A stretch of 36,066 nt of DNA, taken from positions 1-36,066 of the forward strand of contig JAAFHV010000071.1 of assembly GCA_013297655.1 (NCBI GenBank), written 5' to 3'. The notes beneath the pieces were generated by a model, which had not been told where the DNA came from, did no database searches, and saw only the letters and a list, made by a program, of their open reading frames with translations. Positions 1 through 36,066 of this stretch are shown piece by piece (the first letter of the stretch is position 1; each line of letters opens with the position of its first letter). Position numbers and translations under genes: made by a program. Origin of the DNA: Myxococcales bacterium (GTDB lineage: Bacteria; Myxococcota_A; Polyangia; Polyangiales; Polyangiaceae).

Positions 1-65
1 GCTCCTGTTCGTGAGCACGGCCGACGACGCCCAGGCGAAGGTATCGACTGAAAACGCCCCGCCTT

Positions 66-1235
66 CTAGTGGAGGGTGTGCCAGGAGCCTCCGTGCTCGA
101 CTTTGGGGAGCTTTTGCGGGGGAACGGGGAGAGGCTCGGGGGCTTCTTGAGTGGCCGCTTCGATCTGACGAATCACGGCGTCCATTTGCGACTCTTCTTC
201 TTCCCAACGTGCCAGCGTCTCGCGCGACGCTTTGCGGCGCTTCCACCACGCCATCGCGAACAGCACCACCATCAACACCGAGACGAGCGAGCCGCCGATG
301 ATCGACCAGATCGGGATGCGCTTCGCCAGATCCTTCTTCCACTGGAACTCGAGCTTGCGAAGGTCGGAGCCGTACGCGTCTGTCATCGCCGCGTCGAAGG
401 CTTGCCCCTGGCCGACACGATCGAGCATGCTCACGAAGCGTGGGTGGTCGTCCCTTCGGCTCAGAAACCGAACAAAATCAGCCGATTGTGCGTAGGCGAG
501 CTTCACCTCGGCGGGGTCCCCGAAGAACTTACGGTCCATCTCCGTGAAGGGAATCAGAGTGCCCGCGAGGCTCGCCGTACGCAGCGTCTCGATGCGCTCG
601 ATCGCGAGCTCACCGGAGAGCTTCACCGCGAGGCCCTCGTTGAACCAACGCGGCACCGTGCCCTGACCGAAGCCATCGAACACCGCGATGTGGACGAGCT
701 CGTGGCGAAGCGTCTCTTCGAGGTGAATCGCGTCGGAGCCTTGCGGCGCGACCAGCGACACGGTGATCAAGTGGAGCGGCCCGTAGGCCATACCGCTCGC
801 GTACGAGAAAGGCGGGGCGCCCTCGGGCGCCACTCGCGCCATCTCCTGAGGATCACGCGCGACGCGAATCTCGACCCGGGAAATCGCAGGTCGACCCAGC
901 TCCTCCGCGAGACGATCCCGCGTCGCCACGAGCTCCGGGACGAGGGCATCCATGCGGTCGTGGTACTCGCGCGGGTAGGCGAGCGTGAGCCAGCCCCCCT
1001 CGAGGCGCGTCTCGAAGGTCGCCGGCACCGCCGGGATGACGTTCTGGTGCGGCGCGATGAGAAACGGCGCGTCTTGCGGGGCCGAGACGACCGGCTCCTG
1101 CGCCGACGCGGAGAGCGGAAGCGCGAGCACGAGGGAAGCCACGATGAGCGAGAGAGAGACCCGAAGGCTGGAAAACAGCCGTGACAGCCATGAGTCGTTC
1201 GCGCCGTGCGCGCGTTGCCGCGTGGTCGAGGTCAT
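66..1235 (-). CDS. Membrane-anchored gluzincin (peptidase MA-like) metallopeptidase
   Basis: 389 residues. A hydrophobic segment at about 25-46 ending in SASA-Q reads as a signal peptide. The zinc motif HELVH lies at 178-182, with the likely third ligand Glu200 in WFNEGLA, the arrangement of peptidase MA-type gluzincins. A second hydrophobic helix (about 308-331, followed by WKRRK) and an acidic then proline-rich tail end the protein. This predicts a catalytic domain outside the inner membrane and a short cytoplasmic tail. The ATG at 1235 is chosen because it shares ATGA with the stop of the upstream lipoprotein gene, which implies translational coupling, and because the signal peptide follows. 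An in-frame extension upstream is arginine-rich shadow sequence of the neighbouring gene. Substrate is unknown. Fold call is firm; physiological role is not. Confidence 0.85.
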   Translation of the reverse strand: MTSTTRQRAHGANDSWLSRLFSSLRVSLSLIVASLVLALPLSASAQEPVVSAPQDAPFLIAPHQNVIPAVPATFETRLEGGWLTLAYPREYHDRMDALVPELVATRDRLAEELGRPAISRVEIRVARDPQEMARVAPEGAPPFSYASGMAYGPLHLITVSLVAPQGSDAIHLEETLRHELVHIAVFDGFGQGTVPRWFNEGLAVKLSGELAIERIETLRTASLAGTLIPFTEMDRKFFGDPAEVKLAYAQSADFVRFLSRRDDHPRFVSMLDRVGQGQAFDAAMTDAYGSDLRKLEFQWKKDLAKRIPIWSIIGGSLVSVLMVVLFAMAWWKRRKASRETLARWEEEESQMDAVIRQIEAATQEAPEPLPVPPQKLPKVEHGGSWHTLH

Positions 1236-2035
1236 CGGGGAACCTGCATCTGAACGTGGATCGAATCGGATGCGCTGTCGCGCGTGGCCAGAAAAAAGGC
1301 TCCCCCGAGAGCGATCGCGGCCCCCGCCGCGCCCCAAAACCACGGTGACTCGTAAAACGCTTTGCTCTTGCCCTCTTGCGCGTGTGCCGCGTCGCGCCCG
1401 GGAACAGGGGCGGGCTTGGAGCTCGCCTGCTCTCGCGCCATGGGCGGAGCGAGGCGCTCGATCGACGCGACCGCGCCGAGCCAACGTCCCTCGCCGGAAC
1501 GCACCTCGATCGGCGAGAAGCTGCCCGCGTCTGCCTCGAACACACGGGCTACCGGCGCAGCGGGCGATTCGCCCTCTCTCGTGACCTGAGTGACCACCAA
1601 GATCCCCTCGAGGCCGAGGTCCTTGGCGAGCGATGCGAGAAGCTTGCGGGAGGGCGCGCCTTCGTCCGTGATGGCGTCGCGTGTCTCGGCGAGATCGGTG
1701 AGGTCGCGGCGACCGCTCGGGGCGGGCTCTCCCGCCAGCACGCGCGCCGTGCTCTCGTCCAGACGCGGGCGGAGCCTCTCGGAGCGGTACGTGTCCTGCG
1801 CAAGCGACCAGGCAGCGTCCCTGAACGGCGGACGCGCGAGCACCGCGTAACCGCGGGGCGCGGCGCTGGTGGGAGTCGCGGTTCGTGCGCTCTCCGCGCT
1901 CTTCGCTCCCGCGCCGTCACCGCAGGCCGCGGTGCACGCCACGCTCGCCATCAGCGCGACGCTCGAGAGCCTCGCGAGGGGCGCGGAGGCGGAAAAAAAG
2001 CTGGTGCGGTGCGAAAAGCGAGCGCGAGGGGTCAT
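1232..2035 (-). CDS. Hypothetical lipoprotein with C-terminal membrane helix
   Basis: 267 residues, family not recognised. The N-terminus is basic, then hydrophobic (about 17-34), with cysteines at 34 and 38 that could be the lipidation site; the lipobox is imperfect. The middle contains alpha/beta-like stretches (for example GLEGILVVTQV) typical of a small ligand-binding or nucleotide-like fold, but nothing diagnostic. Near the C-terminus SPWFWGAAGAAIALGGAFFL forms a membrane helix after a lysine-rich stretch, a layout common in myxobacterial envelope proteins. Its stop overlaps the start of the peptidase gene (ATGA), so the two are very probably made together and may act in one envelope complex; that is inference. 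The ATG at 2035 is chosen because the signal sequence follows it. Confidence 0.7.
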   Translation of the reverse strand: MTPRARFSHRTSFFSASAPLARLSSVALMASVACTAACGDGAGAKSAESARTATPTSAAPRGYAVLARPPFRDAAWSLAQDTYRSERLRPRLDESTARVLAGEPAPSGRRDLTDLAETRDAITDEGAPSRKLLASLAKDLGLEGILVVTQVTREGESPAAPVARVFEADAGSFSPIEVRSGEGRWLGAVASIERLAPPMAREQASSKPAPVPGRDAAHAQEGKSKAFYESPWFWGAAGAAIALGGAFFLATRDSASDSIHVQMQVPR

Positions 2036-2138
2036 GGCGGGCGGCTCGGGCTTTTCGGCTCGGGCGATGGGATTTCTCGAGGCGACGGGGTGGGCAGGGC
2101 CGTGGATGCCCTCGAATCTAACGACGCCCGTCCGGCCG

Positions 2139-2912
2139 TCAACGGCCCGAGAAGCGGTCGAGCATGGGAGCATACAGGACCACCTCCGACCGGGCATCCC
2201 CGAGCGGCTGCGCGAGCTCGCGCGCGGTGGTGATCCCGAGCGCCAGCATCGCAGCGGCGAGGGGTGGCCCCACGAACGCGAGCGCCTTCGCGTCGGCGAA
2301 CGAGCGGCGTGACCCGAAGCCGCTCGCGAGCAAGATCGCGAGCACGTCGAGGAACACGCATGCCGCTGGTCCGCCCGCGCGCGAGGCCCTCAAGCCGACC
2401 CACGCGACCGACGCGAGGAACGCGACGAACGCCACCCCGAAGCTTGCCTTGACGACGCGCTCGCCGCGCGACTCCAACATGGTCGAGAGACGCGAAGCGA
2501 AGGCAAAAATGCCTCCCAGTACGATCGCCGCGACGACCGAGAACGTGACCCCCGCGAGCGCGTGGTGGTGCGTCTTCGCGCGCAGCACGGTGCCGAAGAG
2601 CACGACGAACGGCGGGGCGAGCGCCCCGAATACGAAGAGACGCGTGCCGTGCGTGAGCGCCCGATCGCGGAGGAAGCTCCGCGCGCCACGACGCGCCCCA
2701 CGAAAGAGAGAGACCAGGAACGCAGCCGGAAAGAGCGCCGCCGCGCCCATGACCGCCCACACCGCGAAGAGCCCCTTGTCCGGCATCGTCTTCGCGACGC
2801 GGAGCGCCGACGGCGCGGTGCCTACCACGGCGACCACGAAGGCGACGCCCACGGTGGTGCCGAAGCGCAGGAGCCACGGCGTGTCGTCGTCGTCCTCGAG
2901 CTCGGGGTTCAC
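2139..2912 (-). CDS. Polytopic membrane protein, unknown function
   Basis: 257 residues starting at GTG 2912, with an AAGGTG-like ribosome site 8 bases upstream. An acidic N-terminus (ELEDDDD) precedes about six or seven hydrophobic helices: about 16-35, 48-67, 88-106, 117-137, 152-172, 180-193 and 208-225. No catalytic or transport motif is visible. It lies about 100 bases upstream of, and codirectional with, the lipoprotein/peptidase pair and could share a transcript, although the gap is long enough for a separate promoter. Start and coding strand are supported by hydrophobic periodicity in this frame and by the much more arginine-rich composition of the alternatives. Family not recognised. 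Confidence 0.7.
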   Translation of the reverse strand: MNPELEDDDDTPWLLRFGTTVGVAFVVAVVGTAPSALRVAKTMPDKGLFAVWAVMGAAALFPAAFLVSLFRGARRGARSFLRDRALTHGTRLFVFGALAPPFVVLFGTVLRAKTHHHALAGVTFSVVAAIVLGGIFAFASRLSTMLESRGERVVKASFGVAFVAFLASVAWVGLRASRAGGPAACVFLDVLAILLASGFGSRRSFADAKALAFVGPPLAAAMLALGITTARELAQPLGDARSEVVLYAPMLDRFSGR

Positions 2913-3010
2913 GCCCCGCACCTTACTTGCAGAACGAGGGCACGGGCTACTCGCGCGTGCCGAACCGACCGAGACCGCACGTCGGCCCCCGCGCGCTCGT
3001 GCACCGAATT

Positions 3011-4222
3011 CTAGAAACGATCCCAGGTGTTCCACGCCGGGACGTCGAGGACTCGCGCGGCTGCGTAGAGCGCGTCGGGGTCGCCGCTGACCCACCCGAG
3101 CGCCGCCGCGCGGAGGAGCGGGAAGCCGCCGTACGCCACCGCGGCGAGACCGCGCGCCGTGAACGCGACACGAGCCCCCGCGCTCTCCGCGACGACACGC
3201 CCTCGCCCTCCCTCGACGACGAAGCCGAACGGTGCGCCGTCGACGGCCAATTGAAATACACCATCGTATCGATATCCTCGCGCCTCGAGGGCGGCCTGCG
3301 GAGACGCGAGCCACACCATCGGCCCGGTCGCCAAGGCGCCGAGCGCGTGCTCGACGCGGCTCGTCCCGAAGCGCCTTCGGTCGAGATCTCGATCGCCGAG
3401 CGCGACGAGGAGGGGATCGTCCGTGGCGAGGCACAGATCGACCTCCGAGACCTGATCGCGGAGGCCGTGGAGAAACCCGAGGAGAGCCAAACGATCGCCC
3501 AACGTCGCGCCGACGAGGTCCACCACGTCGAGCCGTGTCTCGCCGTGAGGCTCGCTCTGCTCGAGCGAGAACGACACGTAGCCGGTCGGAGCCCCCGCCC
3601 TCTCGAGGAGGAAGAACGCCCTCCGCTCGTGAGAAAAGTGCATCTGCCAGAGCCGCTCGGTGCGGACGAGCATCCCCGTGGTTTGGCGCGCGTGGAGGCC
3701 GTAGAGCTGGTGGAGGACGGCGCGATCGTCTCCGTTCGCGCGCCGGACCGCGGCCTCGTCGCGTAGCCCCGAGAGCGAAGCGAGCGCGAGCGCGAGGTGG
3801 ACCACCGGAGGCGCCGCCACGTAGCCCATTCGCGCGTAAAACCCCTGCCGAAAGGGGTAAAGGAACGACGCGACCATACCCGACGAACGCGCAATCGCGT
3901 GGAGGTGATCGACCAACGCGCTCGCTACGCCACCGCCACGCGCCTCCGGGGCGACCCCCACCGTCGCGACCCCCATCACCGGCACCGCGACACCTCCCAC
4001 GAACGCGGAGAGGCCAAAACCGAACGCGTGACCCACGATGTCCTCGCGCCCGCCGCGCCCACGGACCGCGACGTGGAGGTCGGCGAAGGGCCCGAACGGT
4101 TTGGCGAGGAAATTACGACGACGCTCCTCGGCGCCACGGGCGTCGGGGAAGGCGAGCGAGTGGATCTCGACGAGCCGCTCGAGGTCGTCGGCTCGCGCGG
4201 GGCGAAAAGAGAGCGTGGTCAC
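3011..4222 (-). CDS. Eis-family GNAT N-acetyltransferase
   Basis: 403 residues from a GTG at 4222, matching the roughly 400-residue length of Eis-type acetyltransferases (two GNAT-like domains plus a sterol-carrier-like C-terminal domain). The acetyl-CoA loop is visible as VGVAPEARGGGVASALV (about 88-104). FYARMGY (128-134) is where the family has its catalytic tyrosine. The chain ends in phenylalanine (WDRF); in mycobacterial Eis the C-terminal Phe carboxylate acts as general base, so this is a meaningful match. Known relatives acetylate amines including aminoglycosides and lysines; the native substrate here is not predictable. The gene is divergent from the response-regulator gene, with 117 bases between the starts. 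The long upstream in-frame extension is shadow coding and was removed. Confidence 0.85.
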   Translation of the reverse strand: MTTLSFRPARADDLERLVEIHSLAFPDARGAEERRRNFLAKPFGPFADLHVAVRGRGGREDIVGHAFGFGLSAFVGGVAVPVMGVATVGVAPEARGGGVASALVDHLHAIARSSGMVASFLYPFRQGFYARMGYVAAPPVVHLALALASLSGLRDEAAVRRANGDDRAVLHQLYGLHARQTTGMLVRTERLWQMHFSHERRAFFLLERAGAPTGYVSFSLEQSEPHGETRLDVVDLVGATLGDRLALLGFLHGLRDQVSEVDLCLATDDPLLVALGDRDLDRRRFGTSRVEHALGALATGPMVWLASPQAALEARGYRYDGVFQLAVDGAPFGFVVEGGRGRVVAESAGARVAFTARGLAAVAYGGFPLLRAAALGWVSGDPDALYAAARVLDVPAWNTWDRF

Positions 4223-4339
4223 CCCCCGGAGAGTTCGATAGCTCGCGAGCTTTCGCAAGAAGAGAGCGCAGCGCGCGCGTTTCGCGGATCGCCACAAATT
4301 GGGCCCTTTGGATCGCAGCCTGTTAGGCCCCATCGAGCC

Positions 4340-7258
4340 ATGCAAAACCTCGATCGCGACCAAGCCATGGGCCCCGGCAAGAACCAGCGTCTCGCGGGGG
4401 CGGGCGCCGAATTCGTCGCTTCCCTCGGAAAAAAGGGCAGCGAAGCGCGCTCGGTGCTCTTCGCGCTCGCGGCGGACCCCAAGAGCGGAGCCCTCCGTGA
4501 CGACCTCCGCCGGCGCCTCACGACGATCGAGAACGGCGCGAAGACGTTCCGCCTCGAAGAGCTCACCGGCGCCGTCGCCGAAGGCCTGAGGTTGCTCGAG
4601 CGCGCCCCCGGCGAGGCCGTGAGCCGCGCGACCATCGCGAGCATGAACGAGCTCTTGTTCGACCTTCCGAGCCTCGCCTGGGGCGAGACCCAAAGGCGCC
4701 CCAAAGGTGGCACCTTCGTCGCCGAGAAGCTCGCGAGCCACACCGCGCTCGTGGTCGGACCGAAGGTGGTCGCCGACGCGCTCTCGAACGACGTGGACTT
4801 CGCGCGTACGTATTTCACCTGCCACACGTGCGAGGACGTGCAGGCCGCGATGGACATGGCGCGCGTCGTCGCGCCGGACCTCATCCTCCTCGACGCCGAC
4901 CTCGACGACGTGCCCGAGCTCGTCGAAGCGCTGATGGACGATCCCCTCACCGAGCCGGTGCCGATGGTGGTCGTTGGCAGCTTTGGAGATGGCGGAGATC
5001 ATTCACGTTTTGTCGCGATGGGCGCCGCTCGCGTGATCTCGAAGCCGCTCTCGCGGGAAGACCTTCGCAAGGCGTGCGAGGGCGCGGTGCTCACGTCCGA
5101 GAACCGCACCCAGCGGGTTACGCTCGGCGAGCCTACGGTGGAGGAGCTCGGGCGTCGGCTGGCCGACGAAGTGAAGCGCGCGCTCGTCGACTCGGTCGAC
5201 GTCGAGGGCCGCACGACGCGCGTCGCGCTCGGCGAAGGCACCGAGATCCTCGGCGCCGTGTGGGGCGCGATCGCCCGCGTCCGCGAGATCGTGACGGCGC
5301 GGACCGATGGCCACGTTCGTTTCTCGCACCCCGCCCCCGAAGGCGCGATCGCGTTCGCGCCACCGCTCCACCTCGACGCTCCCCGGTACGACCGCGGGCC
5401 GCGCCGTCGTGGACCCGACGCGGAGGTCCGTCTCACCGGGCGGCGCGTGCTCGTCGCCGACGACGATCCGGGAGTCACGTGGTTCGTCGCCGACCTGCTC
5501 AAGTCGGCCGGCTGCGTCGTGACCGAAGCGGTCGACGGCGACAAAGCCCTGGATCTTGCTTACAAAACGACGCCCGACCTCGTCATCAGCGATCTGCTCA
5601 TGCCCGGGCTCGACGGCTTCGCGTTCTGCCGCGCGCTCCGGCGCGACGTGGCGCTTCGCGACGCTCCGTTTCTCCTCCTGAGCTGGAAAGAAGATCTCCT
5701 CCAGCGCGTACGCGAGCTCGGCGCCGGGGCCGCCGGATACCTCCGCAAAGAGAGCGACGCGCGCGCGATCGTGGGTCGTGTTCGCGAGGTGCTCCGGCCG
5801 CGTGCGCGGGTCGAGACGCGGCTCAAGAGCGACGGCGAGGTGCGTGGCCGACTCGACGATCTCAGCGTGCGGTCGCTCCTCGAGATCGTCTGCGCGACCC
5901 GCCCCGAAGCACGTGTCGCGATCCGCGACGCGAGCTTCCACTACGAGCTCGAGATTCGCGACGGCGCGCCCGTGTCGGCGATCCGCACCGACCCTCAAGG
6001 CGAGGTGCGGCGCGGCGAGGTGGTGCTCGCGAGCATGCTCGGGATTGGCGTAGGACGCTTCGTCGTTCAAGACTCCACCGGTGACGTGGTCTCGGAGCTC
6101 TCCGGCAGCCTCGGACAGCAGGTCGCGCTCCCCATCGCGCGCGCCCGCGCAGCGCTCCACCTCACGACCGGAGTGCGCGCGATGTCGGTCGAAGAGATCG
6201 AGTTCGACCCGGAAATTCTCGCCGATACGCTGCGTGTGTCGCCTCCCGAAGTGCGCCGCATCCTCGACACTCTCGGTCGCGGCGCGACGCCGAAGGATCT
6301 CGTGCTCGGCGGGGTCGTGGACGCCGCGTGGCTCGACGATCTGATGGCAGACCTCTCGTCGCGTGGCGCGATCCGCGAGGTGCGCGGCGCCTCCGGCAGA
6401 GAGATGCTCGCCGAGCACCTCGCGGCCGCGGCAGGCCCCGCACCGTCGACCGAGAAGACGCGCACGCCCCCGCCGCCGTACGAGGCCTCGTTCGTCTCCC
6501 TCGGCGACAGCGCCGCGTTCGATCTCGCCCTCGAGCGCGAGGCAACCAAACAGGGGATGCCGCTCTGCCCCGATCCTTCGATGCTGCTCGGCCCCGTCGC
6601 CGACAAGCCCGAAATTTTGCCGGAGCCGAGCGAAGACGCGCCGCTGGTGCTCTCCGCGAAGCCCGCGAAGGCGAAGAACGCCAAGACGTCGAAGGCAACC
6701 ACGAACAAGGCCGACGACGACGAGCCCGCCCGCGCGGTCGACCTCGCCGATCCGACCATCGTCGACACCGCCTACGGCACCTCCGACGACATCTCGATTT
6801 CGATCCCGATCCCCGAGCCGGAGCTCACCCCCGAGCCGCACATCGCCGACACCGAGGACGACACCGACCGCGCCCGGAAGCCGCGTCGCAAAATCGGGGC
6901 GGTGCAGAAGCTGATTGCGCTGTTCTTTGCAGTAATCACGATTACTTACGTCGCGTTCCGGGCCGACGTACACACCACGCCAAAGCCGGCCGTGGCGGCC
7001 GCTGCGGCCCCTCGGGAAGCCCCGCCGCCAGCCCCGATCCCGACCCCCACCTACCGCGACGTCACGGTACCGGCCGGCCTCGGCGGGCTCGACCTCGGGC
7101 TCTCGCAAGAGACGATCGTCGTCGTCGACGGCATCGCGCGCGACAAGTCCGCCCACCTCGTCACGAACCTGCCGGTCGGCAGACACGACATCCGCGTCGG
7201 CGAAAGGTCGTTCACGGTCGATATCCGCGAAAGCAAAGCCGCCGTCCTCGTGCTCTGA
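4340..7258 (+). CDS. Double-receiver DUF4388 (PATAN) response regulator with transmembrane tail
   Basis: 972 residues. The first receiver-like domain, about 134-250, is divergent; LILLDADLDD places the possible phospho-acceptor at Asp185. The second receiver, about 368-488, is canonical: acidic cluster ADDDPG (373-375), acceptor Asp418 in VISDLLMPGLDGF, and conserved Lys470 in YLRKES. It is followed by a DUF4388/PATAN domain from about 491 to 590, a family common in myxobacteria and cyanobacteria. Then come helical regions, an acidic low-complexity stretch (about 740-845), a hydrophobic helix at about 857-878 after basic residues, and a small beta-rich terminal domain resembling PEGA. This predicts cytoplasmic receivers tethered to the inner membrane with an external tail. 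No kinase gene adjoins it. The ATG at 4340 is the first start downstream of the divergent gene. Confidence 0.85.
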   Translation: MQNLDRDQAMGPGKNQRLAGAGAEFVASLGKKGSEARSVLFALAADPKSGALRDDLRRRLTTIENGAKTFRLEELTGAVAEGLRLLERAPGEAVSRATIASMNELLFDLPSLAWGETQRRPKGGTFVAEKLASHTALVVGPKVVADALSNDVDFARTYFTCHTCEDVQAAMDMARVVAPDLILLDADLDDVPELVEALMDDPLTEPVPMVVVGSFGDGGDHSRFVAMGAARVISKPLSREDLRKACEGAVLTSENRTQRVTLGEPTVEELGRRLADEVKRALVDSVDVEGRTTRVALGEGTEILGAVWGAIARVREIVTARTDGHVRFSHPAPEGAIAFAPPLHLDAPRYDRGPRRRGPDAEVRLTGRRVLVADDDPGVTWFVADLLKSAGCVVTEAVDGDKALDLAYKTTPDLVISDLLMPGLDGFAFCRALRRDVALRDAPFLLLSWKEDLLQRVRELGAGAAGYLRKESDARAIVGRVREVLRPRARVETRLKSDGEVRGRLDDLSVRSLLEIVCATRPEARVAIRDASFHYELEIRDGAPVSAIRTDPQGEVRRGEVVLASMLGIGVGRFVVQDSTGDVVSELSGSLGQQVALPIARARAALHLTTGVRAMSVEEIEFDPEILADTLRVSPPEVRRILDTLGRGATPKDLVLGGVVDAAWLDDLMADLSSRGAIREVRGASGREMLAEHLAAAAGPAPSTEKTRTPPPPYEASFVSLGDSAAFDLALEREATKQGMPLCPDPSMLLGPVADKPEILPEPSEDAPLVLSAKPAKAKNAKTSKATTNKADDDEPARAVDLADPTIVDTAYGTSDDISISIPIPEPELTPEPHIADTEDDTDRARKPRRKIGAVQKLIALFFAVITITYVAFRADVHTTPKPAVAAAAAPREAPPPAPIPTPTYRDVTVPAGLGGLDLGLSQETIVVVDGIARDKSAHLVTNLPVGRHDIRVGERSFTVDIRESKAAVLVL

Positions 7259-7270
7259 CACGAGGCTCTG

Positions 7271-7320
7271 GAGCGCCGTGACGCTCACACCGCAGGAGCG
7301 CCGTGACGCTCACACCGCAG
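7271..7320. repeat. Tandem repeat, 2 x 25 bases, with hairpin
   Basis: Two identical 25-base units (7271-7295 and 7296-7320) lie 12 bases after the stop of the response-regulator gene. Each contains the inverted repeat GAGCG-CCGTGA-CGCTC, so two hairpins in series would form in the transcript. There is no T-run, so this is a possible transcript-end or RNA-stability element rather than a clear intrinsic terminator. Confidence 0.75.
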
Positions 7321-7423
7321 GAGCTTCGAGATGCTCCACGCCCTCCGAGCATCGGAAAAAGCAAGCGGCGGCCGCCGTCGGTGACGCGCGGTCGCTCCGC
7401 TCCCGTTCTTGGCGGGAGGTGCT

Positions 7424-9724
7424 ATGAGGCAGCCGGTGAACGACGCGCGGTGGTCCTTCGATGCTCGTCGCGCCGCGTGCCTGATCGCGGCGGTGGGGCT
7501 CGCGTGGCTGCCGTCGTGCTCGAGCCGCACGAAGGGCGATCCGGGCCAAGAACCGGACGAAGCGAAGACCAGCGGCGCCGAGGCTCCGCACGAGCCGGAG
7601 GTCGTCCTCGACTGGATTCGCAACCTCGACGATTGCACGCTCGGCCACCGCGGGACCTTGCTCGACCTGGGCGACGCGACCATGCGATCCCGTTATGGCG
7701 ATCGTCTCGGCCCCGCCGACGTGGTCCCGTTCGAGCGCGACGGCAGCACGTGGGTGCACTTGAAGACGCGACAGGTCGGCCTCTCGTTCGTCACGACCGA
7801 GCCCATCACGGGCGAAGCCGGCCTCACCATCGCTGCGCGCGCGCGCGGAGGCACCGCGAAGAGCCTCTCCGTGAGCCTCGACGGTAAGCCCGTAGGTCAC
7901 CTCGCCCTCACCCACCTCGAGGCAAAAGTATCCGAGGTGAAGAGCGCCGTACCGCTCGAAGCGGGCGCGCATCGGATCGACGTTCGCTTCGTCGGCGGGG
8001 CAAAGAGCACCCCCGATGCGCTCGGCGAGATCGACTGGATCCGAATCGGGCCGAGCGACGGCGACGCGCCCTACGCCGCACCGACACGCCGCGACGCGCT
8101 GGTGAGCACCGCAGTGGGGGGCAAATCGCAGCGCGCGATTTCGCTCCGCGGGAACGCGTTTGCACGGTGCACCGGCTACGTGCCGAGCGACGCGGTGTTC
8201 AAGGCCGACCTCGCCGTCACGGGCGGAGGCGACGCCGAGATCGAGGTGCGGGTGCTGCGCGATCGCAAGGAGCCCGCCGTCGTCGCGCACCTCACCGTCG
8301 GCGGCACCGACGCGACGACCTGGCGCCCCTTTTCGGTCCCGCTCGGCGATCTCGACGCACCTGCCGCGGTGGAGCTCTCCGTCACGCGCGCGCAAAAAGG
8401 CACCCGCGTGCTGTTCGGCGAGGCGAGGGTCACCCGCGCGAAGGCGCCCGCGCCGAAGACCCCGCGCCCGCCCGCCCGCGGGGTGGTGCTCGTGGTGTTG
8501 GGCACGAGCGCGCCGAAGACGCTGACCGCGTTCGGGGGCGCGCGACGCACGCCGGAGCTCGCGAAGCTTATCGAGCGAGGGTTCGTTTTCGAGCGAAATC
8601 GCGCGGTGAGCACGCTCACGAACGCGACCGTCGCTTCGATGTTCTCCGGCGTCGGCCCGCGCGAGCACGGCGTCGTGGACGTGGACGCTCGGCTCGCCAA
8701 GTCGCCCACGATCGTGTCGGAGGCGCTGCGCGACGCGGGCATCACGACCGCTTTTTTTACCGCGAATCCGACCACCTCCGAGATCTACGGCTTCGAGCGC
8801 GGCTGGGAGACGTTCCGCGCCCACGGGCCCACCGAGGACACTCCCGCCACAGCGGTGTTCGACGACGCGATTCGCTTCGTGGAGCAGCACAAGGCGGACC
8901 GGTTTTTCGTCGCGATCCACGCGCGCGGCGGGCACCCTCCGTGGGACGCGAGCGCCGATCAGATGAAGGACCTGCCGCCGAAGGACTACACCGGCGGCCT
9001 CGATCCGAAACACGCCGGTGAGCTCCTCGCCAAAGCGCGCCGTATCCCGCCCGTCATCCGCTACACCGACGGCGACAAAGAGCGCGCCGCCGCACTTCAT
9101 ACGCTCGCGGTCGAGGCGCACGATGCCGCGCTGGGGCGCCTTTTGTCTGCCCTTCGCCTCGCCGGGCGCGACGAGGACACCGTCGTCATCGTGACCGGGG
9201 ACGTGACCCCGGACGAGACCGCGCACGTGCCTTTCGCCGAGACGGACGCGATCGACGAGCCGGCCCTGGCGACGCTCCTCGTGGTGCGCCCGCACAAGGG
9301 CGTGACCGGTCAGCCAGGGACGATCGCGTCGCCGACCGAGAACATGCATATTGCATCGACCATCCTCGACGCGTTCGCGCTCGCGTCGCCGGCGGCGTTC
9401 CGTGCGACGAGCCTGTTCACGCTCGCAGAGACGAAGGACAAGCTCGAGGGGCGGCCCCGCGTGGCGCTCGCAGCCGGGAAATTCTCGGCTCGTTTCGGCG
9501 ATCTCGTGCTCTCCGGCACCGGCGATCGTGAGACGAAGCTCTGCGATCTCGCCCTCGAGCCGGCCTGCCAAACCGACGTCCGCGCGACCCACCCGCTCGC
9601 GACCGAGACGCTCCACCGGCGGCTCTTCGACACCACGAACGCCCCCCAAAAGACGATCCCTCCGCGCGAGGACGCCCGCCTCGACCCACCGGCCGCCGCC
9701 GCGCTCAAGGCCTGGGGCCGCTGA
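7424..9724 (+). CDS. Sulfatase/alkaline-phosphatase-fold lipoprotein, probably catalytically degenerate
   Basis: 766 residues. A lipoprotein signal ends in LPSC (Cys32), so it is likely anchored to a membrane. About 45-330 holds beta-rich segments resembling two lectin-like or jelly-roll modules. From about 350 to 625 the sulfatase order of elements is recognisable: the VVLVVLG strand, ERNRAVSTLTNATVASMFSG where active enzymes carry the formylglycine or serine nucleophile, GPREHGV, and VIVTGDVTPDE near 589 where active enzymes have a DHG metal site. The metal aspartate normally after the first strand (D-x-x-R type) is replaced by GTSAPKT, the C/S-x-P-x-R motif is absent, and the His of DHG is missing. 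A binding or structural role is therefore more likely than hydrolysis. The start follows a GGGAGGT ribosome site. Confidence 0.8.
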   Translation: MRQPVNDARWSFDARRAACLIAAVGLAWLPSCSSRTKGDPGQEPDEAKTSGAEAPHEPEVVLDWIRNLDDCTLGHRGTLLDLGDATMRSRYGDRLGPADVVPFERDGSTWVHLKTRQVGLSFVTTEPITGEAGLTIAARARGGTAKSLSVSLDGKPVGHLALTHLEAKVSEVKSAVPLEAGAHRIDVRFVGGAKSTPDALGEIDWIRIGPSDGDAPYAAPTRRDALVSTAVGGKSQRAISLRGNAFARCTGYVPSDAVFKADLAVTGGGDAEIEVRVLRDRKEPAVVAHLTVGGTDATTWRPFSVPLGDLDAPAAVELSVTRAQKGTRVLFGEARVTRAKAPAPKTPRPPARGVVLVVLGTSAPKTLTAFGGARRTPELAKLIERGFVFERNRAVSTLTNATVASMFSGVGPREHGVVDVDARLAKSPTIVSEALRDAGITTAFFTANPTTSEIYGFERGWETFRAHGPTEDTPATAVFDDAIRFVEQHKADRFFVAIHARGGHPPWDASADQMKDLPPKDYTGGLDPKHAGELLAKARRIPPVIRYTDGDKERAAALHTLAVEAHDAALGRLLSALRLAGRDEDTVVIVTGDVTPDETAHVPFAETDAIDEPALATLLVVRPHKGVTGQPGTIASPTENMHIASTILDAFALASPAAFRATSLFTLAETKDKLEGRPRVALAAGKFSARFGDLVLSGTGDRETKLCDLALEPACQTDVRATHPLATETLHRRLFDTTNAPQKTIPPREDARLDPPAAAALKAWGR
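9345..9355. repeat. TGYA-N3-TRCA palindrome in the sulfatase-fold gene
   Basis: ATGCATATTGCAT including flanks, in the codons for MHIA, which use CAT, ATT and GCA in an otherwise GC-ending gene. Confidence 0.6.
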
Positions 9725-9892
9725 GCGCGAGGTCTCGGAGGGGAAGCGGCCCGCGATTCCTGGCGGTTCGTGCCATGAACGCGAGCGGTTGCGCGGCGGG
9801 CTGGCTCGCCCGGGCCATCTTCGCTTTCGTCGATCGAGACCTCGAATTCGTGGATTTCGCCTTGAATAGCTGTGCTAAGGAGAACGCGCCTT

Positions 9893-9982
9893 GGAGAGGT
9901 GACCGAGTGGCCGAAGGTGCATGATTGGAAATCATGTGTACTCGCAAGGGTACCAAGGGTTCGAATCCCTTTCTCTCCGCCA
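9893..9982 (+). tRNA. tRNA-Ser (anticodon GGA)
   Basis: A full class II cloverleaf, 90 bases including encoded CCA. The acceptor stem GGAGAGG pairs with TCTCTCC (one G-T pair), discriminator G and CCA at 9980-9982. The anticodon stem CATGA/TCATG encloses loop TTGGAAA with anticodon GGA at 9927-9929. The long variable arm and T-loop GGTTCGAATCC are present. It reads serine codons UCC and UCU. Confidence 0.97.
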
Positions 9983-10109
9983 GTGATGTGGTTCTGAGAT
10001 GTCGGCCGGGGGCTCGACGGGTCGTAAGTCGTATCGGGCTGTTCCGGCGCGCGTGCAGCTCGATACGACCACCACGAGCAACCGTCGTCGTTCGTGCGGG
10101 GGGCGGCGG

Positions 10110-10322
10110 AACGAGAAGCTCGCGGTCGTCGCTCGACCGGTCAACACACGCGAAGGACCACGGGGCGTAGCGCGCGTGGGCCCTTGCAGCGCTGCGGTCT
10201 ACGCGTCGAGCTTCCCGTTGCTGTCACTCCTTTCGGTTTCCCGGTTGGACGACCCGCGCTGCTCGTTCGGATGCGCCTTCGCGTGTGTTGACCGGTCGAG
10301 CGACGACCGCGAGCTTCTCGTT
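10110..10322. repeat. Perfect 47-base inverted repeat with 119-base spacer
   Basis: The left arm 10110-10156 and right arm 10276-10322 are exact reverse complements over 47 bases. Outside the arms similarity continues imperfectly as GC-rich sequence for about 10 bases. The spacer 10157-10275 has no recognisable gene. A transcript would fold into a very long stem. Candidate explanations are a MITE-like element or an attenuating RNA structure; no flanking target duplication was identified. Confidence 0.85.
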
Positions 10323-10452
10323 GCGGCCGCCCCGTGACAGCGCAGTCCTGCTTCATGTGAAGCGGTTCGGCGACGGCCGCTCTCTCGTGTTCACAAAAAA
10401 AGAGCCCGCGAGGCGATCTACCGACTCGCGCGCCTATGTCCTGGCTTCACGC

Positions 10453-10584
10453 GGATTTCGTGCGGTGAGCAAGCTGCAGTCGGCGCGACGACGACGGATA
10501 GTCTTCTATCTTAGGAGGAGCAACGACGCGTCGCAGGCACGCCGCTAAACGCGCGAAAGCCGACGGGATTCAGCCTGTTCGGTG
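10453..10584. repeat. Dispersed intergenic repeat, copy 1 (degenerate)
   Basis: This matches 28224-28400 with the same order of blocks: GGATTTCGTGCGG, CAAGCTGC, GACGGATAGTCTTC, TATC/CATC-TTAGGAGGAGCA, GCACGCCGCTAAACGCGCG, then ATTCA-CCTGTTCGGTG. It lacks about 34 bases present in copy 2, a loss bounded by GACGG direct repeats, and the closing helix seen in copy 2 is broken here by substitutions. It is therefore probably a decayed copy. Orientation of any transcript is unknown. Confidence 0.75.
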
Positions 10585-10712
10585 ACCTAGCCTGCGGGTC
10601 TCACCGCGGGCTCTTCCGGCCCCGCGCGGCCCCCGTCGCACGTCGCGCGGCGGCGGATCGCGGGATCGCGGATTCGGCTGCGTCGCGCGCGCCCGTCCCG
10701 TATCCTCGGGGC

Positions 10713-11222
10713 GTGCGTACGTTCGTTGCCCGCCCGCTCACCAAAGAAGCCTTCGCGCCCTTCGGGCACGTCCTCGAGATCACTCCGGAGCTCGGCGCCG
10801 GCGTGTCCGTGAACATGGGGACCGCGCGGCGGTACAACGCGGTGCTCGACGTGGAGAACCTACGCCCGCACGCGAAGCTCAACATCGCGGCGTTTCGTTG
10901 TCAGCCGAGCACGCCGGGGCAGTTCCCGGTCGTGGAGGTCGAGAAGCACCCGTACTCGGGGCAGCTCTTCGTTCCACTCAACGCGACCCGCTACATGGTG
11001 GCCGTCGCGCACGGCGGCGACACACCGAACCTCGATACGCTCCAAGTCTTCCTCGCGAGCGGGAAGCAGGGCGTGTGTTACGGGCCCGGAATCTGGCATC
11101 AGCCGATGATCGTGTTCGACGTAGAGACCGACTTCACCTGCTTCGTCTGGGAGGACGGCACCGCGGGCGACTGCGTGCCGTACGTGCTGGCGAAAGAGCA
11201 GATCGTCACCGCCGAGCTCTGA
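10713..11222 (+). CDS. allA: Ureidoglycolate lyase (AllA family)
   Basis: 169 residues from a GTG at 10713, the normal length for AllA. Family hallmarks are the N-terminal PLTKEAFAPFGHVLE, the HPYSGQLFVPL strand (family: HPLGSQAFIPL), LDTLQVFLASGKQGV, and GPGIWHQPMI (family: Y-R-G-V-W-H-H-P-L). The enzyme splits ureidoglycolate into glyoxylate and urea (EC 4.3.2.3), the last step of allantoin degradation, in the cytoplasm. No other purine-catabolism gene is in the window, so it is either isolated or works with genes elsewhere. No ribosome site is obvious before the GTG, but the match begins at once after it. Confidence 0.85.
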   Translation: MRTFVARPLTKEAFAPFGHVLEITPELGAGVSVNMGTARRYNAVLDVENLRPHAKLNIAAFRCQPSTPGQFPVVEVEKHPYSGQLFVPLNATRYMVAVAHGGDTPNLDTLQVFLASGKQGVCYGPGIWHQPMIVFDVETDFTCFVWEDGTAGDCVPYVLAKEQIVTAEL

Positions 11223-11339
11223 AGCCATTGGCTCCCGCGGTCTTCACGTTCGTGTCACGTAACACGTCGTGCACGGCCCGCGCGCCCAGGTGATGGCGGG
11301 CCGATGGTCTCTCTTGCCACAGCTCCCGTGCTTTGGCCG

Positions 11340-11370
11340 TTGCTCCAATGAATGGGAATCGCTCCAATAA
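11340..11370 (+). promoter_or_regulatory. Candidate sodB promoter with direct repeat
   Basis: TTGCTC (11340-11345) and CAATAA (11365-11370) with 19 bases between resemble weak -35/-10 boxes about 130 bases upstream of sodB. The same stretch contains the direct repeat GCTCCAATRAA twice. It is unusually AT-rich for the region. Weak, by eye only. Confidence 0.25.
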
Positions 11371-11499
11371 ACGAGAAGGCACGAATGGCCCTCGACCCTC
11401 TCCGCGGACGTGCGTACGGTTCGTTTGCCGCGCGGTGGTCGCCGCAAGTTTTTCATGCGAGCACGACCACCCTCCCCCTGCGGCACTAAGGAGATTTCC

Positions 11500-12084
11500 A
11501 TGGCCTTCACGCTTCCCGAGCTTCCGTACGCCAAAGACGCGCTCGCGCCCCACCTCACCGCCGAAACGCTCGAGTTCCACCACGGCAAGCACCACAACGC
11601 TTACGTCGTGAACCTCAACAAGCTCCTCGACGGCAAGCCCGAAGCGAGCAAGAGCCTCGAGGAAGTCATCATGTCTTCCGAGGGCGGCGTCTTCAACAAC
11701 GCGGCGCAGATCTGGAACCACACGTTCTACTGGAACAGCATGAAGCCGAACGGCGGCGGCGAGCCCACCGGCGACATCAAGGCCGCGATCGACCGCGACT
11801 TCGGCTCCTTCGCGAAGTTCAAGGAAGAGTTCGCCGCCGCGGCGACCACGCAGTTCGGCTCCGGCTGGGCCTGGCTCGTCCTCGACAAGGGCAAGCTCGC
11901 GATCACGAAGACCGGCAACGCCGACCTCCCGATGAAGCACGGCCAGACCGCGATCCTCACGATCGACGTCTGGGAGCATGCATATTACATCGACTACCGT
12001 AACCTCCGCCCCAAGTACATCGAGACGTTCTTGAGCAGCCTCGTGAACTGGGACTTCGCGAACGAGAACCTGAAGAAGGGCTGA
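11500..12084 (+). CDS. sodB: Iron superoxide dismutase
   Basis: 194 residues, the usual size of cytosolic Fe-SOD, with no signal peptide. Metal ligands are His27 (FHHGKHHNAYV), His74 (WNHTFYW), Asp156 and His160 (TIDVWEHAYY). Gln70 in NNAAQIWNHTFYW and the ATTQFGSGW stretch are Fe-type signatures rather than Mn-type. It converts superoxide to oxygen and hydrogen peroxide. The start follows a strong AAGGAG site at 11488-11493. One oddity: the only CAT, GCA and TAT codons of the gene are consecutive at residues 160-162, inside the palindrome at 11979-11989. A GC-rich hairpin follows the gene. Confidence 0.97.
   Translation: MAFTLPELPYAKDALAPHLTAETLEFHHGKHHNAYVVNLNKLLDGKPEASKSLEEVIMSSEGGVFNNAAQIWNHTFYWNSMKPNGGGEPTGDIKAAIDRDFGSFAKFKEEFAAAATTQFGSGWAWLVLDKGKLAITKTGNADLPMKHGQTAILTIDVWEHAYYIDYRNLRPKYIETFLSSLVNWDFANENLKKG
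11979..11989. repeat. TGYA-N3-TRCA palindrome in sodB
   Basis: ATGCATATTACAT including flanks, over residues His160 to Ile164. It contains the gene's only CAT, GCA and TAT codons. Confidence 0.65.
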
Positions 12085-12109
12085 GCCCCGCTTCGTCTCG
12101 TCTTCGCAG

Positions 12110-12140
12110 GCGGCCCTGTCTCCTCGGGAGGCGGGGCCGC
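12110..12140 (+). terminator. GC-rich hairpin downstream of sodB
   Basis: GCGGCCC (12110-12116) pairs with GGGCCGC (12134-12140), with an internal CTCC-TCG-GGAG hairpin. It starts 26 bases after the sodB stop. There is no T-run, so it is a stability hairpin or weak terminator. Confidence 0.45.
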
Positions 12141-12258
12141 GCTGCATTTCGAGCTCGCGCTCCGTACGCGTCGCTTCGCGCTCCCGGGTTCGGAGGGGCG
12201 CCACGACGCAGACCCTCGGACCGTTGGCTTCGTTCGTTCACGAGCCACGTGCCGATGA

Positions 12259-12476
12259 AATTCGCCAGCGCTGGCGTTTCCATTCGCCAGCGTTGGCGTT
12301 CTTGCCCACCACGACCGACCGTGTTTCGTGCCGCGCGCGACACGAATTCGCCAGCGCTGGCGTTTCCATTCGCCAGCGTTGGCGTTTTTTGCCCACCACG
12401 ACCGACCGTGTTTCGTGCCGCGCGCGACACGAATTCGCCAGCGCTGGCGTTTCCATTCGCCAGCGTTGGCGTTTTT
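12259..12476. repeat. Tandem hairpin array (86/87-base units, six palindromes)
   Basis: Two full units (12259-12344 and 12345-12431) and a half unit (12432-12476). Each unit has a perfect 14-base palindrome CGCCAGCGCTGGCG, an 8-base spacer, and a variant CGCCAGCGTTGGCG followed by a T-rich run, then about 43 bases containing CGTGT...ACACG. Palindromes begin at 12263, 12285, 12349, 12371, 12436 and 12458. The variant hairpins plus T-runs look like serial intrinsic terminators on the plus strand between the convergent sodB and rdgB genes. REP-like origin is also possible. The rest of 12085-12490 holds no gene. Confidence 0.85.
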
Positions 12477-12490
12477 CCGGCGGGCGCGCT

Positions 12491-13138
12491 TCAGCCCGCG
12501 ATTTGCGCGGCGACGGTGTCGCGGCCGATGAGCGCCTTCTCGAGGACGAGGCGGAGCGCCTGGAACGCGCGTCCGCGATGAGAGACCGCGTTCTTGGCGG
12601 CGTCGTCGAGCTCGGCCATCGTCTTGTCGTGGCCCTCGACGAGGAAGAGCGGGTCGTAGCCGAAGCCACCCGAGCCGCGCGGGGAGACCAGGATTCGACC
12701 CTCGCACGCCCCTTCGACCAAGTGCGGCTCGAACGACGCGAGCGGATCGACGAGCGCGAGCACACAGCGAAAGCGCGCGCGAAACACGGCCTGTTCGTCC
12801 GACAGGGCAGCGAGCGCCCCGAGGAGCGCGGCGTTGTTCTCGCCGTCGGTCGCGCGGGCGGACGCGTATCGCGCCGAGCGCACACCGGGCGCGCCGCCGA
12901 GCGCGTCGACCTCGAGGCCGGAGTCGTCGGCGAGGGTGAGCATCATCGTCGCGCGGGCGATCGCGACCGCCTTCTTCGTCGCGTTCTCAGCGAACGTCTC
13001 GCCGTCCTCGACGACCGTAATCTTGCGGGTCAGGACGTCGTCGCTGGAGAGCACTTCGACGGGGAGGGTCGCGAGCATGGCGCGGAGCTCGGCGAGCTTG
13101 CCGACGTTCTGGGTCGCGACGACGAGGGCGTGCCTCAC
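12491..13138 (-). CDS. rdgB: Non-canonical purine NTP pyrophosphatase (RdgB/HAM1)
   Basis: 215 residues from a GTG at 13138. Ham1 motifs in order: ATQNVGKLAELRAML (8-22), DDSGLEVDALGGAPGVRSARYA, GFGYDPLF and SHRGRAF. The enzyme hydrolyses ITP, dITP and XTP to monophosphates, clearing deaminated purines from the nucleotide pool (EC 3.6.1.66). Its start shares GTGA with the stop of rph, so the two are translationally coupled; rph-rdgB is a widespread gene pair. The 3' end faces the hairpin array and sodB. Confidence 0.95.
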   Translation of the reverse strand: MRHALVVATQNVGKLAELRAMLATLPVEVLSSDDVLTRKITVVEDGETFAENATKKAVAIARATMMLTLADDSGLEVDALGGAPGVRSARYASARATDGENNAALLGALAALSDEQAVFRARFRCVLALVDPLASFEPHLVEGACEGRILVSPRGSGGFGYDPLFLVEGHDKTMAELDDAAKNAVSHRGRAFQALRLVLEKALIGRDTVAAQIAG

Positions 13139-13899
13139 GACGCGTTCTCCTTCAGGAGCAGCGCGAGATCGACGCCGTGCGCGGCGAGGGTGGTGCGCTG
13201 GAGACGGACGAGCTCCGCGACGCCGCGAAGCCCGAGATCGATCATGCTGTCGAGCGTCGCGCGGGGGATCGGCTCGCCTTCGGCCGTCCCCTGCACCTCG
13301 ACGATGGCCCCACGTTCGGTCGCGACGAGGTTGAGATCGACGTCGGCGCGGTGATCCTCGAGGTACATGAGGTCGAGCCGCAGCTCGCCCTCGAGCCAAC
13401 CCACGCTCGTCGCGGCGACGGGCTCGCGAAGGACGCGCTTCTCGAGACGACCTTGCCCTCGAAGCTTGTCGAGCGCGATCGCGAGCGCCACGAACGCGCC
13501 CGTGATCGCCGCGGTGCGAGTGCCGCCGTCGGCCTCGAGGACGTCGCAGTCGAGGGCGATCGTGCGCTCCCCGAGCGCTTCGAGATCGACCGCGGTGCGG
13601 AGCGCGCGGCCGACGAGACGCTGGATCTCCTGCGTTCTTCCGCTCGGGGGCTTGCCGCGACCGTCGCGCGCCTCACGCCGCTGCGGGTTCGCGCGGGGGT
13701 GCATTTGGTACTCGGCGGTGACCCAGCCTTTGCCCTTCCCATCGAGGAACGCAGGGACGCGGTCCTCGACCGACGCGGTGCAGAGCACGACCGTCGCGCC
13801 GGCGCGGTAGAGGACCGAGCCCTCCGCGTAGGTGTGAAACCCAGGCTGCATGGTGACGGGGCGGAGAGCTTCGTTCGCGCGAGAGTCGGGGCGTGCCAT
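13135..13899 (-). CDS. rph: Ribonuclease PH
   Basis: 254 residues; typical bacterial RNase PH is about 240. Matches include RANEALRPVTMQPGF, EGSVLYRAGATVVLCTASVEDRVP, GWVTAEYQMHPRA, SGRTQEIQRLVGRALR, the DCDVLEADGGTRTAAITGA phosphate and catalytic region, and VEVQGTAEG. It is a phosphorolytic 3'-5' exoribonuclease that trims tRNA 3' ends, acting as a hexamer in the cytoplasm. The ATG at 13899 gives the conserved N-terminus at once; in-frame sequence further upstream is shadow. It is the first gene of the rph-rdgB pair. Confidence 0.96.
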   Translation of the reverse strand: MARPDSRANEALRPVTMQPGFHTYAEGSVLYRAGATVVLCTASVEDRVPAFLDGKGKGWVTAEYQMHPRANPQRREARDGRGKPPSGRTQEIQRLVGRALRTAVDLEALGERTIALDCDVLEADGGTRTAAITGAFVALAIALDKLRGQGRLEKRVLREPVAATSVGWLEGELRLDLMYLEDHRADVDLNLVATERGAIVEVQGTAEGEPIPRATLDSMIDLGLRGVAELVRLQRTTLAAHGVDLALLLKENAS

Positions 13900-14090
13900 G
13901 GCGCGAGTTAACCATGCGCCGCGTTCTTCGTGAACCGTGCGTGACGACGATCTCCCGCAAAAGCCACCTGCGTGCCGCCCCCGTCGTGCGACGCGCGTGC
14001 GACGGTGCTGCGGAGCGGCTCGCCCCTGTCGGTCGCGGAGCTGGCTCCCACGTCGCGGCGCGCCGCCGCGACAGGCGCCCTCCAATCGTA

Positions 14091-14101
14091 TGCATCTTAC
14101 A
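14091..14101. repeat. TGYA-N3-TRCA palindrome (intergenic)
   Basis: TGCATCTTACA, with flanking A and T, between the sensor-kinase stop (14128, minus strand) and the rph start. It is one of twelve strict matches in the window. Confidence 0.6.
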
Positions 14102-14127
14102 TTGATTCGACCCGTCGAGCGGAAGGG

Positions 14128-15699
14128 TCAGGCCTGCGCGAGGCGGCTCTTCGAGGACGCCATCGGGAGCGAGAGGTGAAACGTGGTGCCCCCTCCCTCC
14201 CGCCCCGCGCACTCGAGCGAGCCGCCGTGCGCCTCCACGATGCGCTTCGTGATCGCGAGGCCGAGCCCGGTCCCCTCGCCCTTCGTGGAGAAGAACGGAT
14301 CGAACACACGATCGCGAATTTCTTCCGGGATCCCGCCGCCGCGATCGCTCACGCAGACCGCGACGCTCATCCCCTCGGGGAGCACGTCGAGCTCGACGGT
14401 GCCGCCCGCCGGCATCGCCTCGCGCGCGTTCCGAAGGAGGTTCAAGATGGCTTGCCGGATCTGCGCCTCGTCGAAATGCACCGACGGGAGATCCTCCGGG
14501 ACGGTCACCGCGAGCACGCACCCGGCGCGCTCGATCTCCGGACGGCAGAACTTGGCGACGTCGTTGACGAGGCCGACGAGATCTTCGGAGTCGAGGCGCG
14601 GCGACGGGATACGTGCAAGACGCAGGTATTCTTCGGAGAGGCTGCCGAGGCGCTCCACCTCGCGTGTGATCGACGCGAGGAGCTCGTGGCTCTCTTTGCC
14701 CACGTCCTGGCCGCGGAGCTCCTCGTCCAAGAGCTCGATGTTGAGGGAGATCGAGCTGAGCGGGTTTCGGATCTCGTGCGTCACGTGGGCCGCCATCTTG
14801 CCGATCGCGGCGAGGCGCTCGTTCGCGACCGCTTGGCTCTGCGCGTCGCCGACCGCTTCGACCATTTTCTCGAACGCGACGGCGAGCTCGCCGATCTCGT
14901 CGGCGGCGGGTTTCATGGGCTTCGGCACACGATCGCCTTGCGCGACGGCGCGCGCACGGGCAGTGACGGCCGCGAGCGGACGCAAGATGCGGCTCACGTG
15001 GATGCTCATGCCGAGACCGACCGCGAGGCTGAACACCAAGAGCGCGATCATGAGGCCGATCGAGCGCCGCTCGCGCCGCTTCGCTTCGAGCGAGACCGCG
15101 TCCATCGAAGCGCCGACGCGGGTCGCGAGCGCCGCGATCTTCTTGTTCGCCTCGTGCTCGGCGGGGCCCACGCGAATGACCGCCTCGTTCACCGCGTTGC
15201 GATCGCCGCGCTCCATCGCGGAAAAGAGGTCCTCGAGCGCGACGCGATCGTGGAGGATTTGCGCGTCGATCGCGTCGAGGTCGGCCGCGAAGGCGCGCGA
15301 GAGATCGCGTGTCTCGCCGCTGCCGACGGCGACGAGATCGACCTCGATCGCGGCGCGGACCTCGCTCACGATCGCCTGCCGACCGTTCGCGAGCGGCCGC
15401 AACAAGAAGCGCATCGCGCTCGGATCACGGTCGTCGGCGGTGCCCTCGAGGAGGGTCGCGAGCGTCGACTGGGTGGCGCGAAGCTTCGCGAGGCGGAGCG
15501 CGACGGGGACGAAGCCCTTCGCGAGCTCCTCGTTGTCGTCGGCGACGCGGCGCTGCGAGTACACGCTGAACGCGAGCGTCACGACGAACGCGATCGTCGT
15601 CGCGAGGAACGCGACGAGCACGCGCCGCGCGACGCCCGCGCCACGGCCCTGGCGCGGCGGAGCCGCGCTCAGGGCCGTGTCGCCCCGCGGGCTATCCAC
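14128..15699 (-). CDS. Membrane sensor histidine kinase (HAMP-HisKA-HATPase)
   Basis: 523 residues with the GTG start at 15699. The order is: helix 1 (about 27-47), a helical extracytoplasmic sensor region (48-213), helix 2 (214-236), HAMP (to about 288), HisKA with phospho-acceptor His308 in HEIRNPL, and an HATPase domain with N-box NLLRN (420-424), DRGGGIP (452-458) and FDPFFSTKGEGTGLGLAI (466-483). The layout resembles NtrB/AtoS-type kinases. No response-regulator gene adjoins it. The proposed start lies 31 bases inside the upstream Fe-S gene, suggesting coupling; a later GTG near codon 27 is possible but would cut into helix 1. The signal sensed is unknown. Confidence 0.88.
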   Translation of the reverse strand: MDSPRGDTALSAAPPRQGRGAGVARRVLVAFLATTIAFVVTLAFSVYSQRRVADDNEELAKGFVPVALRLAKLRATQSTLATLLEGTADDRDPSAMRFLLRPLANGRQAIVSEVRAAIEVDLVAVGSGETRDLSRAFAADLDAIDAQILHDRVALEDLFSAMERGDRNAVNEAVIRVGPAEHEANKKIAALATRVGASMDAVSLEAKRRERRSIGLMIALLVFSLAVGLGMSIHVSRILRPLAAVTARARAVAQGDRVPKPMKPAADEIGELAVAFEKMVEAVGDAQSQAVANERLAAIGKMAAHVTHEIRNPLSSISLNIELLDEELRGQDVGKESHELLASITREVERLGSLSEEYLRLARIPSPRLDSEDLVGLVNDVAKFCRPEIERAGCVLAVTVPEDLPSVHFDEAQIRQAILNLLRNAREAMPAGGTVELDVLPEGMSVAVCVSDRGGGIPEEIRDRVFDPFFSTKGEGTGLGLAITKRIVEAHGGSLECAGREGGGTTFHLSLPMASSKSRLAQA

Positions 15700-16868
15700 G
15701 TCACCAGGTCGTGCACGCGAGCCTCGGGGGCGTTCCTCCGGAACGCCCCGAGGCTCGACGCGCACGCCGTCACGAGGGTGCCGCCGCCCTCGCGGTCGTG
15801 CTCTCGCACGACCGCGCGGGCGGCGTCGTTCGCGATGCTCGGGTGCGTGGCGGGCAAGAGCCCGCCCGCACCCGAGCATACCGAGTGCTCGCGGCTTTTC
15901 ACGAGCTCCTCGGGCGGACGCCCGAGGAGCCTCGTGAGCACCGCGCGCGGCGCGGCGACGACCCCGAGCCCACGCGAGAGCGAGCACGGATCGTGGTACC
16001 TCACGGAGCCGCGCGTCTCGGCTTCGGGCAACGTACGGAGCGCGTGGAGCTCCTTCGCCGCGCGCTCGACCAAGAGCTCCACCTTGCCGGCGCCGAGCTT
16101 CCGCGCGGGCGCTTCGACACGAAGCGCGCGCGCACACCCGGCGTCGACGACGAAGACCTCGTCGTACCCTTCGAGGCGCTCGACGAACGCGCCGAGGTGG
16201 CTCTCGAAGCGCTCTTCGTCGCCGGCGTGGAGGAGCGGCAACCCGCAGCACCCACCGACGAGGTGGACGTCGCGACCGGCGAGCGCGCGCGTCGCCGCGA
16301 GCGCCGCGCGGGCCTCGTCCTCGTGTTTGCGGAGGTAACCGCAGCCGACGACGAGCGCGGCGCGCGGCGCGGAGCGCTGCGAATCGCGCTCCGGCTCGGG
16401 ATCGATCACGCGGGCGCGCGCGGTCGCTTCCTCGGCGCGCGCGCTGAACGACGCGAGGACCCGAGTCGCCGCGTCGGGGGCGAGGCCGGCTTTGGTGACC
16501 GCGGTGCGCACGCGGAACAAGGTGTCGGCGACCGGATTTCCGTGATCACACGAGTGCTTGCACGCGCCGCAGCCCGTACACGCGAACGCGACCTTCGCGA
16601 AGCTCGACTCCATGACGAGGGCGCCGACCGGATCGCTCGCCTCGCTCGACAGGCCTGCGTCTGCCGACACCACGTCGCCGCGACCGAGATGGTACGCCGA
16701 CGACATCTTGCCCCACGGAGTGAGCGCCTCGCGCGGCTCCGCGTTCGAGACAGGGCACACGGTGCGGCATAGCTTTGGGCAAAACGTGCACGTCTCGAGC
16801 GCGACCTTCGACTCGGCCAACATGGGAAGCCGGTGAAAGGCGCGCTCGTCGGGCCTCGTCTTGCTCAT
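15669..16868 (-). CDS. Two-cluster Fe-S oxidoreductase with CCG domains (GlpC/HdrD/LutA-like)
   Basis: 399 residues. Two [4Fe-4S] ferredoxin-type motifs: CTFCPKLCRTVCPV (Cys27, 30, 34, 38) and CTGCGACKHSCDHGNP (Cys97, 100, 103, 107). A first CCG (cysteine-rich) domain shows VGCGYLRKHEDE and VGGCCGLPLLHAG (Cys207-Cys208). A second shows YHDPCSLSRGLGV and HSVCSGAGG, where the usual CCG is SGAGG, so the second site is incomplete. Relatives pass electrons between a dehydrogenase flavoprotein and quinone or disulfide. No flavoprotein partner is adjacent. The gene ends inside the kinase coding region. ATG 16868 is the only sensible start. Confidence 0.88.
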   Translation of the reverse strand: MSKTRPDERAFHRLPMLAESKVALETCTFCPKLCRTVCPVSNAEPREALTPWGKMSSAYHLGRGDVVSADAGLSSEASDPVGALVMESSFAKVAFACTGCGACKHSCDHGNPVADTLFRVRTAVTKAGLAPDAATRVLASFSARAEEATARARVIDPEPERDSQRSAPRAALVVGCGYLRKHEDEARAALAATRALAGRDVHLVGGCCGLPLLHAGDEERFESHLGAFVERLEGYDEVFVVDAGCARALRVEAPARKLGAGKVELLVERAAKELHALRTLPEAETRGSVRYHDPCSLSRGLGVVAAPRAVLTRLLGRPPEELVKSREHSVCSGAGGLLPATHPSIANDAARAVVREHDREGGGTLVTACASSLGAFRRNAPEARVHDLVTWIARGATRP

Positions 16869-16890
16869 GACATCGCTCCGTCGCGCGGGA

Positions 16891-16962
16891 CCGCGCGCAT
16901 GATGGCGCCCGGTCCCGCGCGCATGATGGCGCCCGGTCCCGCGCGCGTGATGGCGCCCGGTA
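16891..16962. repeat. Tandem repeat, 3 x 24 bases
   Basis: Units 16891-16914, 16915-16938 and 16939-16962; the first two are identical and the third differs at two positions. The array lies between the FHA gene stop (16978) and the Fe-S gene start (16868), so it would be in the leader of the Fe-S gene. Each unit contains GGCGCC. It could vary in copy number between strains. Confidence 0.85.
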
Positions 16963-16977
16963 GGACGCCGACCAGAA

Positions 16978-17844
16978 TCAGCGGAACGTGAAGCGGAGGT
17001 CGTGGTCGCATATGCGGAAGACGTCGCCCTCGGCGATTTGCTTCCGTGCGATTCGTTGACCGTTGTACTCGACCCCGTTCGTCGACCCCATATCGACGAT
17101 GAAGTAGACGCCGTTCTGGTACTCGACCATCGCGTGTTGGCGCGAAACGTTCGGGTCTTTGAGCGTAAGATCGCTCGACTGCCGACCGCGGCCGATGACG
17201 AAGCGGTCTTTGTTCACGGACCATTTTTCGCCCTGGTACATCACGCTGAGCGACGCACCTTGCGGACCGAATCCGTTGGCGCGGCCCGGCGGGGGACCAG
17301 GATCGCGGGATTCACGCGGCTCGCGCGACTCTCGTGGCTCGCGGGCCTCGCGTTGAGGCGGAGGCCTCTCGCGCTCGCGCTCGACGGGAGGGGGCGGGTT
17401 GCGCGGGTACGCGGGAGCCTGCTGGCCCCGCGGGGGAGGAGGCATCGGGAGCCCGCTTCCACCACCACCACCGCCACCACCCAGCGGCGGCGCTTGGCGG
17501 CCCGGGTTGAGCGTGGGGTGCCGAGGCGGAGGCGGAGGCATACCCCCTCCACCGCCGCGCGGGAGCGGAGGCGGCGGGAGCCGACCGGTGGGAGGAATCG
17601 TACCTCGCGAAGGCATCGGGGGCGGCGGCGGAGCGCTCGCGTATCCCGGATCACGGCTCGGGGGCGGCTCGCGCATCGGCGCGCGCTCCCCGTAGTTCCG
17701 TTGCCGCGAGTACTGCTTCATCGACTCGTTGATGAGGTAGTCGACGCTGCACTCGAGCTCGCGCGCCATCTGCTCGAACGTGTCCCACAATACGTCGCGG
17801 CACTGGAAGGTTCGCGGGCTTTTCTTGTTCGGATCCGAGCTCAT
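16978..17844 (-). CDS. RHH-like and FHA domain protein joined by Pro/Gly linker
   Basis: 288 residues. The N-terminus (about 11-50) reads as a ribbon-helix-helix-like module: a short strand TFQCRDV, then two helices ending SVDYLINESMKQYSRQR. About 55-195 is a low-complexity linker of proline, glycine and arginine/glutamate runs. From about 199 to 288 is an FHA phosphothreonine-binding domain with IGRG (217-220), SRQH (234-237) and GSTNG (Asn256). It is a cytoplasmic adaptor probably reading Ser/Thr kinase phosphorylation; the N-terminal module may dimerise or bind DNA. The start follows AAGGGG 10 bases upstream of ATG 17844. No kinase gene is adjacent. Confidence 0.85.
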   Translation of the reverse strand: MSSDPNKKSPRTFQCRDVLWDTFEQMARELECSVDYLINESMKQYSRQRNYGERAPMREPPPSRDPGYASAPPPPPMPSRGTIPPTGRLPPPPLPRGGGGGMPPPPPRHPTLNPGRQAPPLGGGGGGGGSGLPMPPPPRGQQAPAYPRNPPPPVERERERPPPQREAREPRESREPRESRDPGPPPGRANGFGPQGASLSVMYQGEKWSVNKDRFVIGRGRQSSDLTLKDPNVSRQHAMVEYQNGVYFIVDMGSTNGVEYNGQRIARKQIAEGDVFRICDHDLRFTFR

Positions 17845-18202
17845 CGAGACCCCTTGGCGTGCCTTCTGGGTGAGTCGCTTCGCGGAGGCGAAGTGGGGAG
17901 TTGTAGACGATCGCCAGCGTGTTTGGCGACGGCACCGAGGGTCCCGGGTCGTGGACCTTCGATGAGGGAGGGCCTTCCGGCAAGCGAAGGCGAAAGTGGA
18001 CGATGCCCGTTTCGGGCAACCATGGAGAAGTTTTCCGCAAAAAAGGGCGCGCCCGCAAGACCTACTTTGAGAGCTCGCGACCGGAGCGGTGAGGAAACCG
18101 ACCCGGACCGCAGAACGAGCCCGTGTCTCGAGCCAAAAACCAGCCGCCCGCGCCTGCACGTGGCACGCGGGCCTATCCCCGGACGCAGAGCTAGAGGGAT
18201 CG
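17845..18202. other. 358-base intergenic region
   Basis: Lies between the FHA gene start and the HEAT-like lipoprotein stop, both on the minus strand. It holds a hairpin GCCCG-TTT-CGGGC (18005-18017), the terminator-like structure at 18135-18172, and an imperfect dyad CGCCA-GCGTGTT-TGGCG at about 17912-17928 that resembles the palindromes of the sodB-rdgB array. No gene seen. Confidence 0.6.
18135..18172 (-). terminator. Probable terminator of the HEAT-like lipoprotein gene
   Basis: On the minus strand GCCCGCG (18172-18166) pairs with CGCGGGC (18152-18146), followed within 7 bases by TTTTT (18139-18135). It lies 30 bases past the stop of the lipoprotein gene at 18203. Confidence 0.55.
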
Positions 18203-19846
18203 TCACTTGGACATCGAGGGGATGATGGCGAACTTCACGAGGTCGCCGACCGTCTTGAGCTCTTTGGGCTCGGTCTCGTCGGGCTTGCCGCCGGCCTTGG
18301 GTACGTTGACCTTCCAGTCGCACTCGTCTTCTTTTTCGCACTTCCCGTTCGGGAGGAGCGCCGTGTCGTTCTCGAAGGGCTGCACCTGGCCGATGTCGGC
18401 CTTGTGGCCCTCGTAGAACGAGCCGAGGGCGACCACCTTCGGACCGATCGTCTTCGACTGGAGGTACGTCGCGATGACGCCTTTGCCGTCGGCCATTTTG
18501 GCGATGGCCTGGCCGTAAGAGAGCGGCTCGGTCATGCCCATTTTGGCCTTGTCGGTCTTCGGCATGCGCTCCATGAACTCGGGCACGCCCTTCGCGGTCG
18601 TGTTGTTCAAGATCATGCCTGCCGCAACCCAACGCACCTTCCACTTCTTCTGATCGAAGAGGGTGTAGAGCTTCGGGACGATCGCCTCTTTGGGGTACTC
18701 GCCGAGGCGCAAGAACGCGACGTCGCGCACGGAGTCGGGGGTGTTTTCGTCGCGCGCGATCGCGAAGATGTGCTCGAGATCCTTCGTGTTGCTCTTGTCC
18801 ATGCGGCCCTCGAGGGCGGCGAGGGCGAGCTTTCGGCGATCTTCTTTTTGCTTCGTGTCGCCGGCGAACTGGATGAGGAACTCGATCGCGGGACGACCGC
18901 CGACCTTCTTCATCGCGACGAAGACTTCTTCCGTGAGGCGACGGTCCAGCATCTTGTCGATCTGCTGACCGACCTGAGCGTCGTTCGCCTTCACGTTGCT
19001 CTTCTCGTTGTACTCCTTGACGACCTTCTTCTGCGCCTCGTTCCACTCGGGAGTGAGGAGCTTCTTCGCCAAGATCACGAGGTTTTCGGAGGCCTTCAGC
19101 TTGGTCTCGGGCTCGCCGATCTCGTTGATGAGGCCGCACATGCGATCGATGCGGTTCGCGCTCTCGGTGATGAGCGCGGGCAGCGTGCGGACGCTGGACG
19201 GGCCGAGAAAGCGCATCATCTGCTCGACGCTGTACTGCTGCGAGCTGTTCTCGAGGCGATCCTCGAAGCCGGCCTGCACCCACTTGATGAGCGCGGCAGA
19301 GAGCTCCTTCCGGGTGTTCTCGTCGCCGACGAGGGTGGGCTCGTTGGAGAGCATCGCGAAGGCGGCGTCCTTGTAGGGGATCGACAGATCTTCCGGAAGG
19401 CGACCTTCGGGCGTACGCGGCGGCGGGGCGGACTCCATCTCCTTGACGAGCGTGGGGGCCATGCCGTTGACGACCATCTTCCGGTTCTCTTCGTCGAGTT
19501 GCTTGAGAGCACCCTCGCGCCAGACGCCTTCGTCGTCCTTGTATTTGTCGAAGAGCATGGTGAAGCCGACCTTCTTGCCGCCGCGCGGACGCATCCGCAC
19601 GAGGGAGAGGGCCGCTTCGACGCGGAGCTCAGGACGGTACTTGTCGTGGGTGAGGACCGCGACGAGCTTCAGGGGACCGCGCTCGGTGCCTTCCCATCGC
19701 TTGACGTCGGTCTCGCTCACCGCGCAGCCGCCAAGAACGCTGGTGGCGCCCAGAGTGCCGATCACGCTCGCCAACAAGATGGCCCGGGCAGGCCACATCG
19801 AAGGGGTCGTGCGGCTCGAGAACTTTCGCTTGGTTTCGACGGCCAT
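18203..19846 (-). CDS. Lipoprotein with HEAT-like helical repeats
   Basis: 547 residues. A basic N-terminus and hydrophobic core end in VLGGC, placing the lipid cysteine at 41. The mature part is mostly helical, with repeated segments of the form LKLVAVLTHDKYRPELRVEA, RRKLALAALEGR, VRDVAFLRLGEYPKEAIV and WKVRWVAAGMILN; these look like HEAT/armadillo repeats. The last 110 residues (from about 440) are less regular and include a CEKEDEC pair. No enzyme motif is seen; a periplasmic scaffolding or protein-contact role is inferred. The start is ATG 19846, divergent from ftsK with 261 bases between. A terminator-like hairpin follows the stop. Confidence 0.75.
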   Translation of the reverse strand: MAVETKRKFSSRTTPSMWPARAILLASVIGTLGATSVLGGCAVSETDVKRWEGTERGPLKLVAVLTHDKYRPELRVEAALSLVRMRPRGGKKVGFTMLFDKYKDDEGVWREGALKQLDEENRKMVVNGMAPTLVKEMESAPPPRTPEGRLPEDLSIPYKDAAFAMLSNEPTLVGDENTRKELSAALIKWVQAGFEDRLENSSQQYSVEQMMRFLGPSSVRTLPALITESANRIDRMCGLINEIGEPETKLKASENLVILAKKLLTPEWNEAQKKVVKEYNEKSNVKANDAQVGQQIDKMLDRRLTEEVFVAMKKVGGRPAIEFLIQFAGDTKQKEDRRKLALAALEGRMDKSNTKDLEHIFAIARDENTPDSVRDVAFLRLGEYPKEAIVPKLYTLFDQKKWKVRWVAAGMILNNTTAKGVPEFMERMPKTDKAKMGMTEPLSYGQAIAKMADGKGVIATYLQSKTIGPKVVALGSFYEGHKADIGQVQPFENDTALLPNGKCEKEDECDWKVNVPKAGGKPDETEPKELKTVGDLVKFAIIPSMSK

Positions 19847-20055
19847 CTCTCCTCGTCCAGTCCTGTCCGGGCCCCGAAAGAGCGAGCGTAGGCTGCGCCC
19901 TCCCGAAGACGGCGCGAAAGCCCGGGAGCCTTCCCCGGCGCTTCCGCAAGGGCTTCATGCTACGCGAACCGGTCGCCCCCAATCCAACAAACTTCCGCCA
20001 CCGCTCCGCAAGGCCCACAGTCTCGTGAATGCGCGGGCGATGGTGCTCCGTGAAC

Positions 20056-20085
20056 TTGCCCCAACGGGGCTTCCACACATAGGCT
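20056..20085 (+). promoter_or_regulatory. Candidate ftsK promoter
   Basis: TTGCCC (20056-20061), an 18-base spacer and TAGGCT (20080-20085), 22 bases before the ATG. Partial match to a sigma-70 consensus, by eye only. Confidence 0.3.
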
Positions 20086-20107
20086 CCGATGTAGGACAAT
20101 CCGGAGC

Positions 20108-22945
20108 ATGGCGTTCCCTCTACTCGCCCAACGTCGGCCCGAAGCGCAGCTTCCCTCGAACAACCGTGTCCCCACGGTGCTCGGCGCGGGAGCAGGCGCT
20201 CTCGCACGGCATCGTGAGATCGCAGCCCTCGGCATGTGGACCTCGGCGGTCTTCTTGGGGCTCGCGCTCGCTTCTTACATCGGCGAGCCGTCGACGGCGC
20301 CGACCCCGAACGGGATCCCGCACGACGCGCTCGTGGGGGAGAACTGGGTCGGACCGGTAGGCGAGGCGTGCGCACGGTGTTTGGTGCAGCTCGTCGGCCT
20401 CGCGGCGTGGGCGATCCCGCTCGAGATGTTCCTCCTCGGGATCCCGTTCGTGCGCGGCAAGCCGAACAACATGACGCCCGCGCGGCTCGGCGGCGACATG
20501 CTCATCCTCGTGCTCGGCGCGGCGATGGTGCAGGTCGGATGGCCCACGCTCACGGCGTTCGGGAAGCACTCCGCGGCGGGCCTCGTGGGTGAGCTCTTCG
20601 GAGAGGTGGCGCGCTCGCTCTTCTCTACCGTGGGCTCGTTCTTGGTCGGGTTTTCGCTGCTCGGGCTCATTCTCATCGCGCGGGCGACGTTCTCGTTCAT
20701 CGCGCTGATGCGTGCAATCTTCACGTTCTTCCGGTCGGGCCTCTTCCGCACCGCGAACGGCGCGAAGTCGATCGCGGAGGCGTGGCGCGCGGCGCGGGAT
20801 CACGAGCGCGCCGAGATGGAGAAAGAGCGCGCGGAGGCGACCCCGAAGATCAAGCTGACCCGCGGGGAAGAAGCGTTCGTCGCGGCCGAGCTCGACAACG
20901 ACGACGACACGTTCGTGCCGCCGATGGACTCCGCGCTCCCGCCGCCGGTAAAGGCGAAGCGCTCGCGAGCGAAGAAGATCTCTGCCCTCGATCCGAGCGG
21001 CGAAGGCGAGCCCACGGTCGAAGACGCCGCGCCTGCGACGATGCGTGACGTCGCGTTCGAGGCGGAAAAAGCGCCTCGCAGCCGCAAGAAGAAAGACACC
21101 ATCGACGCTCCGCTCGCGCCGGCGATCGACTCCGAGATCGCCGACGACAGCGAAGACTCGCTCGAAGGTGGCGATACGAGCGACACGAGCGACGACGACG
21201 ACGACAGCGCGCCCCCTCCCGCGCCGCTCCCGAAGCGGATCGAGATCAAGCTCGGCGATCCGAAGGGCGACAAGGCGAAGAGCGCTGCGCCGACCGCGTC
21301 GACCGCATCTACCGCCGCGCCGGAAGCGCCCGCGCCGAACAGCTTCAAGATCGTCGACACGTCGGCCGCTCTCGAAAAAGAGAAGCCCACGAAGCCGGAG
21401 AAAGGCGACCGTCTCGTGCCCGCCCTCGGGGCCGGGTTCCGCCTCCCGCCGCTCGACATGCTCGACGCCGCGATCGTCGATCCGAGCCTCGTCATCGACG
21501 AAGCGCTGCTCCACCGCAACGCGGAGCTCTTGATCAAGACGCTTGCAGACTACAAGGTTTCCGGGAAGGTCGAAGAGATCCTGCCCGGGCCGGTGGTGAC
21601 CACGTTCGAGGTGTCGCCCGTCGCTGGCACGAAGGTGTCGCGGGTGGCCTCGCTCGCGGACGACCTCGCCCTCGCCCTCGCCAAGAAGGTGCGCATCGTC
21701 GCGCCGATCCCTGGGAAAAACCGCATCGGATTCGAGCTCCCGAACGAAAAGCGTCTCGCGGTGAACCTGCGCGATTTGGTCGAGGATCGAAGGTTCCAGC
21801 AGCTCGACGTGCCGCTCCCGGTCGTGCTCGGGCGCGACATCGTGGGCAACCCGGTGTACGCCGACCTCGCGAGCATGCCGCACGTGATCGTCGCCGGCGC
21901 GACCGGCGCGGGCAAGAGCGTAGGCCTCAACGTGATGCTCACGTCGCTCCTCTATCGGCGCACGCCGGAAGAGATGCGTCTCCTCTTGATCGACCCCAAG
22001 GTCGTGGAGCTTGCGCCCTTCGATCGCATCCCGCACATGCTGCTCCCGGTCGTGACCGACATGAAGCAGGCGGCGACGGCGCTCAAGTGGGCGGTCGACG
22101 AGATGGAGCGCCGCTACCAGATGTTCGCCGACGCCGGCACGAAGAACATCGGCACGTACAACGCGTGGGCGAAGCGCGTGGAGCGTGGCGAGGCTCGAAA
22201 TCCCCTCCCGAAGCAGGTGATCGGGAAAGACTTCAATGGCTTCGAGGACGCGGTCGCGCCGGGCGAAGGCGAAGAGGGCACCCAGCCGTTGCCGGAGAAG
22301 CTCCCTCACCTCGTCATCGTCGTCGACGAGTTCGCCGACCTCATGATGCAGCAGGGGAAAGAAGTGGAGACCTCGGTCGCGAGGCTCGCGCAGAAGGCCC
22401 GCGCCGCCGGCATGCACGTCATCCTCGCGACGCAGCGACCGAGCGTGGACGTCATCACCGGCATGATCAAAGCGAACTTTCCTACCCGCATCGCGTTCCG
22501 CGTCGCGCAGAAGATCGACAGCCGCACGATCCTCGACGAGCAAGGCGCCGAGCACCTCCTCGGCAAGGGCGACATGCTCGTGAAGCTGAACGGAACGAAC
22601 GACACTCGCCGCGTGCAGTGCCCGTTCTTGAGTGAAGAAGAAGTCCTGAAGATCATGGACTTTTTGCGACTCCAGGGCGAGCCCGTCTACGACGAGAACA
22701 TCCTCAAGCCGCGCGACGACGAAGCGTCCGCCGACGCCGAAGAAGATGCCGAGCAAGATCCCATGTACGACCAGGCGGTGCGCCTCGTCGCCGACACGAA
22801 GCGCTGCTCCACGTCGTGGCTCCAGCGCAAGCTCGGCCTCGGGTACAACCGCGCCGCGCGCATCGTCGAGATGATGGAGAAGCGCGGGCTCGTAGGCGGA
22901 GCGAACGGCTCGAAGGACCGCGAGGTCTTGTTCGACGCGATCTAA
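20108..22945 (+). CDS. ftsK: DNA translocase FtsK
   Basis: 945 residues. Four membrane helices at about 42-58, 93-114, 129-147 and 172-200 anchor it at the division site. An acidic, lysine- and alanine-rich linker runs to about 450. The RecA-like motor carries Walker A GATGAGKS (597-604) and Walker B VIVVDEFADLM (Asp740-Glu741), with HVILATQRPSVDVITG and NFPTRIAFRV following. The C-terminal winged-helix gamma domain, about 875-945, has DTKRCSTSWLQRKLGLGYNRAARIVEMME and would read oriented FtsK sites on the chromosome. It pumps DNA and drives XerCD dimer resolution during septation. GGAG precedes the ATG closely. A hairpin follows the stop. Confidence 0.97.
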   Translation: MAFPLLAQRRPEAQLPSNNRVPTVLGAGAGALARHREIAALGMWTSAVFLGLALASYIGEPSTAPTPNGIPHDALVGENWVGPVGEACARCLVQLVGLAAWAIPLEMFLLGIPFVRGKPNNMTPARLGGDMLILVLGAAMVQVGWPTLTAFGKHSAAGLVGELFGEVARSLFSTVGSFLVGFSLLGLILIARATFSFIALMRAIFTFFRSGLFRTANGAKSIAEAWRAARDHERAEMEKERAEATPKIKLTRGEEAFVAAELDNDDDTFVPPMDSALPPPVKAKRSRAKKISALDPSGEGEPTVEDAAPATMRDVAFEAEKAPRSRKKKDTIDAPLAPAIDSEIADDSEDSLEGGDTSDTSDDDDDSAPPPAPLPKRIEIKLGDPKGDKAKSAAPTASTASTAAPEAPAPNSFKIVDTSAALEKEKPTKPEKGDRLVPALGAGFRLPPLDMLDAAIVDPSLVIDEALLHRNAELLIKTLADYKVSGKVEEILPGPVVTTFEVSPVAGTKVSRVASLADDLALALAKKVRIVAPIPGKNRIGFELPNEKRLAVNLRDLVEDRRFQQLDVPLPVVLGRDIVGNPVYADLASMPHVIVAGATGAGKSVGLNVMLTSLLYRRTPEEMRLLLIDPKVVELAPFDRIPHMLLPVVTDMKQAATALKWAVDEMERRYQMFADAGTKNIGTYNAWAKRVERGEARNPLPKQVIGKDFNGFEDAVAPGEGEEGTQPLPEKLPHLVIVVDEFADLMMQQGKEVETSVARLAQKARAAGMHVILATQRPSVDVITGMIKANFPTRIAFRVAQKIDSRTILDEQGAEHLLGKGDMLVKLNGTNDTRRVQCPFLSEEEVLKIMDFLRLQGEPVYDENILKPRDDEASADAEEDAEQDPMYDQAVRLVADTKRCSTSWLQRKLGLGYNRAARIVEMMEKRGLVGGANGSKDREVLFDAI

Positions 22946-22947
22946 CG

Positions 22948-22978
22948 GAGGCGACGCGCGGAAGTGCGTCGTCGCCTC
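22948..22978 (+). terminator. Hairpin after ftsK
   Basis: GAGGCGACG (22948-22956) pairs perfectly with CGTCGCCTC (22970-22978), starting three bases after the ftsK stop. There is no T-run, so terminator function is probable but not certain. Confidence 0.45.
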
Positions 22979-23207
22979 GCCCGGCCTCGCGGCGCGACGC
23001 CTGACGCGTCTCGAGCATCGCGCTCGGACCTACGCGCGTCGCTCGGGACCGACCACGCGAGCGCTGCCTCCCGGCGTCGAACCCGAAGAAGTCCTGCCAC
23101 GCAGGTGCTTGCATCTTGTATGGGAGCGAAACCACGCGAGCCGCGAAGCCGACGCAAATCGGCGGAGAGCCTATCGAATCAAGCGACTCGGTGCGCTCGT
23201 GGAATGA

Positions 23208-23606
23208 CTATCGATCGCGTTCAGCCCGTCGGCGGCGGCGGAGAGCGGCGGCGACGAGGACGAAGCCGATCGGGACGAGCGAGCCGGCCGAGGATCCATG
23301 CATGTTGCATGCGCCTCCTTCGTCGTGCGGATCCGGGGAGCTTCCCGGTTCACCGCTCGACGGACCGCCACCCGCGCTGCCGTCCGAGGCCCCCAGCCCC
23401 GGCGCGCCACCCTCTCTCACGGCTCCCCCGTCGAGAGATGACGCGTCCGCAACGCCTGCTTCGTCTCCGATACCGCCTCGTGTCGCTCTGGAGGCGCGAG
23501 CCTCGTTCTCACCACCACCGTCTCCGCCACCGTCGCTTGCGCCGCCATCGCTTGCGCCGCCGTCGCCGGGCCCGGTCGGAGAATCGACGATCCGAAAGGG
23601 CTTCAC
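23208..23606 (-). pseudogene. Truncated C-terminus of a MYXO-CTERM surface protein
   Basis: From a GTG at 23606 there are 132 codons: a glycine/aspartate/serine-rich linker (GDGGASDGGASDGGG...) and a tail ACNMHGSSAG, hydrophobic LVPIGFVLVAAAL, then RRRRR. This is the MYXO-CTERM sorting pattern: cysteine, helix, arginine cluster. Proteins of that class need an N-terminal signal peptide, which is absent; an in-frame stop lies 14 codons above the GTG and no upstream frame continues the gene. It is most likely the remnant of a larger secreted protein. The opposite-strand open frame here is rejected as its shadow. Confidence 0.55.
23299..23309. repeat. TGYA-N3-TRCA palindrome in the MYXO-CTERM remnant
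   Basis: TGCATGTTGCA with outer A and T, forming ATGCATGTTGCAT. It encodes the CNMH residues of the remnant tail on the minus strand. Confidence 0.6.
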
Positions 23607-23672
23607 GCGCGGGGTACGCCGGCCCGCGCCCGCGGTCGCAAAAAGAATTCACGAGACGCAGGAGCGACTTTG

Positions 23673-23695
23673 CGATGGGCCATCGTGGGCCATCG
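23673..23695 (+). promoter_or_regulatory. Dyad and direct repeat upstream of the vWA gene
   Basis: CGATGG-G-CCATCG (23673-23685) is a perfect dyad with one central base, and TGGGCCATCG occurs twice in a row. It lies about 100 bases upstream of the vWA lipoprotein start and could be an operator. No regulator is known. Confidence 0.3.
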
Positions 23696-23793
23696 CTGGA
23701 CGGCCCCTTTATTGGAGTTGAGTCATTTCGAACACTTAAGCGCCGGCACGGACCTCGCAAACCCGGGGGACATACCCCTCAGGAGGTTCTCCG

Positions 23794-24939
23794 ATGAAAC
23801 GCTTCGCTCTTCCCTTGGTCGTCACTCTTTCGCTCGCGGCGCTCGCTGGATGCTCGGTCACCTCGGCGGACTCGAGCATGAGCGGTGGAGGCGAGAGCAG
23901 CTCGTACGCACCCAGCAGCGGCAGCGGCGGCAGCCCGAGCAGCCCAGGTGGCGGAAAGTCCGCGACGGCGCCGGGAGCTCCCGAGGGGAGCGTTCCGAGC
24001 GGCAGCGTTGGAGAGCAAACGCCTTCGGCGAGCGTGCTCACGGTGGGGCTCTGGGACGACAACAAAAACTTCGTCCACTTCGAGCGCTACCTCGAGAAAA
24101 CGAAGAACGTAGGGAGCCAGCTCTTCGACGTTCGCGAGCTCGCGGCGAAGAACATCGAGAACCTCCAAGCGCCGGGCGCGAAGACCGCGCTCGACGTGAC
24201 CTTCCTCGTCGACACGACCGGCAGCATGGGAGACGAGCTCTCGTACCTCACGCGCGAGCTCGTCGCGATCCAGAACAAGGTGCACCAACGCGTGCAAGAT
24301 GCACATTATGGCGTCGTCACGTACCGAGACCGAGGCGACGAGTACGTCACGCGCAGCACCGAGCTCTCGGCCGACCCTGCCCTCGCACGGGACGCGCTAT
24401 CGCGCGAATCTGCTGCCGGTGGTGGTGACCACCCGGAGGCGGTTCCGGACGGCCTCGCGGCGGCGGCGGCGCTCGGGTGGCGCCAAGAGCCGAACGTCGC
24501 GAAGGTGCTCTTCTGGATCGCGGACGCGCCAGAGCACCGAGGCACCGGGCCCGCCGTCGCGGCCGCCCTCGCGAGCGCACGCGCGAAGGGGATCCACGTG
24601 TATCCGATCGCGGCGAGCGGCGTCGTCACGGAGGCCGAGCACACGATGCGAGTGGCTGCACAATACACGGGTGGTCGTTACATCTTCCTCACCGACGACT
24701 CCGGTATCGGCAGCGCGCACGCCGAGCCGCTCGTGCCCTGTTACGTGGTGCAGAAGCTCGACGCGGCGATCTTGCGCGTGCTCCGGATCGAGGCGTCCGG
24801 CGCGTACGAGGCGGCGGCACCGGAGGAGATCGTGCGCACCGCCGGCACGGTGGACGCGCGCGGGAGGTGCACGGTGACGACGACCGCGAAGACCCAAGAC
24901 GGCACCGCGCACCCGCTCGCGGAGGCTTGGATTTACTGA
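23794..24939 (+). CDS. vWA-domain lipoprotein
   Basis: 381 residues. The signal peptide ends in LAGC, with the lipid cysteine at 20. A serine/glycine-rich linker (about 22-80) precedes a von Willebrand A domain from about 134. The MIDAS motif is DTTGS (Asp140, Ser144), with later metal-site residues in GGGDHPEA and WIADAPEHRG. Such domains bind protein ligands through a divalent metal. It is probably exported and held in a membrane. The start follows a perfect AGGAGG (23780-23785). Its stop overlaps the 3' end of the convergent Uma2 gene by 7 bases. Two palindromes (24293, 24657) lie in the coding region. Confidence 0.85.
   Translation: MKRFALPLVVTLSLAALAGCSVTSADSSMSGGGESSSYAPSSGSGGSPSSPGGGKSATAPGAPEGSVPSGSVGEQTPSASVLTVGLWDDNKNFVHFERYLEKTKNVGSQLFDVRELAAKNIENLQAPGAKTALDVTFLVDTTGSMGDELSYLTRELVAIQNKVHQRVQDAHYGVVTYRDRGDEYVTRSTELSADPALARDALSRESAAGGGDHPEAVPDGLAAAAALGWRQEPNVAKVLFWIADAPEHRGTGPAVAAALASARAKGIHVYPIAASGVVTEAEHTMRVAAQYTGGRYIFLTDDSGIGSAHAEPLVPCYVVQKLDAAILRVLRIEASGAYEAAAPEEIVRTAGTVDARGRCTVTTTAKTQDGTAHPLAEAWIY
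24293..24303. repeat. TGYA-N3-TRCA palindrome in the vWA gene
   Basis: GTGCAAGATGCAC including flanks, the same 13-mer as in argG, followed by the AT-rich codons CAT TAT. Confidence 0.6.
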
Positions 24940-25550
24940 TCGGTCAGACGCTCGAGGTCGACCCACAGATCGGCGATCGTGAGGCGCGCGTCGATCGACG
25001 AGAGCTCGAGGGTGCCTCCCTCGAGCTCCGTCATCAGCCATTCGCCGCTCGGGAGACGCCGGTAGCGTTCGACGCTGCGCGTGTCGATCGCGACGACGAC
25101 GTATTCGCGAAGCGACGCGAGGGTTCGGTAGTGGGCAAATTTGCCGCCGCGGTCGTAGTCGGCCGTCGAAGGCGACAGCACCTCGACGATGACCGTGGGG
25201 TTCTCGAGCGCGTTCTCGTCTCCCGGATCACGATCGAGCGGGCCGCAGAACACGCTCGCGTCGGGGTAGTGGTACGAGCGCGTCTTCCGAGTGGACACCT
25301 TCGCGCCATCGCCCAGCGCGAAGCACGGCTTGCCCTCGAGCGCACGGACGAGGAGGAGATATACGCGGCCCTTCACATGCGTATGCTCTGGGCGCGCTGC
25401 CAGCACGAAGACCTCGCCGTCGACGTACTCCCAGCGTTCGTCCGTTCCAGCCTCCAACGCGACGTACTCCGCTAATGTCATGCGCCGTCGGTCCCGCGCT
25501 TCCGAACGAGACCGAGGCCGATGCGGTGGCGGAGCAAGAGTTTGCATCAT
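24933..25550 (-). CDS. Uma2 family (DUF820) PD-(D/E)XK nuclease-like protein
   Basis: 205 residues if started at ATG 25550; an adjacent ATG at 25547 and a later one at 25481 (MTLAEYVALEAG, the usual family opening) are alternatives. Family features are WEYVDGEVFVLA, the SYHYPDASVFCG strand with the core aspartate, NPTVIVEVLSPSTADYDRGGK with the core glutamate, and YVVVAIDTRSVERYRR. Uma2 proteins have a restriction-endonuclease fold, and many genomes carry numerous copies of unproven function. It starts 8-11 bases after the esterase stop, so the two probably share a transcript. The palindrome 25543-25553 overlaps the upstream start codons. Confidence 0.82.
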   Translation of the reverse strand: MMQTLAPPPHRPRSRSEARDRRRMTLAEYVALEAGTDERWEYVDGEVFVLAARPEHTHVKGRVYLLLVRALEGKPCFALGDGAKVSTRKTRSYHYPDASVFCGPLDRDPGDENALENPTVIVEVLSPSTADYDRGGKFAHYRTLASLREYVVVAIDTRSVERYRRLPSGEWLMTELEGGTLELSSIDARLTIADLWVDLERLTDQ

Positions 25551-25553
25551 GCA
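25543..25553. repeat. TGYA-N3-TRCA palindrome over the Uma2 start
   Basis: TGCATCATGCA covers the twin ATG codons proposed as the Uma2 start and sits 4 bases from the esterase stop codon. Confidence 0.6.
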
Positions 25554-25557
25554 CCAA

Positions 25558-26580
25558 TCACGGGGACGTCTCGTGGGCGTGCGCTCCGGTGCGGCGGATC
25601 GAGCGCTCGTGGTCGGGGCCGACTCCGTGCTTGGCGAGGAACGCGAACGTATCGGCCCAGCATTTTTTGGCCGCCGCGCGCATGACGAAGGCGTGGAACG
25701 CATGCACCTCGCCGGGGTAGTAGGCATCTTCGCCCGTCGCGCCGAGCTTCTGGAGGGCACGCGCCATGCGCCTCGTGTCGTCGAGGAGCGGATCTTTCGT
25801 CCCGACGGGGAGAAAGAACGGAGGGAGCGCGCGTTGCGGCTTCTCGGCGCGCTCGAGGAAACAGAGCGGGTCGGCCAGATCGAGCGACGCCATGCTCGGC
25901 GACGAACCTAGATAGGCGCGCTCCGCCTCGCGGATGCGATCGGCGACGAAGGGCGAAAACCCAGCCTTTCTTCGCGAAAAACGCTCCGAGTCGGTGACCT
26001 GGAACATGCCGCAGGAGGGCACGACCGCCTTCGGGACGGTGCCAGTATCGAACGCGTGGCGGGCGAAGGGCTCGGGGCGCTCGTAGGTGGTCGCGAGGGT
26101 GAGGCTCGTCGCCAAGTTCGCCCCCGCCGACTCGCCCGCGACCACGATCCGCGAGGTGTCGCCGCCGAGGCGGGCCGCGTTCTCCACCATGTACGCGTAC
26201 GCGTGGCATACGTCGGCGATCGCGGCGGGGAAGCGGTGCTTCGGCGCAAGCCTGTAGTTTACATTGAATACGACGTAGCCGCGCCGCGCGTAGGCGAGCG
26301 CCATGACCCAGTGGGTGTCCTTCGAGAGGATGCGAAACGCGCCGCCGTGCACGTAGAACACGATCGGGAGCGGGCCCTTGCGCTCGGTGGGGCGGTACAC
26401 GTCGAGCAGGTGGTCGTTCCCGGAGCCCGGGTGGTACCGCAGATCTTTCACGACCTCGACGCCGTGACGCGATGGGCGCGCGAGCGGGTGGAGTGAGCCG
26501 AGGCGGGCGGCGCCGTTGAAGAAACCCTCCATGATGGCAGAGCCGAGGGCTTTTCGCGCGCGGGTGGCGATCGAGACCAT
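25558..26580 (-). CDS. HSL-type alpha/beta hydrolase (esterase/lipase)
   Basis: 340 residues. The oxyanion-hole motif YVHGGAF (77-82) and nucleophile elbow GESAG (Ser151) define the hormone-sensitive-lipase family. The acid residue is likely the Asp in GTKDPLLDD and the base the His in EVHAFHAF. NYRLAP follows the HGG strand as in relatives. It hydrolyses short-chain carboxylic esters; the true substrate is unknown. No signal peptide is clear; the N-terminus is amphipathic. ATG 26580 is chosen because conserved sequence begins soon after and the upstream extension is basic shadow sequence. Uma2 follows within 10 bases. A palindrome at 26254 lies in the codons for FNVNYR, which are unusually AT-rich here. 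Confidence 0.88.
   Translation of the reverse strand: MVSIATRARKALGSAIMEGFFNGAARLGSLHPLARPSRHGVEVVKDLRYHPGSGNDHLLDVYRPTERKGPLPIVFYVHGGAFRILSKDTHWVMALAYARRGYVVFNVNYRLAPKHRFPAAIADVCHAYAYMVENAARLGGDTSRIVVAGESAGANLATSLTLATTYERPEPFARHAFDTGTVPKAVVPSCGMFQVTDSERFSRRKAGFSPFVADRIREAERAYLGSSPSMASLDLADPLCFLERAEKPQRALPPFFLPVGTKDPLLDDTRRMARALQKLGATGEDAYYPGEVHAFHAFVMRAAAKKCWADTFAFLAKHGVGPDHERSIRRTGAHAHETSP
26254..26264. repeat. TGYA-N3-TRCA palindrome in the esterase gene
   Basis: TGTAGTTTACA, the only strict hit with TGTA on its left arm. It lies in the codons for NVNYR, which include AAT, GTA and AGG in a GC-rich gene. Confidence 0.55.
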
Positions 26581-26659
26581 GACCTCGAAGCGTACCTGCG
26601 GCCCGCATGCGCCGCCAGAAGAGCGGGTCGCGCGGAGGCCTCGCGATGTGCGCAGGTGA

Positions 26660-28081
<1,422 letters not shown>

Positions 28082-28115
28082 TCACGGGCGATCGGCGACG
28101 CGAGACGAATGGAGG

Positions 28116-28154
28116 CGACTCGTGGGCGGTGCCCGCGGGTCGTCTTTCGTTTTC
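28116..28154 (+). terminator. Intrinsic terminator of argG
   Basis: A 12-base-pair stem (28116-28127 with 28131-28142, two G-T pairs) with a 3-base loop GGT, followed by TCTTTCGTTTT. It begins 35 bases after the argG stop. Confidence 0.7.
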
Positions 28155-28155
28155 A

Positions 28156-28166
28156 TGCAGGATGCA
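28156..28166. repeat. TGYA-N3-TRCA palindrome after argG terminator
   Basis: TGCAGGATGCA with outer A and T, immediately past the T-rich tract of the terminator. Confidence 0.6.
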
Positions 28167-28223
28167 TCGTTCTCCGCCGCGAGATTGGCAGTCTCGTTCA
28201 AGAGCGCCGACCAGAAGGGCCGA

Positions 28224-28400
28224 GGATTTCGTGCGGTTCGCAAGCTGCGTCACCGCGTGCGCGCGCCGCCGACGGATAGTCTTCCATCTTAGGAGGAGCA
28301 CCGACGCGTCCGAGGCACGCCGCTAAACGCGCGAAAGCCGACGGCGCTACAGGTCCGCAAGTCCCTGGCGAGGGACGGGATTCAACCTGTTCGGTGCTCT
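28224..28400. ncRNA. Dispersed intergenic repeat, copy 2: candidate structured RNA
   Basis: This copy is intact relative to 10453-10584. Predicted pairs: CGCA-AGC-TGCG in a 5' hairpin flanked by GCGGT and ACCGC; closing helix GAGCACCGA (28296-28304) with TCGGTGCTC (28391-28399); inside it arm A, CGCCG (28318-28322) with CGGCG (28342-28346), and arm B, ACAGGT (28349-28354) with ACCTGT (28385-28390) capped by GTCCCT/AGGGAC (28361-28366, 28371-28376). Together they form a three-way junction. It lies between convergent argG and tamA, ending 3 bases from the tamA stop. Strand is undecided; a mobile non-coding element is the alternative. The rest of 28082-28403 holds the argG terminator and one palindrome. 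Confidence 0.45.
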
Positions 28401-28403
28401 AAA

Positions 28404-31400
28404 TTAGAAGAGACCGAGCGAAAAGCTGAACGCGAACGGCTCCTCGTAGGCACGTTTGCGCGTCACGTTGTAGCCAAAATCGAGGGCGATCGGCGCGATC
28501 GGGGTCTGGATGCGAAGGCCGGTGCCGGCCGCCGCGCGAATGGGGAAAGAGCCCTGATCGAACGGATAGCTCAAGGTGCGCCAGAGGTTGCCGATGTCGG
28601 CGAAGACGACCGTCTCGAGCGGCCCGGCGATGGGAATGCGGACCTCGAAACGTTGCACCGCAGAGAGGTTGCCGCCGCGAATGGGCGCGGTCGCGAGCGT
28701 GAAGCACGGCACCGCGCGAGCCGGATCGTCGCAGTTGGTCCCCGCGTCGCGCTCGAGGCGGTCGAGGTCGTCCTGGGGGATGAATGACTGCAGGTACCAC
28801 CCGCGCATCTCCTGACCGCCGAGGAAAAAGAGGCGGTCCGGGTACGTCGTGGAGTTCTCGGTGAGCTGCCCGATGATCCCGAGGCTCGTCGACGACGCGA
28901 AGCGGCTGCGGAACGGGAGCTTGAAGTAGAAGCTGAAGCGGTTGAAAAACTTGAGGAAGTGGCTCTCGTCGAACTGGTCCGAGGTCGCGCCGAGGGGGAA
29001 AGCGTCGACGTGCTCGAGGGTCGAGGTGAGCAGCGTGCCTCGCGAAGCGTCGAGCGGGTTGTCGCGGCGATCCCACGTGAACGTGCCGCGCTGGGCGACG
29101 ACGAAGGTCTCGCCATCGGGCAGGTTCAAGATGCGCTGCTGCGCCGACTTCAGGACCGGGTCCGAGTCGAGCGAGGCGAGGTACGCGGTGAGGTTCGAGG
29201 CGGCGAGCACGCGCAGGTTGTTGAACTCGAAGCTCTGCCCGAACGTGAGCGTGACGTCGCGCTGCGGGCGCACCGTGATGCTGGGCGTACCGGCGATCTT
29301 GGTGATGTAGTAGTCGCGGCGCAGATCGTGGGTGCCGACGCCGTCGATCCCGAACGCGACGAGCGGGCCGAGGCCGATCTCCGGGAACTGAATGCCGGCC
29401 GTGACACGAGACCCGACCCGCGCCTCGATCGGCAGGTTCTCGTAGTTTTGTCGCGCGGTGCTGTCCAAGATGAACGCGGTCGGGAGGTACGAGAGCTGGA
29501 GCAGCACGCTCACGCCGATCGCGCGCCCGAACAGGTTCTTGTGGCCGTACTCCACCGCGAAGCGCACACCTTCACCGGTAGAGACGCCGGGCGCGAACTC
29601 GAGTGAGTGGCGCGGCCGCTCCACCACCGTGATGATGACGTTCTTGTTCTTCTGCGGGACGTTCGGATCTTCGAGCGCGACGACCACGCTCGAAAACACG
29701 TTCAGCGTCGCGATGCGCTCTTGGGACTTTCGAACTTCGTCCGAGCCGTAGGGCTTGCCTACCTCGAGCGCGATCCGCTTCTCGATCGTCTGCGGCACCG
29801 TATAGACGTTGCCGCGGATCTTGATGCCCGAGACGATGACCTGCTCCTGCTCGTTCACGCGGAAACGAACGTGGCTCCGCGAGCGATCTTGGGAGAGCTC
29901 GATCGAGAAGCTCGCCTCCGCGTAGGCGTAACCCTTGCGCTGGTAGAGCTCGACGATGCGACGCCGAGCCTCGTCGAGCTTGGCAGAGCTCACCGGACCG
30001 GCCATGTCGAGCGCGGCGGCGCGGGCGAGCTCGCGGGTGGTGAAGGCGCGCACGCCAGTGAACGAGACGTCGTACATGCGGCTCTGCGGGCCGAGGCGGA
30101 TCGGCATTCGCAGCACGACGTAGGGCGCGCATTCCACGCCTTTTCCAGGCTCCGGCGTGCACGAGGCGCGCGGATCGGGCGCCGCGAGCGGTAGCGGCAA
30201 CCCCTGCGGATCGAGGTTGCAGCTCGTCGCCGCTTCGTCGACCACCTCGGGGATGCACGTGCCGGGCGGCGAGTGGCGCTTGCAATGCGGGCGCACCACC
30301 TGGAGCGGGCCCACCTCGGCAGAGAGGAAGCCCTCCGCACGGTAGAGCTCCTGCACGTGCTTCATCGCGCGCTCGTAGGTGTCCGGAAAGTACGTCGTGT
30401 GGGGCGCGATGTCGGTCGGCGTGACGCGCGTGCCGTGCCGGTTCGGCGAGATGAGCGCGTCGAGACCGGAAGGCCGCGGAGAGAGCACCAGGTCTTGGCC
30501 GGGGAGCTCCTCCTCGAGGTAGCTGTCGATCTCGGCGCCGAGGCCGGCGGCGGTCTTGGGGGCGCTCTCCGCGAGGCGAAGGTCGTCGACTTTGAGGCAC
30601 GGGTACTCGCGCGATACGACCGCGACGCGCTCGTTCTCGCGGATCTTGAACGCGAGGAACACGAGCGGGTCTTCGAGCTGCCCACGCAGGGTGGACGTGA
30701 CCTCCACGTCGAGATAGCCACGCTTCCGGTAGAACTCGGCGAGCTTCTGGACGAGGTGCCCGGTCGACAGATCCGGATCGGAGTCGAGCGCGAGCGCACC
30801 CGAGAGCGCCGTCGCGTCGTAGTGATCGTTGCCCTCGAACCGCGCCTCGAACTTCGGGCCCGGGTCCATGCGCACGCGGAGCACGACCACCGCTCCGACG
30901 GCCACGAGATCGCTCGACACGGTCGCGCGATGGAAGCCCGCCGCGCGCAGCTTGGTCTCGAGCTGGGTGTTCGCGGCGAGGATCGTCGCTTCGTCCGCGC
31001 GGTCCTTCTCGCGGACGAGGTACTGCTCGGTGATGCGAGCGAAATCCTCTTTCTTTCCGCGCGTATAGAAGAATACCTTTTTGTCGACGAGGCGCGCGGT
31101 GCCCGCCACGACGTCGACGTTGACGACGACGTGCGCGCGGTCGACGCCGGGGGCCGTCCCGATCGTGACGTTGGCGGCGGGGTAGCCGCGGCGCGAGAGC
31201 AACGCGCGCACGCGCTCCTTGTGGCGCGGGATGTCGCGGGCGACGATTTCGCCGCCCTCGGCGAGGTCGGCTTCGCGTGCGATCTCTTCGCGCGTGAACG
31301 GAGCCTCGTGAACGGTCACGTGCACCGTCTCGACGATCTTGCGCGGCGAGAGGCGCACCGTGAGCACGCTGCCACCCTTGCCGTCGTCCGAGGCGACCAC

Positions 31401-31796
31401 GACGCCGTCGGCGAACCGGCCGCTCGCGAGCGCCTCGTCGAGGTACTTTCGCGCGGCAGCAGACGAGAGCTTCTCCCCCGCGGCGGGTGGGCCGAGCTTC
31501 GGCGGTACGACGTCGGCCCAGAGCGCGTCGTCGACCGCGCTGTCGACCCGCGTGAGGGGCCTCCCGGCGAGCGCGGCGAGGGTGGCGTCGGCGCCTTCGA
31601 GGTCGGGCGCGACGGGCGGTGGCTTTACCTCCGGCGCCGGCGGGATCGGCGTGACCTTCACCGCGTCGTCCGCCCGCGACGCGCGGCTCCCGAAGACGAG
31701 CGCGGCGATCACGATCACGAAGGCGACGAGACGCCAGAGCCCCGCGCCGAGCTTCGGCGCGCGCATCGCGTCTTGGCTCGTCCGCCGGAGGCTCAT
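28404..31796 (-). CDS. tamA: Omp85-family outer-membrane assembly protein (TamA-like)
   Basis: 1130 residues. A signal sequence with a hydrophobic core at about 21-37 ends near SRADDA. From about 75 to 720 there are successive POTRA-like beta-alpha segments (for example GYPAANVTIGTAPG, RGYLDVEVTSTL, EGFLSAEVGPLQ, KGYAYAEASFSI). The beta barrel starts near 729, has the loop-6 RGW motif at Arg998 (family VRGF/Y), and ends in alternating strands terminating in FSLGLF. It is longer than E. coli TamA or BamA. A cysteine-rich insert (about 504-556) separates POTRA regions. It inserts or exports outer-membrane proteins. It lies 114 bases downstream of tamB on the same strand, which favours TamA over BamA. 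Confidence 0.9.
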   Translation of the reverse strand: MSLRRTSQDAMRAPKLGAGLWRLVAFVIVIAALVFGSRASRADDAVKVTPIPPAPEVKPPPVAPDLEGADATLAALAGRPLTRVDSAVDDALWADVVPPKLGPPAAGEKLSSAAARKYLDEALASGRFADGVVVASDDGKGGSVLTVRLSPRKIVETVHVTVHEAPFTREEIAREADLAEGGEIVARDIPRHKERVRALLSRRGYPAANVTIGTAPGVDRAHVVVNVDVVAGTARLVDKKVFFYTRGKKEDFARITEQYLVREKDRADEATILAANTQLETKLRAAGFHRATVSSDLVAVGAVVVLRVRMDPGPKFEARFEGNDHYDATALSGALALDSDPDLSTGHLVQKLAEFYRKRGYLDVEVTSTLRGQLEDPLVFLAFKIRENERVAVVSREYPCLKVDDLRLAESAPKTAAGLGAEIDSYLEEELPGQDLVLSPRPSGLDALISPNRHGTRVTPTDIAPHTTYFPDTYERAMKHVQELYRAEGFLSAEVGPLQVVRPHCKRHSPPGTCIPEVVDEAATSCNLDPQGLPLPLAAPDPRASCTPEPGKGVECAPYVVLRMPIRLGPQSRMYDVSFTGVRAFTTRELARAAALDMAGPVSSAKLDEARRRIVELYQRKGYAYAEASFSIELSQDRSRSHVRFRVNEQEQVIVSGIKIRGNVYTVPQTIEKRIALEVGKPYGSDEVRKSQERIATLNVFSSVVVALEDPNVPQKNKNVIITVVERPRHSLEFAPGVSTGEGVRFAVEYGHKNLFGRAIGVSVLLQLSYLPTAFILDSTARQNYENLPIEARVGSRVTAGIQFPEIGLGPLVAFGIDGVGTHDLRRDYYITKIAGTPSITVRPQRDVTLTFGQSFEFNNLRVLAASNLTAYLASLDSDPVLKSAQQRILNLPDGETFVVAQRGTFTWDRRDNPLDASRGTLLTSTLEHVDAFPLGATSDQFDESHFLKFFNRFSFYFKLPFRSRFASSTSLGIIGQLTENSTTYPDRLFFLGGQEMRGWYLQSFIPQDDLDRLERDAGTNCDDPARAVPCFTLATAPIRGGNLSAVQRFEVRIPIAGPLETVVFADIGNLWRTLSYPFDQGSFPIRAAAGTGLRIQTPIAPIALDFGYNVTRKRAYEEPFAFSFSLGLF

Positions 31797-31910
31797 CGCG
31801 GCGCTACCCTAGCGGAAAAGCGCGCAATTTTGGGGATGAAGAGACCCGCGAGGACCGTGAAATAGCGGCGATTTCGCGTCGAACGCGTCGAACCGGCGCC
31901 GACCCGCGCG

Positions 31911-34900
31911 CTATTCGAACTGGAGGCGGAAGCGGAAGTCGACGCCGATGTTCGGGAACGTCCCAGTGGCCGAGTTGTTCACGTTGTCGGCGTTGCCCTG
32001 CACGCTCGTCGTACGTGACAGTCGCCACTCGACGTTTCCGCGGAGCTGATCGTCGGTAAAGCTCTTCGTGATGGAGGCGCGCACGTCCTCCGAGAGCCTT
32101 CGCCCGACCGTGATTTGGGGCTCCGTGCGGCCGGTGCGCGGAGAATATGCGCTGCCGAAGCGGAAATCGTCGATCACGTTCACCGCTTGTTTTACCGCAC
32201 GATCGGCGCCGGTGACGTTCGCGAAGGCCTGGCCCACCGCGGTGCCGAGGTCGCCGAGGCGCGCTTGGTCGACCTCGGTTCGGGTGAGACCGACGGTGAG
32301 GAGGAGGAAGATGTCCTCGCGCGAGAGCGCGGGATCGGCCGTCATGTCGAGGCGGAGCGGCTCGTCGCCCCCGTAGGCGCCGTAGACGTGCAAATTGATA
32401 CGCCACGAGGCGCCGTTGCGGCCGCTCACGCTCTGCGCGTTGAGGGGGCTCCCGCTCGAAAAGCGACGGTAATCGGTGGTCGCGACGATATCGATGTAGG
32501 GCACGATCTTCGAGGCGTCGTCGAACTTGATGACCGCTTGTTGGACGTCGAAGTCGTTCGCGAGGAGGTGCATACGCCCGCCCGGGAGCGCGCGGAGCTC
32601 GCCGCGGAGGCCCACCCGTTGGTTCGTTCCGCTCACGGCGAGCCCCTGCGCGCCGACCGCGAGCTGGGTCTCGATGAGGTTGTTGCGAATGCGGAGCGGC
32701 GACTTCGTGCGAACGACCAGGTCGGGGCCGAACACGATCGAGTCGAGGGTGGGATCGTAGCCCTTCACCTCGGTGCGCTGCGCGCCGCCGCGGAGCGCGT
32801 CGTTCACGTCGAGCTCCATCGGCCGGGTGTACTCGAGGGAGGCTATCTGGATGACGCCGGAGACGTGCGGCAGCTTGGCGCTCCCCGTGCCCGCCGCGAG
32901 CGCGTTGTAGGTGACGCGTACGTCGGTGTCGATCGCGGCGGAGATGCCCTCCGCCGGCTTCAACTGGAGGCCACGCGAGACGACCCGCGCCTCCATCGAT
33001 CCCAGCAAATTCCCGCGCAAAGGCGCGCGACCAGTGACCTTCACCTCCCCGCCCGCGAAGCCGGCTTGTGCGTTCGTCACGCGCACCTCTTCGTCGTCCG
33101 CGACCACGTCGACGTTCACGTCCGAGATGACGCTCGGGAGGCCCTGAATCGCGAGCTCCCCTCCCCTCACCTTCACCTCGCCTTGCACGTCGGGCTGGAG
33201 CGCTCGCCCGGTGACGCGCACGGAGCCGGAGAGCTTGCCGCTCGCGCGGGTGAGCTTGGGCACGATGCCAGTGAAGATGCCGAGGTCGATCGGCAAGAGC
33301 TCGGCCTGCAGGTTCAGCTTCGGATCCTTGCTCGACACGCGCGCCAGATCGCCCTTGAGGGTGAAGGTGCCCTTGAAGCCGTTCGACGACACGATCTCGA
33401 ACCCGAGCGGCGGGAGCGCGATCCCGTCGTTCACATAGGCGATTTGCACCGGCGCCGGCTGCCACGTGATGCGCTGCGCGTCGCGGAAGAACGAGATCGA
33501 CTTCGGAGCGAACGTGACGCGCGCGTTGGCGAGATCCTCGAAGCGTAGCTTCTCGATGTCCATGTCGGCGGAGAGCTCGCCGCCGGTGGTCTCGAGGGGG
33601 TCTATCGCGTCGACCTCCTCGGCCGTCTTCGGGGAGTACGAGGCGATGCCGAGCACGAGCCCGAGGTCCACCTTCCGAAACAAGACTTTACCGGAGAAGC
33701 TCTGGCTCTTCTCGCGCGAAATCGTCACGTTTTTAAGGTGAATTTGGCGATCGAAGAGGTCGCCGTCGAGCACGAAATCGCCCGCCGAAGAGGTGTCGGC
33801 GAGGTACGCCTCGGCGTCGAAGGGGGGCCCGATTGGCGCGCCACATTTGGTGTGCCCGAGCACCTTCGAGGGCTTCTCCGGCCCGGGCAGCATCTCGAAG
33901 TGGACGTGGCTCTGGCCGAGCTTTTTCCCGCGGAAACGGATCGGCGTCACCTCCGCGTCGCCGTTCACGACGATCGAGCTCAGCTTGCCGCCCACCCGCG
34001 CGACGACCGAAGCCGCGCCGTCTACGCCGGGGAGCATGCCCGCGAGCGCGTCGATGCGCGAGAGGGGCAGGCCGTCGAGCGCGATGTTGCCGCGCAAATC
34101 GCCGCCCCGTGTAATCTGCATCGATCCGACGACCGAGCCGATCGGGCCTTTACCTTCGCGGTGCACCTTGTGGAGCGTCATCGCGCGCACGAAGAGGTCG
34201 GCCCCGTCGAAGCCGGCCCTTTGGTCGTACCAACGGAAGTCGAAATCGGCGTCGCCGTCCTCGAAGCGCTCGCCGAAGAGAGAGACGTCGCGGAGCTTCG
34301 TTTTCGCCGAGATCGTGATGAACCCGCTGCCGCACTGGTCTTCCGGCCCACCGAGCGCGACGTGCACCTGCGCCGTCGCCCCGAAGCGCCCGTCCACCGG
34401 GGCGAAGCGGGGGTCTTTCTCCAGATTGAAAATGGAGAGGAGACCGCGGTCGGTGAACACCTCGCGGTTGGGGTCGCGATCCTTGAGGTGGAAGTCGTCC
34501 GAGACGATCGTCGCGTCCATCCTCATGGAGGCGGGTCCGCCGAAGTCGAGGCGCCCGGTCGGCATCTCGAACTTGCTCTTGCCCTTTTGGCCCTTCACGT
34601 TCGAGAGGTCGAGCGCCATCCCGCGGAGCTCGGCGTGACCACCGTCGATGTCGCCGAGCTTCAAGTCGCCGATCTCGAAGCCGGTGACCTTCTTCACGTC
34701 GCCATCGAGCTTCGGGCTGCCCTGCGTGCCGAAGACCTTGACCTTCACCTCCGCGAAGCCCTTCATCCTCACGTTGCCGATCGGGGAAATCTCCTCCAGA
34801 TCGACGCGCGCGTTCGTCACGTCGACGCCGAGCCCGCCGGCATAACCGATGAACACCGACCGGCCGTCGATGACGCTGCTCCCGGTGACGACGCGCGGGT

Positions 34901-36066
34901 TCACGAACGACACGCCGTCGGGGCGTACGGCGAGGTGCGATTGGATCTGCGCTTCCTTGAGGCCGACCACGCGCACCCGGTTCGGGTTGTCCGCCGCCGA
35001 GTCGTAGGCCTCGAAAATGCCCGTGCGCGCGACAAAATCGGCGTCGAGCTTGAGCGGCGTGAAGGACCCGCCGAAATGAGGCACGTGCGCTTCCGTGATG
35101 TCCCACCGCACGTGCGCGTGCTGCGACACACCTAGCTCCGCCATGAGGCGCACGAAATCGACGCTCTTCACGTCGACGGTGGCAGACAGCGCGTCGGCGC
35201 TCGCCGGCTCGAGCGGACGCACCTTCACGTTCGTGAGGGTGACCTCCCCGTCGGCCATGTGGATGACCATCTTCGGGCTCTCGACGACCTGCGATCCGAG
35301 CCGCTTCGGATCGGTGTCCTTCCGGAGCACCACCTCTCCCGCCAGATCTTGCGCGATCGTGAAGTGGTCGACCCGCACGCCGTGCGCCGCGATCGAGCCC
35401 TTGAAATCGGGGAGCTCGTCGGCCGACGAGAACTTGAGCTCGCCCTCGAGGCGCACCCAGCCGTCGGTGTCCGGCACCCCCGGCGCGCGCGAGGCGAGCG
35501 CGATCGGTGCACGAACGAGCACACGGCCGTCGACCCGCGGGAGGCTCTTTCCGGGCTCGGGGAAGAGGATCGTGGTTTGGTGGAGCGCGATCTCCACCTT
35601 TCGTTTGTCGTCGTTCGGCAGCGAGCAGCCGGGGAACGTGTCGCCGGCGGGGTCGAGATCGACGCCGCCGTGGGTCGTGAACCTCCGGACCAAGACGCGG
35701 TCGCTCTGCACCCGGACGCGGGCGTCGAGATCGCAGAGCTCGTCGTCCTCGGCGTCGATCTCGGCGGGCTTCTTGGGATCGATTTGGCGGCGCCACCGGG
35801 ACCGAATCTGCCCGACCCGGAGCGCGATCTCGATTTCGGAGGCGGAGACCTCGTCCATCTCTTCGGTCGTCACGTCTGCGTCGGCCTCGCGGAGCGTGAC
35901 GTGGAGCAGCTCGTCGACGACGAGATCGATCTCCGCGTCGCTCACGCTCACCACGTTGAAGGGCGCTCGAAACGGCTTTTTTTCCTTCGATTCGGGGATC
36001 GTCACGTTCAAGTTCGCGAGCTTGCCGTCCTTGATGACGACACGCGCGCGCGGTGCCTCCACCTCG
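31911..36066 (-). CDS. tamB: TamB (DUF490) translocation/assembly protein, 5' end outside the window
   Basis: At least 1384 residues are visible; the N-terminus with its signal anchor lies beyond the right edge. The sequence is a long run of beta strands of the TamB/AsmA type (repeats such as DVTNARVDLEEI, GDVKKVTGFEIGDLKLGDIDG). The C-terminal DUF490 region, about the last 300 residues, includes RGELRALPGGRMHLLANDFDV, YIDIVATTDYR, DPALSREDIFLLLTVGLTR and the closing VDFRFRLQFE. TamB spans the periplasm from the inner membrane and works with TamA in outer-membrane assembly or lipid movement. The tamA gene follows 114 bases downstream, so an operon is likely. Confidence 0.93.
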   Translation of the reverse strand, partial: EVEAPRARVVIKDGKLANLNVTIPESKEKKPFRAPFNVVSVSDAEIDLVVDELLHVTLREADADVTTEEMDEVSASEIEIALRVGQIRSRWRRQIDPKKPAEIDAEDDELCDLDARVRVQSDRVLVRRFTTHGGVDLDPAGDTFPGCSLPNDDKRKVEIALHQTTILFPEPGKSLPRVDGRVLVRAPIALASRAPGVPDTDGWVRLEGELKFSSADELPDFKGSIAAHGVRVDHFTIAQDLAGEVVLRKDTDPKRLGSQVVESPKMVIHMADGEVTLTNVKVRPLEPASADALSATVDVKSVDFVRLMAELGVSQHAHVRWDITEAHVPHFGGSFTPLKLDADFVARTGIFEAYDSAADNPNRVRVVGLKEAQIQSHLAVRPDGVSFVNPRVVTGSSVIDGRSVFIGYAGGLGVDVTNARVDLEEISPIGNVRMKGFAEVKVKVFGTQGSPKLDGDVKKVTGFEIGDLKLGDIDGGHAELRGMALDLSNVKGQKGKSKFEMPTGRLDFGGPASMRMDATIVSDDFHLKDRDPNREVFTDRGLLSIFNLEKDPRFAPVDGRFGATAQVHVALGGPEDQCGSGFITISAKTKLRDVSLFGERFEDGDADFDFRWYDQRAGFDGADLFVRAMTLHKVHREGKGPIGSVVGSMQITRGGDLRGNIALDGLPLSRIDALAGMLPGVDGAASVVARVGGKLSSIVVNGDAEVTPIRFRGKKLGQSHVHFEMLPGPEKPSKVLGHTKCGAPIGPPFDAEAYLADTSSAGDFVLDGDLFDRQIHLKNVTISREKSQSFSGKVLFRKVDLGLVLGIASYSPKTAEEVDAIDPLETTGGELSADMDIEKLRFEDLANARVTFAPKSISFFRDAQRITWQPAPVQIAYVNDGIALPPLGFEIVSSNGFKGTFTLKGDLARVSSKDPKLNLQAELLPIDLGIFTGIVPKLTRASGKLSGSVRVTGRALQPDVQGEVKVRGGELAIQGLPSVISDVNVDVVADDEEVRVTNAQAGFAGGEVKVTGRAPLRGNLLGSMEARVVSRGLQLKPAEGISAAIDTDVRVTYNALAAGTGSAKLPHVSGVIQIASLEYTRPMELDVNDALRGGAQRTEVKGYDPTLDSIVFGPDLVVRTKSPLRIRNNLIETQLAVGAQGLAVSGTNQRVGLRGELRALPGGRMHLLANDFDVQQAVIKFDDASKIVPYIDIVATTDYRRFSSGSPLNAQSVSGRNGASWRINLHVYGAYGGDEPLRLDMTADPALSREDIFLLLTVGLTRTEVDQARLGDLGTAVGQAFANVTGADRAVKQAVNVIDDFRFGSAYSPRTGRTEPQITVGRRLSEDVRASITKSFTDDQLRGNVEWRLSRTTSVQGNADNVNNSATGTFPNIGVDFRFRLQFE

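Follow-up and report, generated by a model that had tools for sequence, protein, structure and literature searches.

A short, non-coding repeat that occurs twice in the DNA studied here belongs to a mobile family found across the Myxococcota, in which the core of a long hairpin is conserved and the ends are exchanged between lineages. The DNA is a stretch of 36,066 nucleotides from a Myxococcales bacterium (contig JAAFHV010000071.1), referred to below as the window. With a probability of roughly 70%, we read the repeat as a MITE-like, non-autonomous transposable element that carries a conserved, structured RNA core. The initial annotation had left the choice between a non-autonomous mobile element and a new non-coding RNA, and both descriptions now appear to apply at once, to a mobile element with a covarying hairpin core.

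The hairpin element in the window

The repeat was noticed as a 177-base element that shares blocks with a second stretch of the window. The two are homologous, with 28224-28400 matching 10453-10566 (85% over bases 1-121, E=1.3e-33), and both stretches lie outside clear genes. The interval was too short, omitting the left arm GAGCGCCGACCAG..., the partner of GTTCGGTGCTC. Alignment with full copies places the left boundary at 28200/28202 and the right boundary at 28401; the covariance-model match to this copy covers 28203-28361 (E=2.8e-6). The features of the two copies are as follows.

28200..28401, plus strand: complete, degenerate copy of the hairpin element, with left end AA-GAGC (TA mutated) and right end GCTC-TA, from alignment with full copies
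28202..28216, plus strand: left terminal arm GAGCGCCGACCAGAA, which pairs with the right arm on folding and is homologous to TAGAGCGCCGATCAGGTTGAA elsewhere in the family
28217..28224, plus strand: conserved internal-loop motif GGGCCGAG (family form GGACCGAG), in columns almost invariant in the alignment
28258..28273, plus strand: conserved core, 5' side, TGCGCGCGCCGCCGAC (family form AGGCGCGACGACGA), with G58, G61, and C62 invariant
28274..28288, plus strand: apical hairpin GGATAG-TCTT-CCATC
28292..28304, plus strand: conserved core, 3' side, GGAGGAGCACCGA (family form GGAGGAGCAACGA), where a one-base change gives the closing helix of the initial annotation
28344..28377, plus strand: secondary insertion of 34 nt, GCGCTACAGGTCCGCAAGTCCCTGGCGAGGGACG, which forms a hairpin of its own; copy L009, for example, lacks it, and other copies have it at several positions
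28381..28401, plus strand: right terminal arm TTCAACCTGTTCGGTGCTC plus TA; read on the minus strand, 28381-28401 is the terminal repeat with 0 mismatches
10425..10590, plus strand: second, degraded copy of the hairpin element, from a covariance-model match (E=7.5e-12)

A three-way junction with a 9-bp closing helix and a capped hairpin had been predicted from the shorter interval. That helix is formed by the right end arm and an internal GGAGCACCGA, a match that arises from a substitution in the window copy. Nearly all other copies have GGAGCAACGA at this position, and the three-way junction is therefore not a feature of the family but a peculiarity of one degenerate copy. The capped hairpin is the secondary insertion at 28344-28377, which is missing from many copies. 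The family forms a single hairpin, and a complete copy pairs end to end. When the complete window copy is folded, both ends pair with each other (z=-2.4); a typical copy of the family gives one long hairpin with a fold far above chance (z=-9.2). The copy at 10425-10590 has lost its clean left arm and folds no better than shuffled sequence (z=-0.55).

The right end of the complete copy lies 2 bp from the stop of a large minus-strand ORF (28404-31796). Upstream, a plus-strand ORF stops at 28081; from its SGGLDT start, we take it to resemble argininosuccinate synthase.

Several other repeats were seen in or near these copies. A tiny second repeat, in 34- or 27-nt forms around GTCCCTGACGAGGGAC, lies inside the hairpin element at 28344-28377 of the window and in copies L064, L096, L100, and L021. 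It is inserted at different positions and in either orientation, and in L021 it also stands alone near CTAG. Just upstream of the copy at 10425-10590 there is a 58-bp inverted repeat (10099-10333; arms 93% complementary and 119 bp apart), apparently a further palindromic element of MITE-like type. At about 12224-12500, a block RHEFASAGVSIRQRWRF... is repeated in tandem in the ORF translations, which suggests a tandem DNA repeat of roughly 90 bp.

Family size and distribution

Two copies within one window had suggested a larger family, and this expectation was borne out. The genome of the window (9.9 Mb, 546 contigs) holds 58 matches to the 177-base query. A first covariance model, built from 24 copies in this genome, gave 117 matches there, which represent roughly 80 places because many of them are one element read on both strands. 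Full copies exceed the element as it was first delimited, starting with CTAGAGCGCCGATCAGGTTGAAGGACCGAGG and finishing with GGGATTCAACCTGTTCGGTGCTCTAG, so that inverted repeats are present at both ends. The element is a single imperfect hairpin of ~160 nt (157-170 nt in most full copies), contains no gene, and is usually flanked by CTAG or CTNAG. Its end arms define sub-families, for example with the pairs CAGGTTGAA/TTCAACCTG, CAGTTCGAT/ATCGAACTG, and CCGCTTAAT/ATTAAGCGG. Two copies (L067 and L069) are identical over 158 bp at unrelated sites, and this identity points to recent movement.

Within the family Polyangiaceae, a covariance-model search identified the element in 25 of 108 genomes. A model made from 40 diverse sequences found it in 68 of 188 evenly sampled Myxococcota genomes, representing 59 of 136 genera; strict filters were used in both surveys and the counts are thus lower bounds. 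Occurrence is patchy within genera. A pattern of three core motifs, run over 84,980 species with one genome each, had almost all of its matches in assemblies assigned to Myxococcota or labelled 'deltaproteobacterial'; Sorangium cellulosum So ceGT47, Minicystis rosea, and three Anaeromyxobacter were among them. A single contig labelled Elusimicrobia (L246, JACQPH010000135.1) has a canonical copy, explained either by mis-binning of the contig or by transfer between phyla. Viruses and plasmids were considered as vehicles of spread and set aside: the exact core-motif pattern had no match in viral contigs, and one copy used as a blastn query had none in plasmids.

The family also appears to fall outside the RNA families described in Rfam. 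No Rfam covariance model matched the window, eight loci from its genome (to E=5), or twelve relatives, in line with the initial annotation, which had not recognized it as a tRNA, tmRNA, RNase P, known riboswitch, or group I/II intron. No description of the element was found in a literature search that covered few subscription papers.

Hairpin structure and covariation

In almost all lineages the predicted fold is one long, imperfect hairpin. A covariance model and a test for compensatory changes had been proposed in the initial annotation, and the outcome favors a maintained structure. For this analysis, 40 diverse sequences were aligned using MAFFT, with no fitting to structure, and the RNAalifold consensus of the same alignment was taken as the structure. 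At 40 of the 45 pairs, both sides have changed and pairing has been kept. The proportion of paired cells is 88.9%, compared with 66% for shuffled and 34-43% for slid versions, and the covariation score is 0.540, compared with 0.162+/-0.010 for shuffled and 0.08-0.12 (at most 0.123) for slid versions; since the consensus comes from the same alignment, comparison with slid versions is favorable by construction. None of 500 shuffles matched any of five measures, a control that is also inflated by related sequences, although the effect comes from very different lineages. This evidence for pairing is unusually strong. Some of the covariation could come from template-switch correction of palindromes instead of selection.

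The end arms are unrelated in sequence between lineages and are still complementary, as in AGAGCCTGAGCAGGAATC / GATTTCTGCTCAGGCTCT in one genome (G015) and CTAGAGCTCATTTCATAACCACC / GGTGGTTATGAAATGAGCTCTAG in another (G034). Invariant columns lie mostly in the core (GGACCGAG, AGGCGCGA, GAGGAGCAACGA, and CGACGGGAG), which is better conserved throughout the phylum than the ends are. Isolated C-G pairs in the core are separated by positions at which GA lies across from GA; these GA/GA positions are most likely tandem sheared G.A pairs, an established RNA motif. The arrangement of C-G pairs and GA/GA is present only on the plus-oriented strand.

Departures from Watson-Crick pairing provide a further test of which strand matters, as G-U and A-C should be equally common if only double-stranded DNA were important. 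An unrestricted count, in which consensus pairs were not singled out, gave 246 G-U and 178 A-C. With symmetric criteria applied to consensus Watson-Crick pairs in 11 groups, there were 74 columns with G-U and 37 with A-C. The excess, which is only 2:1 and is reversed in one group (SJ252), gives moderate support for selection on RNA of the plus orientation.

Mobility and exchange of ends

Evidence for transposition is clearest in So ceGT47, where matched direct (not inverted) triplets, TTA..TTA or TAA..TAA, are present at 9 of 16 copies, the rest being degraded. Copies in Anaeromyxobacter have TCA..TCA or TGA..TGA at their flanks. In the genome of the window the TA within CTAG is palindromic, so that the sites are consistent with TA duplication rather than proof of it. 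The element is shorter than 500 bp, non-coding, and bounded by terminal inverted repeats, properties by which MITEs are defined, and in So ceGT47 it also has target duplications.

So ceGT47 contains insertion sequences (ISs) of ~895 bp with the terminal inverted repeat GAGCGCCTAACAAAAC, TTA duplications in 5 of 5 cases, and the IS5-family transposase domains PF13340 and PF01609 in two overlapping frames. The ends of the hairpin elements in this species are GAGCGCCGAACAAAACC, and one right end (in L284) is identical to the IS end. Mobilization in trans by this IS5-family IS is an economical explanation that is well supported for that species. A match to an IS end had been named in the initial annotation as grounds for rejecting its proposal; such a match is present only in this relative, where it accounts for the mobility of the element and leaves the RNA signal in place. 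At L284 itself (So ceGT47 403200-404900), a CRISPR array holds a hairpin element in tandem with an IS5-family element; this IS copy has an extra insert of ~150 bp. The array was rejected as a clean empty site, its leftover spacer being 28 nt compared with 37-39 nt in the neighbors.

Searches for a partner transposase were extended to other genomes. In the genome of the window, no IS with ends matching the element and no IS5 relative was found; a partner there would be expected to carry GAGCACCGAACAG ends. The sole IS630 in this genome was excluded as partner by its different ends, GTACCTCGACACAGRGGA. A REPIN/RAYT system was likewise dismissed, as the Y1 transposase domain PF01797 is absent from this genome and was found in 5 control genomes. 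For an IS5 partner in this genome or in other relatives, a single weak match, in G011, was the only return, and this candidate was dropped. BP4.bin10 gave no IS630 transposase, and an end-pattern search of Anaeromyxobacter drafts returned only the hairpin elements themselves.

The same core occurs with different ends. In BP4.bin10 it lies between CTAGTACCTCG... ends, whose outer 11 bases are common to the IS630 of the window's genome. In two smaller genomes (G055 and G054; 4.2-4.8 Mb) of the same family as the window's genome, a longer repeat, bounded on the outside by inverted repeats ACCGCTTTC..., encloses the hairpin (L152-L167). Typical MITEs share their terminal inverted repeats with an IS (PMC10969869), whereas the pattern here is the reverse, with one core kept and several unrelated ends. 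We tentatively suggest, while thinking it somewhat less than an even chance, that the element is a mobile RNA module: a core selected throughout the phylum might repeatedly acquire the ends of DNA transposons at hand (IS5-like in Sorangium, CTAGTACCTCG elsewhere, the longer element in G055 and G054) and work with a widely conserved host factor that recognizes the tandem G.A core.

Genomic surroundings

With genes predicted by a simple gene caller, many copies start or stop within a few bases of a neighbor's stop codon, in either orientation. There is no strong bias in the orientation of insertion, which weakens the case for a specific role in cis. In these genomes CTAG rarely occurs within coding sequence and is common at stops. 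The positions at stop codons can thus be explained by the availability of CTAG together with purifying selection, and an active preference for stop codons was discounted as probably a matter of site availability.

Proposed mechanism and alternatives

In the mechanism that we propose, the DNA of the element would be mobilized in trans, in So ceGT47 by the IS5-family transposase with common ends, and inserted into CTAG or CTNAG, with duplication of 2 or 3 bp (TA/TNA). Stop codons often overlap sites of this kind, so that copies would survive just behind genes. Read-through transcription from the neighboring gene would then allow the plus-oriented strand to fold as one long hairpin. This would comprise, in order, a terminal stem that is free in sequence and complementary, the GGACCGAG/GACGGGAG internal loop, another stem of variable sequence, and the nearly invariant core AGGCGCGACGACGA / GAGGAGGAGCAACGA enclosing a small apical hairpin. 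Selection would keep the folded plus-oriented strand. The core would probably serve as the target of a widely conserved factor that binds or processes RNA; this factor would make insertions tolerable or set the fate of the adjoining mRNA, as in NEMIS/Correia of Neisseria and ERIC of enterobacteria.

Different models could explain parts of these observations. In an ordinary MITE, template-switch (quasipalindrome) correction, an established mutational process, would maintain the symmetry of long terminal inverted repeats, and the interior would be a passenger without function. Terminal inverted repeats in common with an IS5 element and TNA duplications would be expected of it, but across the phylum the interior varies less than the ends, symmetric correction would erase an asymmetric core with non-Watson-Crick GA/GA positions, and G-U exceeds A-C; we find this model improbable. 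Somewhat less improbable, and still unlikely, is movement that depends on structure, in which an enzyme acting in trans recognizes the core of the folded single strand, as hairpin DNA or RNA, and the arms drift if they stay paired. A conserved core with free complementary arms would follow from this, as would high copy number in genomes that yielded no transposase with matching ends. However, TA/TNA duplications and the match to IS5 ends are what double-strand DDE transposition typically shows, no enzyme emerged as a candidate, and the window's genome has no Y1 transposase.

Stationary host regulatory RNAs or 3'-UTR elements would account for the strong covariation and for adjacency to stop codons at many places. 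Set against them are near-identical copies at non-homologous sites in both orientations, the target duplications in So ceGT47, and the patchy occurrence within genera, and we give this explanation very little credence. A MITE-like element with a selected RNA core remains our preferred reading.

Comparison with known small repeats

ERIC, Correia/NEMIS, RUP, and CIR are known small hairpin repeats that have TA ends and duplicate their target (PMC2229807). Some repeats of this kind alter mRNA stability through RNase E, and for some, cleavage by RNase III is proposed. The ERIC/IRU/RU-1 repeats of enterobacteria resemble the present element in being short (about 127 bp), intergenic, and numerous, with TA termini, a target duplication, and a long stem-loop transcript, and an orientation-dependent effect on mRNA stability has been reported for them (PMC2229807). 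They differ in that the ends of the present element vary by lineage and its core is phylum-wide. Membership in ERIC was rejected, as blastn with words of 11 and one copy as query found no similarity in 20,395 E. coli records.

The Correia/NEMIS repeats of Neisseria are MITEs of 100-155 bp, with TA ends and RNA stem-loops for which RNase III cleavage is proposed (PMC2229807). Those repeats are defined by conserved terminal repeats and the present family by its core. The CIR repeats of Caulobacter and Brucella, at about 110 bp, share TA termini and a phylogenetically conserved RNA structure (PMC2229807), but consist of two arms joined by a linker and include a GANTC site, whereas the present element is one long hairpin. 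With IS5-family ISs and their MITEs, the hairpin element shares the ends and TNA duplication of the 895-bp IS5-family element in So ceGT47; unlike in typical MITEs, which share terminal inverted repeats with an IS (PMC10969869), its conserved structured core occurs with several unrelated ends. The anatomy is that of the known small hairpin repeats, and the difference lies in a core conserved across the phylum with exchanged ends.

Implications

The covariance model is ready for use in annotating Myxococcota genomes. Small hairpin repeats are usually taken to be decayed ends of transposons with incidental folds; here, it is the inside that a phylum keeps, not the ends. The family therefore offers a testable case of a mobile element spreading a functional RNA structure in bacteria with large genomes.
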